Shown piece by piece: positions 1-64,000 of a DNA stretch of 64,000 nucleotides. Position 1 is the first letter of the stretch. Every line of letters begins with the position of its first letter. The notes under the pieces are model-generated. The model ran no database searches. It was not told where the DNA came from and was given only the letters and a program-made list of their open reading frames with translations. Source of the stretch: Bacillota bacterium. Lineage in GTDB: Bacteria; Bacillota; Clostridia; Christensenellales; Pumilibacteraceae. The translations under genes and the position numbers were made by a program. The DNA lies in contig WRGC01000005.1 in assembly GCA_009787385.1 (NCBI GenBank), positions 1 through 64,000 on the forward strand, read 5' to 3'.

Positions 1-111
1 TTTTCCATCATTCTTCTGTATATCATATTGATAAATTATAGGTTTTATTTTACCGCTTATTAACTCATCATAAAGTTCTTCTGTCACCTTTTTATTTTCT
101 TCATAACGCAT
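1..111 (-). CDS. hypothetical protein, N-terminal part only (runs off left edge)
   Basis: An ATG at 109-111 on the minus strand opens a frame that stays open to the window edge and begins MRYEENKKVTEELYDELISG. Only 37 residues are visible, charged and hydrophilic, with no motif I recognise. It lies five bases downstream of the rhuM remnant on the same strand, so it may belong to the same accessory cluster. Function cannot be assigned from this fragment. Confidence 0.4.
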   Translation of the reverse strand, partial: MRYEENKKVTEELYDELISGKIKPIIYQYDIQKNDGK

Positions 112-115
112 AAAT

Positions 116-1190
116 CTAACCTTCCTTGTTTTTAGAATCTTCAAAATCATCATTCGTGGTTAAATCTTCCAACTGCTCTAAATATTTATCAAAACTTGAT
201 TGATAGTTTTTATCTTGTATCAATCTAAATTTATCAAACTCATTCTCTGCTTTTATTTTTGCTTCTAATGCTGTTATTTTTCCATTGTCTAAAAGCAATT
301 GCCTACAGCAACCATCAAAAATAAATTCAATCGTTCTTCCCACATTGATTAGCTCATTGGTACTTGCATGGTCGCTTTCAACTATGCAAATTCTAAATAT
401 GCCATTACAATTCTCTCTAAACTTTTTAATTCTATATCATTTAGATAATTTTTTGCAACATTAACATCGCTTTTTCTAATCTTTCCATGTGGAGCATTCT
501 CCCAACTAGTCAATCCCATATTTGTTTTATTAGCATCCACCCTATTATAAATAATTTCGGCTGCTATTTGACCATGAATTGCAAAATGTAATTTGTTTTG
601 CACTGTTTTAAAAAACTTTTCTGTCGCATCACTTTTAGGGTCATAATCAAAACTAAGAGCATAAATATCGGTGATTTTTTGATAAAACTTTCTCTCACTT
701 AACCGAATTTCTCGTATGTCTTCCAATAGATTTTCAAAATAAGTTTGAGAAAAAACTTTATTGTTTTTCAACCTTTCTTTGTCAATCAAGTATGCATTAG
801 TGGCAAATTTTGCAAGAGCATCTGATGCCCAACTTCTAAATTCTATCGCTTGTTTTGAATTTATTTTAAAGCCTACCGCAATTATTGCTTGTAAATTATA
901 AAACTTTTGGTTATACAATTTTCCATTTTCTACAACTGTTCTGAAATTCCGAACAGTTAGATTTTCTTGCAATTCACCACTACTAAATATTGTTTTAAAA
1001 TGCTCACTTAAAGTGCTTTTTGCACAGTCATATAGTTTGCATAAAGATTTTTGAGTAGCCCAAACTGTGTCATCATTCACCAAAACATCAACGCCATCAC
1101 CACCATTTTCTTTGGCGAAAACTAAAAAATCATGTGTCGCATTTCTAACAATCAAATCATTAACTTGTCTTTTTCATTATCTTTCGTCAT
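116..1190 (-). pseudogene. rhuM: RhuM family protein, frameshifted
   Basis: The central 257 residues (382-1155) match the RhuM (virulence RhuM) family: an N-terminal VWATQKSLCKLYD DNA-binding-like segment followed by the family core containing EFRSWAS. The family's usual C-terminal part (DNGKITALEAKIKAENEF ... FDKFRLIQDKNYQSSF) is present, but in another frame at 116-343 and beyond a stop near 382. The N-terminus is also split: an ATG at 1190 opens MTKDNEKDKLM, then a stop, and the frame resumes around 1158. Two small indels therefore separate three pieces. RhuM genes typically sit in restriction-modification or mobile islands, which fits the neighbouring DUF262 fragment. An ATTATA (minus-strand TATAAT) at 1197-1202 lies six bases before the ATG. 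The family call is confident; inactivation is inferred from the frame breaks. Confidence 0.75.
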
Positions 1191-1226
1191 GCGTGTATTA
1201 TATCACACGAAGCCCCAAAAGTCACA

Positions 1227-1261
1227 AAAAAACAACTTGCAGTTTTTTGAAGTTGTTTTTT
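1227..1261 (-). terminator. rho-independent terminator
   Basis: A perfect 12-bp stem (1227-1238 with 1250-1261, arms AAAAAACAACTT and AAGTTGTTTTTT) encloses an 11-base loop. It sits between the DUF262 remnant and rhuM, so it would end transcripts of the DUF262 fragment. Both strands give a T-rich 3' arm. Confidence 0.65.
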
Positions 1262-1346
1262 ACATCCTAATTTTGTTGTTTGCCGTTTTGTTTTTTAGAT
1301 TTTTTTTCTGTTTTAACTAGTTTTTAACCGTTTTTACCGTTGCTTT

Positions 1347-1694
1347 TTAAATGTGTACCATCCTTATATTGAGATAATCACCTAAAATATCATCCGCAGT
1401 ATATTTTTCTGATTTTATTTTCTTTTCTCTCAATAGATGATAAATTGACATCAAAAATAGTAGCGTAGTTGTCAATCTTTGTTGTCCATCAATAACTGTA
1501 TTGTGTTGTTCATTTATATATACAATACTGCCAAAATAGTGTGGCTTGCCAGATTGTACGATATTTTTAATATCTAACAAAAATTGCTCAAGAGAAATTG
1601 TATCCCAAGTATATGGTCTTTGAAATTCAGGAATAAAAAACTGCTTATTATTCCTTGCTATAAATTCTATTATATTTCCCTTTGTAATATCCAT
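1347..1694 (-). pseudogene. DUF262 / GmrS-like N-terminal fragment
   Basis: The 115 residues match the start of the DUF262 family (the GmrS half of type IV modification-dependent restriction enzymes, also in BrxU-like proteins): FIPEFQRPYTW, then YFGSIVY, then the signature DGQQRLTT at about residues 69-76, which in the family forms part of the nucleotide-handling ParB-like fold. Full proteins are usually over 500 residues; this frame stops soon after residue 110 and nothing DUF262-like follows in other frames before the terminator at 1227-1261. It is best read as a truncated remnant of a restriction gene in a decayed defence patch with rhuM. A short stand-alone protein cannot be excluded. 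Confidence 0.65.
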
Positions 1695-1791
1695 ATTATC
1701 TTTAAACTTGTGCCAATTTTTGTTTATATAAAATAGTATTATTGTGCAAACAAAAAATCAACAACATTACTACTATCTTGCATATTTTGCG

Positions 1792-2700
1792 TTATTTACG
1801 CCCCAATGTCCTATTGTAATAAAATATATATTGCTGAGCATATCCACCATACTCACCATATCTATTGGTATAATACTCGTATACTTTAGATTTGGTATTA
1901 AGTTCTTCCGTCCTTAATCCCTTAAATACCCATGTGTCTACTGGGAATCCTTTTCTATGAGAAAGTCCAAACAATGCTATGCAATCAGCAACTTTTGGAC
2001 CAATTCCCTTTAATGACAACAACAATTTGTATGCCGTAGCATAGTCACAGTTTTCTAGTTGATACAAAATATCGCTATCAAATAGATACTGACAAGTTTC
2101 GTACAGATATTCTGCTCTATACCCTGCTCCAAATTTTTTCCATTCTTGTATAGATATTTTGCTTAACTTGTCAATTGTAGGAAAACAAAAATTTTTTATC
2201 AACTTTTTATCAATCTCAAATTCAAAAGCTTGACCAAAATTCTCACACATCATATTGAGAGTATTTTTGATTCTACCTATATTGTTGTTGGCAGATACAA
2301 TAAAACTAATAATTGTCTCCAACAAATCCTGACGCAATATATGCAACCCTTTGCAAAGCTTTATAGGTTCAAAAAGTTCTGTATACTGTGAAAGATATTT
2401 TTCTATTTCAAAATAATCAGTATGCAAATCAAAATAAGTTTTAAAATAATCTACTTCATGAGTTATCAACAAAACTTGCTCATCTTGTTGTTGCAATACA
2501 CACCACTTATCTTTTGAAATACACAAATATACATTATCTTGCAATACAAAATACCTAAAGATTTGTCCACAAGACAGTGTATGATATACATCAAACCACT
2601 TACATGAATGCAATAAAACTTGTTTATCTTTATGTACAACCAATTTGATATTATTAGCTATATTGTCAATTTTTGACAAGTAATCAATCTTTTGTATCAT
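1792..2700 (-). CDS. ogg: 8-oxoguanine DNA glycosylase (OGG1-type)
   Basis: This is a base-excision repair enzyme of the eukaryote-type OGG1 branch, which removes 8-oxoguanine paired with C and nicks the strand by beta-elimination. The N-terminal domain shows CGQIFRY (family GQSFRW). The helix-hairpin-helix reads LLSLKGIGPKVADCIALF, with the catalytic Lys near residue 235 and the essential Asp in PVDTWV near residue 253. Length is about 302 residues, normal for the bacterial form. I chose the ATG at 2698-2700 (MIQKIDYL); an upstream in-frame start reaches almost to rpmA at 2758 but adds residues not typical of the family. It lies just downstream of rpmA on the same strand and may be read from the ribosomal-protein transcript. 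Confidence 0.9.
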   Translation of the reverse strand: MIQKIDYLSKIDNIANNIKLVVHKDKQVLLHSCKWFDVYHTLSCGQIFRYFVLQDNVYLCISKDKWCVLQQQDEQVLLITHEVDYFKTYFDLHTDYFEIEKYLSQYTELFEPIKLCKGLHILRQDLLETIISFIVSANNNIGRIKNTLNMMCENFGQAFEFEIDKKLIKNFCFPTIDKLSKISIQEWKKFGAGYRAEYLYETCQYLFDSDILYQLENCDYATAYKLLLSLKGIGPKVADCIALFGLSHRKGFPVDTWVFKGLRTEELNTKSKVYEYYTNRYGEYGGYAQQYIFYYNRTLGRK

Positions 2701-2757
2701 AAGTTTTTTTAAATAAAAAACAATGCAACATACCATACAATTGCATTGCCTCATGAG

Positions 2758-3075
2758 TTATTCTGTTGCCTTAGCTGCCTGAACTTTTGCTACAGGATAT
2801 ACACTAATCTTTTTGCGTGTCTTATCCTTTCGTTCAAACTTCACTACTCCATCTATCAAAGCAAAAAGTGTATCATCTTTGCCAATACCCACATTGTTGC
2901 CTGGATGCATCTTAGTACCCCTTTGACGCATTAGGATATTGCCCGCAATTACTGGTTGCCCATCAGTGCGTTTTACACCCAATCTCTTAGATTCTGACTC
3001 TCTACCATTTTTGGTAGAACCTACACCTTTCTTAGATGCAAAAAACTGAATATCTATATTAAATATCGCTTTCAT
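2758..3075 (-). CDS. rpmA: 50S ribosomal protein L27
   Basis: L27 sits near the peptidyl-transferase centre of the large subunit. The start at 3073-3075 gives [20 protein letters not shown]: the Firmicutes-type N-terminal extension ending in QFFA directly before SKKG, the known cleavage site of the protease Prp. The rest ([32 protein letters not shown]) is canonical L27. It is the third gene of rplU-prp-rpmA, the usual Firmicutes order, and the processing protease is encoded immediately upstream. Confidence 0.97.
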
Positions 3076-3112
3076 ATTATTTAATCCCAAAAATACTTTT
3101 GCTGTAGTTGTT

Positions 3113-3445
3113 TTATTTGTCTTTAACTTGCAATTGTACAAAGTCACTGTATGTGTCACTTATATTGTCTATACCAAGCAACATCGTGTCTAACAATATA
3201 TCAGCATGTATGCGTTTTTGCTCACTAAGTTCTGGCAATACAAAGCTCATACTAGCTATTGTAGAATCACTTGTCAATGATATATCAAGCCCCAAAACTT
3301 GCATCAATCCCAATGCCGTTGTTTGAATTATGCTAGATAGTGCCGCACAAACTATATCATATCCATACACATCAAAGTCAGCATGCCCCAAACAATTGAC
3401 TGATACAATATGTCTATCTTTTCTTGTTACTTCTACTACTGTCAT
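3113..3445 (-). CDS. prp: ribosomal-processing cysteine protease Prp
   Basis: Prp removes the N-terminal extension of L27 so that L27 can function in the ribosome. The family signature is present: a catalytic His in LGHADF and a catalytic Cys in [12 protein letters not shown], about 11 residues apart. The ATG at 3443-3445 gives about 110 residues, the usual size. A TTG five codons upstream is possible but less likely. The gene lies between rplU and rpmA on the same strand, and the presence of its QFFA cleavage motif in the adjacent L27 supports the role. Confidence 0.93.
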
Positions 3446-3464
3446 TACAACAATACACAATACC

Positions 3465-3758
3465 CTATATACTCAAAATCTTGATTTTGGTATGAGGTTG
3501 TCTATGTCCTTGTTTTTTTCGTTCGTTCTTTTTAGCTTTGTACTTGTATACAACAATCTTCTTGTCCCTAACTTGAGCGACTACTGTCGCTTTTACCTTA
3601 GTCTTTGGATTGTTTTCTACAACACCTGCATCCTTAAACACCATCAAAGTGTCAAGCTCTACAGTTGCACCAACTTCAACAGGCAATTTTTCTATCTCAA
3701 TGATAGTATCAAGAGCAACTTTGTACTGCTTACCCCCTGTTTGTACTATTGCATACAT
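3465..3758 (-). CDS. rplU: 50S ribosomal protein L21
   Basis: This is L21, a 23S rRNA-binding protein of the large subunit. It starts MYAIVQTGGKQYKV, the canonical opening, and ends with the basic block KAKKNERKKQGHRQPHTKIKI typical of the family. At 97 residues it is normal in length. A strong Shine-Dalgarno (AGAGGAG) lies about 10 bases before the ATG. It is the first gene of the rplU-prp-rpmA operon, driven by the promoter at 3851-3880 through an 85-base leader. Confidence 0.97.
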   Translation of the reverse strand: MYAIVQTGGKQYKVALDTIIEIEKLPVEVGATVELDTLMVFKDAGVVENNPKTKVKATVVAQVRDKKIVVYKYKAKKNERKKQGHRQPHTKIKILSI

Positions 3759-3845
3759 AATTAATTTTCTCCTCTAAAAGGTTACGCCAATGATTAGGTA
3801 ATTGTTTGTATACAATTTTTGAGACCCTCACCAAGCGAATAATAT
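3759..3845 (-). promoter_or_regulatory. putative L21 mRNA leader
   Basis: The transcript predicted from the promoter at 3851-3880 has an approximately 85-base leader before rplU. It contains a short stem (AATTGT / ACAATT around 3794-3812) downstream of a GGTGAGGGTCTC segment, then the Shine-Dalgarno. Position and length match the L21 leader known from Firmicutes, where it is thought to mediate autoregulation. I matched it by context and size only; a covariance-model search would decide. Confidence 0.45.
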
Positions 3846-3850
3846 GGATT

Positions 3851-3880
3851 AGTATACTACATCACGCACAATACTGTCAA
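3851..3880 (-). promoter_or_regulatory. sigma-A-type promoter of rplU-prp-rpmA
   Basis: On the minus strand TTGACA (3875-3880) and TATACT (3851-3856) are separated by 18 bases. Transcription would begin near 3844. It lies between the divergent end of gpsA and rplU and fits the strong expression expected for ribosomal-protein genes. Confidence 0.8.
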
Positions 3881-3891
3881 ACAAAAACATG

Positions 3892-4893
3892 CTATACAAT
3901 ATCATCTACTCTCTTTTTTTTATAAAATTCTGTACCCGTAGGTCTACCAAACAACTCTTCAAGCAAGCCATCAGGACTACCTCTATCCAAAGAGCTCTTT
4001 AATCCAAATGTCAATGGCATGTCTATACACAAATCTTCGGGCAAATCTTTTACTATCTTGACTACAGCTGTAGTAGTTGGGACACCTTCTGCCAACTTGT
4101 CAAACTGTTTACCCAATACCCAATTCTCACCCCATTTACGATTGTTGCTGTGTTGAGAAAAAAGGGTAGTTTCGTAATCGCCAAGATGACATAATCCATA
4201 TGCACTTATATCATTTCCACCCATAGCTTTTATAAGTCTACCTACTTCCCTTGCTCCCCTAGACATAAGTGGTCCTTTCAATGCACTCATGTCAGCACCA
4301 TCCAACATTCCTGCCAATATTCCCATAATATTCTTGCACGCAGCTCCCACTTCTGTCCCTATCAAATCCTCACCATAGTACAACCTAATCAAATTTGACT
4401 TAAAATTTTCTACCAAAAACTTGGTTAGATTTTTGTTGCAACTATCAATAACCATTGCATTAGGTTTGTTCTTTACAAACTCTTGTATATGCCCAGGTCC
4501 TACCCATACAGCCAAATTATCTTTTTTCAAACCACAATCTATTGCCACTTCAGTCAATCTTTTGCCTGTACTACACTCAATACCTTTCATGCACAATACT
4601 ACTTTTTTGTCTTGCAACAAATTTACAACACTACTATTCAAAAAAACTCTCAACTGCTGAGTAGGTATACTTATTATTGCTATATCACTGCGTTGCAATG
4701 CCAACTCTATATCATCTATTAAATGTACAGTATTGGGCAACTGTACAAAATTATTTTTTCCATTATTTTCTACAAGCTCTTTGAATGTACTAGAATCTTT
4801 CATTCCCCACAAAAAAGTATTATATCCCAATCTACTACAATACCAAGCCAAAAAAGAACCCCAACGCCCACACCCTAAAACACTAATTTTCAT
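3892..4893 (-). CDS. gpsA: glycerol-3-phosphate dehydrogenase [NAD(P)+]
   Basis: This enzyme reduces dihydroxyacetone phosphate to sn-glycerol 3-phosphate for phospholipid synthesis in the cytoplasm. The Rossmann motif is at residues 6-13 (LGCGRWGSFLAW). The central WVGPGH, the catalytic-Lys region GTEVGAACKNIMGI (about residue 188) and GNRKWGENW-like C-terminal text (NNRKWGENWVLG) are all family hallmarks. The length of 333 residues is standard. An AGGGGAT ribosome site precedes the ATG and a promoter lies at 4929-4957. It ends just before the rplU promoter. Confidence 0.95.
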   Translation of the reverse strand: MKISVLGCGRWGSFLAWYCSRLGYNTFLWGMKDSSTFKELVENNGKNNFVQLPNTVHLIDDIELALQRSDIAIISIPTQQLRVFLNSSVVNLLQDKKVVLCMKGIECSTGKRLTEVAIDCGLKKDNLAVWVGPGHIQEFVKNKPNAMVIDSCNKNLTKFLVENFKSNLIRLYYGEDLIGTEVGAACKNIMGILAGMLDGADMSALKGPLMSRGAREVGRLIKAMGGNDISAYGLCHLGDYETTLFSQHSNNRKWGENWVLGKQFDKLAEGVPTTTAVVKIVKDLPEDLCIDMPLTFGLKSSLDRGSPDGLLEELFGRPTGTEFYKKKRVDDIV

Positions 4894-4928
4894 ACTAACA
4901 TATATCCCCTAAAAAATTATAGATTAAT

Positions 4929-4957
4929 ATTATATCATAAATTCCAATTTTTGACAA
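4929..4957 (-). promoter_or_regulatory. promoter of gpsA
   Basis: TTGTCA (4952-4957) and TATAAT (4929-4934, minus strand) with a 17-base spacer. Transcription would begin near 4922, giving a leader of about 30 bases that contains an AGGGGAT ribosome site, a conventional leadered start. Confidence 0.65.
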
Positions 4958-4990
4958 AAATATATTACCCCATTTAAGTTGATAAAAAAT

Positions 4991-5019
4991 TTGACTAAAC
5001 AACCCAATTCATTTATACT
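4991..5019 (+). promoter_or_regulatory. promoter of nadE with -10 box six bases before the ATG
   Basis: TTGACT (4991-4996), a 17-base spacer and TATACT (5014-5019). Only CAAAAT separates the -10 box from the nadE ATG at 5026, so transcription should begin on or within a base of the start codon. No Shine-Dalgarno is present. This predicts a leaderless mRNA. Confidence 0.7.
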
Positions 5020-5025
5020 CAAAAT

Positions 5026-6663
5026 ATGAAAAATATAAATATAATGCTATCTACAATCAATCTAAAAATTGGAAATATTGAATACAATACACAACAAATG
5101 TCTACTGTCATACAACATGCAAAGCAAAATAAAACAGATTTTTTGATATTTGGCAACAATCCATTTGTAGGAACGAGTATAGGTAGCTTGATACAAAACC
5201 GTGACATACAAAATAGACTAGAAGAGGCTATATTCAAAATAACAGAATTAAGTCGTGAATGTAGCTTTCATATCATATTCAAATCTTGCTACCAAAACAC
5301 TCAATTTATTTTTGACATACATTTAGGCAAGGTTTGTTGTTTTGAAAGTCAACTAGTACAGTTGAGCAACTCTACAACAAAATATGTGATATGTAGTGAT
5401 ATCAATTTATCACAAGATATTGATTGTGATATTTTGTTCTATTTAAATGACAATCTTTACCTATACAATGATTTTGTTCTAGACAATATAACCTATCAAC
5501 TTCCTAGCTGTGTAGCAATGATTGGCAACAATAAAGGTGAAAGTATCTCCAAAGGGCTAAAGGATAGTACAAAGTTGTTTATTAAAAACGGGCAAAAACA
5601 CACTAGACATCACAATCAATACTATGAAAATAGTATCAGTACATCTATAGATATAGACAACAACAATTCAAAATATATTTTGCAACAAAATGCACTCATA
5701 CCAAATTTGCCACAACTACCATTTGTACCTACTACAACTAGCCAATTAGATGATATAATATTTATATTGCAACAAGCAACCTACCAAAGACTAAAAGAAA
5801 CTAAACAAAATGGTGTTGTAATAGGTATAAGTGGTGGATTAGATAGTGCCTTTGCATTAGTACTATGTAGAAGCATTCAACAAATATACCCAGACTTTGG
5901 AGAAATTTGTGCAGTTACCATGCACACATCAAATACATCTCAACTAAGTAAAGACAATTCCAAACTACTTATACAATTGTGCAAAGCAAAGCACATAGAT
6001 ATTCCAATTGGTGAAACTGTAAGTACACACCTAAAAGACATAGGACATAACGGACAAAAGGATATAACATATCAAAATGCACATGCAAGACGCCGTACTA
6101 GCATATTGCTAGATTTGGCAAATATGTATGGCGTACTACACATAGGCACAGGCGACATGTCAGAAATTGCATTGGGATGGTCTACTTATGGTGGCGATCA
6201 ATTGGCACAATTCAACCCAAATTCCAACCTAAGCAAAACAATGTTGCAATCATTGCTACCGCACTTAGCAAAAAAACTAGATAGTATAGAAATACAAGAA
6301 CTTGTACAAAAAATAGTTTCAGCTCCAATTTCACCAGAACTCACTCCAAATCAAAAGACAGAAGAAGAATTGGGTCCATACGATTTGTTTGATTTTATCC
6401 TATATCATCTAATTTTTAACAATGAATCTATAAAGACAACATTCAAGCTATGTTGTACAAACTTTCCAAAACTTTCACAGATGCAAATACAACACTATAT
6501 GAAAGTTTTTATCCAAAAATTTTACGCTAATCAATTTAAACGACTATTTGGTTGTGATGGGATAAGAGTGCAAAAATATGATATCAATGCATTGGATATA
6601 TGCACATCAATAGATAGTAGTCTACTATTAAATGAATTAGAAAATATTAAATTAGAATTCTAA
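5026..6663 (+). CDS. nadE: NAD+ synthetase with degenerate nitrilase-like N-domain
   Basis: The C-terminal half is a clear NAD synthetase of the PP-loop ATP pyrophosphatase fold: SGGLDS at about residues 269-274 binds ATP pyrophosphate, and GTGDMSEIALGWSTYGGD (about 370-387) binds deamido-NAD. It amidates nicotinate adenine dinucleotide to NAD+. The first 230 residues have the length and position of the carbon-nitrogen hydrolase (glutaminase) domain of two-domain NadE, but the domain is eroded: the position of the catalytic Glu (family FPE) reads FGN, the catalytic Lys is not recognisable, and only the Cys context (YVICSD for family ICED) survives. Ammonia-dependent synthesis is therefore inferred. 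Total length of 545 is shorter than the usual 640 or so. Confidence 0.9.
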   Translation: MKNINIMLSTINLKIGNIEYNTQQMSTVIQHAKQNKTDFLIFGNNPFVGTSIGSLIQNRDIQNRLEEAIFKITELSRECSFHIIFKSCYQNTQFIFDIHLGKVCCFESQLVQLSNSTTKYVICSDINLSQDIDCDILFYLNDNLYLYNDFVLDNITYQLPSCVAMIGNNKGESISKGLKDSTKLFIKNGQKHTRHHNQYYENSISTSIDIDNNNSKYILQQNALIPNLPQLPFVPTTTSQLDDIIFILQQATYQRLKETKQNGVVIGISGGLDSAFALVLCRSIQQIYPDFGEICAVTMHTSNTSQLSKDNSKLLIQLCKAKHIDIPIGETVSTHLKDIGHNGQKDITYQNAHARRRTSILLDLANMYGVLHIGTGDMSEIALGWSTYGGDQLAQFNPNSNLSKTMLQSLLPHLAKKLDSIEIQELVQKIVSAPISPELTPNQKTEEELGPYDLFDFILYHLIFNNESIKTTFKLCCTNFPKLSQMQIQHYMKVFIQKFYANQFKRLFGCDGIRVQKYDINALDICTSIDSSLLLNELENIKLEF

Positions 6664-6819
6664 ACAAATTAGATCTTTGTCATTATATTGTTTTTTGCAA
6701 AATTATTATACCAAATCTAAACACACTTGTCTTTATTTATATCATTAATAACATCAATATAAGGCTAATTTTGTTATATAACCTATTTATTATATTATTA
6801 TACAACCAATAAATTATAC

Positions 6820-6861
6820 AAAAACGAACGGCATATCATATTGATATATCGTTCGTTTTTT
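6820..6861. terminator. bidirectional terminator between nadE and rpsU
   Basis: Outer stem AAAAACGAACG / CGTTCGTTTTT and an inner stem ATATCA / TGATAT form one long hairpin with A and T tracts on both sides. It lies between the convergent ends of nadE (+) and rpsU (-) and serves both. Confidence 0.85.
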
Positions 6862-6889
6862 AATATCTCAATTAAACCACAAGCAAAAA

Positions 6890-7069
6890 CTACATCTTAG
6901 CATTGCGTTTTCTAGCTTGCTCTGCCTTCTTTTTGCGTCTTACAGAAGGCTTCTCATAATGTTCCTTTCTTCTAAGATCACCCAAAATATTGTCCTTTTG
7001 ACATTTACGCTTAAATCTCTTCAAAGCACTGTCCAAAGACTCATTGTCTCCTACCCTTATCAATGACAT
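6890..7069 (-). CDS. rpsU: 30S ribosomal protein S21
   Basis: A small basic small-subunit protein. It starts [20 protein letters not shown] and ends in the Arg/Lys-rich tail [18 protein letters not shown], as the family does. The ATG at 7067-7069 is preceded by AAGGTGG about 9 bases upstream, which decides it over a start 10 codons further upstream. The 59 residues are normal. It stands as a single gene between the terminator at 6820-6861 and mobile element copy A. Confidence 0.95.
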
Positions 7070-7197
7070 AAAACTAACACCACCTTTGCCACTTGCCAAA
7101 CTTTACAAAAGTTTAACGACACTTAATGAAGCTATTCTAACATATTTAGTCAACTTAGTCAAGTATTTTTTTAAATTTTACCAACGCCTATAGAAAA

Positions 7198-7404
7198 AGG
7201 TGTGTACAAATAGCATACATTAAGCTGAAAAAGCAATACATAAATAAAATCAACCTTAAAGTGTTCTAGAATTTGTGGTGATTCGCAACCAACAATAGCT
7301 TTTTTGATTTTTTTGGCGTCAAAAAAGAATCAAGTTAGTTTTGTTGATAGTTTATATCTTAATTATTAATAACAGCCAATTGTACTGTCAATTGTACACT
7401 CCTT
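7198..7404 (+). repeat. MITE-like intergenic element, copy A
   Basis: First of eleven dispersed copies in this window. Orientation is defined as left end (GAGTGTACAAATAG) to right end (GCTAGTTGTACACTC). The shared body contains, in order, the block CAACCTTAAAGCGTTC, a G-run / C-run hairpin with an ATTCGCAA loop, GCTTTTTTGGTTC, a perfect 10-bp hairpin (TTCTTTTTTG-GCGT-CAAAAAAGAA) and a GTTTTGTTGATTGTTTGTA block. Copy A has lost most of the G/C stem. TATAGAAAA is repeated exactly on both sides (7189-7197 and 7405-7413), as expected of a target-site duplication. It contains no plausible gene and fills the 400-base gap between rpsU and the terminase remnant. Confidence 0.85.
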
Positions 7405-7504
7405 TATAGAAAATTGTAAATTAAATTTTTGACAATCATTTTATTGCACTATCAAAATATAATATATGCGTTGTAATTATATCTTAAAAAATGCTTTATT
7501 TATA

Positions 7505-8973
7505 CTACACTCTTTTTCTTCCCTTGCGTATAAGCTTATTCTTGTGTTGTGCCAATATATTTTGTCTTTGCTCTTCCTTTGGCGGATTGGGTCTAGACAT
7601 TAAAAAGTATCTAAGTTCATCTAATGCATGATCATCTTTCTTTTGTGGTACATCACCTTTGCCCCACCAATAAGACTTGAATTCTCTAATTAGATTTACG
7701 CAATTACTAAATATAAATATCTGTGGTCTATTTTGAGAGTTGGACAAATATCGTTTGACAGTATTTATGCCTGCAAATAAGTCTTTGTTCACTTTGGTAT
7801 TTACAGCAATTCCATTATCAAAAAACAAGTCTGCAACATTTTTAGATGAGGCAAGAGTGCGTTGATTGGCGGCACTGTCTATCAACGCACTATATCGTCC
7901 AGAACAATCTTTGTGCCAACCCAAACTATCACATATATCCTTAATTTGATTAGAGTGATATACTATGTCTTTACCTGCATGATAATGTTCTGCAATTACA
8001 TACACAATCTCATCATAATCTACGGCATACCAATGACATGACAAAGGATTGTTTAATCCTGGATCTATTGAGATATTATTGTACCACTCTTTAGGTACAT
8101 CAAATGGCTGTATGACATGTATGTTTTGGTCAAATTCACTATATACCATACCACCAAGATTTATAAATTTTCCATATCTTCTACTATCCAATTCTTGTAC
8201 TGTCATAGTTCTAGTGAGAATATCTACTTCTGTTTTATCCAAATAAGGATTGTCACCCCATTCCATAAATATATGCCAAATATTAGGGTCTTGTTGCTCA
8301 TTTAAATAAATAATATTATATACCCATGTCAAACCAAGCAATGGCGTCATAGTACCAAATATCTCACCACTCCTATCAAGCACTCTCATACGGCACTCTT
8401 GATATATGTCAAATGGTGGTTCTTCATCAAACCATACAAAGTCCAAACTAGCACCTGCAAACTTATCTCTACCCATCTCACAACTCTTAAAACCTATCTT
8501 AGATACTCCACCAAATACATTGTATATATTAATAAAATCAATTATTCCACTACTAGGATTTTGACTACTACCACTAATCATTACTATGTCCTTTATCCAT
8601 TCGGGATTGAGATAACTCAATACTTTGGATTGTGCCACATCTCTCCCAACTTCTCTAGACAACGATACAACCCACCCATGTACATTAGGTTTGTTTGGCT
8701 TGTATGGATGAATACCTCTAGCCAACCATACAACTTCTACCGCACCACATTCTGTCTTTCCACTGCGATTACCACCAAATACCCATCTATTTTTTGCAGA
8801 ACATTAGCAAATTCAAGTTGCTTGCAATGTATCTTTTTACCTTTATTATAATACAATATCTTATTAGAATTTTGTTTTTTAGTTATCAATTTATCCAATT
8901 TATTTATTTTAGATAACAACAATACTTCTTCCAATATTTCTTGTTTTTTGTCTATTTGTTTTATTTCTTTCAT
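7505..8973 (-). pseudogene. phage terminase large subunit, frameshifted
   Basis: The ATPase-nuclease that packages phage DNA. The C-terminal 420 codons carry Walker B in LDFVWFDEEPP and a nuclease domain (ISIDPGLNNP, later ALIDSAANQR and KDDHALDELRYFL). The N-terminal part (8973 down to about 8796, starting MKEIKQIDKKQE) is in a different frame. Reading past the break, the second frame gives WVFGGNRSGKTE, the terminase Walker A motif, just after the junction, so both frames are needed for a working protein. The break lies in an A6 run (8790-8795); one extra A restores the frame. No other phage genes flank it, so it is an isolated relic of a prophage. Confidence 0.85.
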
Positions 8974-9075
8974 GTCTTTCTTCTAAAAACACATACAAAC
9001 CAACTTAGGTATAAAAAATAAATTATTTGGCTACAATTTTATTGCTAACAAAACACAATGGAGATATCTAAATTT

Positions 9076-9843
9076 ATGAAAAAATTAATTCTATTTGTGA
9101 TGACCCTATTATCTACTAGCATTCCAATATACACAAATAACAATTTCAATAACAACAAAAATGATACACAAGACAAAATTCAATATGCTCAAATTGTTAA
9201 TAGTACCAACTTATACCAAAAACTAGATGACGAATATGTTGAACTAACAACGCTCCCAACAACATACTTTGTAAGTATATTAGGTCAGGAAGAAGTGGGT
9301 GGATTTTTGCCTGTAAGCTATTTAGATTTAGATGGATATATTAAGTCAAGTGACATAGATATAGTAGACTATGAACCTGTCACAAAGGACACTGTAGGTG
9401 AAATCAACATCAACAATCCTGACATAAATAGTGTCAACCTTAGATATGTCCCGGATCATAATGACGCTGACAATATCATAGATCAAGTATCAAGAGATAA
9501 TCAAGGGCTATGCTACTATGGCTCAGTCAAAGGTAGCAACTTTAATGGCACTGATATATGGTACTATGTACGCACTATCAAAAATGGTCAAGCTGTAAGA
9601 GGATATGTATTTGGTGGAAACATGACTGCCACACCAATCAAAGACAATGTAGTTGTCAAAGTACCAAATCCTGACAGTGAAGACAATATCTCCAAAACGC
9701 CAAGTCCACTCTCAGACACTACACTCTATATCATAATAGGAGCATTATGTATTCCTGTAGTACTACTCATGATTTTTTCTTTCAAAAAAAAAACAAATAA
9801 TATCAAGAGTACTGTCAATACTCCTATCAATAATGTAGAATAA
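9076..9843 (+). CDS. secreted, membrane-anchored protein of unknown function
   Basis: I chose the ATG at 9076 (MKKLILFV) because GGAGAT lies 10 bases before it; an ATG at 9058 would have that ribosome site inside it. Residues 1-20 form a signal peptide, followed by an Asn-rich stretch, a region of about 150 residues with two beta-rich segments that resemble bacterial SH3-like modules (one around YAQIVNSTNLYQKL, one around VNLRYVPDHNDAD and WYYVRTI), a spacer and a C-terminal membrane helix (LYIIIGALCIPVVLLMIF) followed by a Lys-rich tail. The topology places the body outside the cell, anchored at its C-terminus. No catalytic motif is visible. Mobile element copy B starts right at its stop codon. 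Confidence 0.75.
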   Translation: MKKLILFVMTLLSTSIPIYTNNNFNNNKNDTQDKIQYAQIVNSTNLYQKLDDEYVELTTLPTTYFVSILGQEEVGGFLPVSYLDLDGYIKSSDIDIVDYEPVTKDTVGEININNPDINSVNLRYVPDHNDADNIIDQVSRDNQGLCYYGSVKGSNFNGTDIWYYVRTIKNGQAVRGYVFGGNMTATPIKDNVVVKVPNPDSEDNISKTPSPLSDTTLYIIIGALCIPVVLLMIFSFKKKTNNIKSTVNTPINNVE

Positions 9844-9846
9844 TTA

Positions 9847-10037
9847 GAGAGTTTACAACTAGCAGTTATTGACAATAAAATACAAACTTTCAACAAAACA
9901 GTCATTATTCTTTTTTGACGCCAAAAAAGAATCAAAAAAGCTATTGGGGAATCTCCCAACCCCCCTAACGCTTTAAGGTTGATTTTATTTAGAGTTGCTT
10001 CCTTGTACATCTTAATGTACTCTATTTGTACAATCCT
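9847..10037 (-). repeat. MITE-like intergenic element, copy B
   Basis: Inverted copy of the element described at 7198. The 10-bp T/A hairpin is intact; the G/C stem is GGGGGGTTGGGA with a reduced C arm. AATAATTA flanks it on both sides (9839-9846 and 10038-10045; extended 11-base matches differ at one position). The left flank includes the stop codon of the preceding gene, so insertion occurred just at the gene end. Confidence 0.85.
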
Positions 10038-10077
10038 AATAATTAAAGTATCATAAATTTGTACAAATATACTATAA

Positions 10078-10113
10078 CAAAAAAACAGTGTCACAATTAC
10101 GACACTGTTTTTT
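10078..10113 (-). terminator. rho-independent terminator
   Basis: AAAAAACAGTGTC and GACACTGTTTTTT form a 13-bp stem around an 8-base loop. It follows the minus-strand membrane-protein cluster (10139-11920) and would end its transcript; the symmetric A/T tails allow termination from the other side too. Confidence 0.85.
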
Positions 10114-10138
10114 GTTTTAATATCAAAATAATCCCTAG

Positions 10139-10421
10139 CTATATTTTATCATTTTTAAAAATTATTGCAGAAATAATAATAGGAGAAACACCTCCAATTG
10201 CCAAAATAATTCCCAACAATGACTGCAAATACATGCTAGCTATAAAAGCTAATACAATAGTCAATGGATATATTGTCACAAAATATGACTAAATCTTTTT
10301 CAATCTAGTCTTTGCTACACTACTATTTTTTGATGCAAAAAACAACCAAAATAAAATCAATACCACAAAAATCAATACAAGCCACAACTACTGTACCTAT
10401 AAGAAAATTAATATTATTCAT
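10139..10421 (-). pseudogene. small membrane protein, broken
   Basis: Starting at the ATG at 10419-10421, the frame gives MNNINFLIGTVVV and then must shift near 10378 to continue as a hydrophobic segment (LVLIFVVLILFWLFF). After a basic stretch (KTRLKK) comes an in-frame TAG at 10289-10291, then two more hydrophobic helices (IYPLTIVLAFIASMYL, LLGIILAIGGVSPIIISAI) and a stop at 10139. The pieces add to about 93 residues with three membrane helices, so a once-functional small membrane protein carrying one frameshift and one nonsense change is the simplest reading. The ATG overlaps the stop of the preceding small frame (ATGA). Confidence 0.5.
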
Positions 10422-10570
10422 GCAATAACCAAATATACATTATATCCCCTAGTTACACCAAACAACCAATATCTCTCAACATTATAACTATTTTCTCTAT
10501 CATCAAGACTAGTTGCTTGTTTCATACAATTGTATGCATTTAGAGATATACCACAACTATGTCCTGCCAT
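10418..10570 (-). CDS. small hypothetical protein (50 aa)
   Basis: ATG at 10568-10570 opens MAGHSCGISLNAYNCMKQ and runs to a TGA at 10418-10420 that overlaps the next ATG. It has two Cys and ends in a hydrophobic segment (YNVYLVIA). It lies directly after the four-helix protein gene on the same strand and is coupled to the following membrane frame by the ATGA overlap. The ribosome site is weak (GGAATTA). Family unknown; it could also be the remnant of a longer gene. Confidence 0.4.
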   Translation of the reverse strand: MAGHSCGISLNAYNCMKQATSLDDRENSYNVERYWLFGVTRGYNVYLVIA

Positions 10571-10599
10571 TAATTCCAAATCTATTACAATTGATTTGA

Positions 10600-11043
10600 T
10601 TATATTTTGTTAGATATAATTGTTTGGACTCTCTTGTGCGTAACACCAACCATATAGATAGAAATCATATCAAACACAACATATATCCATGTTGTAACAA
10701 AAAAACTGTCACTTGGAAACTGATACATTGACGGTACAAAAAGATGGCTATTAAACATAAATACTAAGATTATTAATGCAACCTGAGTTCCTATGCTCAA
10801 AATCAATTCAAACCAAAATCTAAACTTTGTTGTTATATATTGCTTATTGCTAAGCAAAAATTTTGCTCTTTTGATAAGAATAAATATAACCACAATCTCT
10901 AACACAGTAATTAGTACAACAGTAAATATAGCCGTAGGATGTGTAAACCGCCAAGCAAACCAAGCAATAACAGTCAATATACAATATATTGTATAAGATT
11001 TTAAGAATACTCTCTCTTCCTTATTTTCATCTACATTGTACAT
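10600..11043 (-). CDS. four-helix membrane protein, unknown function
   Basis: The ATG at 11041-11043 (MYNVDENKEE) is preceded by AAGGGAG at good spacing, which decides the start inside the tail of the upstream gene's intergenic space. The protein has a charged N-terminus and about four hydrophobic helices (YTIYCILTVIAWFAWRF, AIFTVVLITVLEIVVIFILI, FELILSIGTQVALIILVFMF, WIYVVFDMISIYMVGV). No enzyme or transporter motif is recognised. It begins 10 bases after the stop of the 11054-11920 gene, so the two are co-transcribed and probably act together at the membrane. Confidence 0.7.
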   Translation of the reverse strand: MYNVDENKEERVFLKSYTIYCILTVIAWFAWRFTHPTAIFTVVLITVLEIVVIFILIKRAKFLLSNKQYITTKFRFWFELILSIGTQVALIILVFMFNSHLFVPSMYQFPSDSFFVTTWIYVVFDMISIYMVGVTHKRVQTIISNKI

Positions 11044-11053
11044 TTTTACTCCC

Positions 11054-11920
11054 TTATCCACATACCCAAGATACTCCAATAGGTATACCAAACCAACCTG
11101 TCCTTACTTCAAACCCAACTCTAAACCCATTATGATGAGATCCATTTACATACATAGCTACTACTAGACCTATTTCAGCCGCAACTACCAATGCTAATGC
11201 AATCCACCCGATAACAGGGATTCCTGATGCAATAGTTTTTATTGCATCTACTACGCCTGTTACAATAGAATTAAACAAAGGATATTCCATCAAAATTTTG
11301 TAGCTTTGAATAATGAAATTTGCTGTTGTTCCCCAATTTCCAGACATTGTATAGCGTATGTCTTCAATAAATCTATACATTTTTTCACAATCATACGACG
11401 AAATAGATATCCCTGCAAACCAATCCCTTGATTGCATATCTGACATTGAACTATCATCCAACCAATCCATTTCACCATTAGCTATCTTATAAATCTTTTC
11501 TATAGATTGAGTAAAAACAACTTTCTCATATTCTCCAAAATAAGATGTCAAATAATCTAACAATTCTATTGGTTCAACCCCACTATCCATCATTAAGTAC
11601 AATACATCAAAAAAGTTTTGATCATATCTATCAAACAATGTATCATAATCCAACAATTCTGAACTTTCTTGTTCACTTTTATTGCTAATTCTATTTTCTT
11701 CTCTAGCTTTTTCAAATGAACTTTGTATATCAGCCTTATATCCAGAATAAATCTCTCTAAATGTCTCTTGTCTAGATGACAATTGCAAGGGATTAATTCC
11801 ATTATTTTTGCTTTTCAAATAAGCAACCATGCCTATAGTTGCTGTGACAATAAATGCTAATGACAATGCTACAATACCTATCATCTTAGTCATTTTCTGT
11901 CTTGCTTGAATTTTACTCAT
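11054..11920 (-). CDS. membrane protein with N- and C-terminal hydrophobic segments, unknown
   Basis: A signal-anchor helix (GIVALSLAFIVTATIGMVAYL, residues about 14-34) is followed by a long acidic, helical middle part (EREEN/DLLDYDTLFDRY-like text) without Cys pairs. The end is glycine-rich: a hydrophobic block around residues 230-255 (VDAIKTIASGIPVIGWIAL) leads to a short aromatic tail ending IPIGVSWVCG. A late membrane-inserting segment of this kind resembles that of pore-forming or bacteriocin-like proteins, but I see no known family signature. AGGAG precedes the ATG. It heads the cluster with 10600-11043 and the two small frames below it. Confidence 0.65.
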   Translation of the reverse strand: MSKIQARQKMTKMIGIVALSLAFIVTATIGMVAYLKSKNNGINPLQLSSRQETFREIYSGYKADIQSSFEKAREENRISNKSEQESSELLDYDTLFDRYDQNFFDVLYLMMDSGVEPIELLDYLTSYFGEYEKVVFTQSIEKIYKIANGEMDWLDDSSMSDMQSRDWFAGISISSYDCEKMYRFIEDIRYTMSGNWGTTANFIIQSYKILMEYPLFNSIVTGVVDAIKTIASGIPVIGWIALALVVAAEIGLVVAMYVNGSHHNGFRVGFEVRTGWFGIPIGVSWVCG

Positions 11921-12344
11921 AAAAAAAATCTCCTAAAATTTATTTATCTTAGAAGACATTGCATATATTCACTTGTAACTATACTGCCTAATCACCCAGC
12001 ACCTAATCTCTATTACCTCTCTAATTACATATCATTTTTTATCTAGAATATTTTATATGTATACCAAAGGAGCAAGGAGCAAGGAGCAAGGAGCAAGGAG
12101 CAAGGAGCAAGCAATATCCTTTAAAACCTACCTTATTTATACTTTCATTATATCATATATGTATATGTGTGTCAATAAGTTTTTCATATTTTTGTAGTAG
12201 TATCTACCATATTTTTACATATTTTTATTGACCATATTACATAAGTGATATATAATATTCGTATACTCTCTCACTTATATATTGAAACAAAATTAACTGC
12301 ATTTATTATATACAATAATATAATCAATACTACATGGAGATATT
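11921..12344. other. intergenic region, 424 bases, with heptamer tandem repeat
   Basis: Region between divergent genes (11054-11920 on minus, 12345-13427 on plus). Apart from the GGAGCAA array at 12069-12110 it is A/T-rich with no frame of coding quality on either strand. Promoters for both genes must lie here; I found no unambiguous -35/-10 pair. Confidence 0.5.
12069..12110 (+). repeat. six exact tandem copies of GGAGCAA
   Basis: Six perfect 7-base units, 42 bases in all, in the divergent intergenic region. The unit carries an AGGAG-like Shine-Dalgarno core, but it is 235 bases from the nearest downstream start, so a ribosome-binding role is unlikely. Unit length is not a multiple of three. 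Perfect identity suggests recent expansion by slippage. Confidence 0.9.
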
Positions 12345-13427
12345 ATGCAATCCAATACACACAAATTTAGTAAAATAATATGTGTTCCTATAATATTATT
12401 AGCTTGTGTCATACTAATGGCATGCACTGGCAAACCAACAGATGAAAGCAATGACAATGCACCAAACTATGGGACAATGATAATTGGAAAGTATACTTTG
12501 CAAGATGAAACTATAGGCTTGTTTAACAACCAACCTCTATCAGTATATAGCTTAGAATTTATAGAAGATATGCCTTTAATTATTGTCACATACAATGATT
12601 CGGCTTCTATACAAAACTACAAAGAATATTTGGGATACTATTATGAACAAGATACCAATTACTTTGCAATAAGTGAAACAATCTATATGCAATTTGCAAA
12701 TAGCAACCTAACAATAATAAAAAAAGTAACTATAGATGATTCTATAGAAGAACTTGAATACTATACAAATGAAATAAACGACTATACACCCGAAGAAAAT
12801 CCATTCAAAGACCCCGTAAAATATGAAAACCATTCTCTTGTTGGAACTTGGGAAAATGGATACGCTACATTTCAATTTTTAAATAGTGGAATAGCAATTA
12901 TTTCTAACAAACAAGATACTAATATCCCCAATAACCAAATTCAAACATTCAAAATTAGATATATTTTATTTGATGGTGGGAGACAGTTTTATATTTATTT
13001 AGATGGAAGACAAGAAACTTATGAAATAAATTTTAGAGAAAATGACAATCTTGTTGATATATATTATGCAAAAGATTTTGGGGGATACAAAAAGGGTGAA
13101 TATGCAAGCACACTAATCCTACAATCGGTAACTGGCAAACTAATATTAGAATTTGAAACAAATATACTTGTAGGACAAACTCAACAAATATTAGCTTATT
13201 ACAATGACAACAATCAATCCATAATAATAGACGACAATACATCAATTGATTGGTATATTATACATGGTGATAGTGCTTCAATATCAAACAATGGTACAAT
13301 AAAAGGACTACATGATGGTGATCAAGGTAGTAGGTCTCGTACAACAGTTATTCAAGCTAAGTACAATGGACAGTATGCAATTAGATCTATAAAAGTAAAA
13401 GAATTATCTACTTCTTTTGTATATTAA
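12345..13427 (+). CDS. lipoprotein with C-terminal Ig-like (BIG2-type) domain
   Basis: Exported and lipid-anchored: the signal peptide ends in the lipobox LMAC, with the modified Cys at residue 27. After a Thr/Asn linker come about 220 residues of beta-rich sequence with repeated aromatic/charged strands (IGKYTLQDETIGLF, LVGTWENGYATFQF), which look like lipocalin-like 'GTW' modules. From about residue 265 an Ig-like segment (KLILEFETNILVGQTQQI ... DWYIIHGDSASISNNGTI) resembles BIG2 domains. TGGAGATATT precedes the ATG. A strong terminator follows at 13557. Likely a cell-surface binding protein; ligand unknown. Confidence 0.75.
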   Translation: MQSNTHKFSKIICVPIILLACVILMACTGKPTDESNDNAPNYGTMIIGKYTLQDETIGLFNNQPLSVYSLEFIEDMPLIIVTYNDSASIQNYKEYLGYYYEQDTNYFAISETIYMQFANSNLTIIKKVTIDDSIEELEYYTNEINDYTPEENPFKDPVKYENHSLVGTWENGYATFQFLNSGIAIISNKQDTNIPNNQIQTFKIRYILFDGGRQFYIYLDGRQETYEINFRENDNLVDIYYAKDFGGYKKGEYASTLILQSVTGKLILEFETNILVGQTQQILAYYNDNNQSIIIDDNTSIDWYIIHGDSASISNNGTIKGLHDGDQGSRSRTTVIQAKYNGQYAIRSIKVKELSTSFVY

Positions 13428-13556
13428 TTATATATGTAAAAGTAATATCATCAAATTTGATTATAATAAATTAATTTTGCAAAATCAATTTATTGCTAGT
13501 TCAAAATATTAATATCTCAATCATTATCCTAATATTTTTGTTTAAACCTTTATTAT

Positions 13557-13602
13557 AACAAATAGTCAATTCTATTTTAAGAATTGACTATTTGTTTTTT
13601 TT
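13557..13602. terminator. bidirectional terminator
   Basis: A perfect 17-bp stem (13557-13573 with 13580-13596; arms AACAAATAGTCAATTCT and its complement) with a 6-base loop and a T run on the plus strand. It separates the convergent lipoprotein gene (+) and the 13623-14243 gene (-). Confidence 0.9.
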
Positions 13603-13622
13603 ACAAAGTACCAACAACAATA

Positions 13623-14243
13623 CTATCTATTAAAGCTACTAAAAAATGGTGTATCAAAGAAAGCCTGACATCCACCAACATTGTCGCATTCATCATAATC
13701 TACAGTTCCATAAACAGGAATAATTAGATCTACATCACCAACTAATCTAGTTAAAACAACTACACAACAAGTCATAGCAATCAATTCTATTCCATCAAAT
13801 CTTGCTCTCAATGCTTCTAAATTGACAGTACTCTCTACTGAATATGATTGAAAACCCGCCCTTGGCACACGCATAAGTATGTCCAAACCATGGTCCAAAT
13901 ATGCCCTAGCTGTACCTGCTCTACCTGTACTATCTACAAACTCTATAGTAGTAGGAATATGTATATCAAATGATACTCTGCTCAAGCCTCTCTCACCTAC
14001 ATCACTAATAACCAAATTTTGCACAGGTGTATATTCACCACTACTAGTAGCTGACACAAATCTAAGTGGTGGTGTAGGCACAAAACTAAAATCAACAATC
14101 TGTGCAGTAAAGTCTTCTCTATCCAATCTAGTTACACATCCATCAAAAACTCGTCGTGCCTGTATGGCAATCCTATCACACAAACCTCTCAATGCTTGCC
14201 CATCTAATATCTGTCCTGTCCTAATACCGTCTCTAGTACGCAT
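13623..14243 (-). CDS. conserved Clostridia-type protein, possibly spore-associated
   Basis: 206 residues without signal peptide or membrane helix. The sequence is Arg/Asp-rich and beta-rich, opening with DGQALRGLCDRIAIQARRVFDGC and ending with VVVLTRLVGDVDLIIPVYG before a Cys-containing acidic tail (YDECDNVGGC). The ending resembles proteins from sporulating Clostridia that finish in 'V-L-V-P-SYG', so a spore-layer role is a guess from memory of that pattern, not a motif-based assignment. Base composition is less A/T-biased than its neighbours. GGGAG precedes the ATG. A 12-bp inverted repeat (14241-14252 / 14289-14300) brackets the ribosome site and includes the start codon. Confidence 0.6.
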   Translation of the reverse strand: MRTRDGIRTGQILDGQALRGLCDRIAIQARRVFDGCVTRLDREDFTAQIVDFSFVPTPPLRFVSATSSGEYTPVQNLVISDVGERGLSRVSFDIHIPTTIEFVDSTGRAGTARAYLDHGLDILMRVPRAGFQSYSVESTVNLEALRARFDGIELIAMTCCVVVLTRLVGDVDLIIPVYGTVDYDECDNVGGCQAFFDTPFFSSFNR

Positions 14244-14300
14244 AGATATGTTGCTCCCTATTGTTGTTTATTATTCATGGTATGCAATAACATATCTATG
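14241..14300 (-). promoter_or_regulatory. 12-bp inverted repeat overlapping a start codon
   Basis: CATAGATATGTT (14241-14252) and AACATATCTATG (14289-14300) are exact complements. In the mRNA of the 13623-14243 gene the 3' arm ends in the AUG and the GGGAG ribosome site lies within the 36-base loop, close to the 3' arm. Pairing would bury the start codon. It could equally be a protein-binding operator. Confidence 0.5.
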
Positions 14301-14325
14301 TGTTACATAAAACAAAATTTTTATA

Positions 14326-15171
14326 CTAATTAATTTTAAAATCAACAATATTACCTGATGAACTATCCAACTTAGATGCCAAAATATTATAACAATCCAC
14401 TATATCTTTCACACCATTGATATAGTCTTTGCTATATAGTTCTAACATTATTGGAGCTTTTATCCCTTTTTGAACAATGCAATTAAATATAGCATCCCAC
14501 TTAGCTGTACCATCTATAGGCAAACATGGAATATTGTCCAATCCCACATCACACAAGTGTATTGTACTAATTCTATCACCACACTGTTTCAAAAACTCTA
14601 TAGGGTCTTTCCCTCCTTGTATAGCCTGCTTTATATCTATAGTAGCATACAAATCAGGACATAGTGTTGAGAGTCTTTCAAAATATTCGGGCGTATCAAA
14701 ATATCCATAGTGTATATTTTCGTAAGACAATCTCAATCCATATTTGCTCAAGACTTCACACACTTCATTTATACCACTCGCCAACTTTGAATAATTGTGT
14801 ATATATGAATGTCGTTTTAATTTGAGTGGTCCATGAAATGTAACAAATTTTGCACCCAAAACTTGAGCTGTTTTGCAAACATTGTGAAGTAGTTCAAATG
14901 CGTCATCTCTCACTCTTTTAGAAACATTGAGCAACTCACCTTCATACTGCATTCCTCTACTGTGTACACTATGCACTACGACATCACCTTTGCGTGAATT
15001 GAGTAATTGAGCAAATTCTATAGTATACTCGCATGTACTACTCAAAAATACCTCAGCAATTTCTACCTTATTCTGTTTATAAAAATCAAAACAATCTTCA
15101 TTGTTGCAAATTCCAAAAAAAGAAGCCGTACTTACTCCAAACGGAATACCATGTGTATTTTTGTATCTCAT
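14326..15171 (-). CDS. sugar phosphate isomerase/epimerase-like TIM barrel
   Basis: An AP-endonuclease-2 / xylose-isomerase-like TIM barrel. Metal-binding segments are visible: VVHSVHSRG and FVTFHGP (His ligands), LSYENIHYG (Glu), TIDIKQAIQ (Asp/Gln), ISTIHLCDV (His, Asp) and IMLELYSKD (Glu). Such proteins isomerise or epimerise sugars, or act as endonuclease IV homologues; the sequence does not single out a substrate. The length of 281 is typical. It has no Shine-Dalgarno; its ATG lies six bases after a TATAAT box, so translation is probably leaderless. The gene is monocistronic between the 13623-14243 gene and spoIIID. Confidence 0.8.
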   Translation of the reverse strand: MRYKNTHGIPFGVSTASFFGICNNEDCFDFYKQNKVEIAEVFLSSTCEYTIEFAQLLNSRKGDVVVHSVHSRGMQYEGELLNVSKRVRDDAFELLHNVCKTAQVLGAKFVTFHGPLKLKRHSYIHNYSKLASGINEVCEVLSKYGLRLSYENIHYGYFDTPEYFERLSTLCPDLYATIDIKQAIQGGKDPIEFLKQCGDRISTIHLCDVGLDNIPCLPIDGTAKWDAIFNCIVQKGIKAPIMLELYSKDYINGVKDIVDCYNILASKLDSSSGNIVDFKIN

Positions 15172-15177
15172 ATTAGT

Positions 15178-15207
15178 ATTATATTATATTGTATAGTAAA
15201 CTGTCAA
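15178..15207 (-). promoter_or_regulatory. promoter with -10 box six bases before the isomerase ATG
   Basis: Minus strand TTGACA (15202-15207), 18-base spacer, TATAAT (15178-15183), then ACTAAT and the ATG at 15171. Both hexamers match the sigma-A consensus perfectly, so transcription starting at the A of the ATG is expected. Confidence 0.75.
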
Positions 15208-15333
15208 AGTGAATTGCACATATAACTCAACAAAGTATAGTACACAATACTTTGTCGTATTTTGTCATAAATTGTAACAGTATCACAATATAATAGATTA
15301 CTGCCTTTTAAATAACTAGGAGAGCAACAATTT

Positions 15334-15642
15334 ATGCAAAAAAATTTTAAAAAAAATACTATACTAGATACCAATTGCAAGTCACACATAGCAGTTAGAT
15401 CAGTACAACTTGCCCATTACATATGTCAACACAACACTACTGTTAGGGAAACTGCCATAGTGTTTGACATTTCAAAAAGTACAGTACACAAAGATATCTC
15501 TCAAAGACTAAAACACATAGATCTAGAGCTATACAAAAAAGTAAAAAAAATTATAGACAAAAACTTGGCAGAAAGACATTTGAGAGGGGGGCAAGCAACA
15601 AAGAATAGATACCTAACACAATCAAGAAAAACAAAAAATTAA
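15334..15642 (+). CDS. spoIIID: sporulation transcription factor SpoIIID
   Basis: SpoIIID is the mother-cell DNA-binding regulator that acts after sigma-E. The helix-turn-helix is at about residues 36-60 (RETAIVFDISKSTVHKDISQRL) and the basic C-terminal DNA contact segment reads ERHLRGGQATKNRY; both are hallmarks. It has a short extra N-terminal stretch compared with the 93-residue Bacillus protein. AGGAGAG precedes the ATG. The upstream region (15250-15300) lacks a good sigma-A pair and holds GTCATAAAT about 14 bases before CACAATAT, loosely like a sigma-E promoter. It ends at a terminator shared with gap. Confidence 0.93.
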   Translation: MQKNFKKNTILDTNCKSHIAVRSVQLAHYICQHNTTVRETAIVFDISKSTVHKDISQRLKHIDLELYKKVKKIIDKNLAERHLRGGQATKNRYLTQSRKTKN

Positions 15643-15643
15643 G

Positions 15644-15675
15644 AAATATCCACCTGAAAATACAGGTGGATATTT
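15644..15675. terminator. bidirectional terminator between spoIIID and gap
   Basis: Perfect 13-bp stem (AAATATCCACCTG / CAGGTGGATATTT) with a 6-base loop. It lies between convergent spoIIID (+) and gap (-). The T tract is clearer on the minus strand. Confidence 0.8.
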
Positions 15676-15706
15676 AGATTTATATATTATATTTTATAAC
15701 TTAGTC

Positions 15707-16786
<1,080 letters not shown>

Positions 16787-16822
16787 CTTAATTATAATTG
16801 ATATCTCAAATAGAAAAGTGAA

Positions 16823-17000
16823 AAGTAGTGTACAAATAGAGTAATTAAGATGAAAAAAGTAACAACTAATTAAAATCACCCTTAAAGCGTTCGGGGGTAT
16901 TCTCAACATCCAATACCTAATTCTTTTTGGCATCAAAAAAGAATTATAGTAGTTTTGTTTATTGTTTCTTATTATTAATATACACGAGTTGCACACTCTC
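16823..17000 (+). repeat. MITE-like intergenic element, copy C
   Basis: Copy with a degenerate G/C hairpin (GGGGGTATTCTCAACATCCAATACC) and a mutated 10-bp hairpin (loop GCAT). Left end AGTGTACAAATAG and right end GTTGCACACTC are recognisable. AAGTGAA occurs on both sides (16816-16822 and 17001-17007). It lies upstream of the gap promoter and downstream of the glucokinase terminator. Confidence 0.8.
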
Positions 17001-17124
17001 AAGTGAACTACATAACAAAAAGATATTAGCTATAAAATAATTCCAAATAGTTGATTGTATAATATTTGTATCTAAAAACACTACAATATAAAATAGTATC
17101 GCTCAACATAATGTTGTTGAATAA

Positions 17125-17157
17125 AAAACTACCCAAAAACAATTTTTGGGTAGTTTT
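17125..17157 (-). terminator. terminator downstream of glucokinase
   Basis: Perfect 15-bp stem (AAAACTACCCAAAAA / TTTTTGGGTAGTTTT) with a 3-base loop, about 80 bases after the end of the glucokinase gene. Confidence 0.85.
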
Positions 17158-17236
17158 ACAATAATTGAGTAAATTAGAAAACGAAATTATTTCATAAATA
17201 TTGATGAGATACTTTATATAAATGACTATCCACAAT

Positions 17237-18133
17237 TTATTGTCTTGTCAATGCAACTGCACCATATATACCTGCACCGTTTTGCAAACTAGCATACTTA
17301 AACTCTACAGGTTTTTTATAATTTGCACCATAATACTTACCTTGCACTCGTTGTTGTAACAAATCCAAAAACAAATTGCCCGTATGACTTATACCACCAC
17401 CCACAACCACAACTTGTGGATTGAAAATATTAATCAAATTAATTGTAGCTGTTGCAAATATTGACACATATTCATCTACTAGCGGTTTAATTTGAGGGTC
17501 ACTATAGTTTTGCCAAATGTGCATAAGTGTGACTTTTTTACCCAATTTTTCACTCACCCAATTAATAAAAACTATTGCAGAGCAATATGACTCAAAGCAA
17601 CCATTCAAGCCACAAGTACACAGTTGTCCTCCTTGTATCAATATATGATGCCCAAGCTCTGCTCCTGCCCACAACTTTCCATCCTTAACCACGCCACCAC
17701 CTATACCTGTACCTACAGTCAAAAATACTATGTCACTGTAGTCTTTTCCACTACCAAAAACTTGCTCACCCAAAGCTGCTGCGTCAGCATCATTGGCTAC
17801 ACAGACAGTAGTGCCTATTTTAGATTCTAGATGTTGTTTGATAGGGACATTTTCCCAATGCATGTTGTTGTTGTAAAGCACAACCCCATTGGCATCTATC
17901 AATCCAGGACAACCCACTCCTATTCCATCAAGTTGTGTAGTCTCAATGCTAACATTTTTGCAAATACTATGTATCATTTCACACATATTATCAAGTATTT
18001 GTGTAGGTGTAAGTATATCTGACTTAGTGTCCATCGCATCTTGACATACCATATGTCCCGAACAATCTACAATACCAAATTTTATAGAAGTTCCACCAAT
18101 ATCTATGCCTAATGTGTATTTTTTATTATCCAT
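17237..18133 (-). CDS. glk: ROK-family glucokinase
   Basis: ATP-dependent sugar kinase of the ROK family, which feeds glucose into glycolysis. Phosphate-binding motif at residues 6-16 (LGIDIGGTSIK), sugar-binding VANDADAAALGE with the catalytic Asp, TVGTGIGGGVV, the ROK His in GHHILIQGG and the zinc site CTCGLNGCFE. 298 residues is standard. AAAGGAG precedes the ATG. It lies downstream of ruvC with a 70-base gap and may share its transcript. It is not part of either PTS cluster, so it would act on free glucose released by other routes. Confidence 0.92.
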   Translation of the reverse strand: MDNKKYTLGIDIGGTSIKFGIVDCSGHMVCQDAMDTKSDILTPTQILDNMCEMIHSICKNVSIETTQLDGIGVGCPGLIDANGVVLYNNNMHWENVPIKQHLESKIGTTVCVANDADAAALGEQVFGSGKDYSDIVFLTVGTGIGGGVVKDGKLWAGAELGHHILIQGGQLCTCGLNGCFESYCSAIVFINWVSEKLGKKVTLMHIWQNYSDPQIKPLVDEYVSIFATATINLINIFNPQVVVVGGGISHTGNLFLDLLQQRVQGKYYGANYKKPVEFKYASLQNGAGIYGAVALTRQ

Positions 18134-18203
18134 ATATTCTCCTTTATGTAAGTATCCAACTTAACAATTTGAGTCAATATTTTTTAAAACAATAGCAAAT
18201 ATC

Positions 18204-18695
18204 TTAGTTTATTTCTCTATGTTGCAACTGAGTTGTGTTGGCATGACAAATAGCTACTGCCAAAGCATCTGCTGCATCATCAGGTTTTGGTATATGGTCT
18301 AGTTCCAATATTGCTCTTACCATAAACTGCATTTGTTTTTTGTCAGCTCGTCCATTGCCCGTAAGTGCCATTTTGACTTGCAATGGAGTATATTCATACA
18401 ACAATCCACCATGCTTAATAGCACACAACAAAAGCACACCTCTAGCCTCTGCAACCTTGATACCTGTAGTTATATTTGTATTAAAAAACAATTCCTCTAC
18501 CGCTACTACATCAGGTCTATACTTATTTATAACCCTAGTTATTTGCTCATCTATCATAGCAAGTCGTACAGGTGTACTCTCAAACTTGGGGGTAAGCACA
18601 GTCCCATAGTGTATCAATTTTGACTTTTGTGGAGTTTTTTCTATCAAACCTACTCCAACTATAGCAAGACCAGGATCTATACCAAGTATAATCAT
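18204..18695 (-). CDS. ruvC: crossover junction endodeoxyribonuclease RuvC
   Basis: Holliday-junction resolvase. The acidic active site is visible: Asp7 in GIDPGL, Glu67 in AVEELFF and the Asp pair in KPDDAADALAVA near residues 138-145. 164 residues is normal. I chose the ATG at 18693-18695 because Asp7 then has its usual position; it lacks a Shine-Dalgarno and an upstream TTG extension is possible. ruvA and ruvB are not adjacent. It follows ung in a repair-rich cluster. Confidence 0.93.
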   Translation of the reverse strand: MIILGIDPGLAIVGVGLIEKTPQKSKLIHYGTVLTPKFESTPVRLAMIDEQITRVINKYRPDVVAVEELFFNTNITTGIKVAEARGVLLLCAIKHGGLLYEYTPLQVKMALTGNGRADKKQMQFMVRAILELDHIPKPDDAADALAVAICHANTTQLQHREIN

Positions 18696-18761
18696 ATTAT
18701 AATTTTTAAATTTTACACACAAATCCATCTCACAAATATTAATCAATAAAATTAATTTATA

Positions 18762-19430
18762 CTACCAATCAATTTTCTCCATTCCATTTTCAACCAAATA
18801 TTGATTGCATCTACTAAAATGCCCACAACCATCAAATCCATTATATACAGACAACGGACTAGGGTGAGAAGTACACAAAACCAAATGTCGTGACTTGTCA
18901 AAATATTTTTCCATGCTTTGTGCATTTTTTCCCCAAAGCATGACAACCAATTTATCTTTTTGAGCTAGTTTGTGTATAATAGCATTGATTAGTTGTTGCC
19001 AACCAAAATTTTTGTGAGAATTTGGATTCCCCTCTTGCACTGTCAATACAGTGTTTAGCAATAGTACACCTTGATTTACCCAATTTATCAAATCTCGTTT
19101 GGTATTTACATATCCAATATCTCTCAAAACTTCTTTAAAAATGTTTTGCAAACTATACGGTATTTTGCAATCCAATTGTACAGCAAAAGACAATCCAATT
19201 GCTTGACCAATTTTGTGATAAGGATCTTGCCCTAGTATCAAAACTTTGCAAGACTGATAATCTGTCAACTCTAACGCCCTAAAGATATCATCAAACTTTG
19301 GATAAACAATATGTTCTTTGTATTCTTGAACAACTCTTTTATTTAGCTCTACAAAATATTGTTTTTTACTCTCTACAAGCAACAATTGTCTCCATACTTG
19401 GCATGTAATTTTGTCTATAAGTTGTATCAT
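18762..19430 (-). CDS. ung: uracil-DNA glycosylase, family 1
   Basis: Removes uracil from DNA. Motifs: LGQDPYH (catalytic Asp69, His72), the NTVLTVQEGNPNSH uracil pocket with the discriminating Asn, and HPSPLS (about residue 188) for DNA minor-groove contact. The usual GPGQAHGL reads KIGQAIGL, a mild variation. 222 residues is standard. No Shine-Dalgarno is visible. Lies between ispA and ruvC, same strand. Confidence 0.94.
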   Translation of the reverse strand: MIQLIDKITCQVWRQLLLVESKKQYFVELNKRVVQEYKEHIVYPKFDDIFRALELTDYQSCKVLILGQDPYHKIGQAIGLSFAVQLDCKIPYSLQNIFKEVLRDIGYVNTKRDLINWVNQGVLLLNTVLTVQEGNPNSHKNFGWQQLINAIIHKLAQKDKLVVMLWGKNAQSMEKYFDKSRHLVLCTSHPSPLSVYNGFDGCGHFSRCNQYLVENGMEKIDW

Positions 19431-19484
19431 ATTAGGCTATACCAAACTTCTACATTTTATTAAGGACAATTTACAACATGTGGA

Positions 19485-20369
19485 TTAACCAAAATACTGT
19501 ATCAAGAGTCCCCTAAAAAAACTTAAATTGAAGTCTGCACTCAAATCTGTCAAACATTCTTTGCATATATCCAATTGACTTTCTAGTTGTGCTATGGTAT
19601 CACTTTCTCCATGCGCTTGTATCCAGTTGTATTTTTGAATCTTTTTTTCTATAAAAGTACCATTGATATGCTCATCTAAGTCATCTTTGAGTTGAAATGC
19701 AAATCCAAATGCATTGCTAAACTCGCTCAATAATTTGAGATGTTTTGTATCAGCACCTGCTATTAAACCTGCACTGAGCAAACAACTGCTAAAAAGAGAA
19801 GAAGTCTTTTTGAGATATACATACTTGAGTCGCTCACTATTAGGAAATTCATCAAGTGCCATATCCTCTGCCTGCCCACCTATCATGCCCATTCCACCAC
19901 TAAAAGAAGAAATACACATAGCGGCATGCCAATATGGCTTGTAGCTTGCCAAAGACAACAATTGTTCGTATGCTAGATTGAGCAAAGCATTGCCAGCAAG
20001 CATAGCTATAGCTTCTCCAAACAACACATGATTGGTAGCCTTTCCCCTACGCAACTTATCATCGTCCATACAGGGTAAATCATCATGTATTAGACTATAT
20101 GTGTGTATACATTCAATACTAACCGCTACAATATCAGCCTTGTCGTCCAATGGCTTGTTAAACATGTTGAGAGTAGCATAAAACAAGCTAGGACGCATTC
20201 TTTTGCCACCTGCCAAAAGACTGTATTTGATAGCATCCAACAATCTATGCGGATATTGCAAGTCCTGAACTATACTCTCCAAAACACGCTCAATTCTTTG
20301 CGAATAGTTTTGTTGTGCTTTTACAAATGCATTTTTATTAAAATTGTTGCTTTTTGGTTTATCTGCCAT
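19485..20369 (-). CDS. ispA: (2E,6E)-farnesyl diphosphate synthase
   Basis: Polyprenyl synthetase that condenses isopentenyl diphosphate units. The first Asp-rich motif is HDDLPCMDDD (about residues 95-103) followed by LRRGKATNH; the second is FQLKDDLDEH, one residue shorter than the usual DDILD. The GGQAEDM motif lies between. Short-chain product is inferred from bulky residues (Tyr, Ser, Leu) just before the first motif. It follows xseB by 13 bases without a Shine-Dalgarno, matching the common xseA-xseB-ispA order in Firmicutes. Confidence 0.93.
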   Translation of the reverse strand: MADKPKSNNFNKNAFVKAQQNYSQRIERVLESIVQDLQYPHRLLDAIKYSLLAGGKRMRPSLFYATLNMFNKPLDDKADIVAVSIECIHTYSLIHDDLPCMDDDKLRRGKATNHVLFGEAIAMLAGNALLNLAYEQLLSLASYKPYWHAAMCISSFSGGMGMIGGQAEDMALDEFPNSERLKYVYLKKTSSLFSSCLLSAGLIAGADTKHLKLLSEFSNAFGFAFQLKDDLDEHINGTFIEKKIQKYNWIQAHGESDTIAQLESQLDICKECLTDLSADFNLSFFRGLLIQYFG

Positions 20370-20382
20370 TATTTATAATTTA

Positions 20383-20628
20383 TCACAAAATAAAATCACT
20401 CTCTATCAATTCGTCTGCTTGTATTTTTAATTCTTTTAATTGTCCCTTATAGTTGTTGAGTATTTCTAATGACTGACTTGCAAGTTGCAATCCCACACCA
20501 AATGACTTAATTCCATCTTCTATATTTATATCTTGCTGTTGCAAACTATCCACAATTTGTTTCAATTGATTGATATTATCTTGCAAAACTTTAGAATTGT
20601 CTATATTTGTAGATTGTTCTTTTTTCAT
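20383..20628 (-). CDS. xseB: exodeoxyribonuclease VII small subunit
   Basis: Small helical partner of XseA; the complex degrades single-stranded DNA. The sequence is a helical hairpin with the family text INQLKQIVDSLQQQDINIED, followed by SFGVGLQLASQSLEIL. The ATG at 20626-20628 lies 4 bases after the xseA stop. The 81 residues are normal. Confidence 0.9.
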   Translation of the reverse strand: MKKEQSTNIDNSKVLQDNINQLKQIVDSLQQQDINIEDGIKSFGVGLQLASQSLEILNNYKGQLKELKIQADELIESDFIL

Positions 20629-20632
20629 ATTG

Positions 20633-21811
20633 CTATATAGATTCAAATATCTCTGCCACTGTAGCTTTGAAATTTCCATCATGCAAATATACTTGCACAT
20701 CTTGCCCATTTTCTATTTGTGATATACTGCGTACATTCTTATTGTCTACTCTCAACTTAGCATATCCCTGCAATAACAATTTGGTTGGACTACTATAATC
20801 AAGCTTGGTTGTCAATTGATTCAAATTGACTATTTCTCTATCACAAACAAGTTGAGATATTGTTGCTATTTGCTCCAATTCGTATTTTATATCAACTATC
20901 AATCCATTGATTTGATTGCTACAATTGTACACAATAGCTTGCAATAAGTATGTCAACTTATTATACATTCTATAAAAAATATTTTGCATCAAATCTTGTA
21001 TATCTTGCAACAAATTTTTTATGCAACTTATTGTTGCATTATTGTCAGGCACTATCATTTGAGCTGCTATACTAGGAGTCCCTGCTCTCAAGCTTGCACA
21101 CAAGTCGCACAAAGTATAGTCATTCTCATGTCCAATAGCAGATACCACAGGAATTTTACTTTGAGCAACAGACATGACAACAATCTCATTATTGAATGAA
21201 TCCAAGTCCAAATTGCTTCCGCCACCTCTAGCTAGCACTATGACATCTGGAAGTATAGGCATACGATGAATTGCATCAAAAGCCGTTTTTATTTCTATCG
21301 CACTTTCTTCACCTTGTACTCTTACAGAATATACAACAATATCTACTGACAAATTGCGGTCTCTAGCAACACTTACAAAATCATGAACTACAGCCCCCTC
21401 AATACTTGTGACAAGTGCAATTTTGTGTACACTATCTGGCAATTCTAGTCTATTATCTAAATATCCAAGCTCTTGCAATTTGTTCTTTAAAGCTAAGTAT
21501 GCTAGTTGTTTTGTGCCTATTTTGTTTGCTTTAGATACACTATAAGCTATCAACCTAACTTGCCCTGACTTGACATAAAACCTTACACTACCTACAACAG
21601 TCAATGTCTCTCCAATATCAAAATTTTCTGGACCACCAAACTGTACACAATCAATGCTATTTGTTTCATCTGTAAGAGTAAAAAACAAATTACCCTTAGC
21701 CAAATTGCAGTCAGCGACTTCCCCTATCAACTGTATATTGTTTAATACAAACTCATCATCAAATACATTTTTGATATAAGAATTGAGTTGCGATATAGTG
21801 TATGTCTTCAT
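20633..21811 (-). CDS. xseA: exodeoxyribonuclease VII large subunit
   Basis: Nuclease subunit of exonuclease VII. N-terminal OB-fold (ISQLNSYIKNVFDDEF, then VADCNLAKGNLFFTL), catalytic core with ALVTSIEGAVVHDF and the signature VIVLARGGGSNLDLDSFN and VVSAIGHENDYTLCDLCASLRAGTPS, then a coiled-coil C-terminal part. 392 residues is on the short side but complete. The ATG at 21809-21811 (MKTYTISQL) is chosen by family alignment. Followed directly by xseB and ispA. Confidence 0.94.
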   Translation of the reverse strand: MKTYTISQLNSYIKNVFDDEFVLNNIQLIGEVADCNLAKGNLFFTLTDETNSIDCVQFGGPENFDIGETLTVVGSVRFYVKSGQVRLIAYSVSKANKIGTKQLAYLALKNKLQELGYLDNRLELPDSVHKIALVTSIEGAVVHDFVSVARDRNLSVDIVVYSVRVQGEESAIEIKTAFDAIHRMPILPDVIVLARGGGSNLDLDSFNNEIVVMSVAQSKIPVVSAIGHENDYTLCDLCASLRAGTPSIAAQMIVPDNNATISCIKNLLQDIQDLMQNIFYRMYNKLTYLLQAIVYNCSNQINGLIVDIKYELEQIATISQLVCDREIVNLNQLTTKLDYSSPTKLLLQGYAKLRVDNKNVRSISQIENGQDVQVYLHDGNFKATVAEIFESI

Positions 21812-21871
21812 ATGTTTTTTAAAATATAAACAACTATTGACTATTAAGCAATATATCAATCAACGATTTGT

Positions 21872-22717
21872 CTAAAGCATAGTCTTGATATCATATCCTG
21901 CTGCCTTGATGACATTGCTCATAAGCATAGCAATTGTCATAGGTCCAACACCACCTGGTACAGGAGTAATATAAGAAGCAATATCTTTTACTTGCTCAAA
22001 ATCCACATCACCATACAATTTGTTGTCAAGTCTATTGATACCTACATCTATCACTATTGCACCTTTTTTGACATGTTTCACACCTATCAAATGGCGTTGT
22101 CCAACTGCAACTATCAATATATCAGCCAAGCTAGTCAATTGTGCCAAATTGCTAGTCAAACTGTGGCAGTTAGTAACTGTAGCATTTGAAAGATTGAGTA
22201 ATTGAACCATGGGCTTGCCAACAATTTCACTTCTACCTACCACTACAGCATGCTTACCCTCTACAACAACTCCCGTACTAGCAATCAATTTCATAATACC
22301 TAAAGGCGTACAAGGCTTAAGACAATCATAACCTTTTTGAAGATTGTATACATTATTTTTGCTCAAACCATCTACATCTTTTTTGCTATCAATATGATCT
22401 ATTACTTTTTGAGCATCTATGTGTGATGGCAATGGCAATTGCAACAATATTCCATCAATTATCCTATCTTGATTTAAACTATCAACCAACTGCACTAATT
22501 CTACTTGACTAATATTATCAGGCAACTTGTATACCATAGACCTTATTCCAATCTGAGTACAAGCCCTTACTTTGTTGTTGACATAAATATGACTGGCTGG
22601 GTCTTGCCCTACCAGCACTACAGCAAGACCAATTTTATCTTGAATATCATTCTTCAAAACAAATTGCTTAAGATTCAACCTAATTTGGTTGGCTATATTT
22701 TTGCCATCTATTATCAT
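21872..22717 (-). CDS. folD: methylenetetrahydrofolate dehydrogenase / cyclohydrolase
   Basis: Bifunctional enzyme interconverting 5,10-methylene- and 10-formyl-tetrahydrofolate. Catalytic Lys49 in YVNNKVRAC, the GILLQLPLPSH motif, KDVDGLS, VVGRSEIVGKPM for NADP+ binding and the ending PVPGGVGPMT. 281 residues is normal. It sits between nusB and xseA on the same strand, the usual Firmicutes setting. Confidence 0.95.
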   Translation of the reverse strand: MIIDGKNIANQIRLNLKQFVLKNDIQDKIGLAVVLVGQDPASHIYVNNKVRACTQIGIRSMVYKLPDNISQVELVQLVDSLNQDRIIDGILLQLPLPSHIDAQKVIDHIDSKKDVDGLSKNNVYNLQKGYDCLKPCTPLGIMKLIASTGVVVEGKHAVVVGRSEIVGKPMVQLLNLSNATVTNCHSLTSNLAQLTSLADILIVAVGQRHLIGVKHVKKGAIVIDVGINRLDNKLYGDVDFEQVKDIASYITPVPGGVGPMTIAMLMSNVIKAAGYDIKTML

Positions 22718-22857
22718 AGTTATTTGGTTTTATATTGCTAAAACACAATAAATTAACCATATATAATACACACGATTAACTAAATTGTCTATATACTAAA
22801 GACTAAGAAAAAAATAAATCAAAGCAAACAAATTTTTAAAAAACAAGATATCAATAA

Positions 22858-23250
22858 TTATTTTAAATTTTCACCGACTATACTTGCCAATATTCCATTA
22901 ACAAAACTACTACTCTTTGGTGTAGAATATATTTTGCAAAGTTGCAAAGCCTGGTCTATAGCAACTTCAGTAGGAATGTCGTCATTGTACTTTATCTCAT
23001 AAATTGCAAGAAAAAGTATACTAAGGTCTACCTTGTATATACGATCAAATTCAAATCCCTTACTATACTTAGCTATCAATTCTCGTATTTGTGGACAATA
23101 TTGTACAATTCCATCAAATGTATCTTTTTCATAACCAACTTCCAAATCAAATTCACTTGATGGATTTAGAAAATATTGATATACGCACTCAAATACTTTG
23201 GTTCGCATTTGAGTGCGATTGCGACTATTATTATTCTGTCTGTTCATCAT
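22858..23250 (-). CDS. nusB: transcription antitermination factor NusB
   Basis: RNA-binding all-helical factor that joins the antitermination complex on rRNA operons. Recognised by the RTKVFECVYQYF N-terminus, the mid IRELIAKYSKGF segment and the EIKYNDDIPTEVAIDQALQLCKIYS ... FVNGILASI C-terminal signature. The start is uncertain: ATG codons at 23248-23250, 23245-23247 and further inside are possible; the first two overlap the end of the Asp23 gene by up to 20 bases. Order Asp23-nusB-folD-xseA is typical for Firmicutes. Confidence 0.9.
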   Translation of the reverse strand: MMNRQNNNSRNRTQMRTKVFECVYQYFLNPSSEFDLEVGYEKDTFDGIVQYCPQIRELIAKYSKGFEFDRIYKVDLSILFLAIYEIKYNDDIPTEVAIDQALQLCKIYSTPKSSSFVNGILASIVGENLK

Positions 23251-23608
23251 TTTTAGCAATCTCTAGATTAGATACAGATTTTGGTATATACTTACCAACG
23301 CCAAGTATATTGACATTTATCTCTCTAACAACATACTTTGTAACACTTTCTATGTTATTCTTTACATTTTCTTGAACCATAAATGCCACATCACTACACT
23401 TGATATTGCTAACAACAGAAACATACAAATCTATATTCAACTGATTGTCAAGTATCTTTAATCTTATACCTCTTCCACTCAATGATACTATCCCATACAC
23501 TTCTTTTGTGGCAAGAGCAATGATACCTTTTAACACATTAGAGCCGTATATTACTTTACCCAAGGTATCTTTTTTGTTGTTATGAAAGTTAAACTTATCA
23601 CTTGCCAT
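23231..23608 (-). CDS. Asp23/Gls24 family envelope-stress protein
   Basis: Small Asp23/DUF322 protein, a family that associates with the membrane and is linked to envelope stress. The sequence reads GKVIYGSNVLKGIIALATKEVYGI, then SLSGRG, then YVSVVSNIKCSDVAFMVQENVKNNIE, as in the family, ending INVNILGVGKYIP. I chose the ATG at 23606-23608 (MASDKFNF), preceded by AGG. It heads the nusB-folD-xseA series. Confidence 0.85.
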   Translation of the reverse strand: MASDKFNFHNNKKDTLGKVIYGSNVLKGIIALATKEVYGIVSLSGRGIRLKILDNQLNIDLYVSVVSNIKCSDVAFMVQENVKNNIESVTKYVVREINVNILGVGKYIPKSVSNLEIAKNDEQTE

Positions 23609-23780
23609 TCTATACCTATAGTATATACTATTTTTGAATATTTGGCAAATGATTGAGAGAACTGAATTACACAACAAGATAAAAAAGAATAATGGTAGCT
23701 TATTTGTGTTGTTATAATATTTCTAATAAACAACTAAACTACCATTATTAAATAAATATATTATTTGTACAAACAATAAG

Positions 23781-25718
23781 CTATTTTGTATAAGAAATCA
23801 AATTATCGCCCACACTTACATTGCCATTGCTCACAATTTCTATCTTGTCAAAATTGCCTGAATTGGAAATAATTATAGGGGTTTCTAACTTATAACCCTT
23901 TGCAGAAATTGCATCAACATCAAACTCTATCAATAATTGTCCCTTAGTGACTTGATCCCCTTGCTTGACATGTGTTGTAAAATGTTCTCCCTTAAGATTG
24001 ACAGTATCTATTCCAATATGCATAATCAACTCAGCACCATTTGGAGCAGTCATACCTATCATATGCTTGGTTTCAAACACGACAGATATAGTACCATCAC
24101 ATGGAGCATACAATTTGCCTTGAGTAGGAACTACAATAACCCCCTTACCCATAGCCTCACTTGCAAATACTTCATCACTAGATTGAGTAAGTGGGATAGC
24201 ATTACCTATCATTGGACTAACCAATACAGAATTTATATTAGAACTATTGCTCTCACCATTAGCAACTTCATCAACAGTACTACTCTCTATTTCACCCACA
24301 CTTCCATCACTAGTTGCCGTAGATGTATTGGCATCTGCCTTGCAAAATACAAAAGTAAGCAATGCACCAACACCAAAAGAAACTATCATACCTATCAAAA
24401 GTCCAAAGAATGCTGCCCCTATACCATTATTTGGGTCAATTGCACCTGTCAATGACAACAATCCCCATGCAGGCATACCACCAAACACTCTACTACCAAT
24501 CAATCCCGCTACTACACCACCGACCAAACCACCAATTACACCCATTACAAACGGTCTTTTTCTTGGCAAAGTTACACCATAAATTATAGGCTCGGTTACA
24601 CCAAACACACCTGTGATTACTGTAGACAAAACCATTCGTTTTTGTGCCTTGTCTCTCATCTTTAGCCACACGCCAAATGCTGCCCCTGTTTGACTCAATG
24701 CAGCAACTTGGTGATAAGTTACAAAAGAAGTACTGCCCGTTTTTGATAAATTTGTGGTATCAATAACATCAAAAGTACGATGTACACCAAAAATAACCAA
24801 TACTTGCCACAATGCCCCTGTAATTAAGCCCCCTATCCATGCAAGTTCAGGCTTGTCTATAGTCCCCCATGCTTGGAACAACCACTCAGCAACTTGATTG
24901 AAGATAGGACCAATAATCAACAATGTGATAGGAGCAATCAACAACAAACATATCATAGGGGTCACAAATTGCTTTATAGCACTAGGCAAATACTTCATTA
25001 AGAATTTTTCTAGTATACAACAAAAGAAAGATGCAAACAAAATAGGTATAACAGATCCCGCATAATTGAACTGAGTAAAATGTATTCCAATTATACTAAA
25101 GTCTTGCCCTGGTGTCCAACTTGGAGAAGTTAGTATAATACCAATTACTGCTGTAAGGTATCCCGAACTTCCAAAATAACGACCTGCCGAAAATCCCAAC
25201 AAAATAGGCAAACTACCCAAAGCTGCACCACCAATAATATTGAGCAACTGATAAGTGTCATCACCATCTTTTATGACATTGGTGACCATCAACAAATTCA
25301 TTAAGCCCAATATTATTCCACAAGCTGCCATAAGCATAATGACTCGTGGAAAGATACCACCAATCATTCTAAAGAATCTATTGGGTAGACTCTTAATCAT
25401 CTTAAGCCAATCTTCACCACTACCCCAATCAAACTTGGTAACTTCAGTGGTTTTTCCTGCCAAATCATCACCCAAAATAGCTATAGCCTCATGATAAACT
25501 TCTTGCACAGTGTTGCCTATGACAACTTGCAATTGCCCACCTTTTTCTACAGCAGTGATTACACCATAAACCTTTTTGACATCGTTGATATTTACTTTTT
25601 CATAATCTCGCAACACAAATCTAAGTCGTGTAGCACAATGTCCAAGACTGACAATATTGTCCTTGCCTTTGACAGCAGCAATTACATCAGATGCAATTTT
25701 ACCCTTATCCGTGGCCAT
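23781..25718 (-). CDS. PTS system EIIBCA, beta-glucoside/sucrose/trehalose class
   Basis: Single-chain sugar transporter-kinase of the glucose superfamily with domain order IIB-IIC-IIA. IIB: phosphorylated Cys28 in LGHCATRLRF. IIC: about ten membrane helices (residues 105-460) with a GVTEPIIYGVTLP loop. IIA: GKLYAPCDG and the active-site His in ELIMHIGIDTV near residue 575. The B-C-A order is that of BglF, ScrA and TreP, so a beta-glucoside, sucrose or trehalose is likely, but no hydrolase or antiterminator gene is adjacent to fix the sugar. AGGAG precedes the ATG. I found no RAT-type antitermination site upstream. Confidence 0.88.
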   Translation of the reverse strand: MATDKGKIASDVIAAVKGKDNIVSLGHCATRLRFVLRDYEKVNINDVKKVYGVITAVEKGGQLQVVIGNTVQEVYHEAIAILGDDLAGKTTEVTKFDWGSGEDWLKMIKSLPNRFFRMIGGIFPRVIMLMAACGIILGLMNLLMVTNVIKDGDDTYQLLNIIGGAALGSLPILLGFSAGRYFGSSGYLTAVIGIILTSPSWTPGQDFSIIGIHFTQFNYAGSVIPILFASFFCCILEKFLMKYLPSAIKQFVTPMICLLLIAPITLLIIGPIFNQVAEWLFQAWGTIDKPELAWIGGLITGALWQVLVIFGVHRTFDVIDTTNLSKTGSTSFVTYHQVAALSQTGAAFGVWLKMRDKAQKRMVLSTVITGVFGVTEPIIYGVTLPRKRPFVMGVIGGLVGGVVAGLIGSRVFGGMPAWGLLSLTGAIDPNNGIGAAFFGLLIGMIVSFGVGALLTFVFCKADANTSTATSDGSVGEIESSTVDEVANGESNSSNINSVLVSPMIGNAIPLTQSSDEVFASEAMGKGVIVVPTQGKLYAPCDGTISVVFETKHMIGMTAPNGAELIMHIGIDTVNLKGEHFTTHVKQGDQVTKGQLLIEFDVDAISAKGYKLETPIIISNSGNFDKIEIVSNGNVSVGDNLISYTK

Positions 25719-26029
25719 TAAAACTCCTAATCACATTGAACAAATAGGGAAGAAGCAAATAAAGTTAGACATACCAAACAACACTAGACAACTAATGCAA
25801 TTAGGTACACCGACAACATTATATAGTATTACAACAAAAATTCTTCCGTATTTATCCAATTATCATATTATGGAGAGACATCTCTCCCAACAATAAAGAC
25901 AGTTATTTATATACAAAACAACTGTATGTAAATTTGACAAATGTAATCAAAATGAGAGTATCATTATACTACTAACCAAATTGCAATGTCAACAAAAAAT
26001 ACAAAATTTTACAATACATCAACTCTTAA
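25719..26029. other. intergenic region upstream of the PTS gene
   Basis: About 310 bases with only an AGGAG ribosome site next to the PTS start and a small 7-bp inverted repeat (GGAGAG / CTCTCC, 25872-25888) without T tract. No coding frame is convincing on either strand. Element copy D follows directly. Confidence 0.4.
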
Positions 26030-26226
26030 AGAGTGTACAAATAGCACATTAAAATGTAAAAACTAAACACTTAAATAAAATCAACCTTAAAAGCGTTCGG
26101 GGGTTGGGGGGGATTCGCACCCCAACCCCAAATGCTTTTTTGGTTCTTTTTTGGCGTCAAAAAAGAATAACCATTGTCTTGTTGATTGTTTGTATCTTAT
26201 TATTAATAAACTCTAATTGTATACTC
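26030..26226 (+). repeat. MITE-like intergenic element, copy D
   Basis: Well-preserved copy. The G/C hairpin here is a perfect 10-bp stem (GGGGTTGGGG / CCCCAACCCC) around a 10-base loop; the T/A hairpin is intact. Ends are GAGTGTACAAATAG and AATTGTATACTC. Flanking 11-base direct repeats TCAACTCTTAA (26019-26029) and TCAACCATTAA (26227-26237) differ at two positions. Confidence 0.85.
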
Positions 26227-26242
26227 TCAACCATTAATTGTG

Positions 26243-27082
26243 TCACAATTTTATTTTAGTACTTTTACTTATCATAGATGGAAGCAAAAATGCCACAAAT
26301 AATGCAATTACCATTATAATCCAATAAAATAATATACCAATAATACTATAAAACCAATATCCAACATTCAAAAACATATTAGCAATAGGAACTCCTTGCC
26401 ACAAATAACTATCACTAACCAAGAAATTGGCAAAATTGACCCCTGTGATATCGGCAATTACACATATAATACAAATATAAACTAGCAAAAATCCCAATAC
26501 TACAAAAATTGATATTGTGTCAATCGTCCCGTCACTTTTTCTTATATCTACATATAACATAGTTAGAATGATACACGCTGCAAATGCTACAATAATGTGA
26601 TATATTACACTATGATAATCTGTAAAAAATAGTCTATCTCCTTTTTGTATAGCACTAAATGCCATTTCAGCAATTGATTGAGGAATAATGTATATACTAA
26701 ACCCAACTACAATGCATGAGATGCCTGACAACAAATATCCACATTTCTCCACTTTTGAATTTGGTTTTGAAAATGCAGCAACACTCAAAGCATAAATTGG
26801 TATAGATGAAATATGAAATGGAGCAGCATAAAATCCAATAAATTTGTCATCAAGAGTTTGAAAAAATATATAGACATTGTTTAGTGTATAAACAATCTTG
26901 GCAATTTCTAAAACAATCAATACTGATGCAATTACTATTATTGGTATTTTTTTAATCCAACTATTTTGCTTATGTTTTGGTAAAAAATAAATTCTCAAGC
27001 AAATACATACTATAGCAATTATAGCTATACTCGGTATCAAAAATGCAAGTGTAGCCCCAAGATTTTCACTACTATAAAACAT
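26243..27082 (-). CDS. seven-helix membrane protein, YwaF/TIGR02206-like
   Basis: Integral membrane protein of 279 residues with about seven helices. The text YAAPFHISSIPIYAL in the middle and FFTDYHSVIYHIIVAF later give the paired His pattern seen in the YwaF/TMEM164-like family, whose role in bacteria is not established. I recall the family by pattern only, so the assignment is tentative. There is no ribosome site; TTGTAA-N17-TATAAT (27101-27129 region, minus strand) lies nine bases before the ATG, so the mRNA leader would be very short. Divergent to dpaA. Confidence 0.55.
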   Translation of the reverse strand: MFYSSENLGATLAFLIPSIAIIAIVCICLRIYFLPKHKQNSWIKKIPIIVIASVLIVLEIAKIVYTLNNVYIFFQTLDDKFIGFYAAPFHISSIPIYALSVAAFSKPNSKVEKCGYLLSGISCIVVGFSIYIIPQSIAEMAFSAIQKGDRLFFTDYHSVIYHIIVAFAACIILTMLYVDIRKSDGTIDTISIFVVLGFLLVYICIICVIADITGVNFANFLVSDSYLWQGVPIANMFLNVGYWFYSIIGILFYWIIMVIALFVAFLLPSMISKSTKIKL

Positions 27083-27190
27083 ATCAATTATATTATATAT
27101 GTTTTAATACAATTTTACAAGTTTTTGTAATATTATTTTGACGAATTTTGTAACTATTCTAAAAAAATATTCATATAAATTAGCTAAACT

Positions 27191-27961
27191 ATGAAAAATA
27201 CCAAACTAATTACAGTAGATATTAGTGACAATCGCAATGTATATTTGCTCAATGAGTTGCAAAATGATGGGTACAATGCCGTCAAATGGAATGACGAATG
27301 CATTTACAATATTCCAATAATACTGTTGTTGTCTCCTACTGCTACAGTAGACTGTACTGTGCCACAATACAGTATAGTTTTTTGTGGAAAATGTACTGAT
27401 ACCAAAATTGCTGAATTTGCAAAACAAAACATAAATGTACATAGATACTTTGATGACCCTAGACTTATAACACGCAACTGTCAACTCACAGCAGAAGGTG
27501 CATTGGCCGATATCATCAACAATACACCCGAAAGCTTGTTGTGGAGCAATATTTTGATAATAGGAAATGGCAATCTCAGCTTTGCCATGGCAAAAATGTT
27601 GAAACACAATACCAACAAACCTGACATTTGGGCAAGAGATCCAAAATCAAACCCACAAATCAACTCATATTGTTGCAATTTGTATAGCTTTGATGATGCA
27701 ATACAGTGGGACAAATACAACGCAATAATCAACACAGTACCAGCGCTAGTACTAGATTGCGAACTCAACCAAATACAAAAATCATGCTATATACTAGACC
27801 TAGCATCAAAACCAGGTGGTGTCAACTTTGAACTTGCAAAATCATTGGGCATCAAAACACACCACTATCTCAAAGTCCCAAGCATTGTCACACCCAAAGT
27901 TGCAGCAACATATATTAAACAAAGTGTATTACAAGTGTGTAGACGAGAAAAATATTTGTAA
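27191..27961 (+). CDS. dpaA: dipicolinate synthase subunit A
   Basis: DpaA (SpoVFA) with DpaB makes dipicolinic acid from dihydrodipicolinate in the mother cell; the product loads the spore core with calcium and gives heat resistance. Recognised by ITRNCQLTAEGALADI, the Rossmann segment NILIIGNGNLSFAMAKML, DIWARDP and the signature YILDLASKPGGVNFELAKSLGIK. At 256 residues it is shorter than the usual 290 or so, chiefly at the N-terminus. No Shine-Dalgarno is visible. CATATAAAT about 16 bases before the ATG is weakly like a sigma-K -10 box. dpaB follows after a mobile-element remnant. Confidence 0.9.
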   Translation: MKNTKLITVDISDNRNVYLLNELQNDGYNAVKWNDECIYNIPIILLLSPTATVDCTVPQYSIVFCGKCTDTKIAEFAKQNINVHRYFDDPRLITRNCQLTAEGALADIINNTPESLLWSNILIIGNGNLSFAMAKMLKHNTNKPDIWARDPKSNPQINSYCCNLYSFDDAIQWDKYNAIINTVPALVLDCELNQIQKSCYILDLASKPGGVNFELAKSLGIKTHHYLKVPSIVTPKVAATYIKQSVLQVCRREKYL

Positions 27962-27992
27962 GCAATATCCAACCCAAACGAAATTTTAAATT

Positions 27993-28051
27993 AGGAATAT
28001 ACAAATATAGTAGATTAAGATGAAAAAAGTAACGCCTAATTAAAAACAACC
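27993..28051 (+). repeat. MITE-like element, truncated copy E
   Basis: Only the left 60 bases or so of the element remain (ATACAAATA ... GATTAAGATGAAAAAAGTAAC ... AACAACC), ending where the G/C hairpin would begin. It lies between dpaA and dpaB, replacing the tight spacing usual for this pair. Confidence 0.7.
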
Positions 28052-28080
28052 GTTTACCTTACATTACTAAAGGAAAAACA

Positions 28081-28653
28081 ATGAAAAACAAAACAGTGGG
28101 GTTTAGTGTTACGGGATCTTTTTGCACTCTAGCGGCAGTGCTTCCTATTATTGCCGAATTGTCAAAACACAACAAAATTATTCCTATAATATCTAACAGT
28201 GTAGCTAGCTTTGATACTAGATTTTATAGAGCAGAAGATTTTTTGAAAGACTTAAAACTTGCAAGCAAAAATGAAAATATCATAACAACTATAGTAGATG
28301 CCGAAAAAATTGGTCCTGCTAACAATCTAGATATTATGGTAATTGCCCCTGCTACAGGTAATACTCTAGCAAAACTAGCATACGGGATTACTGACACCCC
28401 TGTGCTAATGGCTACTAAAGCAACGCTACGCAACAACAAACCTGTACTAATTTCACCAACTACCAATGACGCTCTATCCAATGGTGCAAAAAATTTGGGA
28501 ATACTATTTAATAGCAAAAATATATATACTGTGCCAATAGCACAAGATAGCCCCAATGGCAAACCATTTAGTGCAGTGGCACAGTTGGATATGTTGATAC
28601 CTGCACTTGAATTGGCATTGGGCAAACAACAAATACAGCCAATATATATATAG
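28081..28653 (+). CDS. dpaB: dipicolinate synthase subunit B
   Basis: Flavoprotein subunit (SpoVFB) of dipicolinate synthase. N-terminal TVGFSVTGSFCTLAAVLP, the PAXXN-like motif VIAPATGNTLAKLAYGITDTPVLMA and KPVLISPTTNDALSNGAKNLGIL are typical. 190 residues is normal. AAAGGAA precedes the ATG. Partner of the upstream dpaA; expected to be expressed late in the mother cell under sigma-K. Confidence 0.93.
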   Translation: MKNKTVGFSVTGSFCTLAAVLPIIAELSKHNKIIPIISNSVASFDTRFYRAEDFLKDLKLASKNENIITTIVDAEKIGPANNLDIMVIAPATGNTLAKLAYGITDTPVLMATKATLRNNKPVLISPTTNDALSNGAKNLGILFNSKNIYTVPIAQDSPNGKPFSAVAQLDMLIPALELALGKQQIQPIYI

Positions 28654-28714
28654 CAATTTACCAAAACTTATAGTATTGAGAAAAATATGTTTACTATAAA
28701 CAAAAAGGAATTAT

Positions 28715-30400
28715 ATGATATCAGGACAAATAAAAAAAAATACCAACCTAGTACCACCAATTATAGCAACTGGTATTTCTAAATTTGCTTACAATTCTCA
28801 AAGTGGCGTAAGTGTGGCTTTTTTGGGTACACTTGTATCACATAGAGATCTAACTCTTAGATATGATACTCAAAATCACGCCGAAATTGTACTACAACAC
28901 TATCTAAAAAAGGGGACAAAATCATTTGTAGATTTAGAGGGAAGTTATTCGTTTGCTATATATGATGCAAGAGACCAAAAACTTATACTAACTAGAGACA
29001 GAATAGGAACAAAAAATATATTTTATTGTATTGATGATGAGACATTTACATTTGCATCAACACTAAGACAATTGTTTGTGGACTACGGTATTAAAGCAAA
29101 ATTAGACAAATTAGGACTCAATCAAATGTTGCTTTTAGGACCAGCACGCCCATCTGATAGTGGAATATACAAAAATATATCTACAATCAAAGCGGGACAT
29201 TTTGTAGAGTATGTAGATGGTAGAATAAAGGAACACAACTACTACAACCTATGTTCTAAAGAGTGGAACATGAGTGTGAATGATACTATAGATTATGCTC
29301 GCAATATAATTACAACCAGAACAAACGAATATTTGGATACTGACAAACCATATGCATGTTTTTTGTCAGGCGGAATAGACAGTAGTATACTATCTTATAT
29401 AGCCAAAAATGACAACAACCTCACTACCCCACTAGTGACAATATCAGTAGACTACAAAGACAGTGACACTGACTTTGTCCCAAACAGTTTTCAACCCGAA
29501 CATGATAGAGATTATATTGCTATTATGAAAGACTTTTTGAATAGCAAACACTTTGATATTGTACTTGACAACCAAACTCTTGCAAAATCAATAGTAGATG
29601 CTGCTGTATTTAGGGGTTTGCCAGGTATGGCTGATATAGATAGTTCTCTATTATTGTTGTGTCAACATACCAAAGAGAGTTTTGATATAGCCGTAAGTGG
29701 AGAATGTGCTGACGAAATTTTTGGCGGATACCCATGGTATCACGACAACACAATACGCAATCACAAAGGTTTTCCATGGTCTAGAGATTTGGGTATTCGC
29801 ACAGATGTATTTGATATAGATAGCAATGTAGCTTCACACTTTGTAGATGAATACTACCAAAGTACTATCAATAGTGTATCACACATAAGAGGCGAAGATG
29901 ATTTGGATAAAAGGATTAGAGAATTGTTTGTACTCAACCTAAATTGGTTTGGAGCAAGTCTACTAGAACGCAAAGAAATGATGTCAGGAGCAGCTGGTTT
30001 ACAAGTACAAATGCCATTCACAGATCACCACCTAGTAGAATTTGCATACAACTTGCCATGGAATCTAAAATCTCTAAATGGTAGAGAAAAAGGGATAATG
30101 CGTCAAGCGTTTAAAGGACTACTTCCACAAAAAATAATTGACCGCAAAAAAAGCCCATATCCAAAATCCTTCAGTCCAATATACTTCAACTTTGTAAAAG
30201 AAAGGGTAACCGAAATTCTAGATAGCAATTCACACGCAAGCATACTACTAAACAAATCCAACCTAACAAAACTCATGACTGCAGACCCAATGTCAATGCA
30301 ACCATGGTATGGACAACTAATGAGACTACCACAGTTGTTGGGATATATAGTACAATTGGATACAATACTTAGAGAGTTTAATGTAGAAATTGTAGAATAA
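28715..30400 (+). CDS. asnB: asparagine synthetase-like protein lacking the glutaminase Cys
   Basis: The C-terminal synthetase domain is intact: ATP pyrophosphate loop FLSGGIDSSILSYIAK (about residues 223-238), VSGECADEIFGGYPWYH and MPFTDHHLVEFAYNLPW. It would activate aspartate with ATP. The N-terminal class II glutaminase domain is shortened: the protein begins MISGQIKKN instead of MCGI, so the nucleophilic Cys2 is missing, and the RRGPD-type loop is not recognisable; the later LEGSYSFAIYDARDQKLILTRDRIG segment remains. AAGGA precedes the ATG, and no upstream frame supplies a Cys start. Ammonia dependence or a changed reaction is inferred. It follows dpaB by 61 bases, so sporulation expression (compare AsnO) is plausible. 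Confidence 0.85.
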   Translation: MISGQIKKNTNLVPPIIATGISKFAYNSQSGVSVAFLGTLVSHRDLTLRYDTQNHAEIVLQHYLKKGTKSFVDLEGSYSFAIYDARDQKLILTRDRIGTKNIFYCIDDETFTFASTLRQLFVDYGIKAKLDKLGLNQMLLLGPARPSDSGIYKNISTIKAGHFVEYVDGRIKEHNYYNLCSKEWNMSVNDTIDYARNIITTRTNEYLDTDKPYACFLSGGIDSSILSYIAKNDNNLTTPLVTISVDYKDSDTDFVPNSFQPEHDRDYIAIMKDFLNSKHFDIVLDNQTLAKSIVDAAVFRGLPGMADIDSSLLLLCQHTKESFDIAVSGECADEIFGGYPWYHDNTIRNHKGFPWSRDLGIRTDVFDIDSNVASHFVDEYYQSTINSVSHIRGEDDLDKRIRELFVLNLNWFGASLLERKEMMSGAAGLQVQMPFTDHHLVEFAYNLPWNLKSLNGREKGIMRQAFKGLLPQKIIDRKKSPYPKSFSPIYFNFVKERVTEILDSNSHASILLNKSNLTKLMTADPMSMQPWYGQLMRLPQLLGYIVQLDTILREFNVEIVE

Positions 30401-30449
30401 CGGCATATACTAAGTAATAATAAATAATTTAATTTCCATTAACTTCAAT

Positions 30450-30493
30450 AACAATTACACGCAATACCAAATAATTGCGTGTAATTGTTTTGT
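30450..30493. terminator. bidirectional terminator
   Basis: 16-bp perfect stem (AACAATTACACGCAAT and complement, 30450-30465 / 30474-30489) with an 8-base loop and T-rich tail. It ends the dpaA-dpaB-asnB transcript (+) and the rpiR transcript (-). Confidence 0.88.
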
Positions 30494-30537
30494 TAAAAAA
30501 CAAATTGAAACTACTGACAAAAACTCAAACAATTGTA

Positions 30538-31323
30538 CTAAACCTCAAACAAACGCAAATAATTAATAAACTCTCTATACAACATATCACAAACAACAGA
30601 GAGAGAAAGCATAGAAATCAAGTCCCTATCTTTAGTTTTGCTTAGTACAGTTGCTTGATAGTACAAATTGTAAGATGAATTGCGAGCCAAAAAGTTGTCA
30701 TTAAAATGTGTGATACTTAGTATTGGAATTTTGTATTGAGAAAGTGTAATTATATTTGGTTTTAAACCTTCAGTCTCACCACTCAAAGATATAATAATTA
30801 TAAAATCTTGCGAACTCATAGATGGCATTACTAAATCAAACTCTTTTTTGGCGGGAATAATATTTATGTATTTGCCTATACTCATAAGACTACGATTAAG
30901 TTCTCTCAAAGCGTTGTGTTGCCCTGACCCTGTTCCGTAGCCATATATATTTTTTGCTTCAAACATTTTTAATACAATTGATTTTATATCTGATTGCAAG
31001 CACAGTTTTTGTGTAGCTACAATATCTTGCAACTGCCATTCTATCAAGTTTGCACTAGATATCTCATCTTCACAAGTATTTTGTTCCAATTCTAATTTCA
31101 AACTAAATTTAAACTCAGAAAAGCCAGAAAAGCCTAATTTTTTTAGCAATCTATGTACTGTGCTATTAGAGCAATGACATCTTTGCGATAAACAACTAAT
31201 ATTATTGCTAGCAACTTCTTGCTTATTTGCCAAAATAAAATGACAAATTTGCCTCTCATTTTCGTTGAGATGCAAATATTGTCTATTAATTAAGTTTGAT
31301 AGGTTGCCAATCAATACGCTCAT
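30538..31323 (-). CDS. RpiR-family regulator of the alpha-glucoside operon
   Basis: DNA-binding regulator that senses a phosphosugar. N-terminal helix-turn-helix of the RpiR type (residues 1-78, with CHCSNSTVHRLLKKLGFSGF) and a C-terminal SIS domain (IYGYGTGSGQHNALREL and IIIISLSGETEGLKP). It is the last gene of the PTS-glucosidase-regulator series on the minus strand, like GlvR next to glvA and glvC, so it probably responds to the 6-phospho-sugar made by the adjacent PTS. No clear ribosome site. Confidence 0.88.
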   Translation of the reverse strand: MSVLIGNLSNLINRQYLHLNENERQICHFILANKQEVASNNISCLSQRCHCSNSTVHRLLKKLGFSGFSEFKFSLKLELEQNTCEDEISSANLIEWQLQDIVATQKLCLQSDIKSIVLKMFEAKNIYGYGTGSGQHNALRELNRSLMSIGKYINIIPAKKEFDLVMPSMSSQDFIIIISLSGETEGLKPNIITLSQYKIPILSITHFNDNFLARNSSYNLYYQATVLSKTKDRDLISMLSLSVVCDMLYREFINYLRLFEV

Positions 31324-31383
31324 TGTTTTGTTACAACAAAATTATACCCACATATAAATACATAATTTAAGCAACATACATAT

Positions 31384-32739
<1,356 letters not shown>

Positions 32740-32751
32740 TTATTTTATTAA

Positions 32752-32949
32752 GGAGTGTACAAATAGCGGACATTAAAATGGAAAGAAGAAACAACTAAAA
32801 TAAAAACAACCTTAAAGCGTTCGGGGGTTTGGGGGGATTCGCAACCCCCCAAGAGCTTTTTTGGTTCTTTTTTGGCGTCAAAAAAGAATATCGCTGGTCT
32901 TATTGTTTGTTTCTATTCTATTGTTAATATCCTCTCGTTGTACACTCTC
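32752..32949 (+). repeat. MITE-like intergenic element, copy F
   Basis: One of the best-preserved copies. TTGGGGGG / CCCCCCAA stem around ATTCGCAA, intact 10-bp T/A hairpin, and clean ends AGGAGTGTACAAATAG and CGTTGTACACTCT. TTTTATTAA (32743-32751) and TTTTGTTAA (32950-32958) flank it. It lies inside the PTS-malH operon, in inverted orientation to transcription. Confidence 0.88.
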
Positions 32950-32974
32950 TTTTGTTAATTAAAAAAGTATCACA

Positions 32975-34624
32975 CTATTTGCCTAAGTCATTATCTATCT
33001 TTTCATCTAAAGGAGTACCCAAAGTTATAGAACTATCATCTAATACCTTATCAACCAACTCATCCATCTGTGATCTAATCATAACTACATCACCGCCAAT
33101 AATAACTTGTATAGCATCACCTCTCACTACAACGCCATAAGCCCCAATCTCCTTAAAATGCTCTTCTTTATAGAGCAATGATGCGTCTTTGACTGTAACT
33201 CTAAGTCTTGTAGCACAATTGTTGAGTTCTTTTAAGTTGTCTTGTCCACCAAGGGCATCTATATACTGCATTGCCTTTTGGGTAAATGGATTGATTTTTA
33301 TACCATTCTTTTTAGCATCTTCCAACTTTTGTTGATAGTCTTTTTTGGTATACAACTTAATCTCATCACTATCTTTTTCTCTACCAGGCGTAGGTAAATC
33401 AAACTTTAGAATAAAAAATCTAAATGTAAAAAACCATATACAACTGAATCCTAATCCAACCAATATTTGCCAAACATATGTCAACCAATGATTTTTGAAA
33501 AGGGGTATCCAATTTGTACTCAAAAATGCAAGCAACCCATCACCAAAATCTCCCCTTACCCCTACAAGATAAGTACAAGTAGCCAAACATGCCGCCAACA
33601 ATGCATGCAATCCAAACAACATTGGAGCTACAAACAAAAAAGTAAATTCTAAAGGTTCGGTTATTCCTGTCAAAACTGCCGTCAATGTCACGGGTATCAA
33701 TATTGCCTTAACTTTCTGTTTTTTTTCAGGCTTTGCTGTCATGTAGATTGCTACAGCAACTCCTAGTGAGCCAAAAACTTTACTGCTACCATGCAATGCA
33801 AATCCACCTATTGGAAAAAGCACACTGAGTGGGTCGCTAGAATTGGCAAAACTTGGCAATCCATTTATCCATGCTATCTTTATACCCTCATCAATAACGG
33901 CAGGACCAAGCATAAAAGGTTGCCATATAAAGTGGTGAAGCCCTGTAGGTATTAAAATTCGTTCTAAAAAAGTATATATCCAAACACCAAATGGACCACT
34001 ATGCAACATAAAACCTTGCAAACTTCCAATAGCTCTTTGAATAGGTGGCCAAACAAAAACAGTCAATACCGCAAGTACCATCATTGACGCAAAACCAACT
34101 ATGTACACAAATGTAGAACCTTGAAAAATACCCAAAAAATCTGGAAGTTTTTTGTCAAAAAATCTATTGTGAATATACACACTACACGCTGCAATTGCAA
34201 TTGCACCTATGAGTCCTGTATCCAATGTTACTATTCCCGCAATAAGTTTTAAGCCCGTACCTGAGCCAACCTCGCTAATGTCAATACCAAGAGAATCACC
34301 AAAATTGGTAAGTATCCCACCAATGAAATAGTTCCATGTCAAATATATCATGGCACCAGTCATTGCCGCTCTACCCTTTTCAGCTTTAGCAAGCCCAACA
34401 CAGACACCAATTACAAACAAAACTTCTATTTGATTAAAGACAGTCCATGCCCCATCAGCAATTATAGAAATTATTTTTGTCCAAGTTGTACCTTCTTGGG
34501 CAATATCACCAACAATTGCGGGATTGCCCAAAATAATAGTCAAAGATAACACCAATCCAACAAAGGCAAAAAGTAGTACAGGGGTCATCATTGCCCCACC
34601 AAACCGTTGAAATTTTTGCATCAT
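32975..34624 (-). CDS. PTS system EIICB, alpha-glucoside/maltose class
   Basis: Transporter that imports and phosphorylates an alpha-glucoside. IIC: ten or so helices from residue 10 to 410, with AVIYLTWNYFIGG-like and LTGITEPLEFTFLF loops; IIB: phosphorylated Cys in LNNCATRLRVTV near residue 470, followed by GDAIQVIIGGDV. No IIA domain, as in GlvC and MalX, so phosphate comes from a separate IIA, possibly that of the 23781-25718 protein. The C-terminal tail after IIB is unusually long and acidic. AAAGGATTGAG precedes the start. First gene of the operon with malH and rpiR; element F interrupts the gap to malH. Confidence 0.9.
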   Translation of the reverse strand: MMQKFQRFGGAMMTPVLLFAFVGLVLSLTIILGNPAIVGDIAQEGTTWTKIISIIADGAWTVFNQIEVLFVIGVCVGLAKAEKGRAAMTGAMIYLTWNYFIGGILTNFGDSLGIDISEVGSGTGLKLIAGIVTLDTGLIGAIAIAACSVYIHNRFFDKKLPDFLGIFQGSTFVYIVGFASMMVLAVLTVFVWPPIQRAIGSLQGFMLHSGPFGVWIYTFLERILIPTGLHHFIWQPFMLGPAVIDEGIKIAWINGLPSFANSSDPLSVLFPIGGFALHGSSKVFGSLGVAVAIYMTAKPEKKQKVKAILIPVTLTAVLTGITEPLEFTFLFVAPMLFGLHALLAACLATCTYLVGVRGDFGDGLLAFLSTNWIPLFKNHWLTYVWQILVGLGFSCIWFFTFRFFILKFDLPTPGREKDSDEIKLYTKKDYQQKLEDAKKNGIKINPFTQKAMQYIDALGGQDNLKELNNCATRLRVTVKDASLLYKEEHFKEIGAYGVVVRGDAIQVIIGGDVVMIRSQMDELVDKVLDDSSITLGTPLDEKIDNDLGK

Positions 34625-34798
34625 AAACTTTACTCAATCCTTTTAAAATTAGGAATATCAAAAAGCTTTCATTAGATATTCTAAAGTAATGACATAATTG
34701 TATTTTATAAAAAGTATTAAGTAAAATAATTTTGATTATTATGATTGTAGTTTTAAAAACAGATATATAGTATCAAATTGTGGAAAAATTTCCACAAG

Positions 34799-34834
34799 CA
34801 AAAGCACTTGCAACGATTGTTGCAAGTGCTTTTG
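34799..34834 (-). terminator. terminator downstream of topA
   Basis: 14-bp perfect stem (AAAGCACTTGCAAC / GTTGCAAGTGCTTT) with a 4-base loop and A/T flanks, nine bases after the topA stop codon. Confidence 0.9.
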
Positions 34835-34842
34835 GAAAATCT

Positions 34843-37002
34843 TTATTTTTTAGGAGGAATCTCATTGCTAGTAAACACACAATCTGGATATCTAGTGCAA
34901 CCATAAAATTGCCGCTTGCCAAAACCTATTTTGCGAATAGGACTACCACACTCTGGACAAGGTGGCAAATTCTCATCAATCTTTGCATCAGTTGTTGAGT
35001 CTACCATTTTTTTTATGTTGCGACATTTTGGAAAGGCACTACAGCCATAAAACTTGCCGTATCTTCCTTCTCTCTCCAACATATTAGCACCACACTTTTC
35101 ACAAATTTCATCTGTAATCTTAGGTTTGGGCTTTTCTATTGGATTGCCATCTTGATCTATATTCATTATATGTTTGCAATCAGGGTAATTGCTACACGAT
35201 AAAAATTTGCCAAATCTACCTGTCTTTACAAACAATTTTGAACCACACTCAGGACAATCAAAGTCAGTTTCTTCATCGGGTTCTCTCATGTTGACGCCGT
35301 CACCCATAGCCGACTTGAGTTTAGGTTCAAACTCACAATAAAAATCTTCTATGACTTTTTGCCACACCTTGCCACCATCTTCAATATCATCCAAACTTTG
35401 CTCCATACCTGCCGTAAATTCTATATTCATAACATCAGGAAAATACCCCACTAACATATCTACACACTTAAAACCTAGCTCTGTAGGTATCAATACCTTG
35501 CCATCTTTTTCTACATACTTGCGAGCTAAAAGCGTAGCAATTGTAGGGGAATATGTCGCCGGTCTACCTATTCCACTCTCTTCCATCTTTTTTACTAGAC
35601 TAGCTTCATTATACCTTGCAGGTGGCTTAGTAAACTTTTGTTCAAACTTATCTTCTATCCAATTGGGCTTGTCCCCCTCTACCAATTCTGGAAGAAGTGC
35701 ATTGTCATCATTATCATCATCTTTTTTTTCAACAAAGCTATTATACACTACAGTATAACCATCAAATATCATAGTTCTGCCAGTAGCTCTAAAATTGTAC
35801 TTGTTGCAATCTATATCTACTGACACACTATTGTATTGAGCAGGTGTCATTTGACTTGCAAGAAAACGCTCATATATGAGCTTATATAGCTTTAGGTCAG
35901 CAGGTTTTAAGTACTGTTTGATACTATCGGGTGTGAGAGAAAGATCTATAGGTCTTATACATTCGTGAGCATCTTGAGCTCCTTTTTTAGAAGCATATAT
36001 ATTAGGTTTTGATGGAGCATACTTGTCACCATATTTCTTCAAAATATATTCCTTGGCAGCTGCTTGGGCATCAACCGATACCCTAGTACTGTCAGTTCTT
36101 ATATATGTCACCAAAGCTGTCTTTCCTTGTTGTCCTAGGTCTACACCTTCATAAAGAGCTTGTGCTGACAAGCTTGTTTGTTTTAGTGACATACCTAGCT
36201 TGTTGAGTGAGTCCTGTTGCATGCTACTAGTGACAAATGGAGCAAGCGGTCTAGAGTTGGTAACAGATTTTTTGACAGAAGTTACAGTATAATTGTGAGC
36301 CGAAATTGCATTTAAGACTAAATCCAACTCATCTTTATTTGCTATTTTAAGTTTTTTACCATTAAAACTGTGCAAATTTGCTTTGAAATTGTGTGTACCA
36401 TTTTTGTCACTAATACTCAATAAGCTATAAAAAGTCCAATATTCTTCAGGTTTGAAGTTGAGAATTTCTCTCTCTCTATCTACTACAAGTCTCAAAGTAA
36501 CTGACTGTACTCTACCTGCACTAAGCTTGTTTTGAATTTTTCTAGACAATAATGGTGAAAGTTTGTATCCTACTATTCTATCTAATACTCTTCTTGCTTG
36601 TTGAGCATCAACTAGATTGATGTCCACTGACCTTGGCGACTGTAGTGCAGCTTGAACTGCTTTTTTTGATATTTCATTAAAGACTATACGAACGGGAGCA
36701 TTTACATCTATATCCAAAATATTAGCCAAATGCCAACTTATAGCTTCACCTTCTCTATCTGGGTCAGTAGCAAGATATACTTGAGTAGATGATTTGGCAG
36801 ACTTTTGAAGCCTATCTACTATATCTTGCTTGTCACTCAATATTTCGTATTTAGGTTCAAAATTTTTTTTAACATTTATTCCAAGGCGTTTTGCAGGCAA
36901 ATCTCTAATGTGTCCCTTAGTAGCAAATACTTTGTACCCACTACCTAGGTATTTCTCTATAGTCTCTTTTTTTCCTGCACCTTCTATAATTACGAGTTTC
37001 AT
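34843..37002 (-). CDS. topA: DNA topoisomerase I
   Basis: Type IA topoisomerase that relaxes negative supercoils. Toprim start MKLVIIEGAGKKETIEKYL (most relatives have VESPAKAKTI; the Glu is kept), DPDREGEAISWHL metal site, catalytic Tyr near residue 300 in TYIRTDSTRVS, then RPATYSPTIATLL. Three C-terminal zinc ribbons follow (CPECGSKLF...CSNYPDC, CEKCGANML...CSAFPKC, CPECGSPIR...CTRYPDC). 720 residues is normal. TAGGAA precedes the ATG at 37000-37002. It follows dprA on the same strand, the usual Firmicutes pairing. Confidence 0.95.
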   Translation of the reverse strand: MKLVIIEGAGKKETIEKYLGSGYKVFATKGHIRDLPAKRLGINVKKNFEPKYEILSDKQDIVDRLQKSAKSSTQVYLATDPDREGEAISWHLANILDIDVNAPVRIVFNEISKKAVQAALQSPRSVDINLVDAQQARRVLDRIVGYKLSPLLSRKIQNKLSAGRVQSVTLRLVVDREREILNFKPEEYWTFYSLLSISDKNGTHNFKANLHSFNGKKLKIANKDELDLVLNAISAHNYTVTSVKKSVTNSRPLAPFVTSSMQQDSLNKLGMSLKQTSLSAQALYEGVDLGQQGKTALVTYIRTDSTRVSVDAQAAAKEYILKKYGDKYAPSKPNIYASKKGAQDAHECIRPIDLSLTPDSIKQYLKPADLKLYKLIYERFLASQMTPAQYNSVSVDIDCNKYNFRATGRTMIFDGYTVVYNSFVEKKDDDNDDNALLPELVEGDKPNWIEDKFEQKFTKPPARYNEASLVKKMEESGIGRPATYSPTIATLLARKYVEKDGKVLIPTELGFKCVDMLVGYFPDVMNIEFTAGMEQSLDDIEDGGKVWQKVIEDFYCEFEPKLKSAMGDGVNMREPDEETDFDCPECGSKLFVKTGRFGKFLSCSNYPDCKHIMNIDQDGNPIEKPKPKITDEICEKCGANMLEREGRYGKFYGCSAFPKCRNIKKMVDSTTDAKIDENLPPCPECGSPIRKIGFGKRQFYGCTRYPDCVFTSNEIPPKK

Positions 37003-37143
37003 TTTTTTCCTAGTTGGTTTTAATTTGTTATAGCAATTAGCCAATTGTATATAATACTCATCAACTGTTATACAATATAACACGCTTTTTGATGATTGTC
37101 AATTGCGAACGCATAAATTGTCAAAATATTACAATTTAATACA

Positions 37144-38238
37144 TCAAATACCACCTATCAATTGCCAACTATTTCCTGCCAACTTAGCAACTATATCTCT
37201 CATTTCTAAATTACTCAACAATACTGAAAGCTCTCTTGAATTGCAATTTAATTCTTCTACAATATTATCAAACGAAGTTTTGCCTTTAGCCAACAATAAA
37301 TTGTATACTTGTTGTTCAAAAAAATCTAATACTGGTTTAATTTTATCATTTTTAGTATTAGTACTAGATTGCCATCCCAAATCTTGTACAATATCCTGCC
37401 CACTTGTAACCAACATTGCTCCATCTTGTATAAGTTGATTAGTACCTATACTTTGAGAAGAATTGATTGGACCAGGGACACAATATATTTGCTTACCTTG
37501 TTCCAATCCTAAATTTGCAGTAATTTTAGCTCCACTTTTTTGACCTGCTTCTACCACCAAAATACCATTAGAAATTCCTGATACTATGCGGTTTCTAGCT
37601 ATAAACATATATGGTTGTGGTACTGTTTGTGGAGTATATTCACTTACCAACAACCCTATTTGTGATATTTGCTTTGACAAATTGTTGTTAGTACTAGGAT
37701 GAATATGATTAAATCCACCAGCAATTATAGCTATAGTTTTGCCATTACTTTCAATAGCTTGTCTATGGGCATATGTATCTATGCCTGTAGCTAGTCCACT
37801 TACTATCGTAACACCATTCTCTACCAACTGCTTGACAATAATTTTTGTAGCTATTTGTCCATAACTTGTACTATGTCTAGTACCCACAACTGCAATACAT
37901 TTGGTATCAAACAATGACAAATCACCTAAAGCATACAATAAGTTTGGTGGATCATACACATGCTTTAGACTCTTTGGATAAGCTGTATTTTCAATACAAA
38001 CTAGTTGTATCCCTTGGTTGTACAATTCTTGCAAATTAGTATTGAGATGCTCAATATCTCTCAACTTATCCAAAACAATATATTTGTCTCCCAAAGTACA
38101 CTTTATTTTGTCATTACAATAAAAATCTTCCCATACACAAACCGCACTACCACACAACTGTAGTAGTGTATTTTGCTTAGCTATAGAAATAGATGCAAGC
38201 GACATCCAATGATATACTATATCTGGTGTAATATTCAT
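37144..38238 (-). CDS. dprA: DNA-processing protein DprA
   Basis: Loads RecA on incoming single-stranded DNA during transformation. Rossmann core with CIAVVGTRHSTSYG, VSGLATGIDTYAHRQAI, IIAGGF and the RNRIVSGISNGILVVEAGQKSGAKITA signature; a C-terminal winged-helix-like segment (LLLAKGKTSFDNIVEELNCNSRELSVLLSNLE) as in long forms. 364 residues. The start lies 28 bases after the helicase stop; TTGTAG-N16-TATAAC stands six bases before the ATG, a weak leaderless-type promoter. Present with comM, so natural competence genes persist. Confidence 0.93.
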   Translation of the reverse strand: MNITPDIVYHWMSLASISIAKQNTLLQLCGSAVCVWEDFYCNDKIKCTLGDKYIVLDKLRDIEHLNTNLQELYNQGIQLVCIENTAYPKSLKHVYDPPNLLYALGDLSLFDTKCIAVVGTRHSTSYGQIATKIIVKQLVENGVTIVSGLATGIDTYAHRQAIESNGKTIAIIAGGFNHIHPSTNNNLSKQISQIGLLVSEYTPQTVPQPYMFIARNRIVSGISNGILVVEAGQKSGAKITANLGLEQGKQIYCVPGPINSSQSIGTNQLIQDGAMLVTSGQDIVQDLGWQSSTNTKNDKIKPVLDFFEQQVYNLLLAKGKTSFDNIVEELNCNSRELSVLLSNLEMRDIVAKLAGNSWQLIGGI

Positions 38239-38266
38239 ATTATTGTTATAAATTATAAAAAACGAA

Positions 38267-41200
38267 CTACAACCAATCTAAAGGATTATCAGATTCGGGC
38301 AAATCAATATCTACAGAATTTGATGATTTTGAGATGTTTGTATCTGTAGAACTATCTATAGAACTAAAGGTCTCTTTCGTCTCTTTTTGTATAGGATTCT
38401 CATCATGAGAAGAAGTATCAATACTACTATTTACAAAATTATTGTCCAAATTAAAGCCAACCTGACTAGAGTATACTAGATTCCCATTTTCATATGCTAC
38501 TATATTGTTGTTTTCAATTCTATTATTATTTAAAGTATCTTTATTAGTACACGACAATAAGTTGATGGATTTTTGTATGTTTGTATCTATCTCAAACTTA
38601 TACCCCCTACCCCAAACAGTGACAAAACGCCAATTTTCACCCTCTCCAATCTTTTCTCTAATGCGTTTGATATGCACATCTACTGTTCTACTATCCCCAT
38701 TATAATCACTTTTCCATACGCTTTCAAGCAACTTTTCACGACTAAAAACCTGCATTGGATGCGTCACAAAATAGTACAACAACTCTATCTCTTTAGGTGA
38801 CATTAATACTCGTTTGCCTGATACTTTGACTATATAATTGTCTATACTTACAAACAAATTATCTATAAGTACATCTCCACCAATTGCACTATTGTTGTAA
38901 AAATCTACTGTATTTGGCTTGTTAATGTTGTTAACAACTTCTTTATTATTGCTTGTATTCAACGAACTGTAAACATCTCTCGTATCTACTTTTGCAATAC
39001 TGTTGCTACCAACAACTTGTTTGTTAATTTGTGTATTCTCTACTATATAAGGTTCTATCGTGTCTAATTTTGCAATAGTATCTTTTCTAAAAGTATTCTT
39101 GTTGCTTTTTTCAATCAACTTAAAATCAGCAATTGCATGTTGTACATATTCCAACAATACTCGTTTTTCTACTTTATTGTTCTTAAACCAGTCTGTAGAC
39201 CATATGCGATAAAACTTCCACCCCATATTTTCTAAGATAGATTGTCTCAATCTATCTCTATCCCTAGCATTTTTGCTAGAATGGTAAATTGCACCATCAC
39301 ATTCTATTGCCAAAATAAAACAATCTAATGTTGGATGTTTGACTGCTAAATCTATTCTAAATCCACTACTACCCACTTGAGTATTTACCTTATATCCATT
39401 GTCCACTAATACTTGATATACTTCCAATTCAAATTTAGAATCAAACTTATTTATATCTTTAACATCAAGATTTTCGTACAGTTGTTTTACACCACGCTCT
39501 GCATACTCAAGATATTCCTTTAATAATCTTGCACCTACACTCTTTGCTCTATTAGCATCTATGTCATGTGCCCTAATGCTAGATACCAACTTTACATTAT
39601 GCTTGGCTCTAGTAATTGCCACATTGAGACGGCGTTCTCCGCCCTTAATACTCAATGGACCAAAGCTCTGTCTAAATTTGCCTATAGAATTATTTGCATA
39701 TCCAACACTAAAAATTATGGTATCTCTCTCATCACCTTGCACATTTTCTAAATTTTTTACAAAAAACGGCTCTACTAATTGCTCATCAAAATATTTAGCA
39801 AACCTATCATCTTTAGAACGCTTATATTCTAAAGCGTATTCTATACACTGTTGTTGCTTTACACTAAATGCAATTATACCAAGAGATCTCTCAGGGTGCG
39901 TAGCATAATGCTGATATATAAGTTGAACTACTCTATTTGCTTCATCTCTATTTTGATTATTGTCATATATTCCATCTTGTACAAATTCAAACTCTACTCC
40001 AGTATCTACACCATCTTGTGGCGAATTGAATGTGACAAGTTGATTTTGATAAAAATGTTTGTTGCTAAATGCAATTAGTGATTCGCTACGACTACGATAG
40101 TGCCACTTGAGAGTTTTTTCATAAAAAGATGTCCCCTTTAGAGTAACACACTTATCCAAAATAGACTCAAATGCAATTGGATCATCTTCACTTTCTTGTT
40201 GTGTATCATCATATTGCTCGTCGTCAGATCCTAATACAGTTTCAAAAAAATTGCTAGGTGGCATTTGTTTTGAATCTCCAACTACTACAACTTGCTTGGC
40301 TCTATATATACTTCCCAAACTATCCCACGGAAAAATTTGTGATGCTTCATCAAAAATTACAACATCAAATTGAGTATCATTGAGATATGTTGCAACACTA
40401 TTAGGAGACATCAAAAAACATGGTTTGAGAGTTTGCACCAAATCTATAGCATTGCTCATCAATTTGCGTACAGGAATATGCCTCATTTTCTTGCCTGCTT
40501 CATGACGCAAAAGTTTTATTTGAGCAACAAGTAAAGAACTCTTATCATTTTCCAAAACATGTCTAATGTTTTTTATGATATTGTTAGATACCTCTGTCCT
40601 TGCTAATACCAAAGACAATTGGTCATGTTTTACAAATGACTGTACAATTTTGTCATGTGTTTGTCTACTAAAGTGATTTAAAATAGGGTTGATAGATAAT
40701 ACCCAATAAAATTGCTGTAAATAAAATGATTTTAAAAATACACTATTTAATTCATCACTACGCACCCCATTTGAAATTGCAAATATCAACCAATCATACA
40801 ATTCCAATTGTTTGATTTCACGCAAATTATGTTCAAATCGCACAAATTCTTGTATACTATCATACTCATCTAACAATCTTTGAGTATATCCAAAACCTTT
40901 TTGAAAATCAATAATATCAAAATCAATTATTGACTTATCAAAATTGTGTTGCAAATCTTGTAATACAGCCCCATTCTTAGAAATAGAATCATATTGTGAT
41001 ACATATTGTGCAAGTCTAGACTTGATATTATCAAACTCAAATTGATTTAATCTAGCAAAATATCTAAAATTGCATGGCAATATATCATTGAGAACATCAA
41101 GATGAATATATAGTTCATGCCAATCATCTACTTTGTTCAACCCAATTCCTGTAGCATGCAACTTGACATTGTCTAAATCTATTTTGACTTTTTCTAATTC

Positions 41201-43663
41201 TTGTCTTGCTATTTCAACTCTTTGTCTTAAATGTATACTATCCCTATACTTTTCTTGAAATTGATTGATGTCACTGCATACTTTTTCAAGCATATCAAAC
41301 AACAAAATTGTATCTTCAACACTTGACTTGTTTAAATTGGACAACCTATTGTTGAATTCATTCAACTTAGTTTTGACAATCATGTATTGTTTTGCAATTT
41401 GCAATTTTTCTACTGCCAATTTATAATTTATTTTTATATTATTTTTGCTCAATGTAGACAATAATTTTGCATCTTGTTTGTACTTTCCACCAAATATTCT
41501 ACTTATAGCACCCTTATATTGAGTAGTATATTTGTGGTACAAGATATCTATATCCTTATCAAAAAGTTGCTCATTAAATACAGACATAATTTGACTGTAT
41601 AGATTGTCCAAATATTGTTGTATATTGCTAGCTATATCAACAATAGTATTGAACAATTGATTGCAAGCAATATCCAATTTGTCAATAAAAACAGCATGTT
41701 GGTCCAATGTCTCTTTGACTTGTGTAGTTGCATTAAACAACTTAGAAAGACTCTCTCGCTCAAAAAATCTACCATCAAAAACAGACAACTCAGTTGCAAC
41801 CTTTAGACTTTGCATTGTTGGGTCAATTTGACTATCAAAAATATCCAAACTATAAACATTAGAAATAGTATTTTTAAAATCTATTATATCACTATAATAC
41901 TGATTAGCTAATTTGAGTTTGGATTTAAATTCATTTAAAAAAACAAAATCTACATTTTCTACAATCAATCCATACCAAATATGTTGTCTAAAATCTTGTC
42001 CTATTGCACTACAATATTGACAATGATTTTCTATTATTGTTTTAGCTCTTAAAATATATTGGTCATTCTTTTCTGATATTTTGGGGATAATAAAATCCAA
42101 TTGCTTTACATTGCTGTATTTGGAAATATTGGATAATATCTCATAAGGAGATTGATTGATTTGTGCTATATTTTCGTGCAAAGCATTTAGATATTCATCC
42201 AATTTTTGCTTATCTCTAAAAATTATTTTAGTATTCTCAAAAAAATCATTGTTGAGTCTGTATGTCAAATCTAAGTTTTCTGTCAAGCTATAAATTATTT
42301 TCTTCTTATCTATTTTGTCAGCGTTGTGAAGCTCTAGACAAAATTTTGACAAACCTACTTTGTCTAGTCTATCATACACTACATTAAGTGCTGCCATCTT
42401 TTCGGACACAAACAAAACTGACTTATTTTGATATAGCAACTCAGCAATAATATTAGTTATTGTCTGTGATTTTCCTGTACCGGGAGGTCCTTGAACTACT
42501 AGGTTTTTGCCGTCCTTAGCTAGAGCTATAGTTTCTATTTGACTAGAGTCTGCATCTACTACACTGTGCAGTTCTACAATATCCTTTGATTGTTTAAAAT
42601 ACAAATCAAAATCTATAGAATTGCGTTGTGCCAAGTTGGATACACTAGATGGATTTACTATTTGGTCTATTATGTTGTGAGCAAGTACTTTATTGCGATT
42701 GGTAACCAAGTCATTGTACATATCCAACTTATTAAAACTAAACAATCCCAAAGCACAACTGCTATTTACACTCCAACTTGATTGATGAGCAATTTGTTCT
42801 TTAACAAATTGAAAATAATTGTCTATATCCAACTTGTCATCAAAATTAAATTTGTCAAACTCTATATTGTGTTCGTGTTTCAATCTATAAGCCAATGCAG
42901 GATTGAAATTCAAATCTTCTTGAGTATATGAAATTACAAACTTACTTTTATTTATAACTTCTAATTTTATTGGCATCAATATAATTGGAGATACAAGATT
43001 ATCTATTCGTGAATTGGCTACAACACTCCAATTGAGTGTGCCAAAAGTTATGTACAAAATATTAACACCCTTTTCTATCAAGCACTCTCTAGCCAATTTT
43101 TGCATACTTTTAAGTACATGATTGGTAGATACATCTCTTTTGTGTGCTAAAATTTCACCTTTGGATAGTTTGTCATACAACTTTGCCAACTTGGCAGATA
43201 CTTTATCAATATGTATTGTGTTCTTTGAACTTTTTTCAAAAGTGTTGGTATTAGTATTTGAAAAATTGTTTTCATAATCAAAATTATTGTTGTTCAAATT
43301 AGAACCAACTTGGCTAGAATATATTGGATTGCCATTTTCGTATGCTACTATATCACTAGTTGTATTTGCAGACAAAAGCATATCATTGTCATTAGTAGAT
43401 TGTTGTTGATTGGTATAGTTTTCAAAATTATCATCTACTTCAAAGTATATCTTTCTTTTGGAATTGTCAGTAGTACCCCCTAGATACTCATCTACATTAA
43501 AAATTTGCAATGACTTGCCCATGTACAAATCTTCAAAAATCAAAGAAAAACTAGGTGCTAATACATCCAATTTGCGTAGCTTAGCATCTTTGAAATTTAT
43601 AAACGCATTGCGTTTTGAAGTATCCAACAATTTTTGACACCACAAGTCAAATATCTTACTCAT
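38267..43663 (-). CDS. giant SF1 helicase-nuclease fused to an OmpR-type winged helix
   Basis: 1798 residues. Domains in order: DUF4011-like N-terminus (DLWCQKLLDTSKRNAFINF, residues 4-22); SF1 ATPase with Walker A GPPGTGKS (392-399), a long helical insert (about 430-1060), Walker B FDEASQ (Asp1105), VVVGDSKQMPP, and VAITRAKH (about 1350); an endonuclease domain of the Vsr/MTES_1575 type (about 1400-1515; FRIDLAV, IECDGAIYH, WKFYRIWSTDWF); a Ser/Asn-rich linker; and a winged helix of the Trans_reg_C/OmpR type (about 1604-1693; LMSPKEIELLYYFV, REKLLESVW, RTVDVHIKRIREKI, VWGRGYKF). The first three occur together in COG1112-like helicase-nuclease proteins; the winged-helix fusion is new to me. 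There is no receiver domain. A strong promoter lies 7 bases before the ATG. A motif near residue 105 (VAYENGNPIYSSQVG) recurs near residue 1725. Confidence 0.85.
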   Translation of the reverse strand: MSKIFDLWCQKLLDTSKRNAFINFKDAKLRKLDVLAPSFSLIFEDLYMGKSLQIFNVDEYLGGTTDNSKRKIYFEVDDNFENYTNQQQSTNDNDMLLSANTTSDIVAYENGNPIYSSQVGSNLNNNNFDYENNFSNTNTNTFEKSSKNTIHIDKVSAKLAKLYDKLSKGEILAHKRDVSTNHVLKSMQKLARECLIEKGVNILYITFGTLNWSVVANSRIDNLVSPIILMPIKLEVINKSKFVISYTQEDLNFNPALAYRLKHEHNIEFDKFNFDDKLDIDNYFQFVKEQIAHQSSWSVNSSCALGLFSFNKLDMYNDLVTNRNKVLAHNIIDQIVNPSSVSNLAQRNSIDFDLYFKQSKDIVELHSVVDADSSQIETIALAKDGKNLVVQGPPGTGKSQTITNIIAELLYQNKSVLFVSEKMAALNVVYDRLDKVGLSKFCLELHNADKIDKKKIIYSLTENLDLTYRLNNDFFENTKIIFRDKQKLDEYLNALHENIAQINQSPYEILSNISKYSNVKQLDFIIPKISEKNDQYILRAKTIIENHCQYCSAIGQDFRQHIWYGLIVENVDFVFLNEFKSKLKLANQYYSDIIDFKNTISNVYSLDIFDSQIDPTMQSLKVATELSVFDGRFFERESLSKLFNATTQVKETLDQHAVFIDKLDIACNQLFNTIVDIASNIQQYLDNLYSQIMSVFNEQLFDKDIDILYHKYTTQYKGAISRIFGGKYKQDAKLLSTLSKNNIKINYKLAVEKLQIAKQYMIVKTKLNEFNNRLSNLNKSSVEDTILLFDMLEKVCSDINQFQEKYRDSIHLRQRVEIARQELEKVKIDLDNVKLHATGIGLNKVDDWHELYIHLDVLNDILPCNFRYFARLNQFEFDNIKSRLAQYVSQYDSISKNGAVLQDLQHNFDKSIIDFDIIDFQKGFGYTQRLLDEYDSIQEFVRFEHNLREIKQLELYDWLIFAISNGVRSDELNSVFLKSFYLQQFYWVLSINPILNHFSRQTHDKIVQSFVKHDQLSLVLARTEVSNNIIKNIRHVLENDKSSLLVAQIKLLRHEAGKKMRHIPVRKLMSNAIDLVQTLKPCFLMSPNSVATYLNDTQFDVVIFDEASQIFPWDSLGSIYRAKQVVVVGDSKQMPPSNFFETVLGSDDEQYDDTQQESEDDPIAFESILDKCVTLKGTSFYEKTLKWHYRSRSESLIAFSNKHFYQNQLVTFNSPQDGVDTGVEFEFVQDGIYDNNQNRDEANRVVQLIYQHYATHPERSLGIIAFSVKQQQCIEYALEYKRSKDDRFAKYFDEQLVEPFFVKNLENVQGDERDTIIFSVGYANNSIGKFRQSFGPLSIKGGERRLNVAITRAKHNVKLVSSIRAHDIDANRAKSVGARLLKEYLEYAERGVKQLYENLDVKDINKFDSKFELEVYQVLVDNGYKVNTQVGSSGFRIDLAVKHPTLDCFILAIECDGAIYHSSKNARDRDRLRQSILENMGWKFYRIWSTDWFKNNKVEKRVLLEYVQHAIADFKLIEKSNKNTFRKDTIAKLDTIEPYIVENTQINKQVVGSNSIAKVDTRDVYSSLNTSNNKEVVNNINKPNTVDFYNNSAIGGDVLIDNLFVSIDNYIVKVSGKRVLMSPKEIELLYYFVTHPMQVFSREKLLESVWKSDYNGDSRTVDVHIKRIREKIGEGENWRFVTVWGRGYKFEIDTNIQKSINLLSCTNKDTLNNNRIENNNIVAYENGNLVYSSQVGFNLDNNFVNSSIDTSSHDENPIQKETKETFSSIDSSTDTNISKSSNSVDIDLPESDNPLDWL

Positions 43664-43670
43664 ATATAAC

Positions 43671-43699
43671 AATATAACACATTATTGCATATTTGTCAA
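43671..43699 (-). promoter_or_regulatory. promoter of the helicase-nuclease gene, seven bases before its ATG
   Basis: Minus strand TTGACA (43694-43699), 17-base spacer, TATATT (43671-43676), then seven bases and the ATG at 43661-43663. The -10 box covers an upstream in-frame TTG, which rules that start out. No Shine-Dalgarno exists; a leaderless mRNA is predicted. Confidence 0.72.
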
Positions 43700-43744
43700 T
43701 AATGGATATAATTGTACACTATCATTGTCATTTCAAAATAATTA

Positions 43745-43781
43745 TACAAAAAATCATACTATAGAGGATATCTATAGTATG
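43745..43781 (-). terminator. terminator downstream of the NYN-domain gene
   Basis: 11-bp perfect stem (CATACTATAGA / TCTATAGTATG, 43755-43765 / 43771-43781) followed on the minus strand by ATTTTTTG. It separates the NYN gene from the helicase gene, so the two are transcribed independently. Confidence 0.8.
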
Positions 43782-43802
43782 AAATCAACAAGGCTAATAT
43801 AT

Positions 43803-44648
43803 TTAATTATCCAACTTTTTTATCTTCAAAATATTGTTGACATTTGCAAATTCAAAAATAGGTTTGTTATCCTGAACTTGAGCTTTAAAAAATGTTGCCA
43901 CATGCCCATTGTTTTGACCATACAATTTTGGATTAAAGTCATTGTATTTTCGGTATATTCCATCTACAAAAGCTGAAAAAAACATCCACCCACTATCATC
44001 AGCTCTCTCTTGCAACAAATAATAAGCATACTCTAGTATTTCATGTTTTGCTGCAAATTTGGGGACAATATCTACAATAGGTTGTTCAGATTCTTGAAAT
44101 GTAGTTGTTGATATAGTTGATAAAACTTGAGTGTTTTTTTGTTGTTTTTTCTTAGATTTGCTATTAGTTGACTTGTCTAAACTTTGTACAACCTTTTTTG
44201 GGCTATTTATTAGCAACAACTCATCTACAGCAATAAACCTATCACATGCCTTTCTAAATGCTTGTGGGGTCTTTTTTTCGCCTGCACCTATCACTATAAG
44301 ATTGTCATTGCGAAAACGCATAGCAAGTCCTGTAAAATCACTGTCACTAGTAGCTAAGCAAAAACAATCCACTTTCCCGCCATAAAGTATATCCATAGCA
44401 TCAATAATCATACTACTGTCAGTAGAATTTTTGCCCTTAGTATAATTGGTTTGTTGTCGTTGTTCTATAGAGTTTTCTAGCAAGACATCTCGCCAACCAT
44501 TTTGTTTTGGGCGTGTAAAGTCTCCATATAAACGCCTATATGTAACCCTACCAAATCTACTAAGTTCGTCTAACAATACTGCATAGTATTCTCTAGACAT
44601 GTTATCGCTATCTATAAGCAAGGCTATCGTTCTGTCTTTTATTTCCAT
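43803..44648 (-). CDS. NYN-domain ribonuclease-like protein with OST-HTH domain
   Basis: N-terminal NYN/PIN-like nuclease of the LabA type (residues 1-145): acidic residues in ALLIDSDNMS, in TDSSMIIDAMD and in CLATSDSDFTGLAMRFR form the metal site. A Ser/Lys-rich linker (about 150-190) leads to a C-terminal OST-HTH/LOTUS-like domain (about 200-281; ILEYAYYLLQERADDSGWMFFSAFVDGIYRKYNDFNPKLYG). This architecture is known from bacterial RNA-processing proteins with unknown targets. No ribosome site is evident. It is upstream of the giant helicase on the same strand but separated from it by a terminator. Confidence 0.85.
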   Translation of the reverse strand: MEIKDRTIALLIDSDNMSREYYAVLLDELSRFGRVTYRRLYGDFTRPKQNGWRDVLLENSIEQRQQTNYTKGKNSTDSSMIIDAMDILYGGKVDCFCLATSDSDFTGLAMRFRNDNLIVIGAGEKKTPQAFRKACDRFIAVDELLLINSPKKVVQSLDKSTNSKSKKKQQKNTQVLSTISTTTFQESEQPIVDIVPKFAAKHEILEYAYYLLQERADDSGWMFFSAFVDGIYRKYNDFNPKLYGQNNGHVATFFKAQVQDNKPIFEFANVNNILKIKKLDN

Positions 44649-44734
44649 GATAATTTATTTTTCAATGATAATATTTATAATAAGTTTTTGAAAGCAATAA
44701 TTGTAATAATTTACAAATTGTTTTTCAACAATAA

Positions 44735-45256
44735 TTATCTACCAAATATAGACAAAAACAAATTGTTGTTTAAAAAAATGTTGGCTGCACTATCCCTAAT
44801 TTGCCCTATAGCATCTTGTCCACTAGGTAATAAATACATAATCCAAATTACAAGCATGACAAACACTACACACATTGCAAACGCTAAAACCCCACCTAGT
44901 CCCTTATTGAGCCAGTCTGCTTCGTTGTCTTGAGTTGTAGTAAAAGCACCTATTGTAGCAGTACTAATCTTGAGCAACAGTAATGTTACAAAAAACAATA
45001 TAATATAACTAATGATACTAAACATTGCATCTTTAGCAAAAAAACTATCACTTAAAGTATTTCTAAAGTCATCAAATATAGCACTAACTACAGGGGTTGA
45101 CAATATACTAGCACCAAATACTGACACTATTACGGCAGTAATAAGCATGCTCTTTAGTCCACTACCCATCTTGCGTACTTGAACATCAAAGCCACTAGCA
45201 AAACCTCCCGCTGTCCCCAATACAATAAAGCTATAAATAATTATTGTAGCTATCAT
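44735..45256 (-). CDS. CvpA-like membrane protein
   Basis: 174 residues, four predicted membrane helices (ATIIIYSFIVLGTAGGFASGF, LKSMLITAVIVSVFGASIL, MFSIISYIILFFVTLLLLKI, LGGVLAFAMCVVFVMLVIWI). The layout, with LNKGLGGVLAFAM before the last helix, fits the CvpA/colicin-V-production family, whose members in Firmicutes have ill-defined roles. AAGGGGA precedes the ATG at 45254-45256. A consensus promoter lies at 45324-45352. Confidence 0.7.
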   Translation of the reverse strand: MIATIIIYSFIVLGTAGGFASGFDVQVRKMGSGLKSMLITAVIVSVFGASILSTPVVSAIFDDFRNTLSDSFFAKDAMFSIISYIILFFVTLLLLKISTATIGAFTTTQDNEADWLNKGLGGVLAFAMCVVFVMLVIWIMYLLPSGQDAIGQIRDSAANIFLNNNLFLSIFGR

Positions 45257-45323
45257 ATGATTCCCCTTAACTCTAAACTTAACTTTTAATTTACATAGAA
45301 CTATTACTTGATAATTTAATTGT

Positions 45324-45352
45324 ATTATATAATATTTACCAATTATTGTCAA
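45324..45352 (-). promoter_or_regulatory. promoter of the cvpA-like gene
   Basis: TTGACA (45347-45352), 17-base spacer, TATAAT (45324-45329), a perfect sigma-A match. The leader is about 60 bases and ends with an AAGGGGA ribosome site. Confidence 0.82.
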
Positions 45353-45430
45353 TAGGTTTTGTATAAATTAATTAATAGTTGATTAATAATTTAGACATTA
45401 AATAGTATTGAAACATCAATTTACAATTTT

Positions 45431-45468
45431 AAAAAGGTACTTGGTTTATAGACCAAATACCTTTTTAA
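45431..45468 (-). terminator. terminator of the M60-peptidase remnant
   Basis: 15-bp stem with one mismatch (AAAAAGGTACTTGGT / ACCAAATACCTTTTT) and a 6-base loop, 45 bases after the last stop codon of the decayed surface peptidase. Confidence 0.82.
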
Positions 45469-45512
45469 AAACTATGGAAACCATAAATTGTTAATTGAAA
45501 ATTAAAATTGAT

Positions 45513-47938
45513 TTATCTCTTAAAAACCCCAAATGCAATGCAACCAACAAAAATTATCACAATTATTATTGCTGCAATCATTATTAATAAATAGATTATA
45601 TTATTATTTTTATTACTATCAGTGTTATTGTTGTAAGTGTTATTGTTGTAAGTGTTATTGTTGTAAGTGTTATTGTTGTAAGTGTTATTGTTGTAAGTGT
45701 TATTGTTGTCAGTGTTATTGTTGTAAGTGTTATTGTTGTAAGTGTTATTGTTGTCAGTGTTATTGTTGTCAGTATTATTATCAGTATCATTGTTAGGTAT
45801 ATATTCTACAATTTTGCTATCATTGCTCTCAACTCCATCATTAACAGATCTAACAAAATAGCTTACTTTTTGGTACGAATCTGTGATAGTATCTATATAC
45901 TCATTTTTTTAGTTTGTGCAACAACAGAATAATTGGAGTTATTTAGGCTTTTATATATAATATAATCAGTAGCATTGTCAACACTACTCCAACTAAGTTT
46001 TATGTCATAACCAACCACTTGTATTTGCAAATTTGTAACAGCTTCAGGCTTTTCTGGCAATTCTGGTTCTGGAGCAGAAATATCATCATCCAAAAAATCA
46101 AAAAAGAATTTTTGATTTGCATTACCCGTATCGTTGTACATAATAATTGTCGTTCCATTTTGTGGTATACCACCACCATCTACATCCAAAACTTTGCCTG
46201 ACTGACTACTTTTAATAGTATAAGAATGTCCAATTGTACTATTGCCATTGTACACAAGTTTCCATTTTGTAGCATTGTTTATATTTGAATCATAGACAAT
46301 TTCAACTCCTTTTTCTTGCAAATAAGAATTATTATTTATATTTTTTATCAAATAAGTGTTGTTAGTTTGCTCTATCAGTTGCCATTTGTGAGATGTTGCT
46401 TCATATCTATCCCACATTGATACCTTGTTATCTTTTATGTTTATTACAAACTGGTCTTTTATACTAGAACACATGGCTACTACTTGCTCATTCAACTGTG
46501 GGGGCTTTGTTGTTGTTCCACCGTCTTCATCTTCTACAATATACTCTACTACAGGAGATGTATCCCTACTTTGCCATAATAGGACTAGTGAGTGATGGAA
46601 GACTGTTTATTTTTTCTAGTGTTTGTTGTAATGGTATTATTCCCCACATTTCAAAAAATGGAGATAAATTGCGGTTGGCACATAATGATGTCATATAAAT
46701 AAAAAGTTGCTTTCCAACATCACCCGAATCACTGTTAGGAAGTTGAGAACTACCAATTTCTCTATACATTTTGTGAAGCTTAGGATAAAAGTTTTTTCCA
46801 AAACTCAAATGCAATTGCCAAAACATCACTAATTGAAGAAAAACATCACTTATAACATCAAAGTCCTTATTAGACTTGTTAAAATATGAAAACGCATCAC
46901 TATATTTATTCTCATTTTCTAGTCTTGTTGCCATTCCATGAAAATATTCTTGAACATACATACTCATTACATTGTTTGTAACTTCTGAAAGACCTTTCCA
47001 CATCCATGCTGTCACTTGGCGTGTATGCCCTTGCTCATGCCAAGGTCCCTAACCATTGTTAAAAAACTCATCAACATCCAAAATTGTTTTTATTGTATTT
47101 GTACCATACCCCGTAACATGATAAAATGCATACATATAATATTGATTGCTAATATCCTCTATATGAGCCAATCTATGCGGATCTGGTCTATTGTATGGCC
47201 GTGCAGCATTGGGTGACAATCCTGTTGCTATATCCTCTATCTCTACTGCTTGGTCATATCTTTTTAATAACGGAGTAGGATCTTTGCCATTGAGATATTT
47301 CAATGCACTATCACGAGATACTGCTGTATATGTTCTATTTGACAACAACTCACAAACACTAGATTCTGTCGTATTATTCAACATATTTTGCCAATCCGCT
47401 TGAGAGTGTTTTCCTAAAATAAATAATGGGGACTTAACTCCCCCACTTGTAACTTTGACATTTATTGTACCACTATGATGTAAAGAAAAATACAAAAGCC
47501 CCGCTACACTACTAGATATAGTATTATTGCCCGAATTCAAATTTATTTCCTTAGGAGAATCAAAGCTAAAAGGTAGACGCTTTGTACCTATTATAGCTGT
47601 AATGCTCCACCTGTTACTGTTAGAGTTATATTTTCATTAGCCCTACACCATATTCCAGTTGGATAGTATGGCCACCATGGAAACCATTTACCAATAGCAT
47701 TTTGACTTTCTTCTGCTGTGACTCCCAAACCTTCTATATCAAATGATGAGTCGTCTAGCCTTTGCTCTAAATCAATTGCATTGAGTCTATTCGTGTCAAT
47801 ATTGTCATTTATACAATATTTTTCAAGACAAGTAGCATCATTAACATGATTGTATGTACAATAAATACACAATTGAGTTGTCAATATTAGCAAAACCAAA
47901 AGCAATGTACTAATAATTTTCAAATTTCTATTTAACAT
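45513..47938 (-). pseudogene. M60-family surface metallopeptidase with lectin and Fn3 domains, decayed
   Basis: Read across frames, this was one exported protein of about 800 residues: signal peptide (NLKIISTLLLVLLILTTQL), an M60-like part with the zinc motif HEQGH (47025-47039) in the family context GPWHEQGHTRQ, a ricin-B-type lectin part (ENGKVLDVDGGGIPQNG-like text SGKVLDVDGGGI), an Fn3-like part (PEAVTNLQIQ ... IKLSWSSV ... YFVRSVNDG), a (Y/D)NNNT repeat linker and a C-terminal membrane helix (IIYLLIMIAAIIIVIIF) ending at 45513. Defects: frameshift near 47600, TAG at 47049-47051 where relatives have Trp just before the HExxH, frameshift near 46572, and loss of one A in an A7 run near 45908. 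M60 peptidases cleave mucin-like glycoproteins, implying a host-associated ancestor. Confidence 0.82.
45621..45770 (-). repeat. 15-base tandem repeat encoding (Y/D)NNNT
   Basis: Ten units of a 15-base repeat (plus strand AGTGTTATTGTTGTA, varied at one base) lie between the Fn3-like part and the membrane helix of the decayed surface peptidase. In the frame of the membrane helix each unit reads Y-N-N-N-T or D-N-N-N-T. The two variants alternate irregularly. Another frame reads Leu-Thr-Thr-Ile-Thr and is not the coding one. Confidence 0.9.
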
Positions 47939-48097
47939 TACACAGTTAGTTTTTACATAAAATATACTTTTAACAATTAAATGTCATTTTATTCTTTATT
48001 CTTTTCACAAACAATAATGTAAATCTTATAGACAATACTTTTATAAATATTGTCTTATAAAAAGCATACTTGTCAAAAATACAAATATGCTTTAAAT
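47939..48097. other. intergenic, A/T-rich with two hairpins
   Basis: Upstream of the M60 remnant and downstream of element G. ATAGACAATA / TATTGTCTTAT (48027-48058) and AAAGCATA / TATGCTTT (48060-48093) can each form a hairpin; the second may end argS transcripts on the minus strand. No coding frame seen. Confidence 0.4.
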
Positions 48098-48285
48098 GAA
48101 AGTGTACGACAAAATATTGTTAACAACAAAATACAAACAATCAACAAAACCAGCGTTATTCTTTTTTGACGCCCAAAAAGAACCAAAAAGCTCTTGGGGA
48201 ATACCCCAAACGCTTTAAGGATAATTTTTAATTAATTGCGTTACTTCTTTCCTTATTAATATACTCCATTTATTTATACAATTCT
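48098..48285 (-). repeat. MITE-like intergenic element, copy G
   Basis: Inverted, moderately degenerate copy: AGTGTACGAC at one end, GTATAAATA-type other end, a short GGGGTATTCCCC hairpin and a T/A hairpin with one substitution. CTTTAAAT flanks it exactly (48090-48097 and 48286-48293). Lies between argS and the M60 remnant. Confidence 0.8.
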
Positions 48286-48334
48286 CTTTAAATAATAAAC
48301 ATCTTTAACTTTATTTATACACTTGTAATACTAA

Positions 48335-50020
48335 CTACATTTCAATAGGAGATTTTAACAACAACAAAGACATTCCTAATTTTAGCACCTGTTGCGTCAA
48401 TTTTACTATTTGCAATCTAAAAGAATATACATCTGTCTCTGCACTCAATATGTGATTGGTAATATAAAATTTATTAAATGCTTGAGCAATATCTAGCAAC
48501 AATCTTGCCAACAAGCTAGGCTCGTACCTATTGCATGCAACAATAATTGTTTCATCTAATCTAGATATCAATTTTACAAGTTCAAATGTATCTGTATCTA
48601 CGCCCCTACACTTTATAGTCTCATCTGTACTATAAGGCGACAAGGTGTCTTGCCCACATTTTGATAATATACTACAACATCTAGCATGAGTATATTGCAA
48701 ATATGGACCTGTTTCACCTTCAAACTGTAGAGCTTTGTCTATATCAAAAACTATATCCTTAATTCTATCAGTAGACAATGCACCAAACACTACTGCACCT
48801 ATGCCAACCATTTTAGCAACACTATCTTTATCTTTCAAATTTGGATTTTTTTGTTCTATAGTGACTAGAGCTTTTTGTATTGCATCTTTCAATATTTTTT
48901 CCAAAAAAACTACCTTACCTTTTCTAGATGACAAAGTGTCACCATTCTTCAAGCTTACCATACCAAAAGGTATGTGTAAACAATCCTTTGCCCACTCATA
49001 TCCCATTTTGTCCAATACGCCAAAAACTTGTTTGAAGTGCAAATTCTGTTGATACGCTACTACATATAGACACTTGCTAAAATTGTATGTTTCTTTGCGA
49101 TATTTTGCGGCTGCCAAATCTCTCGTTACATAGAGTGACGCCCCATCTCTTCTAAGAATCAAAGCAGGCGGCATGTCATCTTGCAATTGAACAACTTTTG
49201 CCCCATCACTTTCAACCAACAATCCTTTGTCCATTAATTCTTTTACAATGGGTTGAATTTTATCATTAAAAAAGCTCTCCCCCTTATAACTATCAAATGA
49301 AATATCCAACATGTCGTATACTTTGGCAACTTCTTTTAATGTAATCTCCTTGAACCATTCAAACAACTCCAAAGCCTGTATGTCACCTTGTTCTATCTTC
49401 AAAAACCACTCTCTTGCACTATCTTCTATTGACTTATCTTGCTCGGCACAATCATGAAACTTGACATACAATTCTAGCAACCCTTCAATGCCCCTATCCA
49501 AAATATCTTGCCTATTGCCCCATGTCAAATATGCATATATCAACTTACCAAATTGAGTCCCCCAATCCCCTAAATAATTGATACCTACAACATTGTATCC
49601 AAGATATTTGTACATTTGGTACAAAGACCCACCAATTGCTGTAGAAGACAAATGACCAATATGCATTGGTTTTGCAATATTAATACTGCTATAATCTATA
49701 CAAATAGTATGCCCGTTGCCAAATGTCTTTTGAGATAAATCAAAACTACGCAACACATTGCCAACAAATTTATCTCTATCAAGATAGAAGTTGACATATC
49801 CATTGATAGCTTGCACTCTAGCTATCTCAACATCATCAATATTAGATGAGATCTCTTGAGCAATAATATTGGGAGATTTTTTATATATCTTAGCTAATTT
49901 AAAAACAGGAAAACTAAAGTCCCCCATAGTACTTTCGGGAATCTCTATAGCTCCTACAACCATATCTTGTGGCACTTTAGCTTGATTGACTAACAAGTTT
50001 TGTATGTGTTGTTTGTTCAT
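48335..50020 (-). CDS. argS: arginyl-tRNA synthetase
   Basis: Class I synthetase charging tRNA-Arg. The HIGH motif is at about residues 119-124 (PMHIGHLSSTAIG); the second ATP motif is the ArgRS form (LKNGDTLSSRKGKVVFLEK) without a canonical KMSK; the Add1-like N-terminus and the DALR anticodon-binding end (GPYLQYTHARCCSIL) are present. 561 residues is normal. A weak AGG lies before the ATG. Element G follows its 3' end. Confidence 0.95.
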   Translation of the reverse strand: MNKQHIQNLLVNQAKVPQDMVVGAIEIPESTMGDFSFPVFKLAKIYKKSPNIIAQEISSNIDDVEIARVQAINGYVNFYLDRDKFVGNVLRSFDLSQKTFGNGHTICIDYSSINIAKPMHIGHLSSTAIGGSLYQMYKYLGYNVVGINYLGDWGTQFGKLIYAYLTWGNRQDILDRGIEGLLELYVKFHDCAEQDKSIEDSAREWFLKIEQGDIQALELFEWFKEITLKEVAKVYDMLDISFDSYKGESFFNDKIQPIVKELMDKGLLVESDGAKVVQLQDDMPPALILRRDGASLYVTRDLAAAKYRKETYNFSKCLYVVAYQQNLHFKQVFGVLDKMGYEWAKDCLHIPFGMVSLKNGDTLSSRKGKVVFLEKILKDAIQKALVTIEQKNPNLKDKDSVAKMVGIGAVVFGALSTDRIKDIVFDIDKALQFEGETGPYLQYTHARCCSILSKCGQDTLSPYSTDETIKCRGVDTDTFELVKLISRLDETIIVACNRYEPSLLARLLLDIAQAFNKFYITNHILSAETDVYSFRLQIVKLTQQVLKLGMSLLLLKSPIEM

Positions 50021-50167
50021 ATGTACCTATAAATTTTTAAAATTTCATAGTTGCTTTAAGATATTTATTGCTATTATCAAAAAGAATTACAAAATAACAA
50101 AAAGAATTTTCAAAAAAAAATATATATATTAGTTACCCATATTTTGTAATGCAAAATATGTACACAA

Positions 50168-50431
50168 CTATAATTTGGTATACAAATCCACAATAGCCTT
50201 ATCATTTACCCAAGACTGTACTGTCTTTTTGTCTATACCAAACTCTTTTGCTACTTTGTGCTTAGGTACTCCCGAATGCAACGAATCTAGCACTTGTCTC
50301 TTAAAGCCAACATCATACCCCTTCTTGTGAGGGGTACACATAAATCCACATTGCTTGCACAAATATTTTTGACTACCTACAATTGTCTTGCCATTCTTGA
50401 CCATTTGGTTGTTGCATCTTATACAATCCAT
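50168..50431 (-). CDS. InsA-like zinc-ribbon helix-turn-helix protein
   Basis: 87 residues: an N-terminal zinc ribbon (CIRCNNQMVKNGKTIVGSQKYLCKQCGF, two CxxC pairs) and a C-terminal helix-turn-helix (HKVAKEFGIDKKTVQSWV). This is the architecture of InsA, the DNA-binding protein of IS1-type elements, and of the N-terminus of related transposases. No InsB-like or other transposase frame is next to it and no terminal repeats are seen, so it is a remnant or an independent small regulator. A good ribosome site (GAGGGT) and an intact frame argue that it is expressed. Confidence 0.7.
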   Translation of the reverse strand: MDCIRCNNQMVKNGKTIVGSQKYLCKQCGFMCTPHKKGYDVGFKRQVLDSLHSGVPKHKVAKEFGIDKKTVQSWVNDKAIVDLYTKL

Positions 50432-50527
50432 TTAAATACCCTCTATATCAAGCACTTGACTTGTCTATAGTAATTTACCACATATTGTAAATAAATGTCA
50501 AATGGATATAATGTTAGAAGTTAAGTT

Positions 50528-50720
50528 AGGAGTGTACAACTAGCTGTTATTAACAATAAAATACAAGCTATCAACAAAACAGGCGTTATTCTTTTTTGAT
50601 GCCAAAAAAGAACCAAAAAAGCATTTGGGGAATCCCCATCCAACCCCCGAACGCTTTATGGTTGTTTTTATTTATATACTTCTTCTTTCCATCTTAATGT
50701 ACTATATTTGTACACTACTA
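50528..50720 (-). repeat. MITE-like intergenic element, copy H
   Basis: Inverted, well-preserved copy with ends AGGAGTGTACAACTAG and ATTTGTACACTA, an intact T/A hairpin (loop variant) and a shortened G/C hairpin (GGGGATTCCCC). TTAAGTT occurs immediately outside both ends (50521-50527 and 50721-50727). Occupies the gap between the InsA-like gene and ligA. Confidence 0.87.
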
Positions 50721-50752
50721 TTAAGTTGCAAAAATTATAATCAATAACTATT

Positions 50753-52723
50753 TCAGTCATCAACACCCAAAATTTTGACAAAATCACTTTCGTTAATTAT
50801 ATTTAGCCCCAAACTATTAGCTTTATCCAACTTTGTACCAGCTTGCTCACCCGCCAACACAATGTCTACAGTCTTACTTATAGCATCGGCAACAATGCCC
50901 CCATTATCTTTTATAAGTTTTACAAAATAGCTTCTAGGTTTTGAGAGTGTACCCGTTATAACTATTTTTTTGTTGTTTAGTTTACCTGCCACAACTTTGG
51001 ATTGTTGAGGTTGTACCCCTAAAGATTTTAGTTGATTAAGCAAGTTTATATTGATTGGATTAACAAAATACTGCAAGATATTGTTTGCAATATTCTCACC
51101 AACTTCGGGAATTTCTATCAATTGTTGTAGTGTAGCTTTTGATAAATTATCCAAAGTTTGAAAAAACTGTGCAAGATCACTAGCGGTCTTTTTGCCTACT
51201 CCATTTATTCCCAAAGCATTTAAAAAATTACTCAATGGTGGATTTTTAGATTTGTTGATATTGCCAATAAGATTTTCTATTTTTTTGTCGCCAAAGCCAT
51301 CAAGCCCTTGTAGATTTTGTGGAGTTAATCTATACAAATCAACTACACTATCCAACAAACCCAATCTAAATAAATACTCTATCGTCTTTTGACTTATCCC
51401 TTCTATATCCATACAGTTTTTGGATACCCAATGTTCTATCTTTCCACACACTATTTTGGGACATCTTTGATTCTTACAAAATATATGCACACCATCTCTA
51501 ACAAGTTGACTATCGCATACTGGACAAATATCTGGCAAATCAACTTGTTTGGTAGATGTATTGGACACTGAATACAAAATTTCGGGTATTACATCATTGC
51601 TTCGTCTCACAAATACCACACTACCTACACCTACTCCCTTTCTTATTATGTCATCTATATTATTGAGAGTAGCTCTACTTACAGTAGCCCCACCAATCTC
51701 TACAGGTTGCAAATGTGCTAATGGAGTCAATTTGCCCGTCCTCCCAACCTGCCACGATATATCCAAAACCGTAGTAGAAAACTCTATTGCCTCAAATTTG
51801 TAAGCAACAGCCCATCTAGGAAACTTGTCTGTAAACCCAAGCTCTTGCCTTTGAGTCAAGTCATCTACTTTGATTACCATACCATCTATCAAAAAATCTA
51901 ATTTATCTCTATCTATGGATTTGATGTACTCTACAACTTGATTAATATCATCAAATGCCCTGTTCTTGAGTTGTGGCAATCCATTGTCTTTCAAAAATTG
52001 CAATGCTTGTATATGATTGCTGATAGAGTTTTGCAATTGATTGTCCCGTATATAATTGATATGATAAAAAGCGGCAGTAACCTTTCGGTCTACTACTACT
52101 TGAGTATCCAAATTGCGTATTGCACCCGCTACGCCATTGCGTGCATTCTTGAGTTGATTGGTTGGATTGTCTAAATTGTACTGTTCTAAATCACTGAGTT
52201 TTATATAACCTTCACCTTGTATCTCCAATATACCATCAAAATTGATTGTTTTTGGTATACTTGACATTGCAACAACTTGTGGGGTAATAGTCTCACCAAC
52301 TATACCATTGCCCCTAGTTGCTGCTTTGACAAGTCTAGTATTTTCATAAGTCAAAGAGAGTGTAAGCCCATCAATCTTATATTCACAAACATACCTTATA
52401 GGACTATCCAATTTTTTTTGCGTCTTATTTGCCCAATCTATCAACTCTTGATAGCTATTAACTTTGTCCAAACTATACAACCTAGATAGATGAGTATGTG
52501 GTGCAAACTTTGTATCTATGCTAGTTCCAACTCGTCTAGTTGGACTATTCTCCAATACTATTCCTGTATCCATTTCTAGTTGTTGCAACTTGCTATACAA
52601 CAAATCAAATTGGCTATCTGATACTAAAGGATTGTCCAACACATAGTAAGCATGAATATATTCATTTAGCTTAGAGACTAGTGCCTGCATATCATTATCA
52701 CTGTTTGAAATAGATTTTGACAT
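50753..52723 (-). CDS. ligA: NAD+-dependent DNA ligase
   Basis: Seals nicks in DNA replication and repair. Adenylated Lys near residue 115 in CEYKIDGLTLSLTYE; NAD+-binding N-terminus (YYVLDNPLVSDSQFD); zinc finger CPVCDSQL...CKNQRCP; helix-hairpin-helix repeats (LQGLDGFGDKKIENL, VGKKTASDLA, IPEVGENIANNI); and a C-terminal BRCT domain (GKLNNKKIVITGTLSKPR). 656 residues. The ATG at 52721-52723 lies six bases after a TATATT box, without a ribosome site. Confidence 0.95.
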   Translation of the reverse strand: MSKSISNSDNDMQALVSKLNEYIHAYYVLDNPLVSDSQFDLLYSKLQQLEMDTGIVLENSPTRRVGTSIDTKFAPHTHLSRLYSLDKVNSYQELIDWANKTQKKLDSPIRYVCEYKIDGLTLSLTYENTRLVKAATRGNGIVGETITPQVVAMSSIPKTINFDGILEIQGEGYIKLSDLEQYNLDNPTNQLKNARNGVAGAIRNLDTQVVVDRKVTAAFYHINYIRDNQLQNSISNHIQALQFLKDNGLPQLKNRAFDDINQVVEYIKSIDRDKLDFLIDGMVIKVDDLTQRQELGFTDKFPRWAVAYKFEAIEFSTTVLDISWQVGRTGKLTPLAHLQPVEIGGATVSRATLNNIDDIIRKGVGVGSVVFVRRSNDVIPEILYSVSNTSTKQVDLPDICPVCDSQLVRDGVHIFCKNQRCPKIVCGKIEHWVSKNCMDIEGISQKTIEYLFRLGLLDSVVDLYRLTPQNLQGLDGFGDKKIENLIGNINKSKNPPLSNFLNALGINGVGKKTASDLAQFFQTLDNLSKATLQQLIEIPEVGENIANNILQYFVNPININLLNQLKSLGVQPQQSKVVAGKLNNKKIVITGTLSKPRSYFVKLIKDNGGIVADAISKTVDIVLAGEQAGTKLDKANSLGLNIINESDFVKILGVDD

Positions 52724-52729
52724 GTCGCA

Positions 52730-52758
52730 AATATAACACAATTAAGCATTCAAGTCAA
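52730..52758 (-). promoter_or_regulatory. promoter of ligA, six bases before its ATG
   Basis: Minus strand TTGACT (52753-52758), 17-base spacer, TATATT (52730-52735), then TGCGAC and the ATG. Transcription is expected to start at the A of the ATG, i.e. a leaderless mRNA. Confidence 0.72.
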
Positions 52759-52853
52759 GTTGAGATTTGAAAACTATTTGTGGATAATATTCAATATACT
52801 TCACATTAAAGAGAATCTATAAACAATTTTATTTTATAATTGCAAAATTACTG

Positions 52854-54395
52854 CTATATCCATTGCTTCCTATCTACACTTCTGTACTGTATAGCTTCGG
52901 CAATATGAATTGACTCTATAGCATCACTTGCATCCAAGTCTGCTATTGTCCTTGCTACCTTGAGAATACGCATATAACTTCTAGCCGAAAGCTTGAGCTT
53001 GTCTACCGCTTGTTGCAACAATCTCTCACTTGTACTATCTAGTACACAATATTGATGTACCATTGGATTGAGCATTTTTGCATTGCTATAAACATTGTGA
53101 TTTTGTCTATCTTTTTCAAATCTAGCATTTTGTATTTGTCGTGCTGAGTTGACTCTTGATTTAATATTTTCACTACTTTCACTTTCTACTTTACTACTCA
53201 AATCTTGATAACTTACATTGTCTACTTCAAGTTGCAAATCTATGCGATCTAGCAATGGTCCTGAGAGTTTTGACATATATCTCTCAATTTGTGACGGACT
53301 ACACTTGCATTCGTGAGTTGTACTTCCATAAAAACCACAAGGACAAGGATTGAGACTAGCAACCAACATAAAACTAGCAGGATACTCCACATGTCTCATA
53401 GCTCTTGATATAGCAATCTTGTTGTCTTCTAATGGTTGTCTGAGTATCTCCAAAGTCTGCCTAGAATACTCTAGCAATTCGTCTAAAAACAATACCCCAT
53501 TGTGAGCTAGACTAATTTCACCCGGACGAGCATTGCTACCACCACCTGCCAAAGCAACAGTACTAGCAGTATGGTGTGGCATTCTAAATGGTCTAGACAA
53601 TACCAACCCTTGTTCCTCAGACAACAATCCTGCCACGCTATGTATCTTGGTAGTCTCCAAAGCTTCGGCTACACTAAAATCAGGCAAAATTGTAGGTATA
53701 CACCTAGCCAACATAGTTTTTCCAGCTCCTGGTGGACCTACCATAAGCACATTATGTCCACCCGCTGCTGCTATCTCCAACGCTCTCTTAGCTCCAAATT
53801 GTCCTTTTATATATTTAAAATCTTCCTGTCTCTTTGCTTGACTTATACACTCTGCTATATCCTTAGCAACTATATGTGCACCATTGTTTGTATCAAGAAA
53901 GCGTACTACTTCTTGCAAGTTTTCAAATGTATATACCTTTATACCATCAACAAAGCTTGCTTCTTGTTGGCAAGCCTTAGGTACAAAGAACTTAGTCATT
54001 CCTTTGCTTTTTGCTTCTATAAGGCTAGGCAAAATACCCTTGACATGCCTTAAAGTACCATCAAGAGCCAACTCACCCATAATTATAGCATCTCTAAAAT
54101 TCTTCAAATCCACTTGTCCTGACGCTACCAACAAACCTATAGCTATAGGCAAATCATACACTGCCCCCTCTTTTTTGATATCAGCAGGAGCTAGATTGAC
54201 AGTTATTTTGCTAGGGTCTAGCTTAAGACCCGAATTTCTTATAGCACTTCTAATTCGTTCTTTAGACTCCTTTATTGCAGTATCTGGCAATCCTACCATT
54301 TCTATAGACGGCAATCCACCTGTTATATCCACTTCTATTTCCACCGCTATACCCTTGATACCTTGCAATCCAAAACTCTTGATTTTTGCTAACAT
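52854..54395 (-). CDS. comM: YifB/ComM-family Mg-chelatase-like AAA+ ATPase
   Basis: Hexameric AAA+ helicase of the ComM/YifB family, which promotes branch migration during natural transformation. N-terminal Lon-like domain (SFGLQGIKGIAVEIEVDITGGLPSIEMVGLPD), Walker A GPPGAGKT near 217-224, Walker B region VLFLDELLEYSRQTLEILRQPLED, the Cys-rich NPCPCGFYG...CKCSPSQIERY insert and a C-terminal helical domain (LSARSYMRILKVARTIADL). Start at 54393-54395 (MLAKIKSF). TTGACT-N17-TACTAT lies nine bases before the ATG. With dprA it suggests competence functions. Confidence 0.93.
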   Translation of the reverse strand: MLAKIKSFGLQGIKGIAVEIEVDITGGLPSIEMVGLPDTAIKESKERIRSAIRNSGLKLDPSKITVNLAPADIKKEGAVYDLPIAIGLLVASGQVDLKNFRDAIIMGELALDGTLRHVKGILPSLIEAKSKGMTKFFVPKACQQEASFVDGIKVYTFENLQEVVRFLDTNNGAHIVAKDIAECISQAKRQEDFKYIKGQFGAKRALEIAAAGGHNVLMVGPPGAGKTMLARCIPTILPDFSVAEALETTKIHSVAGLLSEEQGLVLSRPFRMPHHTASTVALAGGGSNARPGEISLAHNGVLFLDELLEYSRQTLEILRQPLEDNKIAISRAMRHVEYPASFMLVASLNPCPCGFYGSTTHECKCSPSQIERYMSKLSGPLLDRIDLQLEVDNVSYQDLSSKVESESSENIKSRVNSARQIQNARFEKDRQNHNVYSNAKMLNPMVHQYCVLDSTSERLLQQAVDKLKLSARSYMRILKVARTIADLDASDAIESIHIAEAIQYRSVDRKQWI

Positions 54396-54486
54396 ACTAC
54401 CTTGATAGTACAACAAAACCACCCAAAAGTCAAAGATACTTTTGAGTGGGCAATTTGTCAAATGTTGTCAATTATAACAAAATATA

Positions 54487-54688
54487 GAGTATACAAATAA
54501 GAATATATTAAGAATGAAAGAAAGAAACAAGATAAATAAAAACAACCATAAAGCGTTCGGGGGTTTTGGGGGGGGTTGCGAATCCCCCCCAAAGAGCTTT
54601 TTTGATTCTTTTTTGGCGTCAAAAAAGAATAACGCTCGTTTTGTTGATTGCTTACATTCTATTGTTAATAATAGCTAGTTATACACTC
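54487..54688 (+). repeat. MITE-like intergenic element, copy I
   Basis: Copy with the longest G/C hairpin (TTTGGGGGGG / CCCCCCCAAA). Its loop reads GTTGCGAAT, the reverse complement of the ATTCGCAAC loop in copies A, D and F. The T/A hairpin is intact and the ends are GAGTATACAAATA and GCTAGTTATACACTC. A target duplication is unclear here. It fills the gap between comM and the next gene. Confidence 0.85.
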
Positions 54689-54702
54689 TATCAAAACTTA
54701 AA

Positions 54703-56217
54703 TTAATTTGATACCCTATTTCCAATTCTCTTCCACCACCACTTATTGGCTTGTCCTATACCGATATCAGGTTCTGTACTCAATACCACAATGTTGCTAG
54801 ACATACATATATCCAATACTACCATAGTAAAATATATGTGAGTCAAGATAGCTATTACACTCATTGCAATATTTAATCCCAAACCAAATCCCTCAGTGAT
54901 TGTGGTATTGTACACAAGGCTTGTCAACTGGTTGAGTGAAACTGCAAAACTTAGCAATACAAAGACCTTGAGTATACGACGATCTTTTATTAATATAAAA
55001 CTCAACAATATCAATGCCACGCTAGGAACTAGAGTAGCACTAGTAAAGTTGATAAAGTATAGTGCTATAGTGACCATTATAAAACTAGAAATAAGCACCA
55101 TGTTGGCTCTATTGCGTTTTGACAAAAATAATATAGCAGAAATCAAAATTCCAAGTATCAAGAATACTATACCAAATGTCAACGCAGGAAAACTATAAGC
55201 GGTAAGCTCGCCATTGCGTAAGAACAAATTGTACAAAGACAATGCATTGACACCATAATTGTCAAATATTTGTATCATCTGTATAAAAGACCTATTGAGA
55301 TATACAAACGGATTGAATCCATATTGTACTGATACAAATGGCAATGACACTATCCACATTCCCAAAAATACACTAACGACAGTCAAAGGCACAACTACCA
55401 CACTATTGCGTGCTTTGTCTTTCATAAAGCCCGCCTTGCCATCTCGCCTAATAGTTATTATGCTTCTGACAACCAAGTACACCAAGTACACCATCATAGG
55501 AGCAAGCAACATTTGAGCATCTCTATGCAACAACAAACTCAATCCATAAAAGAACAACATAGCAAAAGTATTGCGTCTAGCCATAAAATAAAATGTACCC
55601 AACAAAGACAATATCAAAAGACTATTTGCAAATCCAGCAATACCACTATTGAGAAAAAACATAGGATTGAGCATGAAAAGTGCTACTACCAACACGCCAA
55701 CTTGCTTGTTGACAAACTTGCGTGCTATAGCGTACAGTATAAAAGCCGAAATCAAATCAGCCAAAATATAAGGCAATCTCAAAAAGAACGCAAGCACATC
55801 AGCATCATGAAATAGTCCCCCAACCTTGCCAAACAATCCATTGATAAGATATGTCAATGGATACATAACATTCCAACCCTTTGTATTGAGATACCCTTCC
55901 AACCCTATCCTGTCAAACTGAGTATGTCCGTCCAAAAGGCTTCCAATATAATCTGTTTGCCCTGATACAAGTATTGCCGCTATAATGCGTGCAACAATAC
56001 CTATGACAATTATATACGCCAAAGCTGCCTTGATAGACACTTTGCCAAGTTTGACATTTACATGACTCCTATTGTTGGGAAGAGCCATAACTCTACCAAA
56101 TCCCCAAACAGTATACATAGCAAGCAATATCAATACTACCACAAAGACCACACCCAAAATTATTCCACCTGCAACATTTATACCCAATAAGTTTATAGCA
56201 TTTATAGCACTAGACAT
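54703..56217 (-). CDS. multi-pass membrane protein, GT-C glycosyltransferase-like
   Basis: 504 residues with about 11-12 membrane helices. After the first helix an extracytoplasmic loop holds DYIGSLLDGHTQFDRIGLEGYLNTKGW, in the position where GT-C enzymes carry an acidic catalytic motif, and later LLLHRDAQMLLAPMMVYLV. The overall form resembles polyprenyl-phosphate-sugar-dependent mannosyl- or glucosyltransferases, but the donor and acceptor cannot be read from the sequence. AGGAG precedes the ATG. It stands alone between element I and the BIG2 lipoprotein gene. Confidence 0.6.
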   Translation of the reverse strand: MSSAINAINLLGINVAGGIILGVVFVVVLILLAMYTVWGFGRVMALPNNRSHVNVKLGKVSIKAALAYIIVIGIVARIIAAILVSGQTDYIGSLLDGHTQFDRIGLEGYLNTKGWNVMYPLTYLINGLFGKVGGLFHDADVLAFFLRLPYILADLISAFILYAIARKFVNKQVGVLVVALFMLNPMFFLNSGIAGFANSLLILSLLGTFYFMARRNTFAMLFFYGLSLLLHRDAQMLLAPMMVYLVYLVVRSIITIRRDGKAGFMKDKARNSVVVVPLTVVSVFLGMWIVSLPFVSVQYGFNPFVYLNRSFIQMIQIFDNYGVNALSLYNLFLRNGELTAYSFPALTFGIVFLILGILISAILFLSKRNRANMVLISSFIMVTIALYFINFTSATLVPSVALILLSFILIKDRRILKVFVLLSFAVSLNQLTSLVYNTTITEGFGLGLNIAMSVIAILTHIYFTMVVLDICMSSNIVVLSTEPDIGIGQANKWWWKRIGNRVSN

Positions 56218-56322
56218 TTAGAATACTCCTAATTTATATAAATCAAAACAACACTCTCTATTGTATCAACAAAAGTTGGAATACAATTCAAACCTATGAT
56301 AACAAAAATCTACTTTAAAAAG

Positions 56323-56366
56323 AAAATAGTATACTATCAATTCTAACTAATAGTATACTATTTTTT
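56323..56366 (-). terminator. terminator of the BIG2 lipoprotein gene
   Basis: 15-bp perfect stem (AAAATAGTATACTAT / ATAGTATACTATTTT) around a 12-base loop, A/T tails on both sides, about 90 bases after the lipoprotein stop codon. Confidence 0.85.
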
Positions 56367-56453
56367 ACACAATTTGACAACAGTTTTGTGGTGGATTTTG
56401 ATTAATGTTTTTAGTTAGTTAACAAATCATCACAATATAGTTGCCAATTAATA

Positions 56454-58556
56454 CTAAATATTGTTATTATCCAATGTATCTTGCAACTCTTGAATAGTGT
56501 TAAATACTGTATCCAATTTTGATATTTCACCATCAAATATAGCATTAAAATCATCTAACAACTGTTGCTCTAGTATTGGAGATTCGTCTGAAAAATTATC
56601 AAAAGCTTGTATAAGTTCTTGTATAGATTGCACTGCAGATACAAAAGCATTTGCTTTATCTGTAAATTCATTTATTTTTTCTTGCTCTGGAGCTGTACCA
56701 TTTTCTTCTACATACAAAGCTACTTCTACTACCAAGGCATCTCTATCTCTTGCCACTTCAACCAACTTATCTTGCATTTGAGCAATAAAGTTTTTGACAT
56801 CTTCACCTATACGGTCATTGATACTATTTTGTACTATCTCGTACAATTCTGCAATTTTGTTAGTTAGATTTACAAACTCAGTATTGCTAGTATATTCGGG
56901 TTCTAGTGTCTCTATTTCTTGTTGATATGCAATAGCTTTTGTCAATGTAGATGACAAGTTGGCAAATTGACTATCATCATAACCATTAATATCTATCACA
57001 GTCAAATCATTTAGATTATTGTATTTGTTTACAAAGTCATTAGCTCTTGTAATTGCACTAAAGTTGAAAAATGTAGAATACCAAAGCATTGTTTCATCAG
57101 TATCATTACCTTCACCTTCTTTTCCATCTACAACTGAAGTGCCTATATTGATTTTAGTTTGACCTGCATTTATAGCTATAAACATAGGTAGATTACCAAC
57201 TTGATTTACAATGTTAGTATCTGCAATAAAATATCTATCTGCTCTAAGAATATCAGTCCCAATAACTAATAGTGGATTAACCGTCACTTCACTTCCAACA
57301 ACACTATTAATGTCCCCCAAATAGTTAGAATCATAATATCCTTTATTCTCTTCTACTATGAACTTTATTACATCACTCTTTACACCAAAATAATCTTCTG
57401 CTGTGATTTCTACTTCACCCAAACCAACTGCTGTAAAGATACCTTGTTTATCCACTGTACCTATAGTCTCATCACTAGTTGTCCACTCTATAGTTTGTTT
57501 TGCTGCTGCTGGCTGTATGCTTGCCCCTAGTTGCAAAGCACTATTTTTGGCAATTCTTCTAGTAATAATTGTATCTTCTACTTCTTCGTCATTATTTGTC
57601 TCTTGTTGTGGTTTAGGGAAAGGCTTAGCAATTGTCAAGTTGGTGGGAGCTGCATATACTGTGATAGGTTGACTCTTTGACTTGTTGCCTATAGTTGTAG
57701 TTGCTGTAACATTGACAATAGCAGGTTGTTCTAGTGTCACTGGATTGGCAGTAACTACCCCGTTAGATATAGCAAGTACACTTTCGTCACTCACTGACCA
57801 AGTTACATCTTGTTTTGCGGTGCTAGCGTTGACTGTTGCCGCAAGCTTTGTAGTAGGTCCACCTACATAAATTTCGCTCTCAGTATTGTCTACAAAATTC
57901 AAAACAACACCTGTGGGAGATGTATATAAATCAAACTGATATTCTTCTCTTATAGATTGTCCATCAATTGTATAGTCACCCAAAATCTCTGCAGTTATAG
58001 TTACATTTTTTGTATTATATGCCGTAGCAGTAACAACACCCGTTGTTGGATTGACAGCAACCGAACTTGGATTGCTACTAGAATATCGTATTTCTTGATT
58101 GGCAGTTTCGGGCAAAACTTTTGTATTTAAAGTTGTTGTATTGAATGTAGAATCTCCAACATGCAACTCATTGGTTTTGCCTGTTATTTCTATACCTGTT
58201 GCTGCATTATATACTTGAAGTGTGTGTGTAGCCACAAATGAAGTATCTTGCAAGCTTGCACTAATATCTACCTTGCCAGCCTTGATAGGTGTAACTTTAC
58301 CCTCTTGGTCTACTGTAGCCACACTAGTGTCACTAGATGACCATGCAAATGTCTGTTGTCTAGCATTGGCAGGTACTACAGTAGGAGCAAGTACAACTGC
58401 ACCCTTTTCTATCAATGCATAAGTTGCTTCACCGTTTCCAAATGTCACACTTGAGGCATTTGGTGCTTGTTCTTCGTTGTTAGAACAAGCTATTGCAAAT
58501 ATTCCAATTAGCAATATTACTAATATCAATGAATATCTCTTGATTGTTTTTGACAT
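56454..58556 (-). CDS. surface lipoprotein with four BIG2 (Ig-like) domains
   Basis: Signal peptide ending in a lipobox (IFAIACSN), so lipid-anchored outside the membrane. About residues 35-420 hold four BIG2 domains, each with the motif W-S-S-D-T-S-VA-TVD...G.VT..A.G.V.I.A (AWSSSDTSVATVDQEGK, YSSSNPSSVAVNPTTG, TWSVSDESVLAISNG, EWTTSDETIGTVDKQG). A C-terminal part (about 430-700) is mostly helical and acidic, with no catalytic motif. Such domains mediate adhesion or support surface structures. GGGAGA precedes the ATG at 58554-58556. 700 residues in total. Confidence 0.85.
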   Translation of the reverse strand: MSKTIKRYSLILVILLIGIFAIACSNNEEQAPNASSVTFGNGEATYALIEKGAVVLAPTVVPANARQQTFAWSSSDTSVATVDQEGKVTPIKAGKVDISASLQDTSFVATHTLQVYNAATGIEITGKTNELHVGDSTFNTTTLNTKVLPETANQEIRYSSSNPSSVAVNPTTGVVTATAYNTKNVTITAEILGDYTIDGQSIREEYQFDLYTSPTGVVLNFVDNTESEIYVGGPTTKLAATVNASTAKQDVTWSVSDESVLAISNGVVTANPVTLEQPAIVNVTATTTIGNKSKSQPITVYAAPTNLTIAKPFPKPQQETNNDEEVEDTIITRRIAKNSALQLGASIQPAAAKQTIEWTTSDETIGTVDKQGIFTAVGLGEVEITAEDYFGVKSDVIKFIVEENKGYYDSNYLGDINSVVGSEVTVNPLLVIGTDILRADRYFIADTNIVNQVGNLPMFIAINAGQTKINIGTSVVDGKEGEGNDTDETMLWYSTFFNFSAITRANDFVNKYNNLNDLTVIDINGYDDSQFANLSSTLTKAIAYQQEIETLEPEYTSNTEFVNLTNKIAELYEIVQNSINDRIGEDVKNFIAQMQDKLVEVARDRDALVVEVALYVEENGTAPEQEKINEFTDKANAFVSAVQSIQELIQAFDNFSDESPILEQQLLDDFNAIFDGEISKLDTVFNTIQELQDTLDNNNI

Positions 58557-58914
58557 ATTTTCTCCCAAAATTATTATCATAAGTTAACAACAAATTAAAT
58601 TTAATATTTGCGTCACACATGATTTATATTGTGGTATTATAATAATATATTGTTACAAATATTGTCAACTAATTTGTAATATAATTTTACAAATATATTA
58701 AAATATTACATATTTATCAATATTTGACAGTGTTTATATATAAAAGATTTATATATTATTAACTAAGTATGTATTACAAAATTGAATTATGTACACAAGA
58801 TATAGTATATATGTAGAAGTATATACACAAAATATAGTTTGGCATGCGTTGATTGAATTTGTAATCAAAGATATATTTTTTGACACAATCAATTGTTTAA
58901 TACAATTTAAATCA
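58557..58914. other. intergenic, very A/T-rich
   Basis: About 360 bases upstream of the BIG2 gene. TTGACA and several TATAAT-like boxes occur around 58630-58670 on the minus strand, but spacing is poor, so no promoter is called. No convincing frame on either strand. The right end carries the ATTTAAATCA target repeat of element J. Confidence 0.4.
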
Positions 58915-59098
58915 GTGTGTACAAACAAATACATTAATATGAAAAAATTAACATCTAAATAAAATCAACCTTAAAGTATTCTGGGGTTTGAATCCCCCCA
59001 ATATCTTTTTTGATTCTTTTTTGGCGTAAAAAAAGAATCACACTACTTTTGTTGATTGCTTGTATATTATTGTTAATAATAAGATTGTTGTACATTCT
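58915..59098 (+). repeat. MITE-like intergenic element, copy J
   Basis: Copy with ends GTGTGTACAAAC and GATTGTTGTACATTCTA, a reduced G/C hairpin (GGGGTTTGAATCCCC) and a mutated 10-bp hairpin. The 10-base sequence ATTTAAATCA is repeated exactly at 58905-58914 and 59099-59108, the clearest target-site duplication in the set. Confidence 0.85.
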
Positions 59099-59200
59099 AT
59101 TTAAATCAATACAAAGCCTATTACAATAAACCAATTCCACCACCCCAATCCTTGACACAATTAGATTATTTTGCTAATATATAACAAATGGAGAATACTA

Positions 59201-59491
59201 ATGGTTGAAAAATATATTTTGCCTATTGCAATAATGGGCATTGTTGCAGGGCTTATAGCTTTTGCATTAAGTTGGTCAGCAAAAAAGTTTGAAGTCAAAC
59301 AAGATCCATTGTTTGTAAAAGTAAAAGAAATAATTGGGGATATCAATTGTGGAGCTTGTGGATATGCAGGTTGTGCCGGATATACAAAAGCATTGACTAC
59401 ATTTGAAGACAATTTGGGCAAATGTAGACCAATGCAACAAGAATCATATGACAAAATAGATGCATTGCTCAAGGAAGCCAAAAAAGGTTGA
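59201..59491 (+). CDS. mini-RnfB: membrane helix plus one 4Fe-4S motif
   Basis: 97 residues: an N-terminal membrane helix (YILPIAIMGIVAGLIAFALSW) and then the RnfB-type cluster motif DINCGACGYAGCAGYTKAL ... GKCRPM, which binds a 4Fe-4S cluster in the RnfB subunit of the Rnf electron-transport complex. The protein stops where RnfB continues with two ferredoxin domains, and no other rnf gene is within view. The ATG at 59201 is chosen because GGAGAATACTA precedes it. It may be a small stand-alone redox protein or the result of truncation; the terminator 28 bases later argues that it is a complete gene. Confidence 0.75.
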   Translation: MVEKYILPIAIMGIVAGLIAFALSWSAKKFEVKQDPLFVKVKEIIGDINCGACGYAGCAGYTKALTTFEDNLGKCRPMQQESYDKIDALLKEAKKG

Positions 59492-59518
59492 TAACTATCA
59501 ATTGATAAAAATATTTGC

Positions 59519-59556
59519 AAAAGCTGTATTGTAATTTCTACAATACAGCTTTTATT
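59519..59556 (+). terminator. terminator of the mini-RnfB gene
   Basis: 15-bp perfect stem (AAAAGCTGTATTGTA / TACAATACAGCTTTT), 5-base loop and T-rich tail. Confidence 0.88.
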
Positions 59557-59582
59557 CTTTTATATACCCTATTATATAATAC

Positions 59583-59651
59583 CTATATACAAACAAATGT
59601 TGAAGTTCATACAAACCACGACATTTATTGCATAATACAAAATTGCTACTT
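59583..59651 (+). repeat. 69-bp direct repeat, left copy
   Basis: Begins CTATATACAAACAAATGTTG and recurs at 59822-59890 with three substitutions. The two copies flank element copy K. Nothing coding is seen in it. Confidence 0.85.
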
Positions 59652-59821
59652 CCAGATTAAGAAAAGTAACACCTAATTAAATAAAATCAAACTTAAAGCG
59701 TTCGGGGTTTTTGGGATTCCCCAAATGCTTTTTTGGTTCTTTTTTGGCGTCAAAAAAGAATCACGCCTGTTTTGTTGATTGTTTGTATCTTATTGTTAAT
59801 ATCTTCTTGTTATAATATCTT
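59652..59821 (+). repeat. MITE-like intergenic element, copy K (left end lost)
   Basis: Has the AAGAAAAGTAACACCTAA block, shortened G/C hairpin, intact GCTTTTTTGGTTC and 10-bp hairpin, and GTTTTGTTGATTGTTTGTA, but its left inverted repeat is missing and the right one has decayed. It lies exactly between two 69-bp direct repeats. Confidence 0.8.
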
Positions 59822-59890
59822 CTATATACAAACAAATGTTGAAGTTCATGCAAACTACAACATTTATTGCATAATACAAAATTGCTACTT
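59822..59890 (+). repeat. 69-bp direct repeat, right copy
   Basis: Second copy of the 59583-59651 repeat; the offset is 239 bases and three positions differ. Confidence 0.85.
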
Positions 59891-59994
59891 TGACAATTCA
59901 AAACTAAAAATTTTACAAAACAAACTATCAATTTTAACCTAACTCAGTTAGCAAATTATTGTCTAATAATTCATACAATATCAATCCAAATTTT

Positions 59995-60570
59995 TTAATC
60001 ATTCTCGACAATATTGTATTCAGTCAAATTTTTTGTACCCTTTCCTATTCGTTCCAAAACTGGCAACAACGACTTTTTGTACAATGCTAAAGCAACACCA
60101 TAATCTAGACAATTGTGCAAAATATTTCCAACACCCAATACAAAAAGCAAATAGTATGCCGTACTGTTGACACCGCTCATACCAACTGCCAATCCCAACA
60201 AAACTGCCCCCAATTCAAACAATGTGTGTATAATAGAGGTCCCAACAAATGTAATAGCAATATCTTTCTTAGTTTTTATACCCCTAAATTTAGCATAAAA
60301 CAACAAAAATACAACAAAAAATATGTGGCTTGCCGCCCTAAGCCAAACAAAATAATTGCCTGACTTTAGCATAAAACTAGCAAGAGTAGTGATATATGTC
60401 ATGATACCTGTATATGGAGAAATCAAACAACCTATAAAAATAAAAATATGTGAAAATGGAGTAAAACTCCATACACCAAGATCTATTGTTGGAATAAAAT
60501 ACAAGTACACAATTGACAATGCAGAAAGCATCGCACTCATAGTAATTTTTTGAGTTCTAGTTAGTGACAT
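59995..60570 (-). CDS. ECF transporter substrate-specific (S) component
   Basis: Small integral membrane protein of 192 residues with about six helices, of the kind that captures a vitamin for an energy-coupling-factor transporter. The N-terminus TRTQKITMSAMLSALSIVYLYF, the pocket text VWSFTPFSHIFIFIGCLISPYTGI and WLRAASHIFFVVF resemble the NiaX-like branch, so a nicotinate-type substrate is possible, but no riboswitch or pathway gene supports this. The shared ATPase and EcfT genes are not in the window. The ATG at 60568-60570 follows AGGAG by about 12 bases. Confidence 0.7.
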   Translation of the reverse strand: MSLTRTQKITMSAMLSALSIVYLYFIPTIDLGVWSFTPFSHIFIFIGCLISPYTGIMTYITTLASFMLKSGNYFVWLRAASHIFFVVFLLFYAKFRGIKTKKDIAITFVGTSIIHTLFELGAVLLGLAVGMSGVNSTAYYLLFVLGVGNILHNCLDYGVALALYKKSLLPVLERIGKGTKNLTEYNIVEND

Positions 60571-60736
60571 TATTACAACCATCTCCTATTTATTTTATTG
60601 TTTCATTTTACCCAGTCAATACAACAATCAAATAAGCAATTATGAAACTACCACGATTTGATTATATCATACTAAGTACAAAACCACAAGTGTATTTGCG
60701 TACTAACTTATGTGGCAAACTACAAATAAAATACAA

Positions 60737-60770
60737 TAAAAAAGTAGGTAAAGCTTGAGCTATACCTACT
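60737..60770 (-). terminator. terminator of the leucine-rich-repeat lipoprotein gene
   Basis: Stem AGTAGGTA / TACCTACT plus inner GCT / AGC, followed on the minus strand by a TTTTTTATT tract; about 105 bases after the stop codon. Confidence 0.8.
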
Positions 60771-60874
60771 AAATTTACAAAAATTTATCTTGAATAATTA
60801 TTATATTATATTTGATTGTATTTTAAAAATAGTCAGTATTTTATATTATTTACAAATATAGTTTATACTTTGCT

Positions 60875-62236
60875 CTATCCCTTACTATCCCATATTACAG
60901 TTGGATTTGTTGTACCATATGGTGGTGTCCCAAAACAATTGTATGCCCAACCATCTACTATCCAACCACCTTTTTCATCTTTAGGTGGTTCTGGTCGCTC
61001 GCAATGTATAATTGTAGAATCATAGCAAGACCCAAATGCCGATGAACCAATATACTCTACTCCAATAGGTATATTGATATATTCCATGTAACGACAAGTA
61101 AAAAATGCGTAATCTCCAATAAATTTCAAGCTACTAGGTATCTGCAACTTTACTAAGTAATTTAAAGCAAAAGCGTCATTACCTATTGTAATTAAGCCTT
61201 GTGGCAACACTATTTCTGTTTGTATTTGCCAATTTGATAAATTGCAATAGAAAAAAGCGTAATCACTTATTTCTACCACAGTTGATGGTATCATCAATTT
61301 TTGTATCAGCTTATTTCTTGGATAGACAATCAATCTAGTAATATCCTTATCATAAATCACTCCATCTATACTTGTATAGTATGGATTATCTTCATAAACA
61401 GATATATTTTCCACTTGAAAATCTTCCAACACTGTACTTGCCATATCAAGCAAAACTGGCTTATTGTTGAATTGAGTAGGCACAACCACATCAATACCTT
61501 TCAGTACTTTTACATAATAATGGGTATCATTCATCAAAGTGAACTCAAGTGCATCTTCTCTCTCCACATTACTCCCCCACCATGCGTATAGAGTAATATC
61601 TTGAATACTATCACTTTGCAATATTTGGGTACTAGGCGTTACTCTTGATGCAGGAGTTATCTCTCTATAACCGACATCAAACAAGAACCAACCACAAAAT
61701 TCATATCCATCTTTTGTTGGTGCTGGCAATTCTCCGTATGTTGTATAAACACCATCAACATAAGACCACTCGCTTTTATACAACATTGAAATAACTTTAT
61801 CTTCAAATCGTCCGGCATTATTACTTTCAAAACTCACTACTGCTACTATTTTTTCATATTTAGCATAAAGCGTCATATCTTGTTCTATATATCTATCACT
61901 TGTGCCATCTTCATCAAAATCAAATCTCTGCCAATTATATTCATAATCACTAGGCGTATTGGGATCAATATCACTTTTCTTATAAGCCCAAAATGCAAAA
62001 ATATAACCATCTTTGGTAGGGTCATCTGGCTTTTGTACATAATCGTTCTTATCTACAACTATATTTGATATCGGGCTACCCCCATTTGTATCAAATGTAA
62101 CTGTACACTTTTCACTTACCAACTTAGGGGACTCTGTCTCCGTACATGCCCCAAGAAATAATATAGAAACAAATAGCATCAACAAAACAACACCAAATAA
62201 ATAGGTATATCTATTTTTGATTTTTATATTATCCAT
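60875..62236 (-). CDS. surface lipoprotein with InlB-type and BspA-type repeats
   Basis: Signal peptide with lipobox (FLGACTET), so anchored outside the membrane. Residues about 45-130 and 140-230 each hold an InlB B-repeat-like (Listeria-Bacteroides) module (VTFDTNGGSPISNIVVDKNDYV ... DGYIFAFW; TKDGYEFCGWF). From about residue 290 a BspA-type leucine-rich repeat region follows (IPSTVVEISDYAFFYC, LPQGLITIGNDAFA, IPSSLKFIGDYAFFTC, IPIGVEYIGSSAFGSC). Such proteins bind host or matrix molecules. 454 residues. No ribosome site is visible. Confidence 0.85.
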   Translation of the reverse strand: MDNIKIKNRYTYLFGVVLLMLFVSILFLGACTETESPKLVSEKCTVTFDTNGGSPISNIVVDKNDYVQKPDDPTKDGYIFAFWAYKKSDIDPNTPSDYEYNWQRFDFDEDGTSDRYIEQDMTLYAKYEKIVAVVSFESNNAGRFEDKVISMLYKSEWSYVDGVYTTYGELPAPTKDGYEFCGWFLFDVGYREITPASRVTPSTQILQSDSIQDITLYAWWGSNVEREDALEFTLMNDTHYYVKVLKGIDVVVPTQFNNKPVLLDMASTVLEDFQVENISVYEDNPYYTSIDGVIYDKDITRLIVYPRNKLIQKLMIPSTVVEISDYAFFYCNLSNWQIQTEIVLPQGLITIGNDAFALNYLVKLQIPSSLKFIGDYAFFTCRYMEYINIPIGVEYIGSSAFGSCYDSTIIHCERPEPPKDEKGGWIVDGWAYNCFGTPPYGTTNPTVIWDSKG

Positions 62237-62415
62237 TTTACATAAAAATAATTTACAAGACTTAACATACTTTGTATATAAAGTAATATAAATTTTTAGA
62301 AATACACAAAAGGGCATACTCTAACACATAACTAGCAAGAATATCCCTATGTTATGTTGTAAAAAATATTACGCACAAATTTTGTACAACAAATTTATAT
62401 TATAGTTAATTTTGA

Positions 62416-62718
62416 CTATCCTTGTGGTTGTGCTGCTTGTTGTTCTAATGTTGCAACAGAAATTGGTTGTGGAGCAGGTTCTTCTTCTACTTGCTCAGAA
62501 TCTACAAAGTTGATAGTGCAAGTCCCAGAGTTCAATCTCAACTTAACTCTGTCAGGCTTGTCACCAAACTGCTTTTTGTAATAATTGCAAAGCACTTCAA
62601 ACGCTTCATCATAGTCAGCATAAGTAGTGTCTTCTGTGTGTTCTAATTGAGATTTTCCATGTCTGTCTAGCAATTTTGTGTTGTTTGCTACAAGTATCTC
62701 AAAGTATCCATTTTCCAT
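62416..62718 (-). CDS. small conserved-looking acidic protein, unknown
   Basis: 100 residues starting MENGYFEILVANN, preceded by AAGGAG, which decides this start over in-frame upstream codons. Charged helical core (YDEAFEVLCNYYKKQFG), a beta-like segment (VKLRLNSGTCTINFV) and an acidic Pro/Gln-rich tail ending AAQPQG. No signal peptide, membrane helix or known motif. A consensus promoter lies 145 bases upstream (62871-62899). Confidence 0.65.
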   Translation of the reverse strand: MENGYFEILVANNTKLLDRHGKSQLEHTEDTTYADYDEAFEVLCNYYKKQFGDKPDRVKLRLNSGTCTINFVDSEQVEEEPAPQPISVATLEQQAAQPQG

Positions 62719-62870
62719 TTTTATTCTCCTTGTGTTTGCATAGTGTTGAAACTTTGCTCCATTAATGTACAAAAAGCCTAGGCAATATACACCATAGAGA
62801 TACACTGATTGCTGTGATATATTCACATCAAAGTCACAATAATGCATAGTTAATAACAATTTATACATAT

Positions 62871-62899
62871 ATTATACCCAAAATAGTCATAAATGTCAA
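62871..62899 (-). promoter_or_regulatory. promoter of the small acidic protein gene
   Basis: TTGACA (62894-62899), 17-base spacer, TATAAT (62871-62876) on the minus strand. The leader would be about 145 bases; part of it is an open in-frame extension of the gene. Nothing else is seen in this 330-base gap. Confidence 0.7.
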
Positions 62900-63049
62900 A
62901 TAAAGTAGTATAAAATCTATTGGTTAAATTTGACAATTGTTGCCTACAATTGTCAATACAGTTGCTAATTCTCAAGATTGATTTATCTAAAATATTTTTG
63001 AATATAGTTATATACAATAAATATTATATTATTTATCACTAAAAAATAT

Positions 63050-64000
63050 TTAATCTAAATCTATATGCAATAACCTATTGTCAAAATCCAATTTGGCTAC
63101 AGCTCCATACGGCAATACAAATGACGGTTGAGTGTGTCCAAAATCCATTTTACTCATTATGGACAACTCTCTCAAACCAAACTCATTGTTGATTACATCA
63201 AGCATAGCACTGTCATAATCATAAGTTTGAGAATGCGGTCTACCAAACAATATTGCTTTTATTCGTTGCAATATTCCACTATTACCCAAATACCTAACAA
63301 AAGTTTTAAACCACTCTACGGGTGGCATAGTCTCACTAATTTCTAAAAATAATAACTTTCCACTCCAAAAATCCAATTTTGGCATAAGCTCAGTATATTT
63401 CAATTCATCAACAACTTCTACACAACCTCCAAACAACTCTCCATCAACAATCCCACTACCTTGCAATACATTCCAATTACTTTGATAAACTTCTCTACGA
63501 ATACATTGATTGCAAGCAACTCCCCAATCCAAAAATTGGTCAACAAAAAAACCACTACTTTTTACAATTTGAGTTTTGCAATTTTCTCGTACAAACAAAA
63601 CATCTTCAATACTCTTTTTGGTATATTCAAACATACCTCCATTTTCGGCAAATCCAGTCATAATAGATGTAGCGTAATATGACTGCACTCCAAGACTATT
63701 AAAAAGAAAATGTGTAACAGTAGAATCCGAGTTGCCTACAAAAATTTTGGGATTGTTTCTTATAATATTTTTGTCCAAAAAAGGGACAATTTTGATAGAA
63801 TCATTGCCACCAATAATACTAAATATAGCCTTTATTTGCGAATTGCAACAAGCTTCCATAAGGTCATCAGCCCTAGCTTGTGGGTTGTTTGCAAGCCATT
63901 CACTAGACTTCAACGCATGTTTGCTCTCTACTATTTCAATATCAAATACTTCTTGTATTTGTTGTTTACCAATTTGATACCTTTGTGGAAATTTCTCAGC
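63050..64000 (-). CDS. peptidase S66 (LD-carboxypeptidase / MccF-like), N-terminus off window
   Basis: The frame stays open to the right edge, so at least 316 residues are present and the start lies outside. The nucleophilic Ser is in FVGNSDSTVTHF, in the family position GYSD. Later parts include LFGGCVEVVDEL, the Glu region LLFLEISETMPPVEWFKTFVRYL and KAILFGRP, and the His in FGHTQPSFVLPYG. S66 enzymes cleave LD-peptide bonds in peptidoglycan stem peptides or detoxify microcin C-like nucleotide peptides (MccF); the long extra text after the Glu segment suits the MccF-like branch. Cytoplasmic as far as visible. Confidence 0.85.
   Translation of the reverse strand, partial: AEKFPQRYQIGKQQIQEVFDIEIVESKHALKSSEWLANNPQARADDLMEACCNSQIKAIFSIIGGNDSIKIVPFLDKNIIRNNPKIFVGNSDSTVTHFLFNSLGVQSYYATSIMTGFAENGGMFEYTKKSIEDVLFVRENCKTQIVKSSGFFVDQFLDWGVACNQCIRREVYQSNWNVLQGSGIVDGELFGGCVEVVDELKYTELMPKLDFWSGKLLFLEISETMPPVEWFKTFVRYLGNSGILQRIKAILFGRPHSQTYDYDSAMLDVINNEFGLRELSIMSKMDFGHTQPSFVLPYGAVAKLDFDNRLLHIDLD

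Follow-up and report, generated by a model that had tools for sequence, protein, structure and literature searches.

An OmpR-type winged helix in place of the C-terminal module of a PDC-S37/ProA-like helicase-nuclease

Introduction

The closest described relatives of the protein analyzed here are PDC-S37, a PADLOC candidate (PDLC05009), and the anti-phage proteins ProA and Hhe. For such proteins, the 2013 HEPN survey assigned two winged helix-turn-helix domains (wHTH) overlapping DUF3320 and proposed a direct recognition of invading DNA (PMC3710099). In Pseudomonas aeruginosa, a large DUF4011 gene borders a defence hotspot and was described as a core gene (PMC10250203). The literature search found no publication naming PDC-S37.

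An earlier note on this DNA had described a COG1112-type protein of a defence-linked family in which DUF4011, an SF1 helicase, a Vsr-like nuclease and a complete Trans_reg_C domain follow each other. The family assignment agrees with the PDC-S37 match and the relatedness to ProA and Hhe, and the architecture was recovered with Pfam in one open frame. The winged helix is not the simple extra it had been taken for, since it has taken the place of the tandem winged-helix module that relatives conserve at their C-terminus. New compared with the earlier note are the loss of this family module, the origin of the winged helix within the genome itself, and two low-complexity parts, an insert in DUF4011 and a tail after the winged helix. 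As judged from sequence comparison, the most likely explanation is that a helicase-nuclease of the defence type had its DNA-binding module exchanged in a lineage-specific event.

Results and Discussion

Gene organization and transcription signals

The whole gene, encoding DUF4011, the SF1 helicase, the MTES_1575/Vsr-like nuclease and the OmpR-type winged helix, is located at positions 38267..43663 on the minus strand of the window, which is the whole analyzed stretch of 64,000 nucleotides (open frame, Pfam). The frame is uninterrupted from the ATG at 43663 to the stop codon at 38267-38269 and comprises 1798 aa. A TTG three codons 5′ of this ATG is an alternative that is open too; the ATG lines up with the start codons in the aligned relatives.

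The adjoining genes are topA, dprA, an NYN-domain gene and a CvpA-like gene, with argS and ligA also nearby; the surroundings of the gene are thus housekeeping genes, as opposed to a defence island. Neither a kinase nor a regulator gene was found among its neighbours, and a receiver domain with a phospho-acceptor Asp gave no Pfam match in the protein, as the earlier note had stated for both receiver and kinase. Elsewhere in the window, a phage terminase large-subunit-like gene (7505-8725) was recognized by eye from its translation only. A gene pair resembling the dipicolinate synthase subunits A and B (27191-28653), likewise seen by eye only, is a hint at spore formation.

The consensus scan identified a promoter-like sequence TTGACA-17-TATATT at 43671..43699 (minus strand) with a TG ahead of the second hexamer. 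This site, a candidate from a consensus match only, ends 7 nt from the ATG, so that the transcript may be leaderless. A terminator-like hairpin with a T run was detected at 43754..43782 (minus strand) in the gap between the NYN-domain gene and the helicase-nuclease gene (1 found, 0.1 expected). The helicase-nuclease gene is therefore probably its own transcription unit.

The helicase-nuclease core

The DUF4011 domain covers aa 11-261 (42881..43633, minus strand; Pfam, 90 bits). It contains an Asn/Ser-rich low-complexity insert at about aa 86-150 (43214..43408, minus strand), which the alignment showed to be absent in relatives. Domain 1A of the SF1 helicase was found at aa 372-501 (42161..42550, minus strand; Pfam AAA_11, motif alignment) with the Walker A motif at aa 392-398. 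Domain 2A (AAA_12), which includes the VAITRAKH motif, is located at aa 1178-1362 (39578..40132, minus strand; Pfam, motif alignment), and the Walker B motif DEASQ lies just upstream of it at aa 1105-1109. The MTES_1575/Vsr-like nuclease follows at aa 1411-1504 (39152..39433, minus strand; Pfam 122 bits, alignment); its residues D1438, E1454 and D1456 are invariant in alignment A1. No HEPN or transglutaminase domain was matched by Pfam in this protein.

GPPGTGKSQ, DEASQ, VAxTRAK and the ECDG core vary little across 13 relatives, being largely invariant, and are present here. All four motifs that had been called intact (Walker A, DEASQ, VAITRAKH, IECDG) could be confirmed, and by their residues they look active. 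For the nuclease, 31 of the 32 positions invariant in the 13 relatives are intact, and for the helicase 82-84%. With DUF4011, helicase and nuclease in one chain and the motifs intact, the protein has the PDC-S37/ProA-like core. The least conserved of the retained domains is DUF4011, where 21 of 37 family-invariant positions were kept (57%) and 16 of 37 lost. In the core tree the query forms a very long branch (1.98 vs a median of 0.39). Taken together with the insert and the lost DUF4011 positions, this suggests that the activity may have changed.

The long branch and the missing 43% of the DUF4011 invariants could also point to a decaying gene, which would have lost its C-terminal module, picked up an in-frame piece by chance together with low-complexity sequence, and would no longer be under selection for DNA restriction. 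The low-complexity insert and tail, which share an internal repeat, fit this reading too. Against it stand the 1798-codon frame, which stays open in a genome of about 32% GC, and the retention of nearly all nuclease and more than 80% of the helicase invariants. Decay is therefore regarded as distinctly unlikely.

Loss of the C-terminal module

Beyond the nuclease, the relatives have a conserved module of ~200 aa. Among the C-termini of 82 relatives, DUF3320 was found in 63, WGR in 5, GreA_GreB in 2 and Trans_reg_C in 0. An AlphaFold2 model of this module, made for a Lachnospiraceae relative aligned with 15 others, shows a tandem of two winged-helix units, with a mean pLDDT of 87 and values of 90-97 in most blocks. 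Foldseek with the modelled module returned winged helices (Rok, cullin WHB) and tandem ones (ESCRT-II), with E-values that were all weak.

In the query, the last stretch that could be aligned with the relatives is at about aa 1520-1543 (39035..39106, minus strand), where F1525 and Y1539 are kept. Past the nuclease, only 3 of 21 family-invariant positions are retained, and neither the DUF3320-overlapping tandem winged-helix module nor any Pfam match to DUF3320 was found. On the evidence of the alignments, the tandem winged-helix module of the family is shown to have been lost and replaced in frame by an OmpR-type winged helix.

More distant relatives (L163, L171, L135 and L174) carry WGR or GreA/GreB after the nuclease and have no DUF3320 match, which indicates that the C-terminal end of this protein has been exchanged more than once. 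In Lachnospiraceae NK4A144, a second short nuclease-containing frame follows a full-length relative (L160:11627-12076). The relative in genome G001 (L053:4804-8533) occupies two frames that overlap; either a frameshift or a sequencing error accounts for the split.

The captured winged helix, its linker and the tail

The nuclease part is followed by a low-complexity linker at about aa 1544-1595 (38879..39034, minus strand), which is predicted to be disordered (AlphaFold2 pLDDT < 50). The captured winged helix itself is a block of 291 nt (38586..38876, minus strand) that is 84% identical on the nucleotide level to the sequence for the C-terminal domain of the OmpR-type response regulator encoded in this genome (G000:C16:18216-18518). 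Its Trans_reg_C domain at aa 1616-1690 is complete (profile 1-77 of 77, 86 bits, E 2e-24; Pfam). AlphaFold2 reproduced the expected order of strands and helices with low local confidence (pLDDT about 40-68), and SaeR and VicR were the best relatives among solved structures. The frame stays open where the regulator has its stop codon and continues into an Asn/Ser-rich tail at about aa 1693-1798 (38270..38587, minus strand). For the C-terminal tip DNPLDWL, a likeness to SSB tips was considered and dropped, since the SSB of this genome ends in DDDNLPF and the likeness is insufficient for an argument.

Sequence comparison revealed a 68-nt internal repeat. Copy 1, VAYENGNPIYSSQVG, is located in the DUF4011 insert (43286..43353, minus strand), and copy 2, VAYENGNLVYSSQVG, in the C-terminal tail (38438..38505, minus strand). 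The copies are 84% identical to each other, and no match of comparable strength was found elsewhere in the genome. A mobile in-frame element as the source of the repeated VAYENGN segment was rejected because no comparable copy exists elsewhere in the genome. The divergence of the repeat equals that between the fused winged helix and its donor, so that the two events may be of similar age.

An assembly join between two genes, here one for a helicase and one for a response regulator, is unlikely, and we give such an artefact hardly any credence. The gene does come from a single draft genome of 49 contigs, a second assembly was not found, and the architecture occurs in no relative. However, the fused domain differs in 16% of its bases from the sole regulator copy, and the join is in frame at the domain boundary. 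Furthermore, the tail after the winged helix is absent from the locus of the regulator, and the only counterpart of comparable strength to its 68-nt repeat in the genome lies in the N-terminal half of this gene.

Donor regulator and age of the copy

Only one other Trans_reg_C domain is encoded in the genome. It belongs to a response regulator of 238 aa on contig 16 (G000:C16:17796-18512). The edges of the 291-nt block are sharp and extend from the start of the domain to just before the stop codon of this regulator. Over 95 residues, the fused domain and the genome's own regulator are 82% identical on the amino acid and 83% on the nucleotide level. The corresponding values for the own regulator and that of the same genus, represented by one other genome, are 90% and 74%.

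The fused and the own regulator domain differ by a dN of 0.115 and a dS of 0.60 (dN/dS about 0.19), whereas between the own and the same-genus regulator the silent sites are saturated. In the DNA tree, the fused copy joins the own regulator (support 96/98), with the same-genus regulator next. These results indicate that the copy arose in this lineage after the split from the same-genus genome. At codon positions 1 and 2, 20 changes were counted on the fused branch and 1 on the donor branch, compared to 8 and 6 at position 3 (p 0.01). The much faster change of the fused domain would be expected from the decaying gene described above, but the dN/dS of about 0.19 argues against it.

The sole OmpR-type regulator (in L076) precedes rplM-rpsI, apart from the one clearly matching gene for a likely partner kinase; both are on contigs other than that of the helicase-nuclease gene. 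This kinase gene (G000:C22:16706-17755, in L089) is found at a locus with a cysteine desulfurase gene and thiI. In relatives, regulator and kinase are kept together at the cysteine desulfurase/thiI locus.

DNA-reading surface and a possible link to the regulon

In the recognition helix, RTVDVHIKRIREK is identical in the fused domain and the own regulator. Helix and wing together show 2 changes in 28 residues vs 15 in 67 elsewhere (p 0.09, not significant). Both changes are conservative, namely V to I at the end of the helix and K to R in the wing. Since the fused domain and the regulator have nearly the same DNA-reading surface, the protein probably prefers the sequences of the regulator. The changes of the fused domain mostly spare the DNA-reading parts; some affect the loop through which PhoB/OmpR relatives contact RNA polymerase.

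The near identity of recognition helix and wing raises the question of a self-regulating or regulon-coupled enzyme, in which the winged helix binds the operators of the regulator or the gene's own promoter and the two-component signal sets the level or activity of the enzyme. Site targeting and repression of its own promoter, as suggested in the earlier note, are conceivable. In line with the coupling, a strong promoter-like site immediately precedes the start codon and the gene probably forms a separate transcription unit; moreover, the genome has a single OmpR-type regulator with a single matching kinase gene, which leaves one operator type to share. On the other hand, a search upstream of the helicase-nuclease, regulator and kinase genes yielded no convincing WalR-type repeats or direct repeats of 10-12 bp. 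As the fused domain has no receiver, it could not sense phosphorylation itself, and its changes partly hit the RNA polymerase-contacting loop. We consider such a coupling unlikely.

A more far-reaching form of this idea, that the protein is addressed to the operators of the sole OmpR-type regulator and ties cleavage or its own production to two-component sites, is more doubtful still, and less credible than decay. If this holds, the protein would be a regulon-addressed helicase-nuclease, a hitherto undescribed type.

Rarity and distribution

No second frame with a nuclease and an OmpR-type winged helix was present among the matches listed for the genomes searched, 396 from the order and 398 from the phylum, and the fusion was not found among 80 wider relatives from genome contigs. 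These searches detect close versions of the fusion; one with a distant regulator domain could escape them. A few regulator matches were in open frames of 700-900 aa, which had no nuclease. In plasmids, 0 of 323 records with a match cover 80% of the nuclease-plus-winged-helix query, a count of records that can include plain regulator matches. Viral contigs contained no close relatives. In the literature, no publication on a DUF4011-helicase-nuclease-Trans_reg_C architecture was found. The view that this architecture was undescribed is thus borne out for the genomes, plasmids and publications searched.

According to the earlier note, a winged helix missing in all orthologues would count against its reading. 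The domain is indeed absent in every relative examined, yet the finding stands, because the copy traces to the genome's own regulator and has since accumulated constrained changes at its present site.

The one other genome of the genus has no copy of the fused gene, which could be taken as a sign of decay, and a different gene adjoins dprA there. However, the genus evolves fast in general; DprA, for example, is only 53% identical between the two genomes.

The core tree intermingles bacterial families and phyla. In two relatives of the genus g9, the gene is located beside a 23S rRNA methyltransferase-like gene and not beside dprA. The mixed families in the tree, the plasmid matches and the varying neighbours fit a gene that may be mobile, as is the case for mobile defence genes.

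Proposed function

The domain swap is real and well documented, affects a known kind of protein and was found once. For its function, we think it probable that this PDC-S37/ProA-like helicase-nuclease acts in a single-protein defence against incoming DNA, in which the captured winged helix takes over the job of the lost tandem winged-helix module. The borrowed domain would tether the enzyme to double-stranded DNA through the flexible linker, which may let the tethered helicase-nuclease act at a distance. The helicase would then move along or open the tethered DNA, and the nuclease would cut it. Some restraint, of which there is no sign here, would be required if the nuclease were directed to sites of the cell's own regulator.

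Within one lineage, a housekeeping regulator has thus passed the part with which it binds DNA to an enzyme of the defence type. The natural swap hits exactly the module that was proposed as the recognizer of foreign DNA in 2013 (PMC3710099). Since the DNA preferences of OmpR-type domains are readable, the swap makes a clean test of this proposal feasible.

Comparison with known systems

By its profile matches, the core is of a known, PDC-S37/ProA-like kind and is related to the anti-phage proteins ProA and Hhe. The best profile over almost the whole core was PDC-S37 (1155 bits, aa 3-1554), which has DUF4011, SF1 helicase and nuclease in the same order as the query. In the query the alignment ends at profile position 1383 of 1550; in five relatives it reaches 1534-1544. 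The winged-helix tandem at the C-terminal end of PDC-S37 is absent, and the OmpR-type winged helix is found there instead.

The ProA model (NCBIfam NF058533) matched with 1067.6 bits over aa 6-1573, which is under the curated cut-off of 1500. The matched part was 361-1764 of 1903 profile positions, so that the first 360 positions and the C-terminus are unmatched. This cut-off was passed only by Chitinophaga among five relatives, while the four from Firmicutes fall short. Homology to Hhe (NCBIfam NF042953; PADLOC Hhe) was found for DUF4011, helicase and nuclease with 821.3 and 572 bits, respectively. The query is well under the NCBIfam cut-off of 2000, and its C-terminus differs.

With the proteins of the 2013 survey (PMC3710099) the query shares the SF1 helicase, the same nuclease family and a winged-helix part at the C-terminus, and no methylase partner was seen beside the gene. 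It differs from them in having no HEPN or transglutaminase domain and in carrying one OmpR-type winged helix instead of two DUF3320-overlapping ones. Furthermore, the fused domain resembles the complete effector domain of the OmpR/PhoB regulators (SaeR, VicR/WalR, PhoB) with recognition helix and wing. In contrast to these regulators, it has no receiver and follows a helicase-nuclease via a long flexible linker.
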